In this document: positions 1-64,000 of the stretch, piece after piece
Numbering within the stretch: the stretch's first letter is position 1
How the letters are laid out: every line of letters starts with the position of its first letter
Origin: Asticcacaulis tiandongensis
GTDB lineage: Bacteria > Pseudomonadota > Alphaproteobacteria > Caulobacterales > Caulobacteraceae
DNA length: 64,000 bases
Reading direction: 5' to 3'
Assembly (NCBI RefSeq): GCF_006475605.1
Contig: NZ_ML636837.1
Coordinates: 203,468 to 267,467 of the forward strand
The notes under the pieces: generated by a model
Told to the model about the DNA's origin: nothing
The model's database searches: none
Seen by the model: only the letters and a program-made list of their open reading frames with translations
Made by a program: the position numbers and the translations under genes

Positions 1-397
1 TCTCGATGTGCTTAAGAAAATACATGTCCATATAGATCATGGTCTTTTCCGGTTGCGACCCCGAACAGGTCACTTCATATCCGTCAATAATGTTTTCATA
101 TGGCCCCAGACCGAAACTGCCCACACGGTGGAATGCCGGTGGTTGCCCGTTCTCACACCTCAGTCGCGACAGATACTCGCGCTGTCCCGCAGGACTGTTA
201 ACACGCACCGGATTTTTCGCGTCCCCCAAGGGATAGGCATCTGCCTTGCGAATACGCGTGTCAAAATCCGTCACTGGCTCAATGCCCAGTGCTGTTTTGA
301 ATGACTGATCGACTTCGTCGTTCGCAGGGGGCGCACTGGCACATGCGCTTAAGCCTACAAGGCCGACACCCAGTATAATTCCACGCAATAGATGCAT
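1..397 (-). CDS. Putative lipoprotein, 3' end beyond window
   Basis: An open frame starts at the ATG at 397-395 behind a good ribosome site (AAGGGGGTAG) and runs off the left edge after about 132 codons. The N-terminus is a hydrophobic signal segment ending in a lipobox (GLSAC, Cys near residue 19), so the product is probably lipidated and anchored in the envelope. The rest is polar with no family I recognise; it has two further cysteines. It follows recR by 18 bases on the same strand and may be the last gene of the dnaX-ybaB-recR transcript. Forward-strand frames here look like shadows. Confidence 0.72.
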   Translation of the reverse strand, partial: MHLLRGIILGVGLVGLSACASAPPANDEVDQSFKTALGIEPVTDFDTRIRKADAYPLGDAKNPVRVNSPAGQREYLSRLRCENGQPPAFHRVGSFGLGPYENIIDGYEVTCSGSQPEKTMIYMDMYFLKHIE

Positions 398-415
398 ATC
401 TACCCCCTTATTCGT

Positions 416-1018
416 TCACCGCCGTGATTTGAACGCGTGGGCAATCGTCCCGTCATCAAGCCAGTCAAGCTCGCCACCGACCGGCACCCCGCGCGCCAGA
501 TGGGTAATACGCACATCCGGCACCATTTTCGTCAAGTGATCAGCAATATAATGCGCCGTCGTCTGGCCTTCGACGGTTGCGGGTAAGGCCATTACCACCT
601 CCTGCACCTGACGCCCCTCGACGCGCCGGAACAGACCTGACAAACGCAAATCTTCGGGCCGCACCCCATCAAGCGCCGACAACAGCCCCCCCAGTACATG
701 ATACTGACCGCCAAAGGCCCCCACGCGCTCCATAGCCCACAAGGCGGAATCTTCTTCGACCACACAGATCATCGTCCGGTCACGTGACGGATTGGCACAG
801 ACCGGACAAGGGTCCTGCGTCGCCAGCGACCCGCAGTTGGAACAGGTTGTCACCCGTTCCGCCGCATCCTGCATCGCGGCGGTCAATGGCAACAAAAGCT
901 GTTCCCGCCGCTTCAAAAGCGCCAGCGCCGCCCGCCGCGCCGAACGCGGCCCAAGCCCTGGCAACTTCGACAAAAGCGCCATCAGACGTTCAATTTCAGG
1001 GCCTGCGCCGGACGCCAT
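416..1018 (-). CDS. recR: Recombination mediator RecR
   Basis: RecR loads RecA at gaps in the RecFOR recombinational repair pathway, in the cytoplasm. The 200-residue length is typical. Visible parts in order are an N-terminal helix-hairpin-helix (KLPGLGPRSARR, about 18-29), a four-cysteine zinc finger (Cys59, Cys62, Cys71, Cys74), and a Toprim domain beginning at ICVVEEDSALWAME (about 84-97). It lies 6 bases downstream of the YbaB gene. The dnaX-ybaB-recR order is widely conserved in bacteria and supports co-transcription. Confidence 0.97.
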   Translation of the reverse strand: MASGAGPEIERLMALLSKLPGLGPRSARRAALALLKRREQLLLPLTAAMQDAAERVTTCSNCGSLATQDPCPVCANPSRDRTMICVVEEDSALWAMERVGAFGGQYHVLGGLLSALDGVRPEDLRLSGLFRRVEGRQVQEVVMALPATVEGQTTAHYIADHLTKMVPDVRITHLARGVPVGGELDWLDDGTIAHAFKSRR

Positions 1019-1024
1019 AAACGG

Positions 1025-1342
1025 TTAAAACAATTTCGGCAGAGGCATATTGCCGAACGGGCCCGCCGCTTCCTTCATCAGGCGCGACGATTCCTCATCC
1101 AGCTTTTTACGCGCATCGGCATGGGCGGCGATGATCAGGTCAGACAGAACCTCACCCTCATCGGCATTCAGAAGGCTCGGGTCAATCGTCAGGGACACCA
1201 GCACACCAGCGCCTTTAAGCTCAGCCTTTACAAGGCCCGCACCGGCTTCACCGGTAACAACGACCTCGTTCATCTTATTTTGCGCTTCGGCGAACTTTTC
1301 CTGCACGGCCTGAGCCTGCTTCATCAAAGCATTCAAATCCAT
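1025..1342 (-). CDS. ybaB: YbaB/EbfC-family nucleoid-associated protein
   Basis: Small DNA-binding protein of the YbaB/EbfC family, 105 residues as usual for the family. It begins with MDLNALMKQAQAVQEK, followed by the conserved central beta region (TGEAGAGLVKAELKG) and a helical C-terminus. Members bind DNA as dimers and are thought to influence nucleoid structure. The start ATG overlaps the dnaX stop by one base (TGATG), so translation is probably coupled. It sits between dnaX and recR as in many bacteria. The exact role in this lineage is not established. Confidence 0.93.
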   Translation of the reverse strand: MDLNALMKQAQAVQEKFAEAQNKMNEVVVTGEAGAGLVKAELKGAGVLVSLTIDPSLLNADEGEVLSDLIIAAHADARKKLDEESSRLMKEAAGPFGNMPLPKLF

Positions 1343-3126
1343 CAGTCATTATCCTTTTCGTCAGTATCTTCAGGGGGTGCGGCATCGGCTGCCAGCACCG
1401 GTGCGGGCTTATTATTCACCCTCAGTTCCGTCTTGGGAAAGGCCGCCAGAAACGCCGATACAAACGGGTCTTTTCTGGCCGCCTCAAGAATTTCCGCCCG
1501 TTCGCGTTCATCGCGTTCGCGCACCGTCTCAGCCCCGCCGCCGCCTTCTGTGGCGATCAGCCAGCGTTCGCCCGTCCACTCCTTAAGCCGTGCCGACAGC
1601 TTGCGCGCCAGATCAATCGGCGCATGGGGGGCTGGCTCATAGGTGATGGCCCCGCGCTGAAACGACACCAGACGCACATAGCGTTCTACATCGACGCGCA
1701 AACCAATGTCGCGCTTCTCGCCGATCAGGGCCAGCACATCCTCAAAGCTGTTGAGCTGAATCTGCGGCAGAACCGCCGCATGGGTACGCAAGGCTGCGCG
1801 CGGGCCAGAACCGCCACCGCCGCCACCGCCAGACGAACCCCCGCCACCGCCCAGCAGGTTTTCACCGGCCTCCAAACGCTTCAGAAGCGTCTCAGGCCCC
1901 GGCAGATCCGCCGCATAACAGATACGCACCAGCGCCATTTCGGTTGCGGCTGCCGGATCAGGCGCGCGCCGCACCTCCTCAAATGCCTTAAGCAGCAATG
2001 TCCACAAACGCGACAAGGTGCCCGCCGACAACTGCGCCCCTAACGCCGTTACGCGTGACGCCGGTTCCTTGGGCAAACGCGTCGCCTCCGCCCCCAGCAC
2101 CTTGGCCACCGAGGTCGCGTGACAATATTCCAGCAGATCGCCCATGATTTGCGACGGATCGGCGCCAAACCCATAGAGCGTGCGGAACGCCAGCAGGGCC
2201 TCCTGAATCTGACCGGAAATAATATTTTCAAACAGTGACAGCGTCGCCGACCGGTCAGCCAGCCCCAGCATGTCGCGCACGGTTTCCGCCGAGACGCTCT
2301 GACCGGCCTCGGCCTGCACCAGCGCCTGATCAAGCAGCGACAGCGAATCGCGGACCGACCCTTCAGCGGCACGGGCAATCAGGGCAATGGCGTCTGGCTC
2401 AATCGACGCGCCTTCAAGACGGCAGATTTTCTCCAGATGCGGTGTCAGGGTTTCGGGCTCAACACGCCTCAGGTCAAAACGCTGACAGCGGGACAGGATA
2501 GTCACCGGCACCTTGCGGATTTCCGTCGTCGCAAAGATGAACTTGGCGTGGGGCGGCGGCTCCTCAAGCGTCTTAAGGAGGGCGTTGAACGCCCCCGTCG
2601 ATAGCATATGCACCTCATCGATGACATAGACCTTGTAGCGCGCTTCAACCGGCGCATAACGCACGCTCTCAAGCAACTCGCGCATGGCATCGACACCGGT
2701 ACGCGACGCGGCATCAAGCTCCAGAACGTCGATATGGCGACCTTCGATGATCGCCTGACAGTGCGCCCCAAAGACCGTCAGATCGACGCTTGGCCCCTTG
2801 ACCGTATCGGATTCATAATTCAGCGCCCGCGCCAGCAACCGCGCCGTGGTCGTTTTACCGACCCCGCGCACACCCGTCAGCATAAAGGCATGGGCAATCC
2901 GGCCCGTCGCGAAGGCATTGGACAGGGTTCTGACCATGGCTTCCTGCCCGATCAGGTCATCAAAGCTGCGTGGGCGATATTTCCGCGCCAGCACCGTATA
3001 GGCTGCGTTCTTGTCAACCGGCGCACTCACCGGTGCATTATCGCCGAAAATATCAGCCGTGTTTTCGTCGCGCTCTGGGACAGGCGCATCGGCAAACGGG
3101 TCTTCGGTGTCAGGCATATCGGTCAT
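1342..3126 (-). CDS. dnaX: DNA polymerase III subunits gamma and tau (DnaX)
   Basis: Clamp-loader ATPase of the replisome, 594 residues. Visible features are a polar N-terminal extension of about 40 residues, Walker A GVRGVGKT (85-92), Walker B/DEVH (170-173), and the sensor 1 and SRC region (FATTEIRKVPVTILSRCQR, about 198-216). A glycine/serine-rich stretch (426-441) precedes the C-terminal tau-specific part. The segment that carries four zinc-binding cysteines in E. coli DnaX keeps only one Cys here (Cys123). I see no frameshift site at the expected place. In Caulobacter the short forms come from partial ClpXP proteolysis, and a glycine-rich stretch fits that mechanism. Confidence 0.97.
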   Translation of the reverse strand: MTDMPDTEDPFADAPVPERDENTADIFGDNAPVSAPVDKNAAYTVLARKYRPRSFDDLIGQEAMVRTLSNAFATGRIAHAFMLTGVRGVGKTTTARLLARALNYESDTVKGPSVDLTVFGAHCQAIIEGRHIDVLELDAASRTGVDAMRELLESVRYAPVEARYKVYVIDEVHMLSTGAFNALLKTLEEPPPHAKFIFATTEIRKVPVTILSRCQRFDLRRVEPETLTPHLEKICRLEGASIEPDAIALIARAAEGSVRDSLSLLDQALVQAEAGQSVSAETVRDMLGLADRSATLSLFENIISGQIQEALLAFRTLYGFGADPSQIMGDLLEYCHATSVAKVLGAEATRLPKEPASRVTALGAQLSAGTLSRLWTLLLKAFEEVRRAPDPAAATEMALVRICYAADLPGPETLLKRLEAGENLLGGGGGSSGGGGGGGSGPRAALRTHAAVLPQIQLNSFEDVLALIGEKRDIGLRVDVERYVRLVSFQRGAITYEPAPHAPIDLARKLSARLKEWTGERWLIATEGGGGAETVRERDERERAEILEAARKDPFVSAFLAAFPKTELRVNNKPAPVLAADAAPPEDTDEKDND

Positions 3127-3202
3127 GAGGGATTTATAGCGGCAATCAGGGCCAATGCCAGCCCGAAAACGCCGTACCCGTATGCTTAAATTTTGGGGAT
3201 AA

Positions 3203-3296
3203 GGTGAGACCGCACGACCCGAAGGTGAATTCGTTGTGGCTGCTGCCTTCCGGCCCTGACCAGATTGGCGAGGCCTTCGCCCGCACGATCTCAGGG
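3203..3296 (-). ncRNA. ffs: Signal recognition particle RNA (small bacterial type)
   Basis: On the minus strand the apical SRP domain is unmistakable: GGTCAGGGCCGGAAGGCAGC followed by AGCC, matching the conserved GGUCAGG-x-CCGGAAGG-AGCAGCC core that binds Ffh. The flanks GAGATCGTGCGGGCGAAGG and CCTTCGGGTCGTGCGGTCTC pair into the long closing stem. Length of about 94 bases is normal for the 4.5S-type RNA. It lies upstream of dnaX on the same strand. The ends are set from the stem and are uncertain by a few bases. Confidence 0.94.
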
Positions 3297-3445
3297 CCTA
3301 TATGCGGATTAAGCCGCTAAAATGCAAGACCGAAGTTTCATCGTCGGCGCGCTTATCATGAATTAACAGCCCAGAACCCTGTTCGGTCTGTCGGTCTTAC
3401 GGCGCTTGCCCCTACCCTCAGGACACACCCAACGGAGGTAAGGCT

Positions 3446-3682
3446 ATGAAAGAAAGCACCTATACCCACCCGACAGATAAGGTCGAAGGCTGGCCCGACA
3501 CAGTCGCCCCCGCCGTGCAGCCCAGCGGCTATCGGCGCGTTCAAACTGTAGCGGGCGAACCCATCCGCGACACCCGCAACTCAGCCGAATGGAGCGCCCT
3601 TATACTGGCCATAGCCGGTGGCGGCATATGGATCGCTTATGCGGCCTATGCCATAGTCGGCACGCTCACCAGCGGTGGTTAG
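3446..3682 (+). CDS. Small single-pass membrane protein, unknown function
   Basis: Encodes 78 residues from an ATG with an excellent ribosome site (CGGAGGTAAGGCT). The first 50 residues are polar. Residues about 52-73 form one hydrophobic segment (LILAIAGGGIWIAYAAYAIVG), so the protein is probably an inner-membrane peptide with a cytoplasmic or periplasmic N-terminal arm. It is convergent with aguB, and the two stop codons overlap. I do not recognise a family. The strong ribosome site and the segregation of polar and apolar residues argue that it is real. Confidence 0.7.
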   Translation: MKESTYTHPTDKVEGWPDTVAPAVQPSGYRRVQTVAGEPIRDTRNSAEWSALILAIAGGGIWIAYAAYAIVGTLTSGG

Positions 3683-4566
3683 GCGGGCCGCCCTGTGCTC
3701 AAGGCTCCATAGAGATCAGGCCTGCGGTCACGGAAAAAGCCCCATGCCGCCCGATGCGTTTTCAGGAAGTCGAGATCGAACTCAGCTACCAGAACCCCCG
3801 TCTCGTCGCGTCCGAATGATTCCACCAGATCGCCTCTGTGATTGGCGATAAAGCTGTGGCCGTAGAAGGTCTGGCCCTCACCGCTTTGGGGGGAAATCAG
3901 CGTCTCGGTGCCGATGCGGTTGGAACCGACCACGGGGATAACATTGGCCACCGCGTGCCCCTGCATCACCCTCTGCCAGGGCGCGGCCGTATCAAGGCTG
4001 TCGTCATGCGGCTCCGTACCAATGGCGGTAGGATATAACAGAACCTCCGCCCCCTGAAGCGCCATAGCCCGTGCACATTCCGGATACCATTGATCCCAGC
4101 AGATACCGACGCCAATGCGGGCAAACTTTGTGTCCCACACCTTGAAACCCGTATCGCCCGGCCTGAAATAATACTTTTCCTGATAGCCCGGCCCGTCAGG
4201 AATATGGCTTTTACGATAAACCCCAAGCAATTCGCCACCGGCATCAATCACCACCAGCGAATTGAAATAGTGCGGCCCCTCGCGCTCATAGATCGAGGTC
4301 GGGATCACGACATCCAGTTCCGCCGCCAGCTTTTGCATGGCCAGCACGCACGGATGGGTGCGCCACTCAAACGCCGTATCAAACCACTTCTCTTCCTGAG
4401 ACGTGCAGAAATATTCTCCCTGAAACAGCTCGGACGGCAGGATGATCTGCGCACCCTTGGACGCAGCCTTACGCACCAGTGTTTCCGTGGTCTCAATATT
4501 GGCGGCCATATCAGGCCCATAGGCGGTTTGCAGCGCCGCTACGCGTACAGTACGGGTCATGCTCAT
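3679..4566 (-). CDS. aguB: N-carbamoylputrescine amidase
   Basis: Hydrolyses N-carbamoylputrescine to putrescine, CO2 and ammonia, the last step of the agmatine route. It is a nitrilase-superfamily enzyme of 295 residues. The Glu-Lys-Cys triad is visible as Glu46 (LPSELFQGEYF), Lys119 (GVYRKSHIPDGPGYQEKYYF) and Cys156 (GVGICWDQWYPE). The start ATG overlaps the aguA stop by one base; a second ATG two codons later is possible. The pairing with aguA fixes the substrate more firmly than the sequence alone would. Confidence 0.96.
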   Translation of the reverse strand: MSMTRTVRVAALQTAYGPDMAANIETTETLVRKAASKGAQIILPSELFQGEYFCTSQEEKWFDTAFEWRTHPCVLAMQKLAAELDVVIPTSIYEREGPHYFNSLVVIDAGGELLGVYRKSHIPDGPGYQEKYYFRPGDTGFKVWDTKFARIGVGICWDQWYPECARAMALQGAEVLLYPTAIGTEPHDDSLDTAAPWQRVMQGHAVANVIPVVGSNRIGTETLISPQSGEGQTFYGHSFIANHRGDLVESFGRDETGVLVAEFDLDFLKTHRAAWGFFRDRRPDLYGALSTGRPA

Positions 4567-5612
4567 TAGCCCTTAATGTGGGGAACCTGCTGGCTGATGC
4601 AATGGAAAGAGCCACCGCCGGTCAGAATGGCATTGGACGCCAGCCCGAAGACCTGACGTTCGGCAAACAGGGTCTGGAATGCCTCTACCGCCAGTTCGCC
4701 GGCCCGATCATTATAGACCGGCACCACCACGCAATCATTGGCGATCAGGAAGTTCATGTGTGACGCCGGAATGACCTCGCCCTCTTCGTCAACCATCTTA
4801 CCCGGCGAAGGGATACGCACGACCTGAAGCGGCATGCCGCGTGCATCGGTCTGCTGGCTCAGGAATTTCGCCGTGCGGTCATAAATATCCGCATTCGGAT
4901 CATCGACCCCGTAAGCCACCGGACAGGCCACCACACCCGGCGCGACAAACCGCGCCAGATTATCGATGTGGCCATCCGTATGATCATTGAGCAAGCCGTC
5001 ATCGAGCCAGATGACCTTACGCGCCCCCAGCGCCTTCTCAAGCGCCCGCTCGGCCGTCGATTGCGTCCAGTCAGGGTTACGATTAGGGTTCAGAAGGCAC
5101 TGACGCGTAGTGATGATCGTGCCGAAGCCGTCATGCTCCAACGCCCCGCCCTCAAGGATAAAGCCTTCCTGCGCCGGTTCGTACCCGTCATGCGCCGAAA
5201 TCTGAGCCGCGACCTCATCGTCATATTTCAGATGATATTTGCCGCCCCAGCCATTGTTAAGAAAGGCCACCGGCAGCGTATGCAGACGATCGGCATCATC
5301 TTCGGCCGACACATAGATCGGGCCGGTGTCCCTCAGCCAGATATCACCGAAACGGCCTTCGACGATTTCTATCCGCGCGACATCCCCCAACAGGGTCTGA
5401 GCCGTCTTTTTAGCGGCTTCCCCCGCCACCAGAAGCTTGACGTTTTCGTCACCCGCCTCGGCCAGAACACGTACCAGCGCCGCCACCTCGGCCTGCGCCG
5501 GAATGAGGTCTTCCTGCCAAAGATTTTCGTGGCTCGGGAACCCGACCCACATGGCCTTATGGCCGTCCCATTCTGCCGGGACAAGACGCGCAAGCGACGA
5601 ATTCTGGCTCAT
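4566..5612 (-). CDS. aguA: Agmatine deiminase
   Basis: Converts agmatine to N-carbamoylputrescine and ammonia. The 348 residues match the peptidyl-arginine-deiminase-like family: the GWGGKYHLKYDDE and LEGGALEHDGFGTI segments, the catalytic HTDGHIDNLARF motif, and the nucleophilic cysteine near the C-terminus (GGGSFHC, Cys338). It is the first gene of a two-gene operon with aguB. The two together make putrescine from arginine-derived agmatine; no arginine decarboxylase gene is nearby. The stretch upstream to 5700 holds the presumed promoter. Confidence 0.96.
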   Translation of the reverse strand: MSQNSSLARLVPAEWDGHKAMWVGFPSHENLWQEDLIPAQAEVAALVRVLAEAGDENVKLLVAGEAAKKTAQTLLGDVARIEIVEGRFGDIWLRDTGPIYVSAEDDADRLHTLPVAFLNNGWGGKYHLKYDDEVAAQISAHDGYEPAQEGFILEGGALEHDGFGTIITTRQCLLNPNRNPDWTQSTAERALEKALGARKVIWLDDGLLNDHTDGHIDNLARFVAPGVVACPVAYGVDDPNADIYDRTAKFLSQQTDARGMPLQVVRIPSPGKMVDEEGEVIPASHMNFLIANDCVVVPVYNDRAGELAVEAFQTLFAERQVFGLASNAILTGGGSFHCISQQVPHIKG

Positions 5613-5700
5613 TTACTACCCTGATCAACAAATCACCGTTCCCCCTTATTACACAGGGTCTCCGGTTTTGACCATGCTGTCACGGGCAAAAAGAACAGAC

Positions 5701-5737
5701 AAAAAAGAACGGCCCACCATTGCTGATGGGCCGTCTT
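5701..5737 (-). terminator. Rho-independent terminator of the TonB-dependent receptor gene
   Basis: On the minus strand ACGGCCCATCA and TGGTGGGCCGT form an 11-bp stem with one mismatch and a four-base loop. It is followed by TTCTTTTTT. It lies 24 bases after the receptor stop codon and separates that gene from aguA. Confidence 0.85.
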
Positions 5738-5760
5738 TTGTATTCAATCCGTGTTTACGC

Positions 5761-8271
5761 TTAGAACTGCGTACGCAGGGTCACAGATACTGTACGCGGT
5801 GCCCCAAGCTGGTACAGAACGTTGCTTCCACCACGAACATTTGTGCCAAGATTGTTCACGTATGGCAGTTGGTTGTCTATATAACCCGTGCCGTGCAGAT
5901 ATTGCTCATCAAACAGGTTGGAAACGTTCAACTGCACGTAGGTGCCCTCGGCGAACTGCTGCAAATCGTAACGCAGGGCGGCATTCCACACCATATACCG
6001 TGCAGCCACTTCGTCGTTGATGTACGAGTAGAAACGATCACCAACATACTTACCGTCAAGGTTCAGATTTAGGTTCGACGTGATGGCGTAGTTCATGCCA
6101 GCCGTCCACATCCACTTAGGCATGCCCGTCAGAGCCTTACCTTTTGTCGGGATGACAGCCCCGCCAGAGCCTGGAATATCCCCCTGCATCTCTGTATCGG
6201 TATAGGTCAGACCGGCATTAAACACCAGATTATCAACGGGTGAATAGGCAGCCGAAGCCTCGAAGCCCTTACGTTCTACTTCGCCAACATTTGTATCTGT
6301 CGTGGTTTCGGTCTCAGCGTCATAGGCTGAAACGATACGATCCTTATCCTTCGCCATATAGACGGTCGCCGTGGCGCTGAAGTTAGGCTGGGCATAACGA
6401 TAGCCCAATTCAATCGTATCCGAGATTTCCGGATTCGGATTTTTCACCAGCATACGATTATCGCGCAGCACGACGTTGTAGTAAACGTCGGTACGTGGTG
6501 CCGACATCGACTGGGCGTAGGTGGCGAAGATTTGCCCGCCATGATCGAAATTCCAGGTGGCACCGATATTCGGCAGAGTCTTCGAGAAGGAGACATTGCG
6601 CTGATACGGCGTGAAGTACTGATTAGCCGTCTGAACGCCGGTCGTGGTGTTGGTGGAGAACTGTCCTTCGATCGTCACAACCTTCACATCGCTATCCGCA
6701 ATGTCCGTCGTCGTCAGGATATTGCCTGTTGTACAAACGGGGTTATTCGACCCACCACCGGTAACCGGCGAATAGCAGTACTGGTTCAACTCGCGCTCAA
6801 GTGTCTGGTGACGAATACCAATCGAAAGGAACAGACGCTCTTCCAGCAGACGACCACGATATTCTGCCGAGATTACATCGACATCGGCATAGGAGAGACG
6901 GTCACGGCGGCGCAGGTAGCTGCCATCGGCGTTACGCACCCAAAGGTCACCCTCAAACTTGGCCGAAAACGGGTTCTTGGGGGAACCGTCAGCGTTCAGG
7001 AGCGAGATTTCACCTGACTGACGATGACGTGCACGATCAAACGAGGCGTTCACACGGAACGTATGGAACTCGTTAAAGCGATAGATGGCTGACGATTGCA
7101 GCGAATAGCGCATCGTGTTGGTGATATTCGGACGATAAACAGATGCCGTGCCGATAACACCATCACCGTTCAGATCAAAGCTCTCCAGCTCTGACCAACG
7201 CGAACCCAGAATAATCGCTGTGTTGCTGTCACCAATCATCTGGCCAGCGCCTGCACCAGACGTAAGATAACGTTTGGCTTCATTGATCGTACCCGTCGAA
7301 CCACCCAGAGCAGTCGTATACTGGAACGATGGATCAACCGTCAGGGTCAGCTTGTCGGTGATGACCCAGCGTGACTTGATACGGATATTGCCGGTATCGG
7401 ACGGATTGACCGAACCGCGATTGCTGAAGGTGTCATTGCCATAGCCGTTCTGGATGATCTGCGCCTTGCTCTGGCGTGGCATGAAGTGGTTGCGGTTTTC
7501 ATTCCAGTGTGCAGCGGCGCTGATGAACGAGCCGTAATCGCCGATGTCCTGATAGACCATCGCGTTCCACTGCTTCTTCTTCAGCTTGCCTTCGTCGTTG
7601 AAAGACAGCTCGTTACCCCAGGTATCGGTGTCAGACTGCGTATAGGCCAGATAGGCGCGCGTCCCCCACGGGCCAATGGCACCCGTGTCGAACTTCAGGA
7701 AGCCATATTTATGGTTGGATTCACCCACAGCCAGCTTGATCGTACCACCGAAGTCTTCACGTGGTGTACAACTGGCGACGTTGACCGTACCGCCGGTTGC
7801 CGAGGAGGACATCGAGTCAACGTCTGTCGCACCGGTTGACACGCTGGCCGTACACAGAAGCTCGGAATCGATCATCTGGTTGGTATAGACGGCATAGTTG
7901 CCGGAATCGTTGATTTGCAGACCGTCAATCGCCAGCGATACACGGGCGCTGTCCAGACCGCGCATCATGATCTCACCACCCGAAGACCCGTAGGCATCAT
8001 TGTTGGTGAAGTTATAGCCGGGCACAAGGTTCAGGGAATCGGCAAAGGTCTGGCCGGGATTAGAAACAGACAAGGTGTCCTGACCGATAGTGGTCTTGGC
8101 CTTGGGGCCGCGTTCACGCTTGGTTGGGCCAAGAGCGCGCTGACCGGTAACAACCACTTCGGTGACGGCTTCAACATCCTGGGTGGCGGTAGACTGGGCA
8201 AATGCACCCGAAGCCATCATCAGCCCCGTCAGGGCCGTACCGGCCAAAATCCATGATTTGTTAAGTTTCAT
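5761..8271 (-). CDS. TonB-dependent outer-membrane receptor
   Basis: Outer-membrane active transporter of 836 residues. There is a cleavable signal peptide (about 1-26, ending SGAFAQ), a short segment TEVVVTGQRA that may be the TonB box region, a plug domain (about 60-180), and a long beta-barrel ending in the C-terminal aromatic TLRTQF typical of outer-membrane proteins. Two cysteines in the plug (LLCTASV and NVASCTPRE) may form a disulfide. There is no FecIR-type sigma/anti-sigma pair, SusD-like gene or degradative enzyme next door, so the substrate cannot be assigned. It is a single-gene unit with its own terminator. Confidence 0.95.
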   Translation of the reverse strand: MKLNKSWILAGTALTGLMMASGAFAQSTATQDVEAVTEVVVTGQRALGPTKRERGPKAKTTIGQDTLSVSNPGQTFADSLNLVPGYNFTNNDAYGSSGGEIMMRGLDSARVSLAIDGLQINDSGNYAVYTNQMIDSELLCTASVSTGATDVDSMSSSATGGTVNVASCTPREDFGGTIKLAVGESNHKYGFLKFDTGAIGPWGTRAYLAYTQSDTDTWGNELSFNDEGKLKKKQWNAMVYQDIGDYGSFISAAAHWNENRNHFMPRQSKAQIIQNGYGNDTFSNRGSVNPSDTGNIRIKSRWVITDKLTLTVDPSFQYTTALGGSTGTINEAKRYLTSGAGAGQMIGDSNTAIILGSRWSELESFDLNGDGVIGTASVYRPNITNTMRYSLQSSAIYRFNEFHTFRVNASFDRARHRQSGEISLLNADGSPKNPFSAKFEGDLWVRNADGSYLRRRDRLSYADVDVISAEYRGRLLEERLFLSIGIRHQTLERELNQYCYSPVTGGGSNNPVCTTGNILTTTDIADSDVKVVTIEGQFSTNTTTGVQTANQYFTPYQRNVSFSKTLPNIGATWNFDHGGQIFATYAQSMSAPRTDVYYNVVLRDNRMLVKNPNPEISDTIELGYRYAQPNFSATATVYMAKDKDRIVSAYDAETETTTDTNVGEVERKGFEASAAYSPVDNLVFNAGLTYTDTEMQGDIPGSGGAVIPTKGKALTGMPKWMWTAGMNYAITSNLNLNLDGKYVGDRFYSYINDEVAARYMVWNAALRYDLQQFAEGTYVQLNVSNLFDEQYLHGTGYIDNQLPYVNNLGTNVRGGSNVLYQLGAPRTVSVTLRTQF

Positions 8272-8598
8272 ATCAGGAGTATCCCTTCTCCGAAATTACA
8301 CAGCCCACAACCAGACCCAGAGGCGTCAGGGGGGCGGCTTTATAAAAAGACGGCTTGAAAACTGTCTGAGGCGGGTTCTGACGGAAGGACGCGAAACTTT
8401 GGTGACAGGCACATGACAGACTCATTACAGTTGCCTTCGCAGTGCAACATGGGCCACGCCTGTGCCTCAAAGGCCACAAACCCGTCATCAAACCGACACA
8501 TAAAACCTTGTTATTCAAAGCCTTGACTTCGGGGCTTCGTTTAAACACTTGCCTGACGGTGAAATCCCTATATTCGGAAACGGATTGAAGTAAGGGCC
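8272..8598. other. Intergenic region between divergent receptor and GT39 genes
   Basis: No convincing gene. Towards the receptor I see a possible -10 (TATAAA, minus strand, 8344-8339) with a weak -35 (CAGACA) 18 bases upstream, giving a leader of about 60 bases. The only long frame (8273-8623, minus) has no family resemblance, overlaps the GT39 start and covers the promoter, so I do not count it. No repeat or riboswitch was recognised. Confidence 0.45.
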
Positions 8599-10182
8599 AT
8601 GAACATGGACACATCTGACACACGCTGGCGTTTCAGCCCCTATGTCCTGTGGGGCCTGACCGGTCTTCTGGCCTTGCGCGTCATTTTGCTGTTTACCAAC
8701 TTCACCGATCTGTATCCGGATGAGGCGCAGTACTGGCTGTGGTCACGTGAACTGGATTTCGGCTATTATTCCAAGCCACCGATGATCGCCTGGCTGATCC
8801 ATCTGACCACCCTGATCGGCGGCAATGGCGAAGCCTTTGTCCGCCTTTCCGCACCCTTCCTGCATTTCGGTACGGCCCTGCTACTTTGGGCCACGGGACG
8901 GCGCTGGTTTAATGATGCCACCGGCGCATTAGCCGCACTGGTCTATAGCTTCATGCCCGCCGTGGTTTTGTCGTCGGCCATTATCTCGACTGACGCGCCG
9001 CTGCTGTTCTTCCTGTCTTTGAGCCTTTATATATATGTGCGCCTCATCGAAGGGGCCGCTGATGCGCGTCTTAAAACCGCACTGGCGCTTGGGGCCGCTT
9101 TCGGTCTGGCTTTCTTAAGCAAATATGCCTGCCTCTATTTTCTGATCGGGGCCTCAGCCCATGCCCTGCTGTCGCCGCGCGTCCGCAAATCATGGTCGTG
9201 GCTATCTCTGGCCGCTTTCGCCGCCGCCTTCGCGCTGGTCATCAGCCCGAACCTGTTATGGAACGCGGCCCACGGCTTCCAAACCGTGTCGCACACCGCT
9301 GACAATGCCAACTGGCAGGCCAGCCGCATGTTCAATCTCGATTCGCTGACGGCCTTCGTCCGTGATCAGTTTGGCGTCTTTGGCCCGGCCCCGTTCATCA
9401 TTCTGCTCGTGGCCGCCGCAGGTCTGCTGATCAAACCGCTCCTGCCGAGAGATGCCGAGGGCCGGATTGATGACCGCATTCTCGGTCTGATCGCCCTAAG
9501 CCTGCCACCGCTGATCTTCGTCACCATTCAGGCGTTTTTGTCACGCGCCCATGCCAACTGGGCGGCTTCCGCCTATGCACCGGCCAGCCTTCTGATCGCC
9601 GCCCTGCTGCACCAAGGCATCGCCACCCGTTCGTGGGCGAAATGGGGGGTGCGCTTAAGTGCCGTTTTTCAGGTGTCTGTGCTTATTATCTTCATGTTAG
9701 CAGCTATTTCCCCCACCCTCACCCGCACCTTTGGCCTTGATAATGTCTTCAAACGCGCCCGTGGCTGGGAAGCGACGACCTTTGCCGTTATCGAACAGGC
9801 CACCACTGGCCCGCGTCCCACCGCCATTGCCGTCGACAACCGCAACATCTATAATGCCCTTGCCTATTATGGCCGTGACTGGTTTGCCGCCAACCCTGAC
9901 GTGCCACTTAAGGCCTGGGTACGTGAGGCCCAGCCCAAATCTCAGGCCGAAACCGAAACGCCCCTGACCGAAGCCACAGGCGGCAACGTGCTGATCCTGT
10001 CCTATGTCCCGCGCTTTGAGCCAGAAATCCGTGCGGATTTTGCTAGTTCCGACCCTGCCCGTTCGCTGAAAACCGCACTTGATCATAAACGCACCCGTGA
10101 CTTCAGCCTGTTCTACGCCCACGGCTTTCAGCCCGTGCCGCGTGAGGGGCGACAGGCCGATACTGCGGCGGCGGATGATTGA
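8599..10182 (+). CDS. GT39-family membrane glycosyltransferase (ArnT/PMT-like)
   Basis: Polytopic inner-membrane enzyme of 527 residues, resembling lipid-linked-sugar glycosyltransferases of the GT39/PMT superfamily. The first helix (about 14-33) is followed by the periplasmic acidic motif YPDEAQYWLWSRELDFGYYS, which carries the presumed catalytic Asp-Glu of this fold. About ten further hydrophobic segments follow to residue 370, then a soluble periplasmic C-terminal part. Such enzymes move a sugar from a polyprenyl phosphate to lipid A, protein or polysaccharide; the acceptor here is unknown. The start has a fair ribosome site (AAGTAAGG); an ATG two codons later is also possible. Confidence 0.88.
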   Translation: MNMDTSDTRWRFSPYVLWGLTGLLALRVILLFTNFTDLYPDEAQYWLWSRELDFGYYSKPPMIAWLIHLTTLIGGNGEAFVRLSAPFLHFGTALLLWATGRRWFNDATGALAALVYSFMPAVVLSSAIISTDAPLLFFLSLSLYIYVRLIEGAADARLKTALALGAAFGLAFLSKYACLYFLIGASAHALLSPRVRKSWSWLSLAAFAAAFALVISPNLLWNAAHGFQTVSHTADNANWQASRMFNLDSLTAFVRDQFGVFGPAPFIILLVAAAGLLIKPLLPRDAEGRIDDRILGLIALSLPPLIFVTIQAFLSRAHANWAASAYAPASLLIAALLHQGIATRSWAKWGVRLSAVFQVSVLIIFMLAAISPTLTRTFGLDNVFKRARGWEATTFAVIEQATTGPRPTAIAVDNRNIYNALAYYGRDWFAANPDVPLKAWVREAQPKSQAETETPLTEATGGNVLILSYVPRFEPEIRADFASSDPARSLKTALDHKRTRDFSLFYAHGFQPVPREGRQADTAAADD

Positions 10183-10378
10183 GGCTAAGGCGCGGCTTCA
10201 AGAGACGACTTGCGTCCGGCTTACAGGTGTTTTCCTATATAAATTGAGGGCGTTATTCGCATCGATTTAGTAAATGCCTTGGTGTCCATATTTAATTTTT
10301 ATTTTCGCCTCTTTACCACTTTCCCTCTATCTGCCGACAGCCTAGTCTGGCGTAAACGGCCATCAACTGAGGAAACCA

Positions 10379-11074
10379 ATGATCGAGAAGAAGAACACGA
10401 TTCTGGTCGTCGACGACGAAGACGAAATCCGCAAAATGCTTAACATTTTCCTTGATGTTGCTGACTTCAAGGTAGTCGAAAGTGAAAACGGAAAGCAGGC
10501 CATCCGCCTGTCGGCTTCGGTAAAACCTGACCTGATCCTGCTTGATCTTGGCCTGCCGGACATCGACGGCAAGGAAGTGATTTCTACGATCCGTCAGTGG
10601 TCTAACGTGCCAATCATCGTCCTGACCGCGCGTGCCGAAGATATGGACGCGGCACCGGCGCTCAACCTTGGCGCTGATGACTATGTCACCAAGCCCTTCA
10701 GCGCCGAAGTGCTTCTGGCGCGCATTAACGCCAACCTGCGCAAATCAGTTGTGAAAGAGGTCGGTGAACCAGACGTCGTTAATGGCCCGATCCGTATGGA
10801 TCTGGTGCGCCACGAAGTCTTTATCGACGACCAGAAAGTCCCCTTCACGCCCAAGGAATATGACCTGCTGCGCTATTTCCTTGTCAATCGCGGGCGTATG
10901 CTGACCCACAAGCAGATTCTGAAAGAAGTCTGGGGCCCTGCCCATGTCGACGATACGCAATATCTGCGCGTCTATATCGGTCAGGTACGTGAAAAGCTTG
11001 AGGTCAAGGAAGGCCTGAGCAAGTCCATCGTCTCCGAATCCGGCATCGGTTACCGTATGGAAGTCGTGGCCTGA
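10379..11074 (+). CDS. OmpR/KdpE-type response regulator, orphan
   Basis: Two-component response regulator of 231 residues. The receiver domain has the acidic pair Asp12-Asp13, the phospho-acceptor Asp56 (LLDLGLPDIDG), and the conserved Thr (IVLTAR) and Lys (DYVTKPFS). The C-terminal winged-helix DNA-binding domain runs from about residue 130 (FTPKEYDLLRYFLVNRGRML). It is closest in feel to KdpE, but no kdpD or kdpFABC lies in the window, so its kinase and targets are unknown. It stands alone with 196 bases upstream and 122 bases downstream. Confidence 0.92.
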   Translation: MIEKKNTILVVDDEDEIRKMLNIFLDVADFKVVESENGKQAIRLSASVKPDLILLDLGLPDIDGKEVISTIRQWSNVPIIVLTARAEDMDAAPALNLGADDYVTKPFSAEVLLARINANLRKSVVKEVGEPDVVNGPIRMDLVRHEVFIDDQKVPFTPKEYDLLRYFLVNRGRMLTHKQILKEVWGPAHVDDTQYLRVYIGQVREKLEVKEGLSKSIVSESGIGYRMEVVA

Positions 11075-11196
11075 CGCAAGACGGGGTTTTACGGCTTCTT
11101 TGTCTGAACCCCCCGAATGTGCTTTTGCATCCTTATCCCTTAGAAGGCAACCTACAGATAATTCAGTGACTTAAACCCCACAAAGGAGCATGTGCT

Positions 11197-11379
11197 ATGC
11201 TGAACTGGATTATCACCTTCTTCATATTGGCGGTTCTGGCAGCCCTGCTCGGCTTTACCGGTCTGGCAGGCACCTTTGCCGAAATTGCCAAATTCATTGC
11301 GGTCGTCTTTGTCGTGCTCTTCGTGGCCGGACTGGTCTACCGTATGGTGACAGGACAAAAGGCCGGCCCTCCCGTCTGA
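11197..11379 (+). CDS. DUF1328-family small membrane protein
   Basis: Encodes 60 residues matching the DUF1328 (YtjA) family: two hydrophobic segments, about 3-19 and 30-48, with the typical opening MLNWIITFFILAVLAALLGF and the GLAGTFAEIAK linker. The start has a strong ribosome site (AAAGGAGCATGTGCT). Members are widespread in Proteobacteria and often linked with envelope stress, but the molecular role is not known. A hairpin terminator follows at 11405-11434. Confidence 0.9.
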   Translation: MLNWIITFFILAVLAALLGFTGLAGTFAEIAKFIAVVFVVLFVAGLVYRMVTGQKAGPPV

Positions 11380-11404
11380 CCCTGTTTTGTTTGTCACCCT
11401 TATT

Positions 11405-11434
11405 CCACCTCTCCGCTTCCCCACGGAGAGGTGG
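11405..11434. terminator. Hairpin terminator between convergent genes
   Basis: CCACCTCTCCG and CGGAGAGGTGG form a perfect 11-bp stem around an eight-base loop. It lies 25 bases after the DUF1328 stop and 8 bases after the stop of the opposing glycosyltransferase. The T tract is weak on the plus strand (ACTTATTTT) and absent on the minus strand. Confidence 0.7.
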
Positions 11435-11442
11435 ACTTATTT

Positions 11443-12537
11443 TCAGGCTACGTTTTTACGCTTCAGGCGACGCGGTAACTGGCGCAGACGCGTCCAGAGC
11501 TTTTTCTTTTCCGGTAAGGGGAAAGGTTCCAGATTACGGATAAATTCCTCCGCACAGGCCCGCCAGCTGAATTTCTCCGCATGACGGCGCACATGGCCGC
11601 GATCAAGCGTCAAGGCTTCGGTAATGGCCTTTGACAGGTCCTCATCAATTACCCCTGCTCCGGTGCCGGGAATGAGGTCAATCGGCCCGTGCGCCGGAAA
11701 GGCCGCCACCGGCGTGCCACAGGCCATGGCCTCAAGGATCACCAGACCGAACGTATCGGTGAGTGACGGGAAGACAAAGACATCTGAATCGGCATAGGAA
11801 CGCGCCAGTTCGTCACCAAAGCGCGGGCCGGTAAACACCACGTCTGGATATTTGGCTTTAAGCTCCTCAAGCTGCGGCCCCTTGCCCACAACCACCTTGG
11901 TGCCCGGCAGATCAAGCGACAGGAAGGCCTCTATATTTTTCTCAATCGCCACGCGTCCGATATAGGTCATGATCGGGCGCGGCAGATCGGTGAATATCGG
12001 CTCAAGATCAGGCCGGAACATCTCAGTATCCACCCCACGCGTCCACGGCGAGATGTTTTTAAATCCGCGCGATTCAAGATCCTTCTGAAGCGTCGGTGTT
12101 GCCACCATCACCCGCCCCGAAGGTTTATGGAACCAGCGCATATAGGCATAACCGACCCCGATAGGAATCGGCAGACGCGCCGACACATATTCAGGGAATT
12201 TGGTGTGATACGAGGTGGTGAACGGCATTTTCCATTCCAGACACACCCGACGCGCCGCCATGCCGACAAAGGCTTCGGTGGCGATGTGCACCGCATCCGG
12301 CTCATAGTCCTGAATGATTTCGCGCACTTCCTCATAACAGCCGAGCGCCAGCTTTACTTCCGGATAGTCAGGCCATGAAACCGATTTGAAACGGTTGTAG
12401 TCCACGATCTTGAATTCATGACCCAGCAGTTCACACTGCTCGATTACACGCTTAAGCGTGGTCACCACGCCATTGACCTGAGGGTCCCACGCATCGGTCG
12501 CCAGTAAGATACGCAATGTTTTTTCCTGCATAGCCAT
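11443..12537 (-). CDS. GT4-family glycosyltransferase
   Basis: GT-B-fold glycosyltransferase of 364 residues. The N-terminal domain opens with RILLATDAWDPQVNGVV, the glycine-rich acceptor-side loop. The C-terminal domain contains YIGRVAIEKNIEAFL and the nucleotide-sugar motif DTFGLVILEAMACGTPV, which carries the E-x7-E-like signature. The closest known types are GDP-mannose-dependent alpha-mannosyltransferases of the MgtA/PimB group acting on glycolipids; donor and acceptor are not certain here. The gene stands alone, facing the DUF1328 gene. Start chosen at MAMQEK; an ATG two codons later is possible. Confidence 0.9.
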   Translation of the reverse strand: MAMQEKTLRILLATDAWDPQVNGVVTTLKRVIEQCELLGHEFKIVDYNRFKSVSWPDYPEVKLALGCYEEVREIIQDYEPDAVHIATEAFVGMAARRVCLEWKMPFTTSYHTKFPEYVSARLPIPIGVGYAYMRWFHKPSGRVMVATPTLQKDLESRGFKNISPWTRGVDTEMFRPDLEPIFTDLPRPIMTYIGRVAIEKNIEAFLSLDLPGTKVVVGKGPQLEELKAKYPDVVFTGPRFGDELARSYADSDVFVFPSLTDTFGLVILEAMACGTPVAAFPAHGPIDLIPGTGAGVIDEDLSKAITEALTLDRGHVRRHAEKFSWRACAEEFIRNLEPFPLPEKKKLWTRLRQLPRRLKRKNVA

Positions 12538-12664
12538 ACAAACTATGCGCCATCTGTAGTGCGCATTAACCGCGCTGTGAAGCGCTTTTGTATGTCAGAA
12601 CGGTGAAGCCCGGCTCTAAAGGCTTCATAACCCTATTATAAAACAGATATGTCGGTTGTTTTTG

Positions 12665-12692
12665 TTGCGGCGCACACAAAGGCAGCTATAAT
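12665..12692 (+). promoter_or_regulatory. Candidate sigma-70 promoter for the TetR gene
   Basis: TTGCGG (12665-12670) and a perfect TATAAT (12687-12692) are 16 bases apart. The leader to the TetR start would be about 115 bases. Seen by pattern only. Confidence 0.4.
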
Positions 12693-12814
12693 TAAAATTT
12701 ACGGCTCCCTTACGCAACTTTGCCAAGCGCCGAAAACCCATGTAACCTGACATGCAACCTGATTTGTGCCCCCTCCCAGACGCTCCTGCCTTCAGGGCCA
12801 CGGAAAGACAAACC

Positions 12815-13453
12815 ATGAGCGATCGCCCAAAGGCCGCTTCGACAAAAGATACGCCGAAATCGCGACGGACGAGGGTGCAGATCCTTGAAACCGCGATGCG
12901 CCTGTTTGCCGAACTGGGCTATGATCGCGCCGGTAATGCCGCCATCGCCGAAGCCTGCGGCCTGACACGCGGGGCCATGCTCTATCATTTCCCGACCCGC
13001 GAAGCTCTGGTCGAAGCCGCCGCCTGGCATATTCATGCTGCCCGCGAAGCGGCTTTTGAGCTTGAGGCCGGAAAGCTGAAGCCCAATCAGGATGCGCTGG
13101 ATGGGGCCATTGACGCCTATTGGCGCCTCCTTAGCTCTGTGCCGTTTGCCGCCTTTCTGGCGCTGGAGCGCGCCGCCCGGCAGGATGAGGATGTCGCCAA
13201 GGCTATTCGTCCGGCACAGGAAGCCTTTGATCGTGCCGCCATGGGCCGTGCCACGCCGGGCTTTATTCTGGCCGGTAATGACGCCCGCTTTCAGGCCAGC
13301 CGTGATCTGGCCCGCTTTGCCCTTGATGGCCTGCATCGTGCCGCCCTGACCTACGAAGAAGAGGCACGCGTCGAAAACATGCTCAATGTCATCAAACGCG
13401 CTGTGCACATGCTGAACCGCAAGGGCGATATTCATGACCTGTGGAGCGAATAG
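12815..13453 (+). CDS. TetR-family transcriptional regulator
   Basis: Repressor-type regulator of 212 residues. The N-terminal helix-turn-helix is clear: RVQILETAMRLFAELGYD, then AIAEACGLTRGAMLYHFPTR with the typical recognition helix and YHF motif. The C-terminal ligand-binding domain is helical and unassigned. I chose the ATG at 12815, behind GGAAAG, over one 21 codons upstream, because family members start just before the helix-turn-helix. The next gene follows immediately (its GTG starts one base after this stop), so the two are co-transcribed. Confidence 0.92.
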   Translation: MSDRPKAASTKDTPKSRRTRVQILETAMRLFAELGYDRAGNAAIAEACGLTRGAMLYHFPTREALVEAAAWHIHAAREAAFELEAGKLKPNQDALDGAIDAYWRLLSSVPFAAFLALERAARQDEDVAKAIRPAQEAFDRAAMGRATPGFILAGNDARFQASRDLARFALDGLHRAALTYEEEARVENMLNVIKRAVHMLNRKGDIHDLWSE

Positions 13454-13999
13454 GTGAGCGCATCAGATCTCGCCAAAGATATTCTGACATTCTGGCTTGA
13501 GGCAGGCCCGGCCAAATGGTTCAGCAAGGATGATGCTTTTGACGCCGAATTCCGCGACCGGTTTTACGACGCCCATTTTGCCGCCGCCCGTGGTGAATAT
13601 GCCCACTGGCTCGACGCCGCCGACAGCGCCCTGAGCCTTATTCTTCTGCTTGATCAGTTTCCGCGGAATGTGTTTCGCGGCACAGGCCACATGTTCGCCA
13701 CCGACCCTTTGGCCCTCAGCTATGCCCGCACGGCCATTGCCGCCGGTCACGACCTGAAAACAGACATTTCCCACCGCGCCTTCTTCTATCTGCCGCTGGT
13801 ACATTCCGAATCGCTTGCCAATCAGGAACGTGCGGTGAAGCTTTATGAACCACTGGGCGAAGACTGGCTACCGCACGCCATTGACCATCGCGATATTATT
13901 GCCCGCTTTGGCCGCTTTCCGCACCGTAATCCGTTGCTGGGACGTGAGACAACACCGGAGGAAACCGCCTTCCTGAACGCAGGCGGCTTTAGCGGCTGA
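13454..13999 (+). CDS. DUF924-family protein
   Basis: Encodes 181 residues of the DUF924 family, which has a TPR-like helical fold. Diagnostic segments are ILTFWLEAGPAKWF, the LLLDQFPRNVFRGTGHMFATD block and FFYLPLVHSE. The start is a GTG directly after the TetR stop codon, indicating translational coupling. The family is common in Proteobacteria with no established biochemical role. The link to a TetR regulator is the only contextual clue. Confidence 0.9.
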   Translation: MSASDLAKDILTFWLEAGPAKWFSKDDAFDAEFRDRFYDAHFAAARGEYAHWLDAADSALSLILLLDQFPRNVFRGTGHMFATDPLALSYARTAIAAGHDLKTDISHRAFFYLPLVHSESLANQERAVKLYEPLGEDWLPHAIDHRDIIARFGRFPHRNPLLGRETTPEETAFLNAGGFSG

Positions 14000-14064
14000 A
14001 CAAGACAATTCCCTTTACGTCCCTGATGCTCTAAACAGGCCCGTCCTTACGGAGTACCCTTCCC

Positions 14065-14430
14065 ATGCGTCAGCTTTTACGTTCGAAAATCCACAACGCC
14101 TACGTCACCGAAGCCAATCTGGCATATATCGGTTCAATCACCATTGACGAGGACCTGATGGATGCGGTTGGCCTGTGGGACGGTGAGCGGGTGCTGGTGG
14201 TCTCCAACACCTCCGGCGCACGCCTTGAAACCTATGTTATCACCGGTGAACGCGGGTCAGGCAAGATTGCCATGAACGGAGCCGCCGCACATCTGATCAA
14301 CGAATCCGAGCAGATTATCATCATGGGCTTCGAGCTGACCGACGCCCCGATTATCCCCAGAGTCGTTCTGGTTGACCGGGAAAACAGGGTTGACCGCTAT
14401 CTGACCGAGACCCCGTCGACGATTCTCTAA
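14065..14430 (+). CDS. panD: Aspartate 1-decarboxylase
   Basis: Makes beta-alanine from aspartate for pantothenate and coenzyme A. The protein is 121 residues and is made as a proenzyme. The self-cleavage site Gly23-Ser24 is visible in AYIGSITID, which creates the catalytic pyruvoyl group. Also present are the DGERVLV segment and the SGKIAMNGAAAHL loop, which is characteristic of the family. The gene has a plausible ribosome site (CGGAGTACCC) and its own upstream gap, so it is probably transcribed alone. No other pan gene is in the window. Confidence 0.96.
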   Translation: MRQLLRSKIHNAYVTEANLAYIGSITIDEDLMDAVGLWDGERVLVVSNTSGARLETYVITGERGSGKIAMNGAAAHLINESEQIIIMGFELTDAPIIPRVVLVDRENRVDRYLTETPSTIL

Positions 14431-14599
14431 CAGCTGTCTGATTTATCCCCAGAGGGTGTATAGTTTTACAAATCCTTGTCCCTATTGGGGTTCTGATTTT
14501 ATTCATATTTTATTAACTAAAAACTTCCCCTCTGCGGCGACTTGCCCGTTGACGAGACTCCCTTCTTATGGCCCATATAGGGGCAAGAGCCGCCGTCAC

Positions 14600-14616
14600 A
14601 CACTATATATAGTTGT
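14600..14616. promoter_or_regulatory. NrdR-box-like site upstream of nrdA
   Basis: ACACTATATATAGTTGT closely fits the NrdR box consensus ACACWATATATWGTGT, with only the last bases differing. NrdR boxes precede ribonucleotide reductase genes and bind the ATP-cone repressor NrdR. The site ends 81 bases before the nrdA ATG. The usual second box about 31 bases away is not clear. A CcrM-type GANTC site (14556-14560) lies upstream. Confidence 0.6.
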
Positions 14617-14697
14617 TAACGGCTATTAAGTTTTAGCTCTAAAACCTTTCGCTCCGGGGCTGGAGCACCTATCTATATATTTGTCGGGTGAGTGATC

Positions 14698-16569
14698 ATG
14701 TCAGTTAATGAAGCGGCCAAGCGCGAAGAGAAACCAGCTTTCAAGGCAAATCGGGTAGTGCGTCCGAAGGCACGCCCTGAGCTGAAGCTGGTTCAGACGG
14801 TGGTCACCGATCCGTCGCGCGATGTGCTTCTGACCGATTTCGGCAAGACAACGCTTGATGACCGCTACCTGCTGCCGAACGAAACCTATCAGGACATGTT
14901 CGCCCGCGTCGCCACCTCCTATGCCGACGATGCCGAACACGCCCAGCGCATCTATAACTACATTTCGAACCTGTGGTTCATGCCTGCGACCCCCGTGTTG
15001 TCAAATGGTGGGGCGGCGCGCGGCCTGCCGATCTCCTGCTTCCTGAACTCTGTGCCTGATTCCCTTGAGGGCATTGTTGGCACCTGGAACGAGAACGTAG
15101 CGCTGGCCTCAAATGGCGGCGGCATCGGCACCTATTGGGGTGGCGTGCGTTCCATAGGTGAAAAGGTCAAGGGCGCCGGTCAGACCTCAGGCATCATCCC
15201 CTTTATTCGCGTGATGGATTCGCTGACACTCGCCATCTCTCAGGGGTCGCTGCGTCGTGGTTCGGCCGCTGTCTATATCGACGTGCATCACCCCGAAATC
15301 GAAGAATTCCTCGAAATCCGCAAACCCTCAGGCGACTTCAACCGTAAAGCACTCAACCTGCACCACGGCATCTCGATCACTGACGAATTTATGGAAGCCG
15401 TCCGCGCAGGCGCCCAGTTCGGTCTGCGCTCGCCCAAGAACGACGAAGTCGTGCGCTTCGTTGACGCCCGTAACCTGTGGCAGAAGATTCTCGAAATCCG
15501 TATGCAGACCGGCGAACCCTATCTGATCTTTGCCGATACGGTGAACCGTTCCATGGCCCCGCACCAGCGCGATCTCGGCCTCAAGGTGCGCCAGTCGAAC
15601 CTGTGCGCCGAAATCATGCTGCACACCGGCCCCGACCATCTGGGCAATGAACGCACCGCCGTGTGCTGCCTGTCTTCGGTCAATGCCGAAAAGTTCCTTG
15701 AGTGGCGCGATGAGCCACGCTTCATCGAAGACATCATGCGCTTCCTTGACAATGTACTTGAGGACTTCATCCAGTCAGCCCCCGACTCTATGGACGCCGC
15801 CGTCTATTCCGCCATGCGTGAGCGTTCGGTCGGCCTCGGCCTGATGGGCTTCCACTCCTTCCTGCAATCTCAGGGCGTGGCCTTTGAATCGGCCATGGCC
15901 AAGTCATGGAACATGCGCCTGTTCAAGCACCTGCGCCGCGAAGCCGACAAGGCTTCGGTCAAGCTGGCGCAAGAACGCGGGCCATGTCCTGACGCTGCCG
16001 ATCGTGGCGTGATGGAGCGTTTCTCGCATAAGCTGGCTATTGCCCCCACCGCCTCGATCTCGATCATCTGCGGCGGCACGTCTGCGGGCATCGAACCTAT
16101 TCCGGCCAATATCTATACCCACAAGACCCTGTCCGGTTCGTTTGCCGTGAAGAACCCTTATCTGGTCAAGCTGCTGCAAACCAAAGGCCTGAACACACCA
16201 GAGGTCTGGGACTCCATCGTCGAACACGAAGGTTCGGTTCAGCACATTGACGCCCTGAGCGCCGATGAAAAGGATCTGTTTAAAACCGCCTTTGAAATCG
16301 ATCAGCGCTGGGTCATTGAACTCGCCGCTGACCGCGCACCGGAAATCTGTCAGTCACAATCGCTGAACATCTTCCTGCCCGGCAATGTCGATAAGTGGGA
16401 CCTGCACATGCTGCACTGGTCAGCTTGGGAGCAGGGCGTCAAATCGCTCTATTACCTCCGTTCCAAGTCGGTACAACGCGCCGCCTTTGCCGGTGCCGAT
16501 GAAAAAGTCACCGCCGAAAGCTTCGACACCGCCAAAACCGACTACGAGGAATGCCTCGCCTGCCAATAG
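14698..16569 (+). CDS. nrdA: Ribonucleoside-diphosphate reductase, alpha subunit (class I)
   Basis: Catalytic subunit that reduces ribonucleotides to deoxyribonucleotides. About 623 residues, much shorter than E. coli NrdA (761), because the N-terminal ATP-cone that senses dATP is missing. Visible core motifs are ATPVLSNGG, the active-site SNLCAE, the radical-transfer tyrosines in YYLRSK, and the C-terminal redox pair in CLACQ. The ATG at 14698 follows GGGTGAG; a GTG two codons upstream is less likely. No nrdB follows: a terminator ends the transcript. The beta subunit must be encoded elsewhere. Confidence 0.95.
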   Translation: MSVNEAAKREEKPAFKANRVVRPKARPELKLVQTVVTDPSRDVLLTDFGKTTLDDRYLLPNETYQDMFARVATSYADDAEHAQRIYNYISNLWFMPATPVLSNGGAARGLPISCFLNSVPDSLEGIVGTWNENVALASNGGGIGTYWGGVRSIGEKVKGAGQTSGIIPFIRVMDSLTLAISQGSLRRGSAAVYIDVHHPEIEEFLEIRKPSGDFNRKALNLHHGISITDEFMEAVRAGAQFGLRSPKNDEVVRFVDARNLWQKILEIRMQTGEPYLIFADTVNRSMAPHQRDLGLKVRQSNLCAEIMLHTGPDHLGNERTAVCCLSSVNAEKFLEWRDEPRFIEDIMRFLDNVLEDFIQSAPDSMDAAVYSAMRERSVGLGLMGFHSFLQSQGVAFESAMAKSWNMRLFKHLRREADKASVKLAQERGPCPDAADRGVMERFSHKLAIAPTASISIICGGTSAGIEPIPANIYTHKTLSGSFAVKNPYLVKLLQTKGLNTPEVWDSIVEHEGSVQHIDALSADEKDLFKTAFEIDQRWVIELAADRAPEICQSQSLNIFLPGNVDKWDLHMLHWSAWEQGVKSLYYLRSKSVQRAAFAGADEKVTAESFDTAKTDYEECLACQ

Positions 16570-16591
16570 CAGGGTCGCAGACCCTGCACCC
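16569..16591. repeat. REP-like palindromic element, copy A
   Basis: GCAGGGTC-GCA-GACCCTGC followed by ACCC. It begins on the last base of the nrdA stop codon. Its reverse complement matches copy B (16691-16713) at 20 of 23 positions. One of the differences is a compensatory base-pair change in the stem. Confidence 0.65.
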
Positions 16592-16623
16592 ATTAATTGG
16601 AGCAGACGGTAAATCCAGACTTC

Positions 16624-16655
16624 AAAAGGCCAGTGTTGATGCACTGGCTTTTTTT
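16624..16655 (+). terminator. Rho-independent terminator of nrdA
   Basis: GCCAGTG and CACTGGC form a 7-bp stem with a six-base loop (TTGATG), followed by seven T residues. The A run before the stem lengthens it. It lies 60 bases past the nrdA stop. Confidence 0.9.
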
Positions 16656-16690
16656 ATAATATGGAAAGAGCCATCTGGCTCGGCTCTAAC

Positions 16691-16713
16691 GGGTGCAGGG
16701 CCTGAGGCCCTGC
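16691..16713. repeat. REP-like palindromic element, copy B
   Basis: GGGT followed by GCAGGGCCT-G-AGGCCCTGC. It abuts the tadC stop codon (16714). Together with copy A in inverted orientation it frames the nrdA terminator, like a bacterial interspersed mosaic element. No RAYT transposase gene is in the window. Confidence 0.65.
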
Positions 16714-17691
16714 CTATTTCTGGATGTCCATCACCTTGAGGATCACCGGCCCGAGGATCACAACAAACAGCACCGGCAGGAAGAAGACGATCATCGGCAC
16801 GGTAAGCTGTGCGGGCAGGGCCGCGGCTTTCTTTTCGGCGGCAGACAGACGCAGTTCGCGGTTTTCCTTGGCCATAACGCGCAAGGCCGTGGCCAGAGGC
16901 GTACCGTATTTCTCAGCTTGAATCATCGCCGTACAGACCGCCTTGATGCCGGGATGATTGGTGCGCCGCGCCAACCCTTCATAGGCCATACGCCGTTCGG
17001 GCAGGTAGGACAGTTCAGCCACCAGCAACGACAGTTCTTCGGCCAGTTCGATCGAACTAGAACCAATTTCCTGCGACACCTTATGGATGGCGGCCTCGAT
17101 AGACATACCCGCCTCAACGCAGATCAGCAGCAGGTCAAGCGCATCGGGAAAGGCCGCGACAATGGATTCGCGCCGCTTTTGCGCCTGATTGGAAATATAG
17201 ATGTTGGGCGCATAATAGCCGGCAACGAACGCCCCGACCGCAATCAGGATTTTCAGGTTCAGCTTCAGGCCGAAATCATTGATGAAGAAAATATAGAGCG
17301 CCGCCAGCCCGCCAAGCACGAACGGCATCATCATCCGAAAGAAGTAAAAGGTGGAGACCGGCTTAGGCCCGCGATAACCGGCCATAGCCAGATTATCAAC
17401 CACCTTGGGGTCTTCGAGCAGCGTCTTGAGGTTGAGCTTCTCAACAATGGTCTTATGCAGGCCATCGTCCGTGTGACGCAACCCACTGATGGTATTGTCT
17501 TTTGCCAGATGCTGGCGCGACTGACGGCGCAGTTCGTCACGGCGTGTGGCTACGGCTTTTAAACGCTTATCAAGGCTGTTGCCGCTGGTCATAGACCGCG
17601 ACAGGGTGATCAGCGCGATGAACACCATAACCCCCACCGCTATGGCGATCAGGTTGGCCGGGTCCATAATAAAGGCGGCAAGGGCGGTCAT
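16714..17691 (-). CDS. tadC: Tad pilus inner-membrane platform protein TadC
   Basis: Type II secretion F-domain protein of 325 residues. It forms with TadB the inner-membrane platform on which the CpaF ATPase drives Flp/Tad pilin assembly. Hydrophobic segments occur near residues 11-27, 105-155 and at the C-terminus (VPMIVFFLPVLFVVILGPVIL). The conserved cytoplasmic F-domain block AFPDALDLLLICVEAGMSIEAAI is clear. It is the last gene of the cluster (cpaH in Caulobacter naming), 16 bases after tadB. Confidence 0.93.
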   Translation of the reverse strand: MTALAAFIMDPANLIAIAVGVMVFIALITLSRSMTSGNSLDKRLKAVATRRDELRRQSRQHLAKDNTISGLRHTDDGLHKTIVEKLNLKTLLEDPKVVDNLAMAGYRGPKPVSTFYFFRMMMPFVLGGLAALYIFFINDFGLKLNLKILIAVGAFVAGYYAPNIYISNQAQKRRESIVAAFPDALDLLLICVEAGMSIEAAIHKVSQEIGSSSIELAEELSLLVAELSYLPERRMAYEGLARRTNHPGIKAVCTAMIQAEKYGTPLATALRVMAKENRELRLSAAEKKAAALPAQLTVPMIVFFLPVLFVVILGPVILKVMDIQK

Positions 17692-17707
17692 GATCTCTGG
17701 CCCTTTC

Positions 17708-18676
17708 TCAGAACTTGAAATTGATCATTTTGCGCATACTCAGTATGCCGAGCAGCATCCACACCGCCCCCCCCAGCAACAGCATCTGCCCGCGCAGATC
17801 GGTAAACATGATCATAATATAGTCCGGACGCGTGATAAAAATCAGAGCCCCCACCGCCGGTGGCAGGGAACCGATAATACCGGCAGACGCCAGGGCTTCG
17901 CTCGACAAGGCCTTGATCTTTTCACGCATCATGCGCCGCGCCCGCAGAACGGTAGACAGATTGCCCAGGGCTTCGGCCAGATTGCCGCCGGTGCGTGACT
18001 GAATGGCGATGACGATCGAGAAAAAGCGTAACTCCGGTGCTGGCATCCGTTCGCACATCTTATCAAGCGCCTGCTCCAGCGACATGCCGATACCAACATT
18101 TTCCACCAGCCGCTGAAACTCAGGCCCTAGTGGCGCACTCAGCTCGCGACTGATAATTTTAAGGCCGTCATTGACCGGCAGGCCCGATTTAATGCCGCGC
18201 ACCAGAATATCCATGGCATCAGGAAACAGAAGCGTAAATTTCTTGACGCGGCCCTTGGCAAGAAAACTCAATACCCAGCGCGGCAAGCCATAGCCAAAGG
18301 CGAAGGCCCCACCGAGACCAATGAACAGGTTACGGCTGACGAGAAACACAACCACCAGCCCGACCAGCCCTGCCACCACGCTCCATATCCAGAAACGGGT
18401 GACGTCCGGCGTCAGTCCGGCATGAAGCATCCGCGCCCGAAGCGTCAGGCGCTCCTTGCGGTCACGCTTTTCCGCCTCTTTGAGCTGCTCCATGATCTGT
18501 TTGCGGCGTTCTTCAGGCGTGCGGCTCTGCTTTTGCCGTTTGGGATTGGCGCTGACGCCGACGCCAATGGCCTGTGCGCGCTTGACGGCCACTTCCGATG
18601 CGCCGCCACCCGTCAGCACATAGCCCAGCGAAGCCAGCACCACAAAGGACAGCAGGGCAATCAGGATAATGGTCAT
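17708..18676 (-). CDS. tadB: Tad pilus inner-membrane platform protein TadB
   Basis: Type II secretion F-domain protein of 322 residues, partner of TadC in the pilus platform (cpaG in Caulobacter). It has an N-terminal membrane segment (about 2-20), a basic cytoplasmic stretch with EERRKQIMEQLKEAEKRDRKE, two central membrane segments, the F-domain motif LFPDAMDILVRGIKSGLPVNDGL, and a C-terminal membrane pair. It starts 9 bases after cpaF. The gene order and length agree with TadB rather than a second TadC. Confidence 0.93.
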   Translation of the reverse strand: MTIILIALLSFVVLASLGYVLTGGGASEVAVKRAQAIGVGVSANPKRQKQSRTPEERRKQIMEQLKEAEKRDRKERLTLRARMLHAGLTPDVTRFWIWSVVAGLVGLVVVFLVSRNLFIGLGGAFAFGYGLPRWVLSFLAKGRVKKFTLLFPDAMDILVRGIKSGLPVNDGLKIISRELSAPLGPEFQRLVENVGIGMSLEQALDKMCERMPAPELRFFSIVIAIQSRTGGNLAEALGNLSTVLRARRMMREKIKALSSEALASAGIIGSLPPAVGALIFITRPDYIMIMFTDLRGQMLLLGGAVWMLLGILSMRKMINFKF

Positions 18677-18685
18677 GAAAGGCCC

Positions 18686-20290
18686 CTATTCCGACGCATC
18701 AAGCGCTTCCGCCAGTTCGCGCTCAAGACCGTAATATTTGGCACGATCCCAGAAACGCGGACGACCGATACCGGTCGAGCGGTGACGTCCGATAATCCGG
18801 CCCTGCTTGTCCTCGCCTTCGATTTCATAGACAAACAGGTCCTGCGTCACCATGACATCACCCTCAAGGCCCAGAACCTCGGTGATATGGGTGATGCGGC
18901 GTGACCCGTCCCTGAGACGCGCCGCCTGCACGATGATATCAATCGAGCCGACGATCATTTCACGAATGGTACGTGACGGCAGGCCATAGCCGCCCATGGT
19001 GATCATCGATTCGAGACGCGACACGGCTTCGCGCGGTGAGTTGGCGTGCAGCGTACCCATTGATCCGTCATGGCCCGTGTTCATGGCCTGAAGCAGATCG
19101 AACGCTTCAGGGCCACGGACTTCGCCGACGATGATACGTTCAGGCCGCATCCGCAGACAGTTCTTCACCAGATCACGCATGGTAATCGTACCTTGCCCTT
19201 CAAGGTTCGGCGGACGCGTCTCAAGGCGCACCACATGCGGCTGCTGCAACTGAAGCTCGGCGGCATCTTCGCAGGTGATAACGCGTTCGGTCGGATCGAT
19301 AAAGGCCGTCAGCGTATTGAGGAGCGTCGTCTTGCCCGAACCCGTACCGCCGGAAATCAGCACATTACAGCGCGACGCACCGATCACACCCAATACCCGC
19401 GCCCCTTCGGGGCTGATGGAGCCGAACTCCACCAGATTACGCATGGTCAGCTTGTCTTTTTTGAACTTACGAATGGTCAGGGTCGGGCCATCGAGCGCCA
19501 GCGGTGCAGCAATGACGTTAACGCGTGACCCGTCCGGCAAACGGGCGTCACAGATGGGCGAGCTCTCGTCGACACGCCGCCCGACCTGAGACACGATGCG
19601 CTGACAGATATTCATCAACTGCATATTGTCGCGGAAACGCACATTGGTCAGTTGCACCTTGCCGCCGACTTCGATGAAGACACGGCTTGCGCCATTGACC
19701 ATGATATCGGCAATGTCATCACGCGCCAGCAAAGGCTCCAGCGGCCCATAGCCCAGAACATCATTGATAATGTCCTGCACCAGATTGTCCTGCTCGGACA
19801 CCGACATGGAGACGTTCTTGATCGCCACCAGTTCAGAAACGATGTCGCGGATTTCTTCGGACGCGGCCTTCTGATCAAGCTGCGCCAGTTGCGACAGATC
19901 AATCGTATTCAGCAGGGCATTAAAAATTGCGGTCTTGGTGGCGTGATAATAGTCAGACTGTTCACGGACGACTTCCGTCACCGCCTGCGCCTGATGCATC
20001 TGCTGAAGTCCGGCATTAAGCTTGGCTTTTGCGGCAGACGCCTTATCGCCGCCGACCCGCTTTTCCTGTCTGAGATCGGCCCCCGGATCAGACAAGACGC
20101 TCTTCGTCGCCGTATCCGCGACCTTTTGCGGACGTGTAGCAATATCCCCACCACCGGCATCCGGTGGCGGGGCACCTCTGATGTCTTCGCGTGCCTGACT
20201 TAAGGCCTGAGGCCGTGCGGCCACAGGCCGCGACGGGTCAGTGGCCCCAAAAAGCCGGTTCACAGGATCTGAGGGTCGTTTACCAAACAC
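18686..20290 (-). CDS. cpaF: Tad pilus assembly ATPase CpaF (TadA)
   Basis: Secretion ATPase of 534 residues that powers pilin extension and retraction. A polar, poorly conserved N-terminal region (1-100) is followed by the N-terminal domain ([20 protein letters not shown]), Walker A GGTGSGKT (314-321), the Asp box, Walker B ([14 protein letters not shown]) and the His box ([18 protein letters not shown]). The start is a GTG; no better start lies nearby. It is 10 bases after cpaE in the same transcript. CpaF is the best conserved protein of the cluster. Confidence 0.96.
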
Positions 20291-20300
20291 CTTCGGTTGC

Positions 20301-21800
20301 TCACTTCCTGAATAGCTTATTGAGGAAAGACTTCTGCGGTTTCTTTACTTCGGGGGTGCGACCGGTAATGGCCGCCGTCAATTGATTGAGCGCCTCATGC
20401 GCCTTTGACGCCGGTGCCAGTTCGGCAATCATCTGGGCATTGTTTGACGCCTGACCGAACAGCTTGGGGTCAAACGGAATGGCGCAGACCGGCACCAGCC
20501 CCAGCGCTGCCGTAAAATCCTTGAGCGGAATTTCAGGCCGTCCGGGCATATCCACCTGATTAAGCACCAGCTTCGGCGGATTATCGTTAGGCCGGAAGGT
20601 TTTCAGAAGATCGATCAGGTTCTTGGCATTACGCAATGACGCCAGATCCGGAGTCGCCACGATCACCACATCGTCCGCCGAAATCAGCGCTTTTTTCAGC
20701 CAGGGCGTCCAGAGATGCGGCAAGTCCAGCACGATAAAGGGTGCGACCGAGCGCACCTTGCGCGTGACTTCCTCATAGGCCTCTTCGTCGGCCAGATAAT
20801 CCTGATCGAGTGACGCCGGTGCCGAAAACAACGACAGACGCTCCGAGCACTTGGTCAGCATACGATCAAGCAAGGTGGCATCCAGACGGTCAGGCTCATT
20901 CAGCGCCTCGGCCATGCCCTGAAGCGGGTCCTGATTGAAATCGAGCCCTGCCGTACCAAACGGCAGATCATAGTCGGCAATCACCGTATTGGTCTGCATG
21001 GATTCCGACAGATTATAGGCGAAATTATGCGCCAGCGCCGATGATCCGGCCCCGCCGCGCGCCCCGATAAAGGCGATGGTGCGACCGGCGAAGGGCGCTT
21101 CCGGATCGGTAAACAGGCCGCCAATAACCCGGATGAGCTGTAAGGGCTGCACCGGTGCCACCAGATAATCCGACACCCCTGCCCGCATCAGTTCGCGATA
21201 GAGTGAAATATCATTGTGCTGGCCGATGACCACAACCTTGGTCGAAGCGTCACAGACCTCCGCCAGTCGTGACAGTTGATCCATAATGTCCGGGCCACGG
21301 GCATTGGTTTCAACAATGATCAAGGACGGCGTCGGCTCCTGCTCATAGGCTGCCACCGCCTCGTCCACCCCGCCCCTTCGGACGATGGATTGCGCACGGC
21401 TCATGCGGCGATCAAGAGCGGCCGTATCACACACCTGAAGCGTGCCGTCATTTTCCGGAAAGAAGTGAATGGCGATACGCGGAATGCTGATTGCATCTCC
21501 GCTCCCGTCACCCGCCTGAGGCGAAAACCCGGCTGCCGCCTGAAGGCCCGACATGGCTGATGCCTGAGCGGCGGGTGCGGGCGTCAGGGCCTGACGCAGA
21601 TCGCCGCCTGCATCCCGAAGCGACACATCCAGCCCGTCCTCGATTTCATCCGCAAAGGGATCATCCAGTACGCTGTGGTGTCCATTGTGCCCCCCCTCCA
21701 GCGGCGCGGCATAGTCATCCTGATCGTCGAACGCATCAAACGGATCAGGCAGATTAGCGGTTGTGGACGGATTATGAGTCATTTTCGGGCTCAGATTCAT
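20301..21800 (-). CDS. cpaE: Pilus assembly protein CpaE (TadZ-type MinD/ParA ATPase)
   Basis: Localisation factor for the Tad machine; in Caulobacter CpaE sits at the pole. Of 499 residues, about 1-105 are a low-complexity N-terminal arm and 105-235 a receiver-like domain (VVVIGQHNDISLYRELMRAGVSDYL). The rest is a MinD/ParA fold beginning AFIGARGGAGSSALAHN. That P-loop is atypical, with Ser where the catalytic Lys of MinD sits, as in other TadZ proteins. Its ATG overlaps the cpaD stop by four bases. Confidence 0.94.
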   Translation of the reverse strand: MNLSPKMTHNPSTTANLPDPFDAFDDQDDYAAPLEGGHNGHHSVLDDPFADEIEDGLDVSLRDAGGDLRQALTPAPAAQASAMSGLQAAAGFSPQAGDGSGDAISIPRIAIHFFPENDGTLQVCDTAALDRRMSRAQSIVRRGGVDEAVAAYEQEPTPSLIIVETNARGPDIMDQLSRLAEVCDASTKVVVIGQHNDISLYRELMRAGVSDYLVAPVQPLQLIRVIGGLFTDPEAPFAGRTIAFIGARGGAGSSALAHNFAYNLSESMQTNTVIADYDLPFGTAGLDFNQDPLQGMAEALNEPDRLDATLLDRMLTKCSERLSLFSAPASLDQDYLADEEAYEEVTRKVRSVAPFIVLDLPHLWTPWLKKALISADDVVIVATPDLASLRNAKNLIDLLKTFRPNDNPPKLVLNQVDMPGRPEIPLKDFTAALGLVPVCAIPFDPKLFGQASNNAQMIAELAPASKAHEALNQLTAAITGRTPEVKKPQKSFLNKLFRK

Positions 21801-22474
21801 TGAATGGCATCGGAAACAGTGCCTCTGGCCGCATCATTTTCTGCGGAAGAGGTGATTTCACCCTTACGGTATTTATCAATGACCGTGACCTTTCGTCCGG
21901 CATCTGACGGGGTAGCGACCTGCGGAGCGGCTACATCACGTGGGTCAGCAATCTGCGCGGCCATATTGGCCGTCACCGCACACCCGAAGTTGCTATGCAC
22001 CCCATTGTTGGCCGTCTGGGTCAGGTTGTCCCAGGTCCGGTTACAGGTCTCGCGCACGGTGCGATATTCGACCTCACTGACGCCAATCACATCGACCGGC
22101 AAGGCATCACTCGTTGCCAAAGTGATAACCGACGGGCTGACGCGCCGCGACACCAGATAATCGATCATATCATGACCACCCCGAATAGAATCGGGATGGT
22201 TAGAGGTGGTGATCACCAGATCGGTGGCGCTGCCGGTTGCCCAGCTTGCTTTCTCGGCAATCTGATCAAGGGCGCGGCGCTGATTATCGGAAAAACCGCC
22301 CGCATGCCGTTTGAAGTGCACCGTATCGGTTCGCGATTCCGCCGCCAACTGATACTTGCCTCCGGGCAGGGTGGCCGCAAAGGCTTCTTTCTGCGCGGGC
22401 GACGTATTACAGCCGCTCATCAGCAGGGCGCTGCCGAGCGTTACAACTGTGACTATGTTCCTGAGGTCAAGCAT
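21797..22474 (-). CDS. cpaD: Pilus assembly lipoprotein CpaD
   Basis: Outer-membrane-associated lipoprotein of the Tad apparatus, 225 residues. The signal peptide ends in a lipobox (LLMSGC, Cys22). CpaD-family marks include HFKRHAGGFSDNQRRALDQIA and the C-terminal NFGCAVTANMAAQIADPRD, with a conserved cysteine there. It helps the CpaC secretin assemble. It begins 10 bases after cpaC and overlaps cpaE by four bases. Confidence 0.93.
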   Translation of the reverse strand: MLDLRNIVTVVTLGSALLMSGCNTSPAQKEAFAATLPGGKYQLAAESRTDTVHFKRHAGGFSDNQRRALDQIAEKASWATGSATDLVITTSNHPDSIRGGHDMIDYLVSRRVSPSVITLATSDALPVDVIGVSEVEYRTVRETCNRTWDNLTQTANNGVHSNFGCAVTANMAAQIADPRDVAAPQVATPSDAGRKVTVIDKYRKGEITSSAENDAARGTVSDAIQ

Positions 22475-22484
22475 CGGTGCGTCC

Positions 22485-24056
22485 TTATTCGATCACATAG
22501 CCAATAGGGGCCTGATAGGCACCCGGCGGTGGGGGTTCGGACGCAAAGTCACCGTTGCTTTCGCGTACGACCTTATTGAGCCGCCCGAGGAAAACGGACT
22601 CCATATCATGGGCAATCTGGAGATTATCCGCCGGCGTCTGTAAGCCGTCCGGATGGCCGGGCGTGACCAGATAAGGGGTGACAATCACCACCAGCTCGGT
22701 TTCTTCCGACAGGAAATCACGTGAGCGGAACAAGGTGCCCAGCACCGGCAGGGACGTCAGGCCGGGCAGGGAATCTATGGTCTGCTTATAGTTTGACTGT
22801 AGCAATCCGGCGATCATCAGGGATGATCCCGACTGCATCTCGACCGTGGTTTCGGCACGGCGCACACTCAGGGCCGGAATGGTGAAATTGCCATTGAGCG
22901 TATAGGCACCGGTATTGGTCAGTTCCGACACTTCGGTCGACAGCTTGATCGAGATACGCCCACCCGACAGCACCACAGGGGTAAAGCCAAGGCCCACACC
23001 GAACGGCTTGAACTCTACTGTGATGCGGCCTTGCGTATCCTGATTGACCGGTACGGGGAATTCACCACCGGCAAGGAAGCGTGCGGCTTCGCCAGACACC
23101 GCCGTCAGATTGGGCTCGGCCAGTGTCCGCACCAGACCGACGCGCTCAAAGGCCTCAAGACAATGCTGGGCATTGTTTCCGGTAAGAGTTGACCAGGCAG
23201 AAGAGGCCGTATCCTGCACCGTACGACCAACCGTCCCCACCAGAGACCCGTCAGGTGACGTCGTCGTCAGGGATGTGGAATTGGTATCGCTGCTGCTTGA
23301 GGTGAGGTTGGTTGGTCTGGCCCCGCGCTGGCCATAACACAGACCGCGTCCACCCTGATAACCACCGTTCGTACTGAAGGTATTGCCGCGGCCGAAGGAA
23401 TAGGAACGGGTGCCGTTATTATAGACAACGTCCGCCGCCAGCCCCAGTTGCTTGATGGTATTGCGCTCAACTTCGACAATGCGCACCTTGAGCATCACCT
23501 GATCCTGACCGGCAATGGCCAGCGAATTGATGACATTCTCAGGCTTTTCGGCAAAGGCTGAGGCCAGACGCTGAATGGCCTCAGCCTCAGCGGCATTAGC
23601 CACCAGACCATTGAGAATAACAAAGCCGTTGACGTTTTCGACTTCGATCTGCGCCTGCGGATAGATGCGGCGGATCGTATCCGCCAGCTGATCGGTCGGC
23701 GCTTCGACGCGCACACTGAGATTCAGTATCTGACGACCCGAGGCATCAAAGAAGATAGCGTCCGACTGACCGGCAGCTACACCCAGCACAAAAATCCGAC
23801 GCGGATTACGCAGCACGGCATCGGCCACCGCCGGATTAGAGACAAACACATCTGCCGCATCGACCGGCAGATCAATAACCGCCGACCGCCCCTTGGGCAG
23901 GTTCAGCACCTGCGTGCGCACAGGACTTGAACGCGTCTCGACATTCAGCTGCGCATTACCCGCCTGATAGGGCACCGGCTGCGCCATCGCTGCCGTTCCC
24001 GCCAGAGCCATTATCATCGCCGTCGCGGCCATATGTCTCATTGGATAGCTGCTCAT
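22485..24056 (-). CDS. cpaC: Pilus secretin CpaC (RcpA)
   Basis: Outer-membrane secretin through which the Tad pilus exits, 523 residues. It has a signal peptide (about 1-25, ending AMAQ), the N-terminal pilus/BON-type domains (SAVIDLPVDAADVFVSNPAVAD), and the secretin core with the VPVNQDTQGRITVEFKPFGVGL region and GSSLMIAGLL. A Ser/Thr-rich insertion of about 50 residues (about 245-295, SSSSDTNSTSLTTTSPDG) interrupts the region before the secretin core. It overlaps cpaB by four bases (ATGA). Confidence 0.95.
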   Translation of the reverse strand: MSSYPMRHMAATAMIMALAGTAAMAQPVPYQAGNAQLNVETRSSPVRTQVLNLPKGRSAVIDLPVDAADVFVSNPAVADAVLRNPRRIFVLGVAAGQSDAIFFDASGRQILNLSVRVEAPTDQLADTIRRIYPQAQIEVENVNGFVILNGLVANAAEAEAIQRLASAFAEKPENVINSLAIAGQDQVMLKVRIVEVERNTIKQLGLAADVVYNNGTRSYSFGRGNTFSTNGGYQGGRGLCYGQRGARPTNLTSSSSDTNSTSLTTTSPDGSLVGTVGRTVQDTASSAWSTLTGNNAQHCLEAFERVGLVRTLAEPNLTAVSGEAARFLAGGEFPVPVNQDTQGRITVEFKPFGVGLGFTPVVLSGGRISIKLSTEVSELTNTGAYTLNGNFTIPALSVRRAETTVEMQSGSSLMIAGLLQSNYKQTIDSLPGLTSLPVLGTLFRSRDFLSEETELVVIVTPYLVTPGHPDGLQTPADNLQIAHDMESVFLGRLNKVVRESNGDFASEPPPPGAYQAPIGYVIE

Positions 24057-24943
24057 CGTGTAACCACCACCTCTGAGGCCTGACCGTTACGCACCACCGT
24101 CACCGTATTGGTGCTTGCTGTGCCTGTATTGCCCACCCGACCGGACGGGCCGTTTACATCGGCATAGGAACGCAGCATCAGGGCCAGCGTGCCCTGCGCC
24201 CGTGCCTGCGCCAGCGCCTGTCCTTCTTCGGGTGTCACCTCAACCGTCGCCGTTGCCCCCACAACCGCATTCCCCTCGGTCGGAGCGGTCACCGCCTGAT
24301 CGATCGCCAGAACCTTGATATTGCGCAGCACCTGACGCGTGACCATGACATTGCTGCCCTCGGCACGACGATCTTCGGCACTGACCAGAATATCCACGCG
24401 GTCACCGGGCAGGATAAAACCACCCGCCGTTGTCTCCACGCTGATCGGCACGGCCATAGCGCGCTTGCCCGGCTCAAGCATCACCGCCATCATGCCGCTC
24501 TGACCGGCCTGAACCACCTTGCGGTCAATGATCGGCTCATTTTGCAGAATAGGCTCACGCACCACGGCATTGAGCAGATTTTCCTTGCCGCGCGTCGGAT
24601 TAATTGCGGCATCAGCCGCTTCGGCCACGACCTCACCCGCCTTGGCCAACTGATTCGTTTCTTCAGGGGATTTAGCGACCTCGACCACACCATCGGTATA
24701 ATAGGCGGCATTAAGCGCATCGGCTGGCCAGTCTTTCCACACCAGATCGGCCTCAGCGATACGCTGCCCGACCTTGAGATCGCGCGCCGCCACCAGCACT
24801 TTCGTCGTTGGTGCTTCCACGACCACCTTGCTTGCGCCTGTTTCAGCAGGGGTTTTACCGCCCACCAGCCCGCGCACCAGAAACGCCAGTAGTAACGCCG
24901 CTACGGCAGCTACTGCGAATACGACGTAACGTGACGCCTTCAT
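24053..24943 (-). CDS. cpaB: Pilus assembly protein CpaB (RcpC)
   Basis: Periplasmic Tad component of 296 residues that may connect the inner-membrane complex to the secretin. It starts with an N-terminal membrane anchor (YVVFAVAAVAALLLAFLVRG) followed by an SAF domain (TTKVLVAARDLKVGQRIAEADL) and the conserved MAVPISVETTAGGFILPGDRVD segment. I chose the ATG at 24943, nine bases after AGGGGA; upstream in-frame starts have no ribosome site. It is the first gene of the cluster here. In Caulobacter it is preceded by pilA and cpaA, which are absent. Confidence 0.93.
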   Translation of the reverse strand: MKASRYVVFAVAAVAALLLAFLVRGLVGGKTPAETGASKVVVEAPTTKVLVAARDLKVGQRIAEADLVWKDWPADALNAAYYTDGVVEVAKSPEETNQLAKAGEVVAEAADAAINPTRGKENLLNAVVREPILQNEPIIDRKVVQAGQSGMMAVMLEPGKRAMAVPISVETTAGGFILPGDRVDILVSAEDRRAEGSNVMVTRQVLRNIKVLAIDQAVTAPTEGNAVVGATATVEVTPEEGQALAQARAQGTLALMLRSYADVNGPSGRVGNTGTASTNTVTVVRNGQASEVVVTR

Positions 24944-25055
24944 TAAGCCCATTCCCCTGGAAGGATTCTGCCGGTATCCGCCGCAACCGCGATCTGGACA
25001 CATGTCGACCTGTCAGCCGAATCCGTGATTTGCGTTTAAACAGGGCAAGTTTTGC

Positions 25056-25070
25056 TTAAGTTTGGTTAAC
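25056..25070. promoter_or_regulatory. CtrA-like motif upstream of cpaB
   Basis: TTAAGTTTGGTTAAC resembles the CtrA site TTAA-N7-TTAAC but with a six-base spacer. It lies about 113 bases upstream of the cpaB start. CtrA activates pilA in Caulobacter. A short AT-rich motif like this can occur by chance. Confidence 0.3.
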
Positions 25071-25126
25071 GTTACCCTAAGACGCCGTTATATGGGCAAA
25101 GGTCAGGCAATAATTAACGCCTGAAA

Positions 25127-26353
25127 TTAGCGTCTGAGCGGCAAACAGGCCGGCCCCAGAGGATCAAACGCCTTATAGGTCAGGATAAATTCCTGATGGC
25201 CAAGCGCTTCGGACTTGCTTAAGCCCCCCGCCGCCACATTCAGCACGACATCGATGATTTCACTGCCAACCTCATCAAGAGACGCCCGCCCCTCCATGAT
25301 ACGTCCGGCGTCAACATCCATGTCTTCGTGCAGTTTCTTATAGGTATCGGGATTGGCGCAGACCTTGATGACAGGTGAAATGGCCGACCCGACCACCGAA
25401 CCGCGCCCTGTGGTAAACAGGGTCAGATGCGCCCCACAGGCAATCAGTTCGACGATCTCGGCATTATCCGAGATGTTCGGGAAGCCAAAGCGCACTTCAC
25501 CGTCCGGCACGACATCCAGCAGATATAACCCGCCACTTGGCGGCAGATCACCGGGTTTTAATATGCCGCAAATCGGGGCCGAACCTGATTTGGAATAGGC
25601 TCCCATCGACTTTTCTTCCTGTGTCGTCAGGCCGCCTTCGGCATTTCCCGGCGCAAAAGACCCATAGCCCATGACCGTATAATAGGCTTCGGCCTTTTGC
25701 ACACAAGCCTCAAGCGCCGCCCCCAGTTCCGGCGTCACCGCGCGTGAGGCCATGATCTTTTCACAGCCGACAAGCTCGCCGGTTTCCTCAAATATACAGG
25801 CCGCCCCCTGCGCCCCCAGCCAGTCAAACGCCCGACCGACCGCCGGATTGGCTGTAATGCCTGAAGTGCCATCCGATCCGCCGCAAATCGTCCCGATCAC
25901 CAGTTCAGAGACATCCATCGGCACCACCGGCACCTCTGCGGCAATGGCTTTCAGACGCGCGACCGCCTCAAGCCCCTGCGCCACGGTCGAAAGCGTGCCG
26001 CCCGAATTCTGGATCACCAGCGTTTCGCATGGACGGCCAGACGCCTCAATGACCTGCTTCAGGCGCTCACGGTTGAAGCTTTCGCAACCCAGAGAAATCA
26101 GCAAAACCCCGCCGACATTCGGATGGGTGGTCACCGCCGACATGACCTTAAAGGCATAGTCATTGGGATAGCAGCCGGGAAAACCGATCAGGTGCACGTC
26201 ACTGTCGTCAGCCTTATTGACGATCTGCCGCGCCACATGGTGCGCACATTCCACCAGATAGGCGACGGCGATGACATTGCGAATGCCCTTCCGACCATCT
26301 GCCCTGAGGCGACCGGTCAGTTGCGGACGATCATGTTCAATAAGCGTTTCCAT
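25127..26353 (-). CDS. UxaA-family dehydratase, large subunit
   Basis: Homologue of the C-terminal catalytic domain of altronate/galactarate dehydratases and of SuyB, 408 residues. Marks include GRKGIRNVIAV at the N-terminus, the cysteine-containing HLIGFPGCYPND and LLISLGCESFNRE segments, and TICGGSDGTSGITANPAVG. The cysteines and conserved Gly-rich loops fit a metal-dependent sugar-acid dehydratase. It is translated directly after the small subunit (TGATG overlap). With a FucP transporter, mutarotase and aldose dehydrogenase nearby, a deoxy-sugar acid such as L-fuconate is a possible substrate; this is inference. Confidence 0.85.
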   Translation of the reverse strand: METLIEHDRPQLTGRLRADGRKGIRNVIAVAYLVECAHHVARQIVNKADDSDVHLIGFPGCYPNDYAFKVMSAVTTHPNVGGVLLISLGCESFNRERLKQVIEASGRPCETLVIQNSGGTLSTVAQGLEAVARLKAIAAEVPVVPMDVSELVIGTICGGSDGTSGITANPAVGRAFDWLGAQGAACIFEETGELVGCEKIMASRAVTPELGAALEACVQKAEAYYTVMGYGSFAPGNAEGGLTTQEEKSMGAYSKSGSAPICGILKPGDLPPSGGLYLLDVVPDGEVRFGFPNISDNAEIVELIACGAHLTLFTTGRGSVVGSAISPVIKVCANPDTYKKLHEDMDVDAGRIMEGRASLDEVGSEIIDVVLNVAAGGLSKSEALGHQEFILTYKAFDPLGPACLPLRR

Positions 26354-26667
26354 CAGCCAACAACCTTACGTGTATGTGACGGAATATAGTCACTTTTCAT
26401 ATTATGCAGATGCACATGTCCCCCCTTCGGGGCGGCCCCCGTCATGGAACCAATAGGCGCACCGTATTTGATAATCTTGTCACCCACACTCAGGTCACGT
26501 CGCGCCACCTTATGCCCGACCTCGATGCGCTCACCGGCCACCACCTCTGCGCCATCAATCACCAGCCTGACGCCGGGTTCGATCACCTGACGGCACACCA
26601 GAACATTATCATGATCATGCAGAAGTATCAGATCAGACGACACCCGCACATTCGTTTCCTTATCCAT
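26353..26667 (-). CDS. UxaA-family dehydratase, small subunit (SAF domain)
   Basis: An SAF-domain protein of 104 residues equal to the N-terminal domain of UxaA/GarD dehydratases or to SuyA. Visible are LILLHDHDNVLVC, EVGHKVARRDLSVGDKIIKYGAPIGSMT and the histidine-rich end GGHVHLHNMKSDY, a typical family signature. It overlaps the aldo/keto reductase stop by eight bases and the large-subunit start by one, so the three genes are translated together. The two polypeptides should assemble into one enzyme. Confidence 0.88.
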   Translation of the reverse strand: MDKETNVRVSSDLILLHDHDNVLVCRQVIEPGVRLVIDGAEVVAGERIEVGHKVARRDLSVGDKIIKYGAPIGSMTGAAPKGGHVHLHNMKSDYIPSHTRKVVG

Positions 26668-27733
26668 GCGCGGACTCCACCTGTACGCTGTTTGCAGTTT
26701 GGGCCTGTGGTACAGGGGCGTCAGGATGCACCAGACCCTCCCCCTTGAGGTCAGACCAGAGCGCCTCAGGGATATTCACCTGTCCATAACCCAGATTGGC
26801 CGTCACTTGCTCCGGCTGTCCCATGCCGATCAGCAGGCGTTTAACCACCGGATGCGCCAGCGGGAACTGTAAGGCTGCCGCCGCCAATGGTACCGCGTGC
26901 GCCTCACAAATCGCTTCTATGCGCCGCACACGTTCCACAATAGCCTCTGGCGCAGGCGCATAGTTGTAACAGGCACCCTTTTTCGCCCCCTCAATCAGTA
27001 TGCCCGAATTAAACGGTGCCGCGGCGATAACCGACACACCCTTTTGAGCGCATAAAGGAAAAAACGTCTCAAGCGGTGACTGCTCAAGCAGGGTATAGCG
27101 TCCGGCCAGAAGCACCACATCAAGATCAACATCCGACATCAGGGTCTCACAAATCGCGACCTCATTGACCCCCAGACCGATGGCCTTGATGCGCCCCTGC
27201 GCCTTAAGCTCAGTCATGGCGCGATAACCGCCCTCAAGAAAATCACGGTAATGGCGTGGATGCGCGCTGCCGTGCGTTACCTCCCCCAGATCGTGCGCCA
27301 GCAATATATCGATATGCTCACGCTGTAGCCGCATCAGACTGGCGTCAAAGCTGCGCATGACCCCGTCATAGCTATAGTCAAAGACCGGCTCATAGGGGTC
27401 GCCATCGACAAAGCCATGCCGGACCGTGTCCTTTGGCGGCGCATCGATTGGCTTGAGAACACGCCCCACCTTGGTGGAAATCGTAACCTCAGTCCCTTTC
27501 AGCCCCGCGCCCAGACGCCGTTCAGCCAGACCCTGGCCATAGTGCGGCGCGACATCGAAATAGCCTATTCCAGCCTCAAGCGCCGCCGTGATGGCGGCCT
27601 GAGCCGTTGCGTCATCAATGGCACGATAAAGATTGCCTATTGCGGCCGCCCCGAAGCCGAGTTGCGCTGTGCAATCGCGGGCACCGCTGGATGGCTGAGG
27701 TATATCAGATGAAAAGAACAAGACGTTTCCCAC
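26660..27733 (-). CDS. Aldo/keto reductase, probable L-fucose (aldose) dehydrogenase
   Basis: NAD(P)-dependent TIM-barrel oxidoreductase of 357 residues. The Asp-Tyr-Lys-His tetrad can be read: Asp and Tyr in GIGYFDVAPHYGQG, Lys in VTISTKVGRV, His in DILLAHDLG. The opening LGFGAAAIGNLYRAI is typical of D-threo-aldose/L-fucose 1-dehydrogenases, which oxidise the sugar to its lactone. The start is a GTG with a weak ribosome site, so the first 20 residues are uncertain. It is the first gene of an operon with the two dehydratase genes. Confidence 0.85.
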   Translation of the reverse strand: MGNVLFFSSDIPQPSSGARDCTAQLGFGAAAIGNLYRAIDDATAQAAITAALEAGIGYFDVAPHYGQGLAERRLGAGLKGTEVTISTKVGRVLKPIDAPPKDTVRHGFVDGDPYEPVFDYSYDGVMRSFDASLMRLQREHIDILLAHDLGEVTHGSAHPRHYRDFLEGGYRAMTELKAQGRIKAIGLGVNEVAICETLMSDVDLDVVLLAGRYTLLEQSPLETFFPLCAQKGVSVIAAAPFNSGILIEGAKKGACYNYAPAPEAIVERVRRIEAICEAHAVPLAAAALQFPLAHPVVKRLLIGMGQPEQVTANLGYGQVNIPEALWSDLKGEGLVHPDAPVPQAQTANSVQVESAHG

Positions 27734-27864
27734 GAATTTTTATCAGGTTTAAAAACCTTATTATTCGTGAAACAGAATAAGGCCGCCCCAAGGGCATTTC
27801 AAGCGGCACCGAAGGGAAAAGCGGCCCATGAATGACTTTTCCCTTTCACCTGCAAAATTTATCT

Positions 27865-27906
27865 GATCATTTTTTAACCCATTGTGATTAATGGTAAAAA
27901 ATGATC
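27865..27906. promoter_or_regulatory. Inverted repeat, candidate operator of the sugar-acid operon
   Basis: GATCATTTTTTAACCCAT (27865-27882) and ATGGTAAAAAATGATC (27891-27906) are near-perfect inverted arms around TGTGATTA. The site lies 8 bases after the IclR stop and 132 bases upstream of the aldo/keto reductase start. It may bind the adjacent IclR protein or end the upstream transcript; the arms are too AT-rich for a strong terminator. Confidence 0.4.
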
Positions 27907-27913
27907 TTGCGCT

Positions 27914-28681
27914 CTATCCGCCCAATGTCCGCGTCAGGGCCAGAGCCGTGGTTTTAAGCTTGAGAATCGTCTCATCCAGCGTCAGGCATCCATGCGTCTT
28001 GAGGTAAGGAATGGTCATGGCTGCAATCACGGTCGTGTCGTTCATCACCGGACAGGAGACATCCAGTACACCGTCAACAAAATCGCTCTTGGCCTGCACA
28101 TAGCCCTGCGACTGCGCCCGCTCAGCCACCGTCTCAAGCAACTGCCATTCCTGCGCCGTAGCGGTAGGCCGGAGGATGGCGCGCCACTGCTCCTTCAGGC
28201 TCGGCGGCTGAAACGCATAGAGCACAAGACCGGATGTCGATTCGACCAGCTTGCGCTGATAGCCAACCCGCACTGAAAAGCCGAGGTCACCCGGGGCCTC
28301 AATGCGGGCAATGACCACCATGTGGTCATCTGAGGCAATGGCCAGATGCACCGACTGCCGCACCTGTTCGCTTAAGGCCTGCATCAGCGGCAGAGCCGAG
28401 GCCAGAAGGTTCTGGCTTGGGCCACGACTCATGCCCAAAGAGAACAGCTTGTTGGTCAGTTCCAGCCCGTCTCCCTTGGCCGAAGGCGCGACATAGCCGC
28501 GATGCTCAAGCACTTGAACCATACGGAACAACTCACTCACCGAGCGATCCAGCCGTGTCGATATTTGCGACAGGGTCATCGGACGTTTATTGGCGGCCAG
28601 AAGCTCCAGCACATCCAGCCCCTTCTCAAGAGCCGGTGCGCGATATTTGGGTGACGTGTCAGATTTTGGCGCATCAGCCAT
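27914..28681 (-). CDS. IclR-family transcriptional regulator
   Basis: Regulator of 255 residues. The N-terminal winged helix (LDVLELLAANKRPMTLSQIS, recognition helix SVSELFRMVQVLEHRGYV) is followed by a C-terminal effector domain with the family's GLVLYAF segment and the SQGYVQAKSDFVDGVLDVSCPV region. It is translated 3 bases after fucP, in the same operon, and lies upstream of the aldo/keto reductase operon. It probably responds to the sugar or its acid and controls both units. Confidence 0.93.
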   Translation of the reverse strand: MADAPKSDTSPKYRAPALEKGLDVLELLAANKRPMTLSQISTRLDRSVSELFRMVQVLEHRGYVAPSAKGDGLELTNKLFSLGMSRGPSQNLLASALPLMQALSEQVRQSVHLAIASDDHMVVIARIEAPGDLGFSVRVGYQRKLVESTSGLVLYAFQPPSLKEQWRAILRPTATAQEWQLLETVAERAQSQGYVQAKSDFVDGVLDVSCPVMNDTTVIAAMTIPYLKTHGCLTLDETILKLKTTALALTRTLGG

Positions 28682-28684
28682 GGG

Positions 28685-29974
28685 TTACACTTCCTTTTTA
28701 CGATTTACAGACGCCGTGAAGGCATAGAGTGTGATCACCGCAAAGCAGGCCGTGGTGACCAGAAAGGCCTGCCGGATATGGCTGATATCAGAGATAAAGC
28801 CCATGACCATAGGCAGGGCTGCCCCACCGACAATCGCCATCACAAGGAACGACGAGCCGGTCTTGGTCAGGTTGCCCAAACCCTGCAATGAGGTGGCGAA
28901 GATGGTCGGGAACATCACCGACATGAAGAAGCTGGCTGCGGTTAAGGCCCACAGGCCGGTTTCTCCACCGGCGATAACGCCCGTCAGGGTGAGGACAATA
29001 TTGGCAAGCGCAAAGCCGCCTAAGATCAAACGCGGTGACAGACGGCTCATAAGCGCCGTACCGGCAAAGCGACCCACGGCAAAGGCAATCAGCGCATAGT
29101 AAAGGAAGCTGGCCGCTGCCTTTTCACTCAGGCCCAATTCAGCCTGCGCATAGCGAATGGTAAAGCTCCAGATACCTACCTGCGCCCCGACATAGAAAAA
29201 CTGCGCCACCACACCAAACATGAAACGCGGGCGCGAGAACAGGCGTTTTATTGACTCAAAAGCCCCAATGTCTTCGCCCGTATCTTCGTGGCTGTTGCGG
29301 GTCGCTGCCGCCGGGAATTTCGACAACAATACCAGCACGGCCCACATCAGCACCACGGCACCGATCAGCAGATATGGCCCCTGCACCGCCTTGACCTCTG
29401 AAACATAAAAGGCCTGACGTGCGGCTTCATCCAGCGCCCCCAGACTGGCTTCATCATGCTCGATGCCAGACAGGATAAAGTGCTGGCCAATGAAAATACC
29501 GCTTATGGCCCCCAGCGGATTAAAGCTCTGGGCCAGATTGAGCCGGAAAGCCGCCTTTTCAGGTGATCCCAGCACAGTGATCAACGGATTGGCCGAGGTC
29601 TCAAGGAAAGCCAGACCCGATGCAATGACAAACAACGCCCCAAGGAAGAAACTATATTGGTGCGTTTCTGCCGCCGGCCAAAACAGGAAGGCGCCGGCCG
29701 CATAGAGCACTAACCCCAGCACCACGGCGGCCTTGTAGCCGAAGCGCCGCATAACCAGCGCCGCAGGCAGGGCCAGAAAGAAATAGCCGAGATAAAAGGC
29801 TGATTGCACCAGAGACGATTGCAAATCGGTCAGAACAAACGCCTTTTTGAACTGCGGAATCAGCACGTCATTAAGGTTATTGGCGACCCCCCAGAAAAAG
29901 AACAGACTGGTGATCAATATAAGCGGCCACATAGCCGCTCTTACCGCGCCTTTCGGCCCGTTTTCGGTGGTCAT
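28685..29974 (-). CDS. fucP: FucP-type L-fucose:proton symporter (MFS)
   Basis: Inner-membrane sugar transporter of 429 residues with about 12 hydrophobic segments. The start region PLILITSLFFFWGVANNLNDVLIPQFKKAF and the LETSANPLITVLGSPEKAAFRLNLAQSFNPLG block are diagnostic of the FucP family, which includes transporters for fucose, galactose, glucose and N-acetylglucosamine. L-fucose is favoured because of the mutarotase and dehydrogenase next door. It is divergent from the mutarotase gene across a 177-base gap that contains an AT-rich stretch and a TTCCCGC/GCGGGAA hairpin (about 30091-30114). Confidence 0.88.
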   Translation of the reverse strand: MTTENGPKGAVRAAMWPLILITSLFFFWGVANNLNDVLIPQFKKAFVLTDLQSSLVQSAFYLGYFFLALPAALVMRRFGYKAAVVLGLVLYAAGAFLFWPAAETHQYSFFLGALFVIASGLAFLETSANPLITVLGSPEKAAFRLNLAQSFNPLGAISGIFIGQHFILSGIEHDEASLGALDEAARQAFYVSEVKAVQGPYLLIGAVVLMWAVLVLLSKFPAAATRNSHEDTGEDIGAFESIKRLFSRPRFMFGVVAQFFYVGAQVGIWSFTIRYAQAELGLSEKAAASFLYYALIAFAVGRFAGTALMSRLSPRLILGGFALANIVLTLTGVIAGGETGLWALTAASFFMSVMFPTIFATSLQGLGNLTKTGSSFLVMAIVGGAALPMVMGFISDISHIRQAFLVTTACFAVITLYAFTASVNRKKEV

Positions 29975-30151
29975 TTCTTGTAACTCCCTGCGCGCTCTTC
30001 GTAAGAGGCCTGTTTTTTGTCCGGCTTATTCGTCGGTATTGTGATTAGTAAAACATCATTTATAAATTCATTCGTCAAATATGAAATTCATTTTCCCGCG
30101 CAATTTTTGCGGGAAATCATAAAAACAGTCGACAGACAGGGGAAAATTCCA

Positions 30152-30520
30152 ATGACTCAGGCATCTGACGCGACAATGCGCTATTGTTTTGCGCTCGATC
30201 TGAAAAATGATCCGGCGCTGATTGCCCGCTACAAGGACTGGCACAGGGCCGGTGCCGTGCCTCAGGCAATAAACCGATCGATTCGCAACGCCGATATTCG
30301 CGAACTTGAAATCTGGCATACCGGTGATCGCCTGTTCATGATCATGACGGTCGGGCCGGATTTTTCCCCTGAAGCCAAGGCCTTGGCCGACCGGAACGAC
30401 CCTGAGGTTCAGGCTTGGGAGCAACTGATGTGGGAATTTCAAAAGCCCCTGCCCTTCGCACAGGCCGGTGAAAAATGGGTTGGCATGCAACGAATCTATG
30501 CCCTTAATGAACAACCCTGA
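30152..30520 (+). CDS. L-rhamnose/L-fucose mutarotase-family protein
   Basis: A 122-residue protein of the RhaM (DUF718) family, which interconverts sugar anomers. Family marks are YCFALDLKNDPALIARYKDWH, the RELEIWHTGDRLFMIM strand pair and the C-terminal KWVGMQRIYAL. In fucose gene clusters of other proteobacteria such proteins act as L-fucose mutarotase. I chose the ATG at 30152, behind AGGGG, rather than an upstream in-frame start that would run into the fucP promoter region. Confidence 0.88.
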   Translation: MTQASDATMRYCFALDLKNDPALIARYKDWHRAGAVPQAINRSIRNADIRELEIWHTGDRLFMIMTVGPDFSPEAKALADRNDPEVQAWEQLMWEFQKPLPFAQAGEKWVGMQRIYALNEQP

Positions 30521-30566
30521 TCGACGCAGGAATCCGTTTTACGTCACCAAAAGCCTGTGCTATTCA

Positions 30567-30582
30567 CCGAACAATTGTCCGG
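30567..30582. promoter_or_regulatory. Palindrome upstream of the aldose dehydrogenase gene
   Basis: CCGAACAATTGTCCGG is a 16-base palindrome with one mismatched pair. It lies 104 bases before the next start codon, where an operator would be expected. The regulator is unknown. Confidence 0.3.
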
Positions 30583-30685
30583 GTTATTCTACTGCATCTT
30601 TTATTTATATGATAATTGCAGCTCCACCCGGATTGCGTTAGAAGCCGTAAGTGGCACAAAGAAAGTATTTAGAGGGAACTGACAT

Positions 30686-31624
30686 ATGGCTGAGGCAACA
30701 CCGCTGAAAATCGGCTTAATTGGTTTGGGTAAGATTGCCGTTGATCAGCACATACCCTCCATTAAGGGTAATCCGGCGCTGGAACTGGTGGCAGGCTGCT
30801 CACCTCATGCGCGCCCCGAAGGCGTAAAAGCCTATCCGACCTTTGAGGCCATGATCGAGGCGCATCCCGAAATCGAAGCCATTGCCATCTGCACGCCGCC
30901 GCAGATCCGTCATAAGATCGCCGCTCAGGTCATTGCCACCGGTCGCCACGTTTTCCTCGAAAAGCCACCCGCCGCCACCCTTGGTGAAGCCGAGGCCATC
31001 CGCGATCTGGCCACCTCAAAAGGACTTACGGTTCTGGCCAGCTGGCATTCGCGTTTTGCGCCTGCGGTTGAGGCGACCCGTGAATGGATCGCCGCGCGCA
31101 AGCTGAAAAGCGTGCACATCGTCTGGAAAGAAAACGTCCGTCAGTGGCACCCCGGCCAGAAGTGGATTTTCGAAGCCGGCGGCATGGGCGTGTTTGATCC
31201 GGGCATCAACTCCCTGTCGATCCTGACGCGCATCCTGCCGCAAAAGGTCATCGTCAAGGCCGCCGACCTACACATCCCCGTCAATTGTCAAGCCCCTATT
31301 CAGGCCGAACTGACCATGACGGATGAAACCGGTCTTGATATCCGCGCCGATTACGACTTCCTGCAAACCGGCATCCAGACCTGGTCGATCTTTATTGAAT
31401 CCGAAGCCGGTGAAAAACTAACCCTGTCTATGGGCGGCACCGAGCTTGAGGTCGACGACAAGGTGCTCATAAAGGAAAAAGAAGCTGAATATTCCGGTCT
31501 TTATGCCCATTTTGAGCGTCTGATCCGTGCCGGCAAATCTGATGCCGATTTCGCCCCGCTGCGTATCGTCGCCGACGCCATGCTGGTGGGCCACCACATC
31601 GACGCCCCAGAATATATCGAATAG
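30686..31624 (+). CDS. Aldose 1-dehydrogenase, Gfo/Idh/MocA family (AraA/Gal-type)
   Basis: NAD(P)-dependent sugar dehydrogenase of 312 residues. It has an N-terminal Rossmann motif (IGLIGLGKIAVDQH), the EKPP loop with the catalytic Lys, and the blocks WHSRFAPAVE, WKENVRQWHPGQKWI and GGMGVFDPGINSLSILTRILP. These strongly recall the Azospirillum L-arabinose/D-galactose 1-dehydrogenase. It would oxidise L-arabinose, D-galactose or a similar sugar (L-fucose is D-galactose-like in reverse configuration) to the lactone. It is monocistronic, downstream of the mutarotase on the same strand after 165 bases. Confidence 0.88.
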   Translation: MAEATPLKIGLIGLGKIAVDQHIPSIKGNPALELVAGCSPHARPEGVKAYPTFEAMIEAHPEIEAIAICTPPQIRHKIAAQVIATGRHVFLEKPPAATLGEAEAIRDLATSKGLTVLASWHSRFAPAVEATREWIAARKLKSVHIVWKENVRQWHPGQKWIFEAGGMGVFDPGINSLSILTRILPQKVIVKAADLHIPVNCQAPIQAELTMTDETGLDIRADYDFLQTGIQTWSIFIESEAGEKLTLSMGGTELEVDDKVLIKEKEAEYSGLYAHFERLIRAGKSDADFAPLRIVADAMLVGHHIDAPEYIE

Positions 31625-31627
31625 GCC

Positions 31628-32071
31628 TTAAAGACTGGCGATGTCCGTCAAGGCCAGACGCAAGGCGTCAGCATTGATGGATAATCGCGCCTCAATCGCC
31701 ACATGCGTGCTGCGCCATACCGGCACGGCTTCCGCCAGCTTCTTTTCGCCGTCTTCGGTCAACCGGAGGCGGCGATTGCGTTTATCCGTCGCATCTGTTT
31801 CAACCCGCACCCAGCCCGCGCGCTCCAGCGGCTTAAGCGCCGCCGTTAGCGTCGTGCGATCCATACCCAGAAGCTGCGCGACCGGTTTCAGCGTCGGCGG
31901 CTCAGGCCGGTTAAGCGACATCAGCAATGAGAACTGGCCATTGGTTAAGCCAAACGGCCGCAGTACGTCGTCAAAATGGCGCGACAGCACACGCGCCGCC
32001 CGCTGCGTATAAAGACACAGGCAGCAATCACGCACCTCAAGCGTCGTTGAAAATGGAACAGGCTTTGACAT
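31628..32071 (-). CDS. MarR-family transcriptional regulator
   Basis: Winged-helix regulator of 147 residues. The DNA-binding part reads LKPVAQLLGMDRTTLTAALKPLERAGWVRVE, then the wing TDATDKRNRRLRLTEDGEKKL. Three cysteines cluster in the N-terminal helix (VRDCCLCLYT), which raises the possibility of redox or metal sensing. It is divergent from the DUF1428 gene, with a perfect 18-base palindrome 9 bases before its own start. Autoregulation and control of DUF1428 are the likely arrangement. It is convergent with the dehydrogenase gene, 3 bases apart. Confidence 0.93.
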   Translation of the reverse strand: MSKPVPFSTTLEVRDCCLCLYTQRAARVLSRHFDDVLRPFGLTNGQFSLLMSLNRPEPPTLKPVAQLLGMDRTTLTAALKPLERAGWVRVETDATDKRNRRLRLTEDGEKKLAEAVPVWRSTHVAIEARLSINADALRLALTDIASL

Positions 32072-32079
32072 TTTATAAT

Positions 32080-32097
32080 TATGTTGATATCAACATA
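32080..32097. promoter_or_regulatory. Perfect palindromic operator of the MarR/DUF1428 pair
   Basis: TATGTTGATATCAACATA is a perfect 18-base palindrome in the only gap between two divergent genes. Size and symmetry suit a MarR dimer. It is 9 bases from the MarR start and 52 bases from the DUF1428 start, so binding would block both promoters. Confidence 0.8.
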
Positions 32098-32149
32098 TAA
32101 TGTCAATATCCTGACACCACGCCAAAAGAGCCAAAAGGGAGTTAAACCA

Positions 32150-32503
32150 ATGAAATATGTTGATGGATTTGTAACCGCCGTCCCCGCCGACAAGAAAGAG
32201 CTCTACATCAAACATGCCCGCGATGCCTGGCCTATGTTCAAAGAATTTGGCATCAGCCGCATAGTTGAATGCTGGGGCGATGATGTCCCTGAAGGTGAGG
32301 TCACCGATTTCCGCCGCGCCGTTCAGGCCAAGGACAATGAGGTTGTGGTCTTCAGCTGGTTTGAATATCCGTCCAAAGAGGTACGCGACTCAGCCAATGA
32401 AAAAATGATGTCCGACCCCCGCATGGCCAACATGATGGAAACCGTGCCGTTCGACGGACGCCGGATGATCTATGGCGGTTTTGTCCCCATTCTCGATCTG
32501 TAA
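32150..32503 (+). CDS. DUF1428-family protein
   Basis: A 117-residue protein with a dimeric alpha/beta-barrel (ferredoxin-like) fold, recognisable from MKYVDGFVTAVPADKKELYI, FGISRIVECWGDDVPEGEVTDF and the end FDGRRMIYGGFVPI. Function in the family is not established. I chose the ATG at 32150, behind AAAAGGGAG, instead of an ATG 23 codons upstream that would lie inside the operator. It probably forms the regulon of the adjacent MarR protein. Confidence 0.92.
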   Translation: MKYVDGFVTAVPADKKELYIKHARDAWPMFKEFGISRIVECWGDDVPEGEVTDFRRAVQAKDNEVVVFSWFEYPSKEVRDSANEKMMSDPRMANMMETVPFDGRRMIYGGFVPILDL

Positions 32504-32533
32504 AAACTTCACCCGCCCTGATGAGCGGGTGAA
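32501..32533 (-). terminator. Rho-independent terminator of the GST gene
   Basis: TTCACCCGC and GCGGGTGAA form a 9-bp stem with an eight-base loop. On the minus strand it is followed by GTTTTTAC; the T run overlaps the opposing DUF1428 stop codon. It is 9 bases beyond the GST stop and may also slow DUF1428 transcription. Confidence 0.75.
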
Positions 32534-32542
32534 AACCAGCCC

Positions 32543-33166
32543 CTAAAGCGCCGCCATGGCTTCGGCTTCAAAAGCCTCGACCGCCGAATGGAACGGTCGG
32601 TCGCTGCATCGCGCCAGCCAGTTCCTTATAGCGGGATCATCCGGTGTTATATCTGTGAACCATTGAAAGGGTGACGCCATCAAAAGGTCTGCCGCCGTAT
32701 ACCGGTCATCAACCAGCCATGACGTCCCGCTCAAGGCCGCCTTAAGCCGCGCCGCCAGCTCAGGCATACCCCTGAACGTCGCCTGAAGTGCGGGATGTTC
32801 CGCGCCTATGTAGTGGTGAACCAGAACGGGCTCAACAATGCCGGCATAATAGGTAAGCCAGGACACATAACGCCCGCGTTGCGCGTGCCCCACAGGCACC
32901 CCCAGATCGCCTTCAGGGCCACTTTCGGGGAAAAGGTCCGTCAGATAGAGGATAATGGCCGCCGACTCCCATATCTCGACTCCATTATGCACCAGACAGG
33001 GCACCTTGCCTTCGGGATGCAGATTGCTAGCATCCTGCCCGCCCGAACCGTCCTGACGCAGGATGCTGACAAGGCGGATATCGATCTTGTCGCGGATATT
33101 CATCGCCTCAATGAGGCCAATGATGCGCGTCGAGCGGGAATTGGGGGAATGATAGAGCGTAAGCAT
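32543..33166 (-). CDS. Glutathione S-transferase family protein
   Basis: A 207-residue protein with an N-terminal thioredoxin-like domain (MLTLYHSPNSRSTRI) and the glutathione-binding GKVPCLVHNGVEIWESAAIILYL segment. An all-helical C-terminal domain follows (LLMASPFQWF region). A serine near residue 7 or 10 could activate glutathione. The ATG at 33166 was chosen because the fold begins there; 19 further upstream codons lack a good ribosome site. Substrate unknown. Confidence 0.9.
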   Translation of the reverse strand: MLTLYHSPNSRSTRIIGLIEAMNIRDKIDIRLVSILRQDGSGGQDASNLHPEGKVPCLVHNGVEIWESAAIILYLTDLFPESGPEGDLGVPVGHAQRGRYVSWLTYYAGIVEPVLVHHYIGAEHPALQATFRGMPELAARLKAALSGTSWLVDDRYTAADLLMASPFQWFTDITPDDPAIRNWLARCSDRPFHSAVEAFEAEAMAAL

Positions 33167-33229
33167 GTCCGGCCTTTTGATAAATATGGATGACCGAACC
33201 TCTATAAAAACGCGTACTGCCAATTTATG

Positions 33230-33712
33230 TCAGTATGATTGGCGTCTGTATTCGGAAGGGGGGATAAAGTCATGCGCCCACGCCCCGCGTTCCTCGTGTC
33301 GGGCCTCGCGCTCGCTGCGTCCGTAGCGATTAGCGCTATCATAATAGCGCACCGCCAAACCCGCCGCAATCAGCGCCTCTCCCAGATCACCCGCCTCTGT
33401 ACGGCAATAGGCCAGTACCCGCTGATAGCGATCGCGCCCCTTATCTTCACAGGTCACTGTTTTGCCGTGCGTCAGTGTCTTAAGCGCCAGCGTCGCATCA
33501 CCACCGCAACGAAAGACACCGCACATCTGGCGATATTCAAAGGCATCAATGCCCTTAAGCCGGACTTCCTTACCGGCAACGCGCAGACTGTCGCCATCAA
33601 TAATATCGGCAGGGCCCGAAAATTCAGACACCACCGGCCCCTTATCCGGCCCGAACAGACCCGAACGGTAATCGAGCCAGAAGGTCCCCAGCAGAATCCC
33701 TATGGCCAGCAA
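33230..33712 (-). CDS. Staphylococcal-nuclease-like (thermonuclease) protein
   Basis: Secreted or membrane-anchored SNase-fold nuclease, 160 residues from a TTG. Core marks are IIDGDSLRVAGKEVRLKGIDAFE and GRDRYQRVLAYC, corresponding to the Asp, Arg and Glu active-site region of the family. The N-terminus is hydrophobic. A longer form is likely: the frame stays open upstream, and a CTG at 33745-33743, behind GGAG, overlaps the upstream stop codon as CTGA. It would add LRVRRKSVFWA and complete a signal anchor. I give the TTG because CTG starts are rare. Confidence 0.82.
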   Translation of the reverse strand: MLAIGILLGTFWLDYRSGLFGPDKGPVVSEFSGPADIIDGDSLRVAGKEVRLKGIDAFEYRQMCGVFRCGGDATLALKTLTHGKTVTCEDKGRDRYQRVLAYCRTEAGDLGEALIAAGLAVRYYDSANRYGRSEREARHEERGAWAHDFIPPSEYRRQSY

Positions 33713-33741
33713 GGCCCAGAAAACAGATTTACGTCTGACTC

Positions 33742-34242
33742 TCAGAATCTCAACTCCGGCGGGGCCTTATCAATAATCATAAAGCCTGAAAGGGCTTGCG
33801 ACACCGACACCGGCCCTTGCGTCCATAATCCGAAGGCCGCAATCAGAAGCAGAACATATCTCAGGGCCATAGGATCACCTGCCGCAAGGCCTGCCTTAGC
33901 CTTGCCTGTCCTGAGGCGCGGCTGTTGTGTCTCATGGCGCATGGCCAGCAAACGCTCAGGCCTCAGGCGGTTATCCAGCGCCAGTCGCTGATTGGTCTCA
34001 GTGAAGCTCGGTCGTCTGAAGCGGCGCAAAAAGCGCACACTGACCACCAGCGCCATCAAAAGCCCCGCCACCATAACCGTCGCGTGACCTTCAAACGCCA
34101 GATGCGACCACAGCCCCCACTGCCCCGCCACAAGGATACTCACCCCCCACAGCACAAATGGCGTGAGCGCGGGCAATACCCGCTCCCACACCATGATCGT
34201 ACCGGTCAGGGCAAAAGCCCGCTTCAGTCTGGATAGCCTCAT
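33742..34242 (-). CDS. Short DUF4175 (TIGR02302-like) N-terminal protein
   Basis: A 166-residue membrane protein resembling only the N-terminal part of the alphaproteobacterial DUF4175/TIGR02302 proteins, which are usually above 800 residues and often sit next to lysA. Two hydrophobic segments lie at about 25-45 and 55-75, then SFTETNQRLALDNRL, and a third at about 138-150. It then ends at a TGA. Start ATG follows GGGGGA. It is either a truncated remnant or a shortened lineage form. It is 29 bases after lysA. Confidence 0.68.
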   Translation of the reverse strand: MRLSRLKRAFALTGTIMVWERVLPALTPFVLWGVSILVAGQWGLWSHLAFEGHATVMVAGLLMALVVSVRFLRRFRRPSFTETNQRLALDNRLRPERLLAMRHETQQPRLRTGKAKAGLAAGDPMALRYVLLLIAAFGLWTQGPVSVSQALSGFMIIDKAPPELRF

Positions 34243-34271
34243 TGTCCCCCCGTCAGTGATAGCCCGCCCTG

Positions 34272-35585
34272 TTAAGCCTTATCTGAATGCGGCTTGAGCC
34301 ATTCCGGCAGAACCTCGCGGTTCATCATCTCCTCATAGCTTGGCCGTGGACGGATCACCGCCCATTTGTCTTCGCGCACCAGAACTTCAGGGATCAGGGG
34401 CCGCGAATTATATTCGTTCGCCATCACCGCCCCATAGGCTCCCGCCGACATGAAGGCCACCAGATCACCCGCCCTGGCCACCGGCAAGGTGCGCCCGCGC
34501 GTAAAGGTATCACCCGTCTCGCAGATCGGCCCGACCACATCATAGGTCGCCTTGAGCGGGTCAGCGGGCGCGACTACCGGACGAATGTCGTGATAGGCGT
34601 CATAAAGCGCCGGACGCATCAGGTCGTTCATCGCCGCATCGACGACAAGGAACTTCTGACCCGAGCTTTCACGCTCATGGATATGAATGACCTTTGAGAT
34701 CATAATACCGGCATTGGCCGAAATCAGACGCCCCGGCTCAAACGTATAGCGCAGCCCGAGATTGCCAACGGTCAGGGCGACCATTTCAGCAAAATCAGCC
34801 GGTGGTGGCGGTTCAGTCTGATTGAAATAGGGCACACCAAGCCCGCCGCCCAGATCAAGGCGCTCAACACTCAGGCCCGCCGCCCGCAGTTCCTGCACCC
34901 AGCCCTTCATGCGCGAAAAGGCTTCCTGCATAGGGACCAGATCGCTGATCTGGCTGCCGATATGACAGGCAATGCCCAAGGGCGCGAGGTTCGGATCAGA
35001 CGCGGCCTGCGCATAGAGCGCAATGGCTTCTTCGGCAGACACGCCAAACTTGTCCTTGGCCCCGCCCGTGGTGATCTTGGCATGACCACCCGCGCCTACA
35101 CCCGGATTAACACGAATAACCAGTGGGGCCACCAGCCCAAGCGACCCTGCCACATGGCTCAGGCGCTCCAGCTCGGGCTTTGACTCAACATTCAACTGAT
35201 AGATGCCGGTCTTAAGGGCAAAGGCCATTTCCTCATCGGTCTTGCCGACGCCCGAAAAGACAATCTTGTCCGCCGGAATACCGGCCATCAGGGCCTTGCG
35301 GATTTCGCCTTCGGACACCGTATCGGCACCCGCGCCCTGCTCGGCCAGGGTTTGCAGCACCGCCAGATTGGAATTGGCCTTGGCGGCATAGGCGATGAGT
35401 GGCGCCTCCCCCTTGGGGCTTTTCAGCGCTTCCTGACCCCATAAGGCCTGCGAAAACACCTGAAAATGGCGCTCAAGCGTCGCGGAGGAATAGACATAAA
35501 ACGGCGTGCCAATACGGTTAGCCAGTTCACTCAGCCTTACGCCTTCGGCATGCAGTTCGCCGTCTTTATATTCAAAATGGTTCAT
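34272..35585 (-). CDS. lysA: Diaminopimelate decarboxylase
   Basis: Last step of lysine synthesis: meso-diaminopimelate to lysine plus CO2. PLP-dependent fold-III enzyme of 437 residues. Visible are the PLP lysine Lys69 (AYAAKANSN), the HIGSQ motif, the glycine loop GGGLGVPY, the EPGRL phosphate-binding segment and the active-site CETGD region (GPICETGDTF). It lies in an argH-lptM-like-lysA run on the minus strand, 9 bases after the lipoprotein gene. dapF in the same window (48.3 kb) makes its substrate. Confidence 0.97.
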   Translation of the reverse strand: MNHFEYKDGELHAEGVRLSELANRIGTPFYVYSSATLERHFQVFSQALWGQEALKSPKGEAPLIAYAAKANSNLAVLQTLAEQGAGADTVSEGEIRKALMAGIPADKIVFSGVGKTDEEMAFALKTGIYQLNVESKPELERLSHVAGSLGLVAPLVIRVNPGVGAGGHAKITTGGAKDKFGVSAEEAIALYAQAASDPNLAPLGIACHIGSQISDLVPMQEAFSRMKGWVQELRAAGLSVERLDLGGGLGVPYFNQTEPPPPADFAEMVALTVGNLGLRYTFEPGRLISANAGIMISKVIHIHERESSGQKFLVVDAAMNDLMRPALYDAYHDIRPVVAPADPLKATYDVVGPICETGDTFTRGRTLPVARAGDLVAFMSAGAYGAVMANEYNSRPLIPEVLVREDKWAVIRPRPSYEEMMNREVLPEWLKPHSDKA

Positions 35586-35594
35586 CTAATGCAC

Positions 35595-35879
35595 TTATTG
35601 TCTTTGGGCGTTACCCGTGCCCTCAATGGGGGCATCGGAAACCTTCAGGTTCTGCTGGTAAGGGTCGGCCATTTCATTGCGCTGATCGCCACGCGGCAAA
35701 GCGCGTTCAGTCGCCTTGCCTTCGGCCTGTGCCTTTTTCTTGGCTGCGACTTCGGCTCGTGCGCGCTCGCCCCACAGAGGCGGTGCGGTTTCGAGATCGC
35801 CCTGCTTGCCACAGGCGGAAAGCGTCAGACCAAGGCCCATAGCCCCTAACAAAACAACGGTGGTAAACTTCACGCTCAT
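35595..35879 (-). CDS. LptM-like small lipoprotein
   Basis: A 94-residue lipoprotein with signal peptide and lipobox [13 protein letters not shown] (Cys23). The CGKQGDLE-x-PP pattern is the mark of the LptM (YifL) family, which helps oxidative maturation of the LptDE lipopolysaccharide translocon in E. coli. The C-terminal part is charged and low in hydrophobicity. It overlaps argH by four bases (ATGA) and precedes lysA by 9 bases. The position next to lysA and argH is common for this family. Confidence 0.85.
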
Positions 35880-37291
35880 GCCAGTGTTTCCTTCCAGCGC
35901 TTGATTTGCAGACGTACCTGATCCGGCGCTGTACCGCCATAGGACTGGCGGCTGGCGCAGGAGGCTTCCGCCGTCAGCACACTATATACGTCTTCGGTGA
36001 TGCCCGCTTCCAGATTCTGCAAATCATTGAGACTAAGTTGCGACAGTTCAAGCCCCTTGGATTCCGCCAGCTTGACCGCTGCGCCCGTGACATGGTGGGC
36101 ATCACGGAACGGCATATTGAGATTACGCACCAGCCAGTCAGCCAGATCCGTCGCGGTTGAAAAACCCGAAGAGGCCGCCGCCTGCATCCGTTCACGATTG
36201 GCCGTCAGGTCACCGACCATGCCGGTCATGGCTGCCAAAGCCAGATCAAGCGCCTCAAAGGCCTCAAACACCGGCGGCTTGTCTTCCTGCATATCCTTGG
36301 AATAGGCCAGCGGCAGACCTTTCATGACGGTGGTCAGGGCAATAAACGCGCCGTTGATACGACCGGTCTTGGCGCGCACCAGTTCGGCGGCGTCAGGGTT
36401 CTTCTTTTGTGGCATGATCGACGAACCGGTCGAAAAGGCATCCGATAAACGAATGAAACCAAATTGCGGCGTCGTCCAGATGACGATTTCTTCGGCCAGA
36501 CGCGACAGGTGCCCCGCCGTCAGGCTGGCATGCGCAAGAGATTCCAGCGCGAAATCACGATCGGATACCCCATCGAGGCTGTTGGCGGTCGGGCGGTCAA
36601 ACCCAAGCGCCGCCGCTGTGGCATGGCGGTCAATCGGGAAAGGCGAACCGGCCAGAGCCGCCGAACCCAGCGGGTTTTCATTCATCCGCACCCGCGCATC
36701 GCGAAAACGCGACGCATCACGTCCGAACATCTCTACATAGGCCAGCAGATGATGACCAAAGGTCACGGGCTGCGCCGGTTGCAAATGCGTAAAGCCCGGC
36801 ATCAGAGCATCGGCATAGTCCTCGGCGCGTGCAAGCAGAGCAAGTTGCAGCTTCTCAAGCTGGGCCACCGTATAATCGACGCGATCACGCACCCACAGGC
36901 GGAAATCGGTCGCCACCTGATCGTTACGTGAACGCGCCGTATGCAAGCGTCCCGCCGTCGCCCCGATCAACTCACGCAGACGCGCCTCAACATTCATATG
37001 GATGTCTTCAAACTCGGCGCGAAACGGGAAGGTGCCGTTTTCGATCTCTTCGGCAATGGCCGCCAGACCACCATCTATGGTCTGGGCGTCCTCTGTAGAT
37101 ATAATGCCCTGTTTGGCCAGCATGGCCGCGTGGGCGCGTGAACCGGCGATATCCTGTCGCCACAGACGCTTGTCGACCTCAATGGAGACATTGATCGCTT
37201 GCATAATCTCGGCGGGTTGGGCAGAAAAACGTCCACCCCACATTTTCTGGCCTGCAGTTTCAGGCTTTTGGGCAGAGGATTGATCGGTCAT
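35876..37291 (-). CDS. argH: Argininosuccinate lyase
   Basis: Last step of arginine synthesis: argininosuccinate to arginine and fumarate. Fumarase/aspartase superfamily, 471 residues. The signature [18 protein letters not shown] is complete, and the [16 protein letters not shown] and [18 protein letters not shown] blocks are present. I chose the ATG at 37291-37289, seven bases after GAAGG, which gives MTDQSSAQ. A start 27 codons upstream is not needed. The chosen ATG overlaps the start codon of the divergent tlpA gene on the sequence CATG. Confidence 0.96.
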
Positions 37292-37973
37292 GGGCGAACC
37301 TTCGGACGAAAACAAGGACAAAGCGACACCGGAAACAGTACCGGCAGCGCCTGAAACAAAGTCACGCTTCAACCCGTGGATTTTCGGCGTGCTTCTGCTG
37401 ATTATAGCTGCCTCAGTAGCGGGGGGCTGGCTACTGCGTCAAGCCAACTCTGACAAGTCTGCAATTGCGGCTTCCGAAGACGGTACCGCTCAGGGTCCGC
37501 TCAAAGCCTATGCCACCGGCACCCTAAGCGGTCTGATCACCCATGCGACACCCAAACCGCTTGAGGATATCAGCTTTCTGGATGGTGAAGGCAACCCGCT
37601 CAAAGTCAGCGATTTCAAGGGTCGCGTTGTGGTTCTGAACCTCTGGGCGACCTGGTGCACGCCCTGTCGCGTCGAGTTACCGACCCTTGCCGCCCTGCAA
37701 AAAGCCTATGATCCGGACGTGGTCTATGTTTTGCCCCTGAGCATCGATAAGGCCGCAGATATTGAGAAGGCCCGCGAAGAACTGGCCATGAGCCCTCCCC
37801 TACCCCTGTATATTGACTCAGAGGTGCAGGGTCTGTCGAAATGGAGCGTCGCCGGTATGCCGACCACGCTGATACTCAATGCCGAAGGGCTTGAGGTCGC
37901 GCGCTTCGAGGGGGAAGCCGACTGGAACGCCCCTGAGGTCAAGGCCCTGATTGACGCGATTAAGGCACCCTGA
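37290..37973 (+). CDS. TlpA-family thiol:disulfide oxidoreductase
   Basis: Membrane-anchored periplasmic thioredoxin of 227 residues. A cytoplasmic N-terminus is followed by one membrane segment (about 31-48) and a thioredoxin fold with the redox centre [13 protein letters not shown] (Cys123, Cys126) and the cis-proline loop GMPTTLI. TlpA proteins keep periplasmic cysteines reduced, for example for cytochrome oxidase copper sites. The ATG is preceded by AGAGGA ten bases upstream. The promoter must lie inside argH coding sequence. A hairpin overlaps the stop codon. Confidence 0.92.
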
Positions 37974-37985
37974 ACACAGGGTGCC
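37964..37985. terminator. Hairpin between convergent tlpA-type and hypothetical genes
   Basis: GGCACCCT and AGGGTGCC make an 8-bp stem with loop GAACAC, spanning the stop codon of the TlpA gene. No clear T run follows on either strand, so termination may be weak or Rho-assisted. Confidence 0.45.
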
Positions 37986-37994
37986 TGACAGACC

Positions 37995-38486
37995 CTATTC
38001 GCTCTGACCGAACTCAATCACGCAATCCAGACCGGAATCGACCGTCGCGGGCGTACGGATGACATCGACATTGTCTTCCAGCAGAAAGGCCATGTCCTCA
38101 AGCGCGTCTTTCAGGTCCTGTTCCGTGGTCGCCACGCGAATGCCTTCAAAACGAATGGGCAAATCAAGCGCTACGCCCATCAGAACACATTTCAGGTCAT
38201 TATCCGTCCCGCGTGCCTTCAGGTCATAATGCGCCTTGAGATTAAGCTCGGTCAGTTCGGCGATCTCGCGGCCATAGGCTTCAAACGCCGGATCGGTCAG
38301 AAGCGACAGCCTAGGCGTTGCCGCAAAGCCTTCGGTGGTCGCCTTCAGCGTCTGCGCCTTGGCGATCAGTTCCGCATAAAAGGGTTCCTGTGACACCGGA
38401 TTAACCGGTGCCGCCTGCGCCATAGCCCCCGATGTAAAAATGGGCGCAAACATCAGACAGGCGGCAAATATAGTTACACGTACCAA
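37995..38486 (-). CDS. Secreted protein of unknown function
   Basis: A 163-residue protein with a signal peptide (about 1-24, ending SGAMAQ). It starts at a TTG with GGAG nine bases upstream; no in-frame ATG is available before the signal sequence. The mature part is acidic and probably helical, with two cysteines (DLKCVLMG and GLDCVIEFG) that may form a disulfide in the periplasm. I recognise no family. It is convergent with the TlpA-type gene, whose product could act on such a disulfide; that is speculation. Confidence 0.78.
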   Translation of the reverse strand: MVRVTIFAACLMFAPIFTSGAMAQAAPVNPVSQEPFYAELIAKAQTLKATTEGFAATPRLSLLTDPAFEAYGREIAELTELNLKAHYDLKARGTDNDLKCVLMGVALDLPIRFEGIRVATTEQDLKDALEDMAFLLEDNVDVIRTPATVDSGLDCVIEFGQSE

Positions 38487-38600
38487 GGCAGGTCATCTCC
38501 GGTTCAGGCCCCTTGTCCCCGGTTATGCAAGTTTTCCGCCAACAAAGGGTTAAGAGCCTAAAGTCTTGTCAGCTTCGGTACTTTGGTCTAATCGCAACAT

Positions 38601-40106
38601 ATGACAGAAAACACCGACACCTCCGCCGATAATGCAGGCGAATTCCGCCCTGAAGCCCGTTCACCTCGTGGGTTTGCCGACAAACGCGCGCACGAAATCG
38701 CCATTGAGCGGCGGCTGATTGCCAATGTGTCTAAGGTCTATGAAGACTTTGGCTTTGAAGCCCTGCAAACACCGGCTTTTGAATATGCCGACGCGCTGGG
38801 CAAGTTCCTGCCTGATGCCGATCGTCCGAATGTCGGCGTCTTCGCCCAGCAGGACGATGACGAACAGTGGATGGCCCTGCGCTACGATCACACCGCCCCT
38901 CTGGCCCGCTTTGCTTCCCAGAACTGGGACGGCCTGCCCAAGCCCTTCCGCCGCTATGCATTCGGCCCCGTCTGGCGCAACGAAAAACCCGGCCCCGGTC
39001 GTCTGCGTGAATTCATGCAGTGTGATGCTGACACGGTGGGCACCGACCGCCCCGAAGCCGATGCCGAAATCATTGCGCTGGCCGTAGCTGGCTTTAAGGC
39101 CAATGATCTGCCGACCGTCCTTAAGATCAATAACCGCAAGCTTCTGAACGGCCTTCTGTCGTCACTCGGCGTCAGCACACCGGCCCAACAGCTTGGGGTC
39201 TTGCGCGCCATCGACAAGCTCGACCGTCTGGGGCTTGAGGGCGTGCAGCTTCTGCTCGGCGCAGGCCGTAAGGACGAATCGGGCGACTTCACCAAGGGTG
39301 CAGGCCTGAATGACGCCGCCGCTGCCGCCGTCCTGAGCTTCGTCGCCGCCGGTCGCACCTCTGAGGGCACGCAGGCCGACCGCACAACCGTGCTGAATAA
39401 TCTGGCGGCCGTGCTCGATAACTCCCCCGAAGGTCAGGCCGGTCTCGAAGACCTGTCGCGTATCTCTACCGCCCTGAACGGTCTGGGGGTCGATGAGTCT
39501 CAGGCGATTTTCGATCCCTCCATCGTGCGTGGTCTGGAATACTATACCGGCCCCGTGTTCGAGGCTGAACTGTTGCTGGAAACCCGTGATGAAAAGGGCC
39601 GTCCAGTAGCCTTTGGTTCGGTTGGTGGCGGGGGCCGTTATGACGATCTCGTGGCCCGCTTTACCGGCCAACAGGTTCCGGCCACCGGCTTCTCGTTTGG
39701 CGTGTCCCGTCTGGCGGCGGCACTGGCACTGGCGGAAACCGGCGCCATTAAACCGGTACGCGGCCCTGTGGTCATCATCGCGTTTTCCGAATCCGACATG
39801 GGCGACTATTTCAAACTCGCTGCCGAAATCCGCGCCGCAGGTATCCCGGCCGAGGTTTATCTCGGTCGCTCAGGCATGAAGGCTCAGATGAAATATGCCG
39901 ACCGCCGCTTCTCACCCGCCGCCGTCATGCTGGGGGGCGATGAACTGGCGAATGGCACGGTGACGATCAAGGATCTCGATCTGGGGCGAGAACTGGCCAG
40001 TCAGATCAGCGACAACAAGGAATGGCGCGAAGGCCGTCCGGGACAGGTAACCCTGCCACGCAGCGAAGCCATTGCACACCTGAGAAAAATCACGCAAACC
40101 GCCTGA
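38601..40106 (+). CDS. hisS: Histidyl-tRNA synthetase, alphaproteobacterial type
   Basis: Charges tRNA-His. Class II synthetase of 501 residues. The motif 2 region RYAFGPVWRNEKPGPGRLREFMQCDAD, the RYDHTAPLARF segment, the histidine-binding RGLEYYTGPVFE, motif 3 (TGFSFGVSRLAAAL) and a C-terminal anticodon-binding domain (GIPAEVYLGRSGMKAQMKYAD) are present. The wording of these motifs is that of the unusual group found in Caulobacter and relatives, which charges tRNA-His lacking the extra 5' guanosine. HisZ was considered, but the complete anticodon domain and catalytic motifs favour HisS. Confidence 0.9.
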   Translation: MTENTDTSADNAGEFRPEARSPRGFADKRAHEIAIERRLIANVSKVYEDFGFEALQTPAFEYADALGKFLPDADRPNVGVFAQQDDDEQWMALRYDHTAPLARFASQNWDGLPKPFRRYAFGPVWRNEKPGPGRLREFMQCDADTVGTDRPEADAEIIALAVAGFKANDLPTVLKINNRKLLNGLLSSLGVSTPAQQLGVLRAIDKLDRLGLEGVQLLLGAGRKDESGDFTKGAGLNDAAAAAVLSFVAAGRTSEGTQADRTTVLNNLAAVLDNSPEGQAGLEDLSRISTALNGLGVDESQAIFDPSIVRGLEYYTGPVFEAELLLETRDEKGRPVAFGSVGGGGRYDDLVARFTGQQVPATGFSFGVSRLAAALALAETGAIKPVRGPVVIIAFSESDMGDYFKLAAEIRAAGIPAEVYLGRSGMKAQMKYADRRFSPAAVMLGGDELANGTVTIKDLDLGRELASQISDNKEWREGRPGQVTLPRSEAIAHLRKITQTA

Positions 40107-40202
40107 CATCGATGTCAAATAACGCCGGTGCCTGAGATGTTTTTGACACACCTGATAGTGACACCACACAATTTTGACATAAAGCAATAAAAGTCGTTGA
40201 CA
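40104..40202. repeat. Cluster of TGACA half-sites after hisS
   Basis: The perfect palindrome TGACATCGATGTCA (40104-40117) includes the hisS stop codon. Four more TGACA copies follow at 40144, 40159, 40175 and 40198, three of them as TTGACA. This looks like an array of protein-binding half-sites or -35-like elements. I know no regulator with this exact arrangement. Confidence 0.4.
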
Positions 40203-40229
40203 CCACCATAAAAAAGCGGTTTTGTCGCC

Positions 40230-40344
40230 CTCAGGAGAACGGAACTTCCCCAGAGAGAGCGAAGTCAGTTCCGGCGTTTCGGGGAGGAAACGCCTTTTAT
40301 AAGAAAAAGCCCGATGCAGACGTTTGTTCGCATCGGGCTTTTTT
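40230..40344 (+). ncRNA. Candidate small RNA between hisS and a TetR gene
   Basis: About 115 bases with three consecutive stems: GGAACT/AGTTCC (40241-40272), GGCGTTT/AAACGCC (40273-40294) with loop CGGGGAGG, and the terminator at 40304. The CCCC in the first loop (CTTCCCC) can pair with the GGGG of the second loop, so a loop-loop contact is possible. TTGACA-like boxes lie upstream but no good -10 is seen. It could instead be the hisS 3' untranslated region. Confidence 0.35.
40304..40344. terminator. Strong bidirectional terminator
   Basis: GCCCGATGC and GCATCGGGC form a perfect 9-bp stem with a twelve-base loop, flanked by AAAAA on the left and TTTTTT on the right. It therefore works for hisS or the candidate small RNA on the plus strand and for the TetR gene on the minus strand. 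Confidence 0.93.
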
Positions 40345-40380
40345 AATATTTCAACCTTTATTTGACGACTGCGTCAAAAT

Positions 40381-41001
40381 TCAGGCCGGCGAAACAAATC
40401 CCTCACACGCGGCGCGCACCAGCCATTCAATCTGCTGCTTCATGGCTGCCGCGGGCACCGCAATCAGACGCTCCTCAAGGCCGATTACCACCACGCCATG
40501 CACGGCAGCAAACAGAGTACGCGCCGTCAGTGTGCGGGCCACCTCATCCGCCTCAGGCCGCAAACGCGCCAGCGGGGCGTTCATGTGCCGGAACAGACCA
40601 AGCTGCGCCTGACGGTTCCATTCAGGCAGGTCAGGGTTTTTAAGGCGCATCTCAAACAGCGCCCGCCAGAGCCTGAGGTTGTTACGTGAAAAATCATAAT
40701 AGGCATGGGCGATAGCCACCAGTTGCGTAATCGCCGCCCGAGGCGTATCCGCCACTACACTGGCCGCCCCGGCCTCCAGAGCGGCATCCAGACGCTCCAT
40801 GGTACGCTGCGCCACCTTGAGCAGCAGCATGTCCATGTCCGCGACGATATTATAAAGCCCGCCCAGAGCCACGCCAATGTCAGAGGCGAGATCGCGCGCC
40901 TTAAGGCTTGCGACGCCCTCCGCGATGATCCGCGCCTCTGCGGCATCAATCAGGGCCTCAAGCTGCGCCTGCCTGCGTTTCGCAATAGCCGATAGGGTCA
41001 T
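40381..41001 (-). CDS. TetR-family regulator
   Basis: A 206-residue repressor with an N-terminal helix-turn-helix (ALIDAAEARIIAEGVASLKARDLASDIGVALGGLYNIV) and a helical ligand domain with the WRALFEMRLKNPDLPEWNRQ segment, as in the TetR C-terminal WHG-type domain. Its start is 22 bases from the first of three identical operator palindromes in the gap to the next gene. It very likely represses itself and the divergent small membrane protein. Confidence 0.92.
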   Translation of the reverse strand: MTLSAIAKRRQAQLEALIDAAEARIIAEGVASLKARDLASDIGVALGGLYNIVADMDMLLLKVAQRTMERLDAALEAGAASVVADTPRAAITQLVAIAHAYYDFSRNNLRLWRALFEMRLKNPDLPEWNRQAQLGLFRHMNAPLARLRPEADEVARTLTARTLFAAVHGVVVIGLEERLIAVPAAAMKQQIEWLVRAACEGFVSPA

Positions 41002-41023
41002 GGTCAGGCCTCATAAAATAATT

Positions 41024-41094
41024 TGAACGTCGTTCATTTTTAATATTGAACAATGTTCATTTGTGTGTTACATCAGAATTGTGAACAGCGTTCA
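41024..41094. promoter_or_regulatory. Three TGAAC-N3-GTTCA operators
   Basis: Three 13-base palindromes with the same arms lie at 41024-41036 (spacer GTC), 41047-41059 (AAT) and 41082-41094 (AGC). Centre-to-centre distances are 23 and 35 bases. They fill the gap between the divergent TetR and small membrane protein genes. The TetR protein is the obvious ligand. Confidence 0.85.
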
Positions 41095-41164
41095 TATCAT
41101 GGTTCGCCTCCGTGATAAAGCACTTAGGTCACATCAAACCGGAGGGAGGCTCCGGTATCGGGGG

Positions 41165-41205
41165 CCGGTTGGCGGCGGGAAGAAACGCCTTTCGTCGCCA
41201 ACCGG
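41165..41205 (+). promoter_or_regulatory. Long hairpin in the leader of the small membrane protein gene
   Basis: CCGGTTGGCG (41165-41174) and CGCCAACCGG (41196-41205) are perfect arms around a 21-base loop that can extend the stem by a few pairs. It ends about 31 bases before the start codon, without a T run. It may protect or attenuate the message. Confidence 0.5.
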
Positions 41206-41236
41206 ATTAAACGAAAGCACAGAAGGACTGAAAGCT

Positions 41237-41470
41237 ATGAGCCGGTTCAAATTCACGTCGCGTACACTGATGATCATGGGCGGGGCCCTGATGACCGCGC
41301 CGCTTATCCTGCTTTATGTGATTGTAGGGGCACTGAACGACGGCATGTCGCTGGCCGATCCGGTCAGTGGCCATCTGGACCGATATGAGCTTCAGGCCGA
41401 GGCCGGTCTTGCGATTTTACTGATCGGCGCTGCCCTGCGCGGCCTCGGCATGATGGTGCCGCGCGATTAA
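41237..41470 (+). CDS. Small two-segment membrane protein
   Basis: A 77-residue protein starting at ATG 41237 behind AAGGA. A basic N-terminus (MSRFKFTSR) is followed by a membrane segment (about 10-33), a short loop with DGMSLADPVSGHLDRYE, and a second membrane segment (about 56-72). No family recognised. Upstream in-frame start codons exist but would place operators inside the gene. Its stop codon overlaps that of the opposing DUF6445 gene. It is probably the target of the divergent TetR regulator. Confidence 0.75.
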   Translation: MSRFKFTSRTLMIMGGALMTAPLILLYVIVGALNDGMSLADPVSGHLDRYELQAEAGLAILLIGAALRGLGMMVPRD

Positions 41471-42180
41471 TCCTCAGCAGATATAAAACTGTTGACCGTC
41501 AGGCGGCCCTTTCGCGGATCATCACTTAAGGGCGCGCCCCCCAGTAAGGCCGCGTGAAAACAATTGTTGCGGTAAACAACCAGCCGATTAAACGCCGCAT
41601 CCACCTTATCCAGCGGTTCATAATAGGGGGTCTTCAGGCCGGTATAGATTTCCGGCACGCCCTGTCGCACTTCTCGGCCCGCATGCTGGTCGAACAAGGC
41701 AACACGGTCTTCGGTAACCGTTTCGAAACCGGAGGCCTGATGACGAAAAAAGCCGGTGCCGCCAAAGGCTGGCTCACAGAAATAATGCACCACCGCCAGA
41801 CGATAAGGGTCGGGCGAATCAAAGTGCGGGATACGCTGTATGGACTGCATATCTTCGGGCTTAAGCGTCGTCAGCCCCATGAAGCTGAAGAACCGGAGCG
41901 TCCCTTTAAGCGGCAGACCAAATCCCTGATGCATGAGCGGCCGCAAGGCTTCGGCCAGCGCCTGCCCATAGCGCACGGGGGCGGTCGCGTTCAATCCGGG
42001 ATAGGCGGATTTTTCCGGCTGTGCAAACCGTGCAGACGCCGCGAAAGCGACCATGTCCTGCGGGTTTTCCAGCACATCATCAATGATCAGAAGCGGCTGC
42101 TGCTCACGCCCGATACGTCGCGCCGATATACGGGCAGCGGCATTAAAACGGGGCGTGAAGCTGATGGGTTCTGTGGTCAT
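41467..42180 (-). CDS. DUF6445-family protein, possible 2-oxoglutarate/Fe(II) oxygenase
   Basis: A 237-residue protein of the DUF6445 type, found in Caulobacterales and relatives. A possible facial triad and 2-oxoglutarate-binding residue can be read: the His-x-Asp in PHFDSPD, the distal His in NNCFHAALLGG, and the Arg in KGRLTVNSF. The family is often near tryptophan-halogenase and TonB-receptor genes, but none is adjacent here. The enzymatic role is inferred from motifs only. It lies 47 bases after acnA on the same strand. Confidence 0.75.
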   Translation of the reverse strand: MTTEPISFTPRFNAAARISARRIGREQQPLLIIDDVLENPQDMVAFAASARFAQPEKSAYPGLNATAPVRYGQALAEALRPLMHQGFGLPLKGTLRFFSFMGLTTLKPEDMQSIQRIPHFDSPDPYRLAVVHYFCEPAFGGTGFFRHQASGFETVTEDRVALFDQHAGREVRQGVPEIYTGLKTPYYEPLDKVDAAFNRLVVYRNNCFHAALLGGAPLSDDPRKGRLTVNSFISAED

Positions 42181-42227
42181 TTGACCCTGAAACCTACAGC
42201 CTCACGCCCCGTCGTCAAGTTAAGCCT

Positions 42228-44906
<2,679 letters not shown>

Positions 44907-45104
44907 TATCATCTTCCTTCTGTTATGCGGTCCTCACCAAAACCCCCAGCGGGCCTTGTTGGCGTTCCGGTTCGCGCAACCCTTATGAACAACACAGGGT
45001 TCACATTGGTGCGCAGATACCCCGAACGTAAGGAACTGCGGCTGTTCTACCCTTGTTGTTATTAATAGTCTATGCGGGCCTTACACTTCGGATTAGCTTA
45101 AATC

Positions 45105-45746
45105 ATGACCCTGAGCCTGAACGTCCAAGATATCGCCCTGAAAAAGGGTCACAAGCTGTTGGTTTCTAACGTAAACCTGACGGCAACCAGTGGCGACGCT
45201 ATCAGTCTTACGGGGGCAAACGGTGTCGGAAAAACCACGTTTCTGCGCTGTCTCGCCGGCTTCACCCCGCCTCATCGCGGTAGTATTCAGCTAGTTGAAA
45301 ATGACTCGCAACTTGACGGCGTTAGTATAATTGAGAATTACTCTCATTATCTTGGCCATGCCGAAGCGTTAAACCCCGCCCGTCGCGTCGATCAGGAGCT
45401 TCAATTTCATTGCGATTACCTCGGTGGAACAGATTTAAGCCTGCGCGAAGCCATAGCGCGGCTGCGTCTCGGTGCGCTTCTGGATCTTGAAACCCGCATG
45501 CTCTCCGCTGGCCAGCGTAAGCGGGTTTCACTGGCGCGTCTTCTGATGGTGCCGCGCCCCATTTGGCTTCTGGATGAAGTCTTGTCACCCCTCGACATCG
45601 CCCACCGCGCCCTGATGGTCGACATCATGCAGGCGCACCTGTCCGGTGGCGGCATTATGGTCTGCGCCGTCCACGACCCCTTGCCGTTTGACACTCGCGC
45701 CCTGCACCTGACCCGCCCCTCACTTGAGGAGATAGGAAATGCTTAA
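45105..45746 (+). CDS. ccmA: Haem ABC exporter ATPase CcmA
   Basis: ATPase of the CcmABCD complex, which releases holo-CcmE during cytochrome c maturation. 213 residues. Walker A GANGVGKT (37-44), signature LSAGQRKRVSLARLL and Walker B PIWLLDEVLSPLD are present. The first 300 bases, especially 45230-45370, are more AT-rich than the flanking genes. It overlaps ccmB by eight bases. The gene opens a five-gene ccm operon. Confidence 0.95.
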   Translation: MTLSLNVQDIALKKGHKLLVSNVNLTATSGDAISLTGANGVGKTTFLRCLAGFTPPHRGSIQLVENDSQLDGVSIIENYSHYLGHAEALNPARRVDQELQFHCDYLGGTDLSLREAIARLRLGALLDLETRMLSAGQRKRVSLARLLMVPRPIWLLDEVLSPLDIAHRALMVDIMQAHLSGGGIMVCAVHDPLPFDTRALHLTRPSLEEIGNA

Positions 45747-46407
45747 GGCGTCTCTCGCCCTTCTGAAACGCGATATCGGCCTGTCATGGTCACGCGGTGG
45801 CGGCCCGATTCTGGCGGTCGGATTCTATCTGACCCTGATGGCCATGATCCCCTTAAGCCTCGGCCCGGAAACGCAAGTGTTAGCCCGCGTCGCCCCCGGT
45901 CTGACATGGTTGTCTCTGGCTCTGGCCTCGCTTTTGTCTCTGGAACGCCTGTTTGAGCGTGACTATGAAGATGGTCTGTTCGACATTCTGCGCGGCGGCA
46001 AGTTGCCGCTTGAGGCCATTGCCCTGATCAAATGTCTGGCGCAGTGGATCGGCACAGGCCTGATACTTGCCCTTCTGACGCCAATGGTCATGATCATTCT
46101 GGGCGCACCGGTTGAAGCCGCAGGCCTGAGTCTTGTGGCTGCCGTACTTGGCTCCTTAAGCTTTGCCCTGATTGGCGGCGTCGGCGCTTCCTTGAGCCTC
46201 GGCAGCCGTAAGGGCGGCGTACTGATTGCCCTTCTGGTCTTACCCTTCTATGTACCGCCGGTGATCTTTGGTGCCGGACTGATGCAGGCCTATCTCACCG
46301 GCGCACCGATCACTCAGGCGCTTGGTCTGCTGGGGGCCTATAGCCTGTTTGCCCTGGCCCTGTGCCCGATTGCCACCGGCGCGGCCTTGCGCAGCGCGCT
46401 TAACTGA
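45739..46407 (+). CDS. ccmB: Haem exporter membrane subunit CcmB
   Basis: Six-segment inner-membrane subunit of the Ccm ABC complex, 222 residues. The opening SLALLKRDIGLSWSRGGGP, the LERLFERDYEDGLFDIL block and the ending ATGAALRSALN are typical of the family. The last ten codons, including the stop, recur in frame immediately downstream with only synonymous changes (46414-46443), which suggests the gene end was rebuilt by recombination. ccmC follows after 74 bases. Confidence 0.95.
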   Translation: MLKASLALLKRDIGLSWSRGGGPILAVGFYLTLMAMIPLSLGPETQVLARVAPGLTWLSLALASLLSLERLFERDYEDGLFDILRGGKLPLEAIALIKCLAQWIGTGLILALLTPMVMIILGAPVEAAGLSLVAAVLGSLSFALIGGVGASLSLGSRKGGVLIALLVLPFYVPPVIFGAGLMQAYLTGAPITQALGLLGAYSLFALALCPIATGAALRSALN

Positions 46408-46413
46408 ATACAA

Positions 46414-46443
46414 GGTGCGGCACTTCGTAGCGCGCTCAACTAA
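46414..46443 (+). pseudogene. Duplicated 3' end of ccmB (recombination scar)
   Basis: Ten codons encode GAALRSALN plus stop, exactly as the end of ccmB at 46378-46407, with a period of 36 bases in the same frame. Seven of the ten codons differ (for example TTG/CTT, CGC/CGT, TGA/TAA) and every change is silent. A fresh tandem duplication would be identical. Silent divergence implies that the two copies evolved as ccmB ends in different lineages. It is the probable tail of a displaced ccmB allele. Confidence 0.75.
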
Positions 46444-46481
46444 ATCTTGTCGATTCCCGCATAAGGATTTATGTCACCCCT

Positions 46482-47213
46482 ATGATCAGTTGGCTGGCAA
46501 ACCCTGAGCGCTTCTCGCGCATTTTCACGCCGATCCGCCCCTATGTTGGTGTGGCGGCGGCACTGATGTTTATGTGGGGCCTTTACCTGTGCTTTGCCTC
46601 TCCCGAAGACTATCAGCAAGGCGATACGGTGCGCATCATGTACATGCACGTGCCCGCCGCGTGGATGGCCATGGCCGTTTACCTGATCATGGGGATTGCC
46701 AGCTTTTTCGGCCTCATCTGGCGGCATTCGCTGGCCGATGTTGCCGCCAAGGCCGCAGCCCCGATTGGTGCGGCTTTTACCGCCCTGTCACTTCTGACCG
46801 GTTCACTTTGGGGGCGTCCGATGTGGGGCACATGGTGGGAATGGGACGGGCGCATGACTTCGGTGCTGGTGCTGTTTCTGTTTTATATCGGCTATATGGC
46901 GCTTCATGCCGCCATTGAGGACGAAACCCGCGCCGCCAAATCCACCGCCATTCTGGCCATGATCGGTCTGGTCAATCTGCCGGTCATCAAGTTTTCGGTC
47001 GACTGGTGGAATACCCTTCATCAGGGCGCATCCGTTGTCCGCGCCGATGGCCCCAGCATCGCGCCGGACATGTTATGGCCGCTTCTGGTCATGGCTCTGG
47101 CCTTCAAGCTTTTGTTCGTCTGGCTGTGGCTGCTGCGCATTGATACCGAACTCATGGCGCGCCGTTATCGCGCCCTGCGCGCCCGCCTGAGTTTCGCCGA
47201 GGAGGGTAACTGA
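46482..47213 (+). CDS. ccmC: Haem handling protein CcmC
   Basis: Inner-membrane protein that loads haem on CcmE, 243 residues with six hydrophobic segments. The tryptophan-rich WWD-type motif RPMWGTWWEWDGRMTSVLVL and two candidate haem-ligand histidines (YMHVPAAWM and NTLHQGASV) are clear. The start ATG has no strong ribosome site. The gap to ccmB holds the ccmB-end duplicate. Its stop overlaps the ccmD start (TGATG). Confidence 0.95.
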   Translation: MISWLANPERFSRIFTPIRPYVGVAAALMFMWGLYLCFASPEDYQQGDTVRIMYMHVPAAWMAMAVYLIMGIASFFGLIWRHSLADVAAKAAAPIGAAFTALSLLTGSLWGRPMWGTWWEWDGRMTSVLVLFLFYIGYMALHAAIEDETRAAKSTAILAMIGLVNLPVIKFSVDWWNTLHQGASVVRADGPSIAPDMLWPLLVMALAFKLLFVWLWLLRIDTELMARRYRALRARLSFAEEGN

Positions 47214-47371
47214 TGATTGATCTCGATATGGGCAAATATGTGTTTTACGTCTGGGGCTCTTACGGGGCCACAGCCGTGGCTCTCATCAGCCTGACCATTG
47301 CCTCTGTTATCGCCCACCGGACACAAAAACGCAAATTACAAGCCCTGCTCGACGAAAGCCGTCAGCCGTGA
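47213..47371 (+). CDS. ccmD: Haem exporter protein CcmD
   Basis: A 52-residue peptide, MIDLDMGKYVFYVWGSYG at its start, then one membrane segment (about 18-36) and a basic C-terminus (HRTQKRKLQALLDES). Length, single helix and position between ccmC and ccmG identify CcmD, which stabilises the CcmABC-CcmE complex. It overlaps ccmC by one base and ccmG by four (GTGA). Confidence 0.93.
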   Translation: MIDLDMGKYVFYVWGSYGATAVALISLTIASVIAHRTQKRKLQALLDESRQP

Positions 47372-47907
47372 AGCGCGTCTGGCTGTTTCTTCCCATCATC
47401 ATCCTTGTGACGCTTCTGGGCATATTGGGTTGGTATAATTTCACCAAACCCGCTGAATTTGCCCCCCGCGCTCAGGTCGGTAAAGCCCTGCCGGAACGCG
47501 TCCTCACCGATCTTCAGGACGGCTCAGGCCAGAGCCTGCGTGACATTGCCGCCCAGTATGATCAGCCGATACTGGTCAATATCTTCGCCTCATGGTGCAC
47601 GCCCTGTCTGGCCGAACACCCCTATCTGGTCGATTTGCAGGAACGCGGCGTGGTGATTATCGGCATAAATTATAAGGACACCCCCGAAGCGGGCCTCGGC
47701 TATCTTAACCGCTATCAGAACCCCTATGCCCGCGTCCTCAGTGACGAAAACGGCGATATGGGGCTTGATCTCGGCATTTCAGGCGTGCCGGAAACCTTTA
47801 TCGTGGCTAAGGACGGCACCGTGATCGATAAGATCACCGGCCCCGTCCTGCCCGAAACGCTTGAACCGCTTTACGAAGCGGTTAAGAGCGAAAAGCCTCT
47901 GAAATAA
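47368..47907 (+). CDS. ccmG: Thiol:disulfide oxidoreductase CcmG (DsbE)
   Basis: Periplasmic thioredoxin, anchored by an N-terminal helix (about 4-22), that reduces apocytochrome c before haem attachment. 179 residues. The redox centre is FASWCTPCLAEHP (Cys77, Cys80), followed by the CcmG-specific acidic GINYKDTPEAGLGYL insertion and cis-proline GVPETFIV. Translation starts at a GTG overlapping the ccmD stop. ccmE, ccmF and ccmH are not in the window. Confidence 0.95.
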   Translation: MKRVWLFLPIIILVTLLGILGWYNFTKPAEFAPRAQVGKALPERVLTDLQDGSGQSLRDIAAQYDQPILVNIFASWCTPCLAEHPYLVDLQERGVVIIGINYKDTPEAGLGYLNRYQNPYARVLSDENGDMGLDLGISGVPETFIVAKDGTVIDKITGPVLPETLEPLYEAVKSEKPLK

Positions 47908-47920
47908 TCAAAGACTTTGC

Positions 47921-47943
47921 AGGCCAGAAAACAGGCCTTTTTA
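47921..47943 (+). terminator. Terminator of the ccm operon
   Basis: AGGCC and GGCCT form a short 5-bp stem with an eight-base loop, followed by TTTTT, 14 bases past the ccmG stop. It overlaps the end of the opposing DUF1330 gene. The short stem makes it moderate. Confidence 0.55.
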
Positions 47944-48228
47944 CACGCCCTCGACCACCACCATGTCAAACTCGGCGGCATTCAGACGATGCTCGCGGGC
48001 GGCCTGATATTCCGGCGAATTGTAATAGGCCAGAGCGTCCTCGTAGGAATCGAACTCAAGCACGGTCACGCGGGCATGGCCACGGCCTTCAAGCACCTGC
48101 GAACGACCGCCGCGGGCCACTGGGCGCATACCGTGCTTTTCCGCCGCAGGCTTGGTGCCTTCGACGTATTTGGCAAAGGATTCAGGGTCGGTCACACGCG
48201 ATTGCGCGATGATGTAGCCTTTGGGCAT
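47941..48228 (-). CDS. DUF1330-family protein
   Basis: A 95-residue dimeric alpha/beta-barrel protein. Family marks are MPKGYIIAQSRVTDPESFAKYVEGTKP, the RSQVLEG strand and the FDSYEDALAYYNSPEYQAA block. Function in the family is unknown. The ATG at 48228, seven bases after CGGAG, fits the family start better than one six codons upstream. It is divergent from dapF across 99 bases. Confidence 0.92.
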   Translation of the reverse strand: MPKGYIIAQSRVTDPESFAKYVEGTKPAAEKHGMRPVARGGRSQVLEGRGHARVTVLEFDSYEDALAYYNSPEYQAAREHRLNAAEFDMVVVEGV

Positions 48229-48327
48229 GAGGAAGCTCCGTAACAAAAATAACGCGATGCCCTCCCCTTAACCGGAAATTTTACAAAAGCCTACATTTTA
48301 CCCACGTTTGCGACTATATAGACGGCC

Positions 48328-49167
48328 ATGACACGCCCCTTTCTAAAGATGAATGGCCTCGGAAATGATTTCGTTGTCGTTGATGCCCGCCAGACCGGCT
48401 TCAGCCCCACCCCTGATCAGGTGCGGGCATGGGGCAAACGCGACGGCGGCGTGGGCTTTGATCAGCTTATTTCCATCGAGTCCGCAGACGGCAATGACGC
48501 CTTTATGCGGGTGTGGAATTCCGACGGCTCAACGGTCGAGACCTGCGGCAATGCCCTGCGCTGTGTCACGTGGGTACTCGATAAGGACTCCCCCAATAGC
48601 GAACTGACCATCGACACGCTCGGCGGGGCCACCACCGCCCGCATGCTGGAAACTAGTGCCTCGGACGGCATCGCCAGCGTCGATATGGGCAAGCCGCGCC
48701 TTGAATGGTCGCATATCCCCCTGTCCGAAGAAATGAATACCGAACGGCTTGAACTTCAGGTCGGGCCGATTGATGCGCCGCTGTATCACACGCCGGTGGC
48801 CGTCAGCATGGGCAATCCGCATGTGGTGTTTTTCGTTGATGACATTACCACCGTCGATGTCGAACGCACCGGCAGCCTGATCGAGCATCACCCCCTGTTC
48901 CCCGAAGGCGTGAACGTCGAATTTGCCCAAATCATCGACCGCAACACCATCCGTATGCGCGTCTGGGAACGCGGTGCCGGTATCACCAAGGCCTGCGGCA
49001 CCGGTGCCTGCGCTACCCTTGTGGCTGCTGCGCGTCGCGGTCTGACCGACCGCCATGCCCATGTCATTATGGACGGCGGCCCGCTACATATTCTGTGGCG
49101 TTCGGACGATCATGTCATCATGACGGGGCCTGTAGCCCTTGAGTTTGAAGGCACGCTCAATGGCTGA
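48328..49167 (+). CDS. dapF: Diaminopimelate epimerase
   Basis: Converts LL- to meso-diaminopimelate for peptidoglycan and lysine. 279 residues. The catalytic cysteine pair is visible: Cys73 in ETCGNALRC and Cys223 in KACGTGACATL. The MNGLGNDFVVVD opening is typical. It starts a dapF-mtaB-ftsY-yciB run on the plus strand. Its stop overlaps the mtaB start by eight bases. Confidence 0.97.
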   Translation: MTRPFLKMNGLGNDFVVVDARQTGFSPTPDQVRAWGKRDGGVGFDQLISIESADGNDAFMRVWNSDGSTVETCGNALRCVTWVLDKDSPNSELTIDTLGGATTARMLETSASDGIASVDMGKPRLEWSHIPLSEEMNTERLELQVGPIDAPLYHTPVAVSMGNPHVVFFVDDITTVDVERTGSLIEHHPLFPEGVNVEFAQIIDRNTIRMRVWERGAGITKACGTGACATLVAAARRGLTDRHAHVIMDGGPLHILWRSDDHVIMTGPVALEFEGTLNG

Positions 49168-50479
49168 CGGTACACCACATGTTCACGACGAAGCGGTCAC
49201 CGCCGAACCGCCGGAAACGCCCGTCGGTCTGCAAACCGGCGTTGAAGTCGTCACCTTTGGTTGCCGCCTCAACAGCTACGAATCCGAACTGATCCGTAAA
49301 ACGGCGGCGGGTGATGGGCTTGATGGTGCGATCATCTTCAACACCTGCGCCGTGACCAACGAGGCCGTGCGTCAGGCACGTCAGGCTATACGCCGGGCCC
49401 GCAAGGAAAACCCCGACGCCCGCCTGATCGTCACGGGCTGCGCCGCCCAGACCGATCCTGAAACCTTTGCCAATATGGGCGAGGTCGATTTCATCATTGG
49501 TAACGGCGATAAATCGACCAAGGGGGCCTATGCCCTGAACCCCGACAGCACTCGGGTTGTCGTCAATGATATTTTCTCCGTGCGTGAAACCGCTGGCCAC
49601 CTGATTGATGGCCTGAAAGATCGCGCCCGTGCCTATGTTGAGGTGCAGAACGGCTGCGACCACCGCTGCACCTTCTGCATCATCCCTTACGGGCGCGGCA
49701 ATTCACGCTCGGCAGCGTCCGGCGACATCGTCGGCCAGATTTCGCGTCTGGTGAATGAGGGCTATAACGAGATCGTTCTAACCGGCGTTGACCTGACCTC
49801 ATGGGGACAGGATCTGCCCGGCACGCCACAGCTTGGTCATCTGGTGACGCGTATCCTTAAGCACGTGCCCGACCTGAAACGCCTCAGATTGTCATCCATT
49901 GATGCCGCCGAAATCGATGATGTGCTCCTGCGCGCCTTCGCCGAAGAAGAACGCCTCGCCCCCTATCTGCATCTTAGCCTGCAACATGGCGATGACCTGA
50001 TCCTCAAGCGCATGAAGCGTCGCCACCTCAGGGCCGACGCTATCAATCTGGCGCGCACGGTGCGTGACCTGCGCCCCGACATTGCCTATGGTGCCGACAT
50101 CATTGCCGGTTTTCCAACCGAGACCGAAGAACACTTTCAGAATACGCTCGATCTGGTCGATGAGTGCGGCCTCAGCTTTCTGCATGTGTTTCCGTTCAGC
50201 CCGCGCCCGCAAACACCCGCCGCGAAAATGCCCCAGCATCCGCGCCCACTGATCAAATCCCGTGCTGAACGTCTGAGGGCCAAGGGCGCCGAAGCCCTGA
50301 CCCAGCACCTTGACCGGCAGGTCGGTCGCACCGTCGAAGCGATCATCGAAAAGGCCGGTTTTGCCCGCGGGCCTGATTTCACCGAAATCCTCTTTGAGGG
50401 TGAAGCCCCCATAGGCGGGCTTGCGCCATTACGGATTACAGGCCATGACGGTAAGCGCGCTCACGCTGTACGGGCCTGA
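49160..50479 (+). CDS. mtaB: tRNA t6A37 methylthiotransferase MtaB
   Basis: Radical SAM enzyme that adds a methylthio group to t6A37 in tRNAs. 439 residues. The N-terminal cluster cysteines lie in TFGCRLNSYESE, FNTCAVTN and VTGCAAQ, and the radical SAM cluster in GCDHRCTFC. A TRAM-like C-terminal part follows. The NSYESE wording separates MtaB from MiaB. I chose the ATG at 49160, seven bases after GAAGG, which overlaps dapF by eight bases. Confidence 0.94.
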   Translation: MADGTPHVHDEAVTAEPPETPVGLQTGVEVVTFGCRLNSYESELIRKTAAGDGLDGAIIFNTCAVTNEAVRQARQAIRRARKENPDARLIVTGCAAQTDPETFANMGEVDFIIGNGDKSTKGAYALNPDSTRVVVNDIFSVRETAGHLIDGLKDRARAYVEVQNGCDHRCTFCIIPYGRGNSRSAASGDIVGQISRLVNEGYNEIVLTGVDLTSWGQDLPGTPQLGHLVTRILKHVPDLKRLRLSSIDAAEIDDVLLRAFAEEERLAPYLHLSLQHGDDLILKRMKRRHLRADAINLARTVRDLRPDIAYGADIIAGFPTETEEHFQNTLDLVDECGLSFLHVFPFSPRPQTPAAKMPQHPRPLIKSRAERLRAKGAEALTQHLDRQVGRTVEAIIEKAGFARGPDFTEILFEGEAPIGGLAPLRITGHDGKRAHAVRA

Positions 50480-50491
50480 CGGAAGACAGAA

Positions 50492-51436
50492 ATGACTGAT
50501 AATAAAAAACAGGGCTGGTTTTCCCGCCTGACGCAGGGACTTTCCAAGACCTCAAACCAGATCAGCGACTCGGTCGTCAGCGTCTTTACCGCCAATAAGA
50601 CCATTGATGCCGCCGCCCTCGAAGAGCTGGAGGACATGCTGGTCGAAAGCGATTTCGGCCCGCAGATTGCCGCCTCGATTGCCGCGAAACTGGCCGAGCG
50701 CAAATTCGCCTCAACCGATGATGTGTCGGTCAAAACGGCGCTGGCCGAGATCATCGCCGAAGAGCTCAAAGGCCGCGAAGACACCTTCGATCCCCTGTCC
50801 GGCCCCAAACCCTATATCGTCCTGTTTGTCGGTGTGAACGGCTCAGGCAAGACCACGACACTGGGTAAGATCGCGGCCCGTCTGACGGCGCAAAAGGCCA
50901 AGGTGATGATCGTTGCCGGCGACACCTTCCGCGCCGCCGCCGTCGAGCAGTTGAAAGTGTGGGCCGAACGCGCCGGAGCCGATTTCTTTGGTCGCAAGAC
51001 CGGAGCCGATGCCGCAGGTCTCGCCTATGACGCCGTGGTTAAGGCAAAGGAAGAGAACTACGATGTCGTCCTGATCGATACCGCCGGACGCCTGCAAAAC
51101 AAGCAGCAGCTGATGGACGAACTGCTAAAAATCGTCCGCGTCATCAAAAAAGTCGACCCCGACGCTCCCCACGAAACCCTTCTGGTACTCGATGCCACGG
51201 TGGGCCGCAACGCCCTCAGTCAGGAACAGATTTTCGGCCGTCAGGCCTTCGTATCGGGCCTTGTGATGACCAAGCTTGATGGCACGGCGCGCGGCGGCAT
51301 TCTGGTGCCCATCGCCAAGGCCTCGGACGCCCCCATAAAGCTGATTGGGGTCGGTGAGGACATTGACGATCTGCAACCGTTCAAGGCACGTGAATTTGCC
51401 CGCTCTATGGTCGGGCTGGAACCTCTGGAGGACTGA
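50492..51436 (+). CDS. ftsY: Signal recognition particle receptor FtsY
   Basis: Membrane-targeting GTPase that docks Ffh-SRP-ribosome complexes; its RNA partner lies at 3.2 kb. 314 residues with a short N domain and no long acidic A domain. The NG domain carries G1 GVNGSGKT (114-121), DTFRAAAVEQL, the DTAGR G3 motif and TKLDG G4. It begins 12 bases after mtaB and overlaps yciB by one base. Confidence 0.97.
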   Translation: MTDNKKQGWFSRLTQGLSKTSNQISDSVVSVFTANKTIDAAALEELEDMLVESDFGPQIAASIAAKLAERKFASTDDVSVKTALAEIIAEELKGREDTFDPLSGPKPYIVLFVGVNGSGKTTTLGKIAARLTAQKAKVMIVAGDTFRAAAVEQLKVWAERAGADFFGRKTGADAAGLAYDAVVKAKEENYDVVLIDTAGRLQNKQQLMDELLKIVRVIKKVDPDAPHETLLVLDATVGRNALSQEQIFGRQAFVSGLVMTKLDGTARGGILVPIAKASDAPIKLIGVGEDIDDLQPFKAREFARSMVGLEPLED

Positions 51437-52062
51437 TGAGCAACGAGACCCTGCCGGCCACGGCTCCGAAACAGAACCGCCTTAAGGTTGCCATCGACTA
51501 CGGCCCGATCATTGCCTTTGGGGCCACCTTTTTTCTGGTACCGGTTCTGGGCATTGCGCCGCGCTCGGAAGCCCTGATCTGGGCCTCAGGTGTGCTGGCG
51601 GTCACCTCGGTGATTGCCGTCATTTTAGGGCTGTTACTGGAAAAGCGTATCGCGTGGATGCCGCTTATTGCCGCCGTTTTGGGCATACCCTTCGCTATCC
51701 TGACGGTCGTTTTCAAAGACCCGGTCTTCGTTAAGCTCAAGATGACCATCGTCAATGTGCTGATCGGCGGCGGCTTGCTGATCGCGCTGGGCTTCGGAAA
51801 AAATCCGTTCAAATCTCTGCTCGGCAGTTCCCTGCAACTCAAAGACGCCGCTTGGCCGCGCCTGACCGTTTATTATGCCCTGTTCTATCTGCTGATGGGC
51901 GTGGCCAATGAATTTATCTGGCGCACCCAATCCGACGAGGTGTGGGTAAGCTGGAAAATGGGGTCACTGATCGGCGGCCCGATCCTGCTGACCATTGCGC
52001 TGATCCCCTTCCTGATGAAGAACATGATCCCGCCTGAAACAGAAACCCCTCAGGACAGTTAA
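51436..52062 (+). CDS. yciB: Inner-membrane intracellular septation protein (YciB/IspA)
   Basis: A 208-residue polytopic membrane protein of the YciB family, with about five hydrophobic segments. Diagnostic parts are ALDYGPI-like KVAIDYGPIIAFGATFF, the LFKDPVFVK-type stretch KDPVFVKLKMTIVNVLIG, and the LRVYYALFF-like LTVYYALFYLLMGVANEFIW. Such proteins influence envelope synthesis and septation. It is co-translated with ftsY (TGATG), an order common in alphaproteobacteria. A terminator follows. Confidence 0.93.
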   Translation: MSNETLPATAPKQNRLKVAIDYGPIIAFGATFFLVPVLGIAPRSEALIWASGVLAVTSVIAVILGLLLEKRIAWMPLIAAVLGIPFAILTVVFKDPVFVKLKMTIVNVLIGGGLLIALGFGKNPFKSLLGSSLQLKDAAWPRLTVYYALFYLLMGVANEFIWRTQSDEVWVSWKMGSLIGGPILLTIALIPFLMKNMIPPETETPQDS

Positions 52063-52116
52063 ATCAGTGTGCGGACGGTCATGTCGCAAAATTGATAACA
52101 ATGGTGCCTATAAGGG

Positions 52117-52149
52117 AAGGTCAGGGTAGAAATTACTCTGGCCTTTTTA
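52117..52149 (+). terminator. Terminator of the dapF-mtaB-ftsY-yciB run
   Basis: AAGGTCAGGGT and ACTCTGGCCTT form an 11-bp stem with two G-U pairs and a seven-base loop, followed by TTTTAT. It is 54 bases past the yciB stop. Confidence 0.75.
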
Positions 52150-52210
52150 TTTGCGCCGCGCTTTGCTGAGACTCACAACAAGCGCCTTATCGGAATTGCA
52201 GGGTGGGATT

Positions 52211-52816
52211 ATGAAAAACCATAAGCAAAAACAGCATTTGCAAGGCTCTGAATTGCTCGAACACTCACCATCCCATCTGCTGCATCGGGTACTTCAGATT
52301 GCGCTCGATATCTATAATGAGGAAACCGGCGACAGCGGCCTGACCCAACGCCAGTATGCCCTGTTGCTGGCGGCAGATACCCCCGAAGGCCAGACCCAGA
52401 CCGATCTGGTGCGCATTACCAGCATTGACCGCTCAACCCTTGCCGACATGGTCACCCGCCTGACGACCAAAGGCCTCCTCTCGCGCGAACGCTCAAGCAC
52501 GGATGCCCGCGCCAATCTGGTCACCCTGTCCGACGAAGGCCGTCTGGCGCTTGAAGCCATAAGGCCAAAAGTTACCGCCGCCGACGAACGCATCTTAAGC
52601 CTCCTGTCGCCGCCCAAGCGCGAAAGCTTCCTGAAGCTGCTTCTTCGCATTACCACCGCCCGTGACGCAGGCCCGGACCCTCAACCCGCTACGGACAAAA
52701 AGAGCAAAAAAGACGGCAAGAAGAAAAAAGGCAAGAAGGGCAAAAAGCAAAAAGCCCCGCTTCCCTTCCCCGAAGAAGTGACCGAAGCGACACCAACGGA
52801 TACGACCGAGGCCTAA
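52211..52816 (+). CDS. MarR-family regulator with lysine-rich C-terminal tail
   Basis: A 201-residue regulator. The winged helix is standard (DLVRITSIDRSTLADMVTRLTTKGLLSRE, wing SSTDARANLVTLSDEG). After the dimerisation helix, about 50 extra residues follow with runs such as KKSKKDGKKKKGKKGKKQK and then an acidic, threonine-rich end. Such a tail is not part of the MarR fold; it resembles AlaPro/Lys-rich histone-like tails and could add non-specific DNA binding. ATG 52211 was chosen behind GGGTGG. It is convergent with ugd. Confidence 0.88.
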   Translation: MKNHKQKQHLQGSELLEHSPSHLLHRVLQIALDIYNEETGDSGLTQRQYALLLAADTPEGQTQTDLVRITSIDRSTLADMVTRLTTKGLLSRERSSTDARANLVTLSDEGRLALEAIRPKVTAADERILSLLSPPKRESFLKLLLRITTARDAGPDPQPATDKKSKKDGKKKKGKKGKKQKAPLPFPEEVTEATPTDTTEA

Positions 52817-52819
52817 CCT

Positions 52820-53986
52820 TTAATCTGTGCCGAACAGGTCGCGGGTATAAACCTTATCCGCCACATCCTTCAGACTGTCGGATTGGCGGTTGGCGACAAT
52901 AACGTCCGACAGGCGCTTGAACTCCTCAAAGTCACGGATCACCCGTGAATTGAAGAAGGTGTCTTCATTAAGCGTCGGTTCATAGATCACCGTCTCCACA
53001 CCCTTGGCCTTGATGCGCTTCATGATGCCCTGAATAGATGACTGACGGAAATTATCCGAATTGGTCTTCATGGTCAGGCGATAGATGCCCACGGTCTTCG
53101 GCTTCCGCTTAAGAATGCTCTCTGCAACAAAATCCTTGCGCGTCGTGTTGGCATCGACAATGGCGCGGATAAGGTTCTGCGGCACCTCACGATAATTGGC
53201 GAGCAATTGCCGCGTATCTTTCGGCAGGCAATAGCCGCCATAACCAAAGGACGGGTTATTGTAGTGCGTGCCGATACGCGGATCGAGGCCTACCCCTTCA
53301 ATGATCTCACGCGCATTCAGGCCATAGGACTCCGCATAGCTGTCCAGTTCGTTGAAATAGGCGACTCGCAGCGCCAGATAGGTATTGGCAAACAGCTTGA
53401 TGGCCTCAGCTTCATCCGAGTTGGTCAGAAGCACCGGCACATCGTTTTTCAGCGCTCCCTGCTTCAGCAGATCGGCAAAGGTCTGCGCCCGTTCGGAATT
53501 TTCACCGACAATGATGCGCGACGGATAGAGATTGTCATAAAGCGCCTTACCTTCGCGCAGAAACTCCGGTGAGAAGATCAGATTATCAATTCCGAACCGC
53601 TCACGCACCTTACGCGTATAGCCTACCGGAATGGTCGATTTGATGATGATCACGGCCTGAGGATTAATAGCAATGACATCGGTGATCACCGCTTCAATTG
53701 AGCGTGTATCGAAATAATTGGTGTCCGGATCATAGTTGGTCGGCGTTGAAATAATGACATAATCCGCGCCCTCATAGGCCTCGCGCTTATCAAGCGTCGC
53801 CTTAAGCTTAAGCGGCTGGTCGCGCAGATAGGCTTCGATCTCAGGATCAGATATGGGCGAAATCCGGTTATTCAGCGCCTCAACCCGCTCAGGCACTATA
53901 TCCAGCGCCACAACCTCATTATTCTGCGCCAGCAAGATAGCGTTTGAGAGGCCGACATACCCTATGCCTGATACTGCAATCTTCAT
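52820..53986 (-). CDS. ugd: UDP-glucose 6-dehydrogenase
   Basis: Oxidises UDP-glucose to UDP-glucuronate for envelope polysaccharides. 388 residues, the short bacterial class. N-terminal NAD-binding motif [27 protein letters not shown], the catalytic Cys253 in [11 protein letters not shown], and a C-terminal UDP-binding domain are visible. Its substrate is made by galU, 1.5 kb away. It is transcribed towards the MarR gene with only three bases between the stops and no clear terminator. Confidence 0.95.
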
Positions 53987-54202
53987 AATATGTCCTTATA
54001 AAGCCTGTCATAAAGGCTAAGTGTCGGCACGCTTTAGGCCACGCCCATTCTCTCATAGCCATTTTATATATTTGCAGGCAATTGCATTATCGCCAGAGCT
54101 TCACGTATTTTTCCCGTTAAAACAGTGTTGAATTTCCATTTCTGTTAACCGAAGACAAACGCCCAACCTGATAACAGCGTCATGAATTTTAGGAACTGAC
54201 CC

Positions 54203-55357
54203 ATGACTACACCGCCTGAATCATTATCACGTAAAAAAACAGCTCTCAAATCCTGGCTGTTTGATCAGGCCTTGCCGATTTGGTGGAACACTGGCGCGGA
54301 CCATGTCCGTGGCGGTGTGCATGAAAAACTGGGGCAGGATGGTGTACCAACCAATGATAACCGCCGCACCCGTGTTGCAGCCCGTCAGGTCTATGCCTAT
54401 GCTCTGGCAAAACGCATGGGTTACATAGGCGAAACAGACGCCATGATCCGTCACGGGCTTAACTGGCTGTCAGGCCCTGCTGCCACAAAAGACGGTCTGG
54501 TTGCTGCCGTACTGACCCCTGATGGTGAAATTCTCAAGGCCGATTTTGATTTCTATGATCATGCCTTTGCCCTTCTGGCCTATGCCAGTGCCTTCCACGT
54601 CAATCCGCAGAACAAGACCTTTGAGCAAAAAGCACTGCTTATCCGTGATCGGCTTCTGAGCACCTACAAACATCCCGTGCGCGGTTTCGAGGAATCCAGC
54701 CCCCGCTCGCTACCCCTTAAAACCAATCCGCACATGCACATGTTCGAAGCCTCTCTGGCATGGATCGAAGCCGGTGGCGATCAGACATGGTATAATATTG
54801 CCGCCGAAATCGCCGAGCTATGCCTCGACAAATTCCTTCACCCGCAAACAGGGGCCTTGCGTGAATATTTCGACGGCGACTGGGATCCGGTCGAAGGCGA
54901 AATGGGGCGCATTATTGAGCCCGGCCATCAGTTTGAATGGGCCTGGTTGCTGATACGCTGGGCTAGGATTTCAGGTGACAACCGCTTTATTGCACCCGCG
55001 CGCCGACTGATTGAGATCGCCGAAGACTATGGCACCGATCACACACGCAATGTCACGATCTTTGAGCTGTGGGATGATTTCTCCCCCAAGGATGAAAAGG
55101 CCCGTCTGTGGTCCCAGACTGAGCGAATGAAAGCCTATGTGGCCCTGCTGTCGATCACCACGTCACCGCTTGAGCGGGCGCAACTAAACGAAAAACTCGA
55201 AGCCGCCATTGACGGTCTGGGGCTTTTCCTGAAAACCAAGGTGCCCGGCCTTTATCTTGACCGCATTAATCCTGACGGCACGCTGGTCGACGAACCTGCC
55301 CCGGCCTCGACGCTTTACCACATCATCTGCGCGATTGATGAGGTGTTGAGGGCCTGA
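54203..55357 (+). CDS. AGE-family sugar epimerase/isomerase
   Basis: A 384-residue (alpha/alpha)6-barrel protein of the N-acylglucosamine 2-epimerase family. The marks are WWNTGADHVRGGVHEKL, the RVAARQVYAYALAKRMGY segment, the NPHMHMFEASLAW catalytic histidine region and the IEPGHQFEWAWLL block. Members epimerise N-acetylglucosamine or isomerise mannose, fructose or mannose 6-phosphate. Next to galU and the phosphohexomutase, a role in mannose or hexose supply for polysaccharides is plausible. The 216-base upstream gap shows no clear motif. Confidence 0.87.
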   Translation: MTTPPESLSRKKTALKSWLFDQALPIWWNTGADHVRGGVHEKLGQDGVPTNDNRRTRVAARQVYAYALAKRMGYIGETDAMIRHGLNWLSGPAATKDGLVAAVLTPDGEILKADFDFYDHAFALLAYASAFHVNPQNKTFEQKALLIRDRLLSTYKHPVRGFEESSPRSLPLKTNPHMHMFEASLAWIEAGGDQTWYNIAAEIAELCLDKFLHPQTGALREYFDGDWDPVEGEMGRIIEPGHQFEWAWLLIRWARISGDNRFIAPARRLIEIAEDYGTDHTRNVTIFELWDDFSPKDEKARLWSQTERMKAYVALLSITTSPLERAQLNEKLEAAIDGLGLFLKTKVPGLYLDRINPDGTLVDEPAPASTLYHIICAIDEVLRA

Positions 55358-55486
55358 GGTGCAGATACAACAGGTTTCTTGCAAGATGCCGTTGCCGTTT
55401 AGCCTATGAGGCACTAAGCTAAACGCCTTTAAGGCGTCCCCTATTTGTTAAAACCATAAGAACCCGTCAATATCTGAGGTTGAAGT

Positions 55487-56362
55487 TTGTTACATCGTAA
55501 GGTTCGTAAGGCCGTTGTACCTGTCGCCGGACTCGGCACGCGGGTTCTGCCAGGCACCAAGGTCACCCCTAAGGAATTACTGAATGTGGTCGATCGCCCC
55601 ATTCTGTCCTATGTTGTCGAAGAAGCCCGCGCCGCAGGCATTGAGCACATCATCTTTGTCACCGGCCGCTTCAAAGGGGCCATCGAGGATTACTTCGACC
55701 ATCAGGTGGAGCTTGAGGCCCAGCTAAAGGCCAAGGGCAAGACCGATATCCTTGAGGCCATGCTCGCGGAATTGCCCCGTCCAGGGGAAATGAGCTTTGT
55801 CCGCCAGATGCAGCCACTCGGCCTCGGGCATGCGGTCTGGTGTGCACGCGATCTGATCGGCGATGAACCCTTTGCGGTTATCCTGCCGGACATGGTGATG
55901 GATGCTGAAACCCCCGCCCTGAAACAGGCGATAGACGCCCATAGGCAGACCGGCAGCAATATCATTGTCGTCGAAGCCGTGCCCGAAGATCAGACCCATC
56001 AATATGGTGTGGTCGCGCTTGAAACCCGCGAAGGCCGCCTGAACCGCATGACCGGCATGGTCGAAAAACCGGCCAAAGGCACCGCCCCGTCCAATCTGAT
56101 TGTCTCAGGCCGCTATATTCTTCAGCCGGAAATCTTCGACCTTCTGGAAACGCAGGACAGAGGGGCTGGTGGCGAGATTCAGCTCACCGATTCTATGTTC
56201 CGCCTGATGCAGACGCAGAGCTTTCACGCGCTGGAATATGACGGCGTGACCTATGACTGCGGCGACAAGATCGGCCTTCTTCGCGCTAATGTCGCTCTGG
56301 CGCTGAAACGCGACGATCTCAAAGACGCTGCGCGTGAAGCGTTGTCCCCTCTTTTCAGCTAA
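55487..56362 (+). CDS. galU: UTP-glucose-1-phosphate uridylyltransferase
   Basis: Makes UDP-glucose from UTP and glucose 1-phosphate. 291 residues. The nucleotide-binding motif PVAGLGTRVLPGTKVTPKELL is complete, followed by QPLGLGHAVWCAR and the GEIQLTDSM segment. The start is a TTG (MLHRKVRKAV); no in-frame ATG lies before the nucleotide-binding motif. It is followed by the phosphohexomutase gene after 23 bases, so glucose 6-phosphate can flow through both to UDP-glucose and, with Ugd, to UDP-glucuronate. Confidence 0.95.
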   Translation: MLHRKVRKAVVPVAGLGTRVLPGTKVTPKELLNVVDRPILSYVVEEARAAGIEHIIFVTGRFKGAIEDYFDHQVELEAQLKAKGKTDILEAMLAELPRPGEMSFVRQMQPLGLGHAVWCARDLIGDEPFAVILPDMVMDAETPALKQAIDAHRQTGSNIIVVEAVPEDQTHQYGVVALETREGRLNRMTGMVEKPAKGTAPSNLIVSGRYILQPEIFDLLETQDRGAGGEIQLTDSMFRLMQTQSFHALEYDGVTYDCGDKIGLLRANVALALKRDDLKDAAREALSPLFS

Positions 56363-56385
56363 TTCATTTTCACGGATTCCTTTGC

Positions 56386-57888
56386 ATGTCCTTACTGCCC
56401 CGCACCGATCTGGTTCCCAACAGTTTTGCGTTTGAGACCGAAGCCTTCGTTAAAACAACCGGCTTCCGTGAATATGATGCCCGCTGGATCTTCGGGCAGG
56501 AAATCAATCTGCTGGGCATTCAGGCGCTGGGGCTAGGCCTTGGCACCTATATCCACGAACAGGGCATCAAGCCGCGCATCGTCGTTGGCCATGACTACCG
56601 CTCCTATTCGACCAATATCAAAAACGCCCTGATCATCGGCCTGCTTCAGTCCGGTGTTGAAGTGCTGGACATCGGTCTGTGCCTGTCGCCCATCGCCTAT
56701 TTTGCCCAGTTCGACCTGGATGCCCCTGCGGTGGCCATGGTCACGGCCAGCCATAATGAAAACGGCTGGACGGGCGTGAAAATGGGTACACAGGCCCCGC
56801 TGACCTTCGGGCCGGACGAGATTGGCCGCCTGAAGGAAATCGTTATGTCAGGTTCTGGCATTGAACGCGCAGGCGGTGTGCTTAAGCGCGTTACCGGCGT
56901 TCAGGAACGCTATCTGGCCGACGCCTCATCCAAGGCTAAACTGACCCGCCCGCTTAAGGTCATCTGCGCCTGCGGTAACGGCACCGCCGGTGCCTTTGCC
57001 CCGCAAGCCCTGCGCGCCATGGGTGCCGAAGTCATCGAGATGGATTGCGAGCTCGACAACACTTTCCCGAAATACAATCCCAACCCCGAAGACCACCATA
57101 TGCTTCAGGAGATGGCCAAGGCCGTCAAGGAATACGGCGCTGATCTGGCGCTCGGTTTTGACGGTGACGGCGACCGCTGCGGTGTGGTCGACGATACGGG
57201 CGAGGAAATCTTCGCTGACAAGATCGGCCTGATGCTGGCGCGCGACCTGTCGGCGATCCACAAGGACGCCACCTTCGTCGTCGATGTCAAATCGACCGGC
57301 CTTTATGCCACCGACGCCGTCCTTAAGGCCAATGGCGCCAACACAGTCTACTGGAAGACCGGACATTCCTACATCAAGCGTAAAACCTCTGAGCTTAAGG
57401 CGCTGGCCGGTTTTGAAAAATCGGGCCACTTCTTCTTCAACGACCCGATCGGCCTTGGCTATGACGACGGCATTGTTGCCGCTGCTGCCGTTCTGGCCAT
57501 GCTGGAACGTAATCCGGACAAACGTTTGAGCGAGCTTAAGGCGGCCCTGCCGGTGGCCTATACGTCGCTGACCATGTCGCCGCATTGCGCCGATGAACTG
57601 AAATACGGCGTCCTTGACAGGATCGTTGCCGAATATGTCGCCCTGCATGCCGCAGGCGGTGAGATTCTGGGCCGCAAGATCACCGAAGTGATCACCGTCA
57701 ACGGCGCACGTGTACACCTCGAGGACGGCTCATGGGTGCTGGTGCGGGCCTCAAGTAACAAGCCTGAACTGGTGGTCGTGGTTGAATCCCTCAACTCAGC
57801 GGACGATATGCGCGACCTGTTCCGCAAAGAGGTAAAGCCACGTCTGGCTAACCACCCCGAGGTTGGCGCTTTCAATCAGGAAATATAA
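56386..57888 (+). CDS. Phosphomannomutase/phosphoglucomutase
   Basis: Alpha-D-phosphohexomutase of 500 residues that interconverts hexose 1- and 6-phosphates. The phosphoserine Ser122 is in VTASHNENGWTGVK, the metal loop is FDGDGDRCGVVD, the sugar-binding loop is in GFEKSGHFFFND, and the phosphate-binding loop is VRASSNKPELVVV. The PMM/PGM type acts on glucose and mannose phosphates alike. It shares an operon with galU and possibly the 18-codon frame that follows. Confidence 0.93.
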   Translation: MSLLPRTDLVPNSFAFETEAFVKTTGFREYDARWIFGQEINLLGIQALGLGLGTYIHEQGIKPRIVVGHDYRSYSTNIKNALIIGLLQSGVEVLDIGLCLSPIAYFAQFDLDAPAVAMVTASHNENGWTGVKMGTQAPLTFGPDEIGRLKEIVMSGSGIERAGGVLKRVTGVQERYLADASSKAKLTRPLKVICACGNGTAGAFAPQALRAMGAEVIEMDCELDNTFPKYNPNPEDHHMLQEMAKAVKEYGADLALGFDGDGDRCGVVDDTGEEIFADKIGLMLARDLSAIHKDATFVVDVKSTGLYATDAVLKANGANTVYWKTGHSYIKRKTSELKALAGFEKSGHFFFNDPIGLGYDDGIVAAAAVLAMLERNPDKRLSELKAALPVAYTSLTMSPHCADELKYGVLDRIVAEYVALHAAGGEILGRKITEVITVNGARVHLEDGSWVLVRASSNKPELVVVVESLNSADDMRDLFRKEVKPRLANHPEVGAFNQEI

Positions 57889-57890
57889 TC

Positions 57891-57947
57891 ATGACAAAGG
57901 GCGCAGTCCTTGTCGCTGGCGTTACACAAACCCGCACCGCCGCATAA
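57891..57947 (+). CDS. Possible 18-codon peptide after the phosphohexomutase gene
   Basis: An ATG frame encodes MTKGAVLVAGVTQTRTAA, two bases after the mutase stop, with AGGAA nine bases upstream. It ends just before a terminator hairpin. It may be a translated micro-ORF, the remnant of a third operon gene, or chance. No family is recognised. Confidence 0.25.
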   Translation: MTKGAVLVAGVTQTRTAA

Positions 57948-57956
57948 TGGCAAAAA

Positions 57957-57983
57957 GGCAGACCCCGTTAGGGTCTTTGCCTT
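57957..57983 (+). terminator. Probable terminator of the galU operon
   Basis: GGCAGACCC pairs with GGGTC-TT-TGCC across a five-base loop, with a two-base bulge. Only a weak T tract follows (TTACC). It lies after the 18-codon frame and before cysQ. Confidence 0.5.
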
Positions 57984-58036
57984 ACCTCCTTTGGATGCTA
58001 AGGCACGCCTGACTTTCAGCCTATGAGCCTTAAAAA

Positions 58037-58822
58037 ATGAACCTGAACCCCATCGCCCTTGAAGCCGGTGCTGAAATTATGCGCCTTTATGATCGCGGCT
58101 TCGCGATTGAGACCAAGAGCGATGACTCACCGGTCACCGAGGCCGATCGGGCCGCCGAAGCCATCATCCTCAAAGGCCTTGTGGCCCTGACACCCAATAT
58201 TCCCATTGTCGCCGAAGAAGAAGCTGCCGCCGGACGCCTTCCGGACATCGGGCAGCGCTTTTTCCTTGTCGATCCGCTTGATGGCACCAAGGAATTCATC
58301 TCACGCAACGGTGAATTCACCGTCAATATTGCCCTGATCGAAAACGGCATACCCACAGCCGGTGTCGTCTACGCCCCCGCGCTTGGCCGTATTTTCTGGG
58401 GCTCAGAAAACACTGGTGCGTGCACCGGCGAAATCGTCAACGGCCAGATCGACAATGCCCGCCCCATTCGCGTGCGTCCCGCACCCTCGGAAGGGCTTCT
58501 GGCCATCGGCAGCCGCTCGCACGGGGCAGCGGAAACGCAAGCCTGGCTCAAAGCCTATAAGGTCAGGGATTTTGTCTCCGCAGGCTCATCCCTGAAATTC
58601 TGTCTGCTGGCCACTGGTGAGGCGGATATCTATCCGCGACTTGGCCGTACCATGGAGTGGGACACCGCCGCAGGCCATGCCGTTCTTAATGCCGCCGGTG
58701 GTAAGGTCACCCGTCTTGACGGCTCTCCCTTTCTCTATGGCAAGCGAAACCAAGCCGAAGATGCCGATTTTGCCAATCCGAATTTTGTCGCCTTCGGTGA
58801 TCCTGATCTGGGCATTCTTTAG
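58037..58822 (+). CDS. cysQ: 3'(2'),5'-bisphosphate nucleotidase CysQ
   Basis: Hydrolyses PAP (adenosine 3',5'-bisphosphate), the by-product of PAPS use. 261 residues of the inositol-monophosphatase fold. The metal-binding motifs are Asp36 region (PVTEADRAAE), Glu60-Glu62 (VAEEEAA), DPLDGTKE (79-86) and the C-terminal WDTAAGHAVLNAAGG. It lies 129 bases upstream of cysD on the same strand. PAP removal is needed wherever PAPS serves sulfotransferases or reductases. The ribosome site is weak. Confidence 0.94.
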   Translation: MNLNPIALEAGAEIMRLYDRGFAIETKSDDSPVTEADRAAEAIILKGLVALTPNIPIVAEEEAAAGRLPDIGQRFFLVDPLDGTKEFISRNGEFTVNIALIENGIPTAGVVYAPALGRIFWGSENTGACTGEIVNGQIDNARPIRVRPAPSEGLLAIGSRSHGAAETQAWLKAYKVRDFVSAGSSLKFCLLATGEADIYPRLGRTMEWDTAAGHAVLNAAGGKVTRLDGSPFLYGKRNQAEDADFANPNFVAFGDPDLGIL

Positions 58823-58951
58823 ATTAGCTGACTCAAAGCGACAGGCTTATACGTTTGCAGCGCAGGTGCCCTGCGGCTAAAACCCGCGCTAAAGATAAGA
58901 CTGACTGCCGCCTGATTTTGGGCTGCGGGCGGTTACGCACCTTCTGAGAGT

Positions 58952-59875
58952 ATGTACGGCATGGAAATTAGTACGGATCGCCTGACGCATTTGCGCCGGC
59001 TTGAGGCAGAGTCGATCTTCATCATGCGCGAAGTGGCTGCCGAATTTAAAAATCCGGTCATGCTCTATTCCATTGGCAAGGATTCAGCGGTCATGCTGCA
59101 TCTGGCTATGAAGGCCTTTTATCCCTCTAAGCCGCCTTTCCCGCTTTTGCATGTCGATACGACATGGAAGTTCAGGGAAATGATCTCGTTTCGCGATGAG
59201 ACGGCCAGGCGTCTGGGGCTGGAACTGATCACCCATACCAATCAGGACGGCGTCAAGGACAATATCAATCCCTTCGATCACGGCAGCTCGGTCTATACCA
59301 CCGTCATGAAGACCGACGCCCTGAAGCAGGCTCTCACCGCGCACGGCTTTGACGCCGCCTTTGGCGGTGCACGCCGCGATGAGGAAAAATCTCGCGCCAA
59401 GGAGCGCATCTTCTCGTTCCGTACCGCCAATCATGGCTGGGAACCCAAGACCCAGCGCCCGGAACTGTGGAACCTGTACAATGCCCGTATCCGTCCGGGC
59501 GAATCTATCCGCGTATTTCCTCTGTCCAACTGGACGGAACTCGATATCTGGCAATATATCCTCAGCGAAAACATCCCCATCGTACCGCTCTATTTCGCTG
59601 CGCCGCGCCCCGTCGTTGAACGCAACGGTCAGCTGATCATGGTCGATGACGAGCGTTTCCAACTGAAGGCTGGCGAAAAGCCTGAAATCAAAACCGTCCG
59701 CTTCCGTACACTCGGCTGCTACCCGCTGACCGCCGCCGTGGAATCCAACGCGGCCACACTCGAAGAAATTGTTGCCGAAATGCTGGTGGCCCGCACCTCC
59801 GAGCGCGCCGGTCGTCTGATTGACCATGACGAAGCCGGTTCGATGGAAAAGAAAAAGCGCGAAGGATACTTCTGA
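58952..59875 (+). CDS. cysD: Sulfate adenylyltransferase subunit 2 (CysD)
   Basis: Forms adenosine 5'-phosphosulfate from ATP and sulfate with the CysN GTPase. 307 residues of the PP-loop superfamily. The ATP motif is [30 protein letters not shown] and [16 protein letters not shown] follow, and GCYPLT is near the C-terminus. The start at 58952 gives MYGMEIST; the ATG three codons later has a better-spaced GAGAG. Its stop overlaps the cysNC start (TGATG). Confidence 0.96.
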
Positions 59876-61797
59876 TGAACGCCATTACGCTCAACGAAAC
59901 CGATCCCGCCGCTTTCCGCGATTATCTCAGTGCGCATGAAAACAAGACCCTGCTGCGCTTTCTTACTTGCGGCTCAGTCGATGACGGCAAATCGACCCTG
60001 ATCGGCCGCCTGCTCTATGACACCAAGCTGATCTTCGAGGACCAACTGGCTGGCCTTGAGAAGGACTCCCGCCGTTTCGGTACGGTCGGCGAAGACATCG
60101 ACCTCGCCTTGCTCGTTGACGGCCTTCAGGCCGAACGCGAACAGGGCATCACCATCGATGTCGCCTATCGCTTCTTCGCCACCGACAAACGTAAATTCAT
60201 CGTCGCCGACACGCCGGGCCACGAACAATATACCCGCAACATGGCGACCGGTGCCTCCAACTCCGATCTCGCCGTGATCCTGATCGATGCCCGTAAAGGC
60301 ATATTGACCCAGACGCGCCGCCACTCGTTCATCGTCTCGCTTCTGGGCATCAAACATGTCGTGCTGGCGATCAACAAAATCGATCTGGTCGATTATTCGC
60401 AGGAAATTTTTGACCGTATCGTTGCCGACTATAAGGTACTGGCGGCGGATTTTGGTTTTGAAACCCTGCAACCCATTCCCTTGTCTGCCCGCTTTGGCGA
60501 CAATGTTCTGGAACGCGGCGAAAACCTCGGCTGGTACACCGGCCCGACGCTGGTGGAGCATCTGGAAACGGTGGAAATTCACCGCAATGAAGCCAATGCA
60601 CCCTTCCGCCTGCCCATACAGTGGGTCAACCGCCCCGACCTTAATTTCCGGGGGTTTTCCGGCACCATTGCCTCAGGCTCCGTTCGTCCGGGCGACGAAA
60701 TCATTGTCGCTGACTCCGGCCTGACATCCCGCGTCAAAACCATTACCACCTATGACGGTGACCTGCCTGTGGCCGTCGCCGGTCAGGCGATTACCCTGAC
60801 CCTCGAAGACGAAATCGATATTTCGCGCGGCAATGTGTTGTCGAAGCCCGAAGAGCGCCCAGAATTCACCGATCAGTTTCAGGCCAAACTGATCTGGATG
60901 AGCGAAGATGAACTCATCCCCGGTCGTCCGTACCTGCTGAAAACCGGCACGCGTACCGTCGCCATCAGCATCACCGACATCAAATACAAAACCGACGTCA
61001 ACACCTTCGAGCAACAGGCCGCCAAGACCCTGAAACTCAACGAAGTGGCCGAGGTTAACATCGCGGCACAGGCACCCATCGCCTTTGATCCGTATGCGGA
61101 CAATAAGGCAACCGGTGCCTTTATTCTGATCGACCGCATCACGAACCTGACCCTGGCAGCGGGCCTGATTGAGCACTCCTTACGCCGCGCCACCAATGTT
61201 CATTGGCAAGCCCTTGAGGTCACTAAATCCGCCCGTGCAGAGGTCAAGCGCCAGAAACCGGTCGTGCTCTGGTTCACCGGCCTGTCCGGTGCGGGTAAAT
61301 CGACCATTGCCAATCTGGTCGAAAAGAAGCTTCTCAGTCTGGGTCAGCACACAATCCTGCTCGATGGCGATAATGTCCGCCACGGCCTGAACAAGGATCT
61401 GGGCTTTACCGATGCTGATCGCGTGGAAAATATCCGCCGCGTCGCCGAAGTGTCCAAACTGATGGTCGAAGCGGGCCTCATTACGCTGGTGTCGTTCATC
61501 TCACCGTTCAAAGCCGAGCGTCAGATGGCGCGCGAACTGCTTGAAGACGGCGAATTTATCGAAATCCACGTCGCCACTTCGCTTGAGGTCGCCGAATCCC
61601 GCGACCCGAAGGGCCTCTATAAAAAGGCCCGTGCCGGTGAAATCCCAAACTTCACAGGCATAGACAGCCCTTATGAGGCCCCTGAAAGCGCTGAAATCAC
61701 CACCGGTACCAGCACCGCCGAAGACGAGGCAGATGCGATTGTCGCTTATCTGCTCGACAACGCCTATCTGCCGGTCGAACCACCTTATGTGATCTAG
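59875..61797 (+). CDS. cysNC: Fused sulfate adenylyltransferase GTPase and APS kinase (CysNC)
   Basis: Bifunctional enzyme of 640 residues (NodQ-type). Residues 1 to about 440 are the CysN GTPase: GSVDDGKS (33-40), [15 protein letters not shown] and NKIDL. The C-terminal part is the CysC APS kinase, with P-loop GLSGAGKS (about 469-476) and [17 protein letters not shown]. With CysD it turns sulfate into PAPS. No cysH or sulfite reductase gene is adjacent. A long-stem terminator follows. Confidence 0.96.
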
Positions 61798-61813
61798 TTC
61801 TATAAGAACCTTC

Positions 61814-61857
61814 ATACAATAAGGCATCCAGTGATGGCTGGGTGCCTTATTGTATTT
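61814..61857. terminator. Long-stem terminator after cysNC
   Basis: ATACAATAAGGCATCCAG and CTGGGTGCCTTATTGTAT form an 18-bp stem with one G-U pair and a six-base loop, followed by TTC. AT-rich ends let it act in both directions. It separates cysNC from rfbC. Confidence 0.85.
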
Positions 61858-61920
61858 CAGCTTGCACGCGACCGATTGCGACCTATAACCTTAAGGTGAA
61901 GTTATGCCTAAGGGATTGTT

Positions 61921-62478
61921 GTGCATTACAAAACCTATCCTCTGTCTGGTCTCGCCCTTATTACCCCAATAGCTCATGGCGATACGCGCGGCCAGTTCAT
62001 GGAAACCTTCCGTGATGACTGGTTTCGAAAACATATAGCCGATGTCACTTTCGTTCAGGACAATCAGGCCTTTTCCGCCACAAAAGGTACTTTACGCGGC
62101 TTACACTATCAACTCGCTCCCTATGCGCAAGGTAAGCTTGTGCGTTGCCTTAAAGGCGCGATATTTGACGTGGCCGTTGATATTCGCCCAGAATCCCCAA
62201 CTTTCGGTCAATGGGTAGGCGAAGTCCTCACCGCCGAAAACAGGCACCAGTTATGGGTGCCCGAAGGCTTCGCGCATGGCTATTGCACTCTGATTGCTGA
62301 TACTGAAGTGTTCTATAAAGTAACCCGCCATTATATGCCTGCTCATGACAGAGGCATCCGATTTGACGACCCTGATATTGGTATCGACTGGCCCATAGAC
62401 ATTTCCGATACGATTTTATCGACCAAGGATCGCGCCCAGCCCCATCTTAAAGAAGCAGAGCTTGAGTTAAAGTCATGA
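61921..62478 (+). CDS. rfbC: dTDP-4-dehydrorhamnose 3,5-epimerase
   Basis: Third step of dTDP-L-rhamnose synthesis. 185 residues of the RmlC cupin fold. The catalytic His62 is in GTLRGLHYQ, and [14 protein letters not shown] and [12 protein letters not shown] follow. The start is a GTG with AAGGGA six bases upstream. It overlaps the rfbB start by four bases (ATGA). The rfbA gene is probably beyond the right edge. Confidence 0.95.
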
Positions 62479-63494
62479 GGGTACTGATTACAGGCGGTGC
62501 GGGCTTCATAGGCTCTGCTCTGGTACGGCATCTAATCAGCGATATCGGCGCAGACGTTATGAATATCGACAAGCTTACCTATGCAGGGAATCTGGCATCT
62601 CTGGAAAGCGTGTCAGCCTCTCCAGCCTACCGGTTTGTTCAGGCCGATATTACAGATGCCCAGACAATATCCGAAGTTATTACTACTTTCCAGCCCGAGC
62701 ACATTATCCATCTGGCTGCTGAAACGCATGTAGATCGTTCGATTGATACACCTGACGCCTTTATAACCACCAATGTAACGGGCACCTTTACATTGCTTGA
62801 GGCCACGCGTCATTATTGGAACCGTCTTCCCACTGCAGAGAAATCGGCCTTTCGTTTCCTCCATGTTTCCACCGATGAGGTCTATGGTTCACTTGAGGGT
62901 GAGGGGTTATTCACCGAAGACACTGCTTACGACCCGTCCTCACCCTATTCATCTTCAAAAGCCGCTTCAGATCATCTGGCGCGGGCGTGGCACAGAACCT
63001 ACGGACTACCGGTCATTGTTACCAACTGCTCCAACAATTACGGCCCTTATCACTTCCCTGAAAAGCTCATCCCGTTGACGATCCTCAATGCACTGGAGGG
63101 CCAGTCCTTGCCGGTCTATGGTGATGGCAAACAGATCCGCGACTGGCTTTATGTCGAAGACCACGCGCGTGCCCTGCACATGATTGCCGCCAAGGGGCAG
63201 GCAGGGCGCACCTATAATATTGGCGGGCGTAATGAACGCACCAATCTGGAGGTAGTCAGCAGCGTCTGCAACCTTCTGGACAAACACAGGCCGCAGGCAC
63301 AACCCCACAGTCACCTGATCCGCCACGTTACCGACCGGCCGGGTCACGACCGACGCTATGCTATTGATGCCACCCGATTGGAAACCGAACTGGGCTGGCA
63401 GGCGCAGGAAACTTTTGAGACCGGCATCGAAAAGACCGTCCTCTGGTATCTGGAGAACCGCCATTGGTGGCAGCCCCTGCGTGAACGGCTTTGA
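62475..63494 (+). CDS. rfbB: dTDP-glucose 4,6-dehydratase
   Basis: Second step of dTDP-L-rhamnose synthesis, making dTDP-4-keto-6-deoxyglucose. 339 residues of the extended SDR family. The NAD motif GGAGFIGS (about 6-13), the catalytic STDEVYGS, the YSSSK catalytic pair, and [15 protein letters not shown] are all present. It lies between rfbC and rfbD in one transcript. rfbD starts 37 bases after its stop. Confidence 0.96.
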
Positions 63495-63531
63495 ATACAG
63501 TGAGCGGTAAAACCCCACAAGGAGTTAATCG

Positions 63532-64000
63532 TTGCGCATATTGGTAACAGGGCAAAGCGGACAGGTCGTCAGCGCCCTGAAAGCGGCCTCAGCCCGTCGG
63601 GGTATCGATCTGGTGACACTGGCGCGTCCGGTGATTGATCTTGCCAGATCTGACAGCCTGCGTTTGCCTGTGCTCGCGGCGCAACCGGATGTGATTATTT
63701 CTGCCGCGGCCTATACATTGGTGGATCAGGCCGAATCCGAGCCTGAGCTGGCAATGCGCGTTAATGCACACGGCCCTGCTGCCCTTGCCCAGCTTGCTGA
63801 CGAGCTTGATATCCCACTTCTGCACCTGTCGACCGATTATGTTTTTGATGGTCGAAAAGCAGCGCCCTATGCTGAAACGGACTTACCCTCGCCCATAAAT
63901 ATCTATGGTGAAACCAAACTGGCAGGTGAGAAAGCGATTGCGGCTGCCACCGACAATCATGTCATTCTACGTACGTCATGGGTCTTTTCGCCATACGGTA
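63532..64000 (+). CDS. rfbD: dTDP-4-dehydrorhamnose reductase, cut by right edge
   Basis: Final step of dTDP-L-rhamnose synthesis. The frame opens at a TTG with GGAG seven bases upstream and reads MRILVTGQSGQVVSAL, the RmlD NAD(P) motif. It continues through HLSTDYVFDG and the YGETKLAGE catalytic Tyr-Lys pair to RTSWVFSPYG at the edge, 156 codons in, about half of the usual length. There is no in-frame stop. It completes the rfbC-rfbB-rfbD order. Confidence 0.93.
   Translation, partial: MRILVTGQSGQVVSALKAASARRGIDLVTLARPVIDLARSDSLRLPVLAAQPDVIISAAAYTLVDQAESEPELAMRVNAHGPAALAQLADELDIPLLHLSTDYVFDGRKAAPYAETDLPSPINIYGETKLAGEKAIAAATDNHVILRTSWVFSPYG

What the first reader, a model, noticed from the sequence alone, without database searches (positions are those of the whole stretch)
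46378..46443. ccmB end is repeated in frame with only silent differences
The last ten codons of ccmB (GAALRSALN plus stop, 46378-46407) recur at 46414-46443, exactly 36 bases on and in the same frame. Seven of ten codons differ and all changes are synonymous, even the stop (TGA versus TAA). A slippage duplication would be identical, so the two copies must have diverged under selection as separate ccmB ends. The likely history is that an incoming ccmA-ccmB segment replaced the resident copy by recombination and left the native tail as a scar. The AT-rich start of ccmA is compatible with this.
Basis: partly seen in the sequence, partly recalled or inferred. Interest (0 to 1): 0.75.

Follow-up and report, generated by a model that had tools for sequence, protein, structure and literature searches.

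The report
Recombination scar after ccmB gene
The end of a haem-export gene is followed by a second, silently different copy of the same ending, most simply the leftover tail of an older version of the gene after DNA from a related bacterium was spliced in; it is a neat but small trace of ordinary gene exchange.

Summary
In an Asticcacaulis genome the last nine codons and stop of ccmB (46378-46407) recur 36 bp on, in frame (46414-46443). The repeat is absent from the 24 other Asticcacaulis genomes held, and was the only case among 408 ORFs sampled in this genome. The sequence after copy 2 matches what directly follows the ccmB stop in relatives, so copy 2 sits in the ancestral position and 36 bp are extra. 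Simulations make an old tandem duplication very unlikely. Best reading: a fairly recent recombination scar joining ccmB ends of two lineages, copy 2 being the resident tail. The AT-rich ccmA start occurs in 22 of 24 relatives. The foreign tract may be short, or from an unsampled close lineage. Assembly error is not excluded. Interest is modest.

The parts
45739..46407 (+). ccmB, haem exporter membrane subunit; ends at copy 1
   Evidence: NCBIfam TIGR01190 ccmB equivalog, 181 bits over cut-off 156.2
46378..46407 (+). copy 1: last nine codons and stop (TGA) of the translated ccmB; probably the incoming end
   Evidence: sequence; closest relative tail is G015, 28 of 30
46408..46413 (+). six-base spacer ATACAA, not explained by a simple tandem duplication (matches the six bases after copy 2 at two of six)
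   Evidence: sequence
46414..46443 (+). copy 2: second ccmB end with stop TAA, beyond the ccmB stop; probably the resident tail left behind
   Evidence: sequence; followed by the ancestral ccmB-ccmC gap
46444..46481 (+). ancestral ccmB-ccmC gap, 38 bp (39-45 bp as counted in 10 of the 23 relatives that have ccmC in the fetched locus)
   Evidence: BLAST match of 46444-46558 to G004 starts at the second base after that genome's ccmB stop
45105..45746 (+). ccmA, ATP-binding subunit; overlaps ccmB start
   Evidence: TIGR01189, 161.9 bits over cut-off 131.6
46482..47213 (+). ccmC; its tree groups this genome with clade Y, as the concatenated species markers do
   Evidence: TIGR01191, 269 bits; trees

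Best explanation
It is a recombination scar. DNA carrying a ccmB end from another Asticcacaulis-like lineage (copy 1) recombined into this operon. On the left it joined by ordinary homology somewhere upstream, at an undetermined point in ccmB or beyond. On the right it joined out of register, so that the last 30 bp of the resident ccmB (copy 2) stayed behind, after the new stop, in front of ccmC. Shown: the two ends, their silent differences, absence in the relatives held, and the native position of copy 2. Inferred: horizontal origin, the out-of-register join (like homology-facilitated illegitimate recombination), and a recent date (copy 2 has no amino-acid-changing difference). Unknown: donor, and the length of the foreign tract.
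For: Seven differences, all silent including TGA/TAA. In simulations of duplication with a free second copy, at least 7 differences that were all silent occurred in at most 1 of 5,000 runs at each of six rates; by a simple estimate P(7 of 7 silent) is 0.002-0.006. None of 24 other Asticcacaulis genomes has the second end. The gap after copy 2 is homologous to the gap right after the single ccmB stop in relatives. Copy 1 is nearer to all 8 clade X tails, copy 2 to 4 of 5 clade Y tails, three of these four by one base only; Y is the sister clade by concatenated species markers (95/92). The spacer matches the bases after copy 2 at two of six. Ku, ComEC-type and DprA genes are present in the genome, so end joining and DNA uptake are possible; ComEC-type and DprA genes also rang in 10 of 14 control genomes, so they say little.
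Against: No donor found: no held relative is closer than 83% in CcmB protein. ccmB trees show no significant conflict, and where X and Y consensus residues differ in CcmB this genome has Y's in 17 of 38 columns, X's in 12, neither in 9. GC3 and codon use of ccmA and ccmB lie within the range of the window's ORFs. The affinities of the two tails rest on 30 bases and on related genomes. ccmG, right of the scar, leans to X (85/87; G000+Y p 0.147), so disagreement is not confined to the left side.
Confidence: 0.65

Rival explanations
1. Reader's full version (a special case of the best explanation): an incoming ccmA-ccmB block from a lineage distinguishable among the sampled Asticcacaulis replaced the resident genes and left the tail.
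For: ccmA groups this genome with clade X (99/98; 100/99 with the mixture model; G000+Y p 0.029 and 0.013) and ccmA+ccmB concatenated give G000+X at 98/98, while ccmC and species markers give G000+Y (96/93; 95/92) and reject or nearly reject G000+X (ccmC p 0.037, mixture 0.051; markers p 0.014). Copy 1 is closest to a clade X tail. The last 22 codons of ccmB are nearer X (77.1 against 68.2% of bases), the first 25 codons of ccmC nearer Y (78.1 against 65.0).
Confidence: 0.25
2. A 36-bp tandem duplication in the genome's own lineage, both copies then drifting.
For: Exact 36-bp offset and adjacency; one parsimonious step.
Against: All seven differences are silent although copy 2 lies after a stop (P 0.002-0.006; simulations at most 1 of 5,000). 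The spacer does not match the flank expected of a tandem unit (2 of 6 with the bases after copy 2).
Confidence: 0.08
3. Assembly chimera: two strains' ccmB ends joined in the contig.
For: Reads are not available; such joins would give two diverged ends.
Against: The site is about 250 kb into a 757-kb contig, in a genome of 22 contigs at 99.98% completeness and 0.34% contamination; the longest exact run shared by the two copies in register is eight bases, too short for an assembler to join on.
Confidence: 0.1
4. Footprint of an integrative element that used the ccmB 3' end as attachment site, supplied a replacement end and was later deleted.
For: Element-supplied, silently different 3' ends are a known result of integration into genes (recalled, e.g. 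icd in E. coli; my search, did not bring up a paper on it that I read). Both copies share the palindrome AGCGCGCT.
Against: Only six bases lie between the ends, and the neighbours tested are acnA, ccm genes and dapF. I did not search the relatives' loci for integrases, nor annotate the 409-691 bp gaps of eight of them.
Confidence: 0.06

Closest known systems
Homology-facilitated illegitimate recombination (transformation in Acinetobacter, Streptococcus, Pseudomonas; conjugation in E. coli)
   Same: One end of incoming DNA joins by homology, the other illegitimately (start of the abstract of PMC3240628 in the listing; passages of PMC5361080).
   Different: Here the mechanism is inferred from one junction; the misjoin is only 36 bp off and both ends are homologous ccmB ends; no donor known.
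Displaced 3' ends and orphan immunity genes of Vibrio T6SS effector and Rhs loci
   Same: An incoming 3' region shifts the resident gene end downstream, where it stays as a remnant (passages of PMC5361080).
   Different: Those remnants are immunity genes or effector 3' regions in fast-changing competition loci; ccmB is a cytochrome-maturation gene and the remnant is 30 bp.
Gene 3' ends replaced by integrating phages or islands (icd-type attachment sites; recalled)
   Same: Silently different replacement end followed by the displaced original end.
   Different: No element between the ends here; spacer of six bases.

Membership tests
Xenologous recombination scar | Two homologous ends with divergence typical of separate selected genes | tested here: met
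   7 of 30 bases differ, all silent
Xenologous recombination scar | Extra copy absent from relatives, one copy at the ancestral position | tested here: met
   0 of 24 relatives have it; gap after copy 2 is ancestral
Xenologous recombination scar | Tree conflict between the two sides of the scar | tested here: inconclusive
   ccmB p 0.42/0.33 (no conflict shown); ccmA conflicts with ccmC, but clade Y's ccmA is itself odd
Xenologous recombination scar | Identified donor lineage | tested here: not met
   Nearest held CcmB is 83% identical
Homology-facilitated illegitimate recombination | One homologous and one non-homologous junction | tested here: inconclusive
   Right junction out of register by 36 bp; left junction not located
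Tandem duplication | Identical or randomly diverged copies, with the unit's own flank as spacer | tested here: not met
   Only silent changes; spacer 2 of 6
Integrative-element attachment site | Element between the two ends | tested here: not met
   Six bases between the ends
Integrative-element attachment site | Integrase using this site in related strains | not tested
   No integrase search was run in the relatives' loci

The most novel reading that the evidence does not exclude
Copy 2 is not a dead remnant: the ribosome reads through the TGA of copy 1 (36 bp keeps the frame), making a fraction of CcmB with its tail repeated (X-I-Q-GAALRSALN), and selection on this extension is why copy 2 shows only silent changes.
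Probability: 0.03. Interest if true: 0.6.

Novelty: new member of a known kind. Interest (0 to 1): 0.25.

Why it matters
Gene exchange by in-place replacement often leaves no visible join. A 36-bp scar with silent-only differences would mark one such join to the base and show that sequence alone can reveal it. A scan for stop-ends repeated downstream with silent differences could count such events across genomes. The single case here changes nothing in the known biology of CcmB.

Tried and rejected
Old tandem duplication: rejected by silent-only changes and the spacer. Two-copy C-terminus in frame that later gained a stop: rejected, since the bases before copy 2 (TGA ATA CAA) do not resemble the conserved I-A-M codons of relatives. 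RNA structure as the reason for the repeat: folding shows no unusual stability (z 0.61 and 0.15). Second ccmB elsewhere in the genome as source: one match only in the own genome. Composition as a sign of foreign ccmA/ccmB: GC3 62 and 68 against a mean of 65.6 (sd 4.5) over 51 ORFs; codon score -1.19 and -1.13 against a mean of -1.05 (sd 0.09, lowest -1.31). I also took the rejection of X+Y in ccmA (p 0.0019) as proof that Y's ccmA moved, but that test left this genome out of the clade and proves no such thing; note one search carries that error. Clades X and Y were named after seeing the trees, so the AU p-values are optimistic; X is not one clade in the concatenated marker tree. Rows missing from trees: G004 (rpoB, in two pieces), G018 (dnaK, in two pieces), G020 (ccmC and ccmG, not in its locus); G018's acnA is partial. 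Closer relatives: the one genome-contig scan gave 14 Asticcacaulis loci of 16, none closer than 83%; metagenome scans were capped at zero. Literature: five answered searches, of which I saw listings only (15 of 49, 15 of 2,142, 3 of 3, 5 of 5 and 10 of 37 papers), and passages of PMC5361080 and PMC2884548. No listing named a scar of this kind or ccmB; that is no proof that none is in print.

Full report
Observation. Reading the window and comparing bases confirms that ccmB ends at 46407 with GGC GCG GCC TTG CGC AGC GCG CTT AAC TGA, and that after six bases (ATACAA) there follows GGT GCG GCA CTT CGT AGC GCG CTC AAC TAA at 46414-46443. Both read GAALRSALN-stop, 36 bases apart and in frame. All differences are silent, the stop included. 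The next best 30-base match of copy 1 in the 64-kb window is 20 of 30, so chance is excluded. The genes are ccmA, ccmB, ccmC, ccmD and a DsbE-type ccmG by NCBIfam.

How rare. A scan of 408 ORFs of at least 100 codons, from the window and 395 kb of other stretches of the same genome, for an end repeated within 600 bp downstream (at least 22 of 30 bases or 8 of 10 letters of the translation) found this case only. In the ccm loci of 24 relatives, 280 ORFs gave none.

Relatives. Named records show the genus is Asticcacaulis. All 24 other genomes of the genus held have one ccmB, and none has a second end after it. In 10 of the 23 with ccmC in the fetched locus the ccmB-ccmC gap is 39-45 bp, counted to the start of the protein match, which in clade X lies three bases after the ATG; the other 13 run from 69 to 691 bp, and G020 has no ccmC in its locus. 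In those ten a CTTGTC- or CTTGCC-like word stands three to four bases after the ccmB stop; in the window CTTGTCG stands two bases after copy 2's stop. A BLAST match of 46444-46558 to genome G004 starts at the second base after that genome's ccmB stop. Copy 2 therefore sits in the ancestral place and 36 bp are extra.

Duplication or recombination. If a tandem duplication had drifted, copy 2, lying after a stop, would take changes of all kinds. The chance that seven of seven are silent is 0.002-0.006, and in simulations at least seven differences, all silent, appeared in at most 1 of 5,000 runs at any of six rates. The spacer matches the six bases after copy 2 at two of six only. So both ends most likely diverged as working gene ends in different genomes, and were joined recently enough that copy 2 has no residue-changing difference (inference).

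Which side came in. Copy 1 is nearer than copy 2 to all 8 tails of clade X (G001, 5, 10, 11, 15, 17, 19, 23), best G015 at 28 of 30. Copy 2 is nearer than copy 1 to 4 of 5 tails of clade Y (G002 by three bases; G008, G012, G013 by one; not G004). Among the remaining 11, which I call Z, copy 1 is nearer in 5, copy 2 in 5, with one tie. Concatenated species markers rpoB+gyrA+dnaK put this genome with Y (95/92; with X rejected, p 0.014). That suits copy 2 as resident, but it rests on 30 bases.

Trees. acnA (88/81), gyrA (92/93), dnaK (58/69) and ccmC (96/93) put this genome with Y; rpoB alone is undecided. ccmB gives G000+X at 62/36 and does not reject G000+Y (p 0.42; mixture model 0.33). But clade Y's ccmA is odd whatever happened here: its mean identity is 59.5% to Z and 53.7% to X, whereas acnA (83.1 and 88.4), ccmB (75.9 and 77.5), ccmC (75.6 and 83.6) and ccmG (50.6 and 56.7) run the other way; and in trees without this genome X+Y has support 53/84 in ccmA against 98 or more in ccmB, ccmC and acnA. 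The conflict may therefore belong to Y or to this genome, and topology alone cannot say. CcmB itself is nearer Y (81.4) than X (79.1) in identity, and CcmA is about equally far from X, Y and Z (54.8, 53.4, 54.8). ccmG, to the right of the scar, leans to X (85/87) without significance. The clades were named after seeing trees, so these p-values are optimistic. A clear ccmA-ccmB conflict is thus neither shown nor excluded; a donor on this genome's own unsampled branch, or a tract of a few dozen bases, would leave no signal.

Composition. The low third-position GC in the first half of ccmA (55 against 68 in the second half) has the same direction in 22 of 24 relatives, for example G017 60/80 and G016 57/76, so it is not evidence of transfer.

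Mechanism. The best account is a join by homology on the left and out of register on the right, as in homology-facilitated illegitimate recombination. I saw the abstract start of PMC3240628 in a listing and passages of PMC5361080, which describe Vibrio effector loci where incoming modules shift the old 3' end downstream. Ku, ComEC-type and DprA genes are present, which permits but does not show this. Folding gives no sign of an RNA role. An assembly chimera cannot be excluded without reads.

Noticed in passing
46471-46485: A four-codon mini-ORF (M-S-P-L-stop) overlaps the ccmC start as ATGA. A similar M/V-x-x-x-stop mini-ORF precedes ccmC in 18 of 23 other Asticcacaulis loci; in G016 and G022 the upstream ATG is in frame with ccmC. 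It may couple translation or be an old ccmC start.
   Followed up: partly
ccmB-ccmC gap of G002, G008, G011, G012, G015 (loci L067, L065, L063, L066, L069): Inserts that look palindromic and repeat-like by eye sit in the same gap in several lineages, and eight other genomes have gaps of 409-691 bp; the gap tolerates insertions.
   Followed up: no
ccmA of clade Y (G002, G004, G008, G012, G013): Clade Y's ccmA is nearer to group Z than to clade X (59.5 against 53.7% mean identity), the reverse of acnA, ccmB, ccmC and ccmG; ccmA may have been replaced in that clade.
   Followed up: partly
47941-50479: The genes after ccmG (yciI-like and mtaB-like, names recalled; dapF) had no match at E 1e-5 within the 9-13.5 kb ccm loci of the 24 relatives, so the neighbourhood to the right of ccmG seems particular to this genome among those held.
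   Followed up: no
46360-46377 (codons before copy 1): This CcmB has L-C-P-I-A-T before the tail where all 24 relatives have M in place of T; the ATG to ACC change lies directly before the repeated stretch.
   Followed up: no
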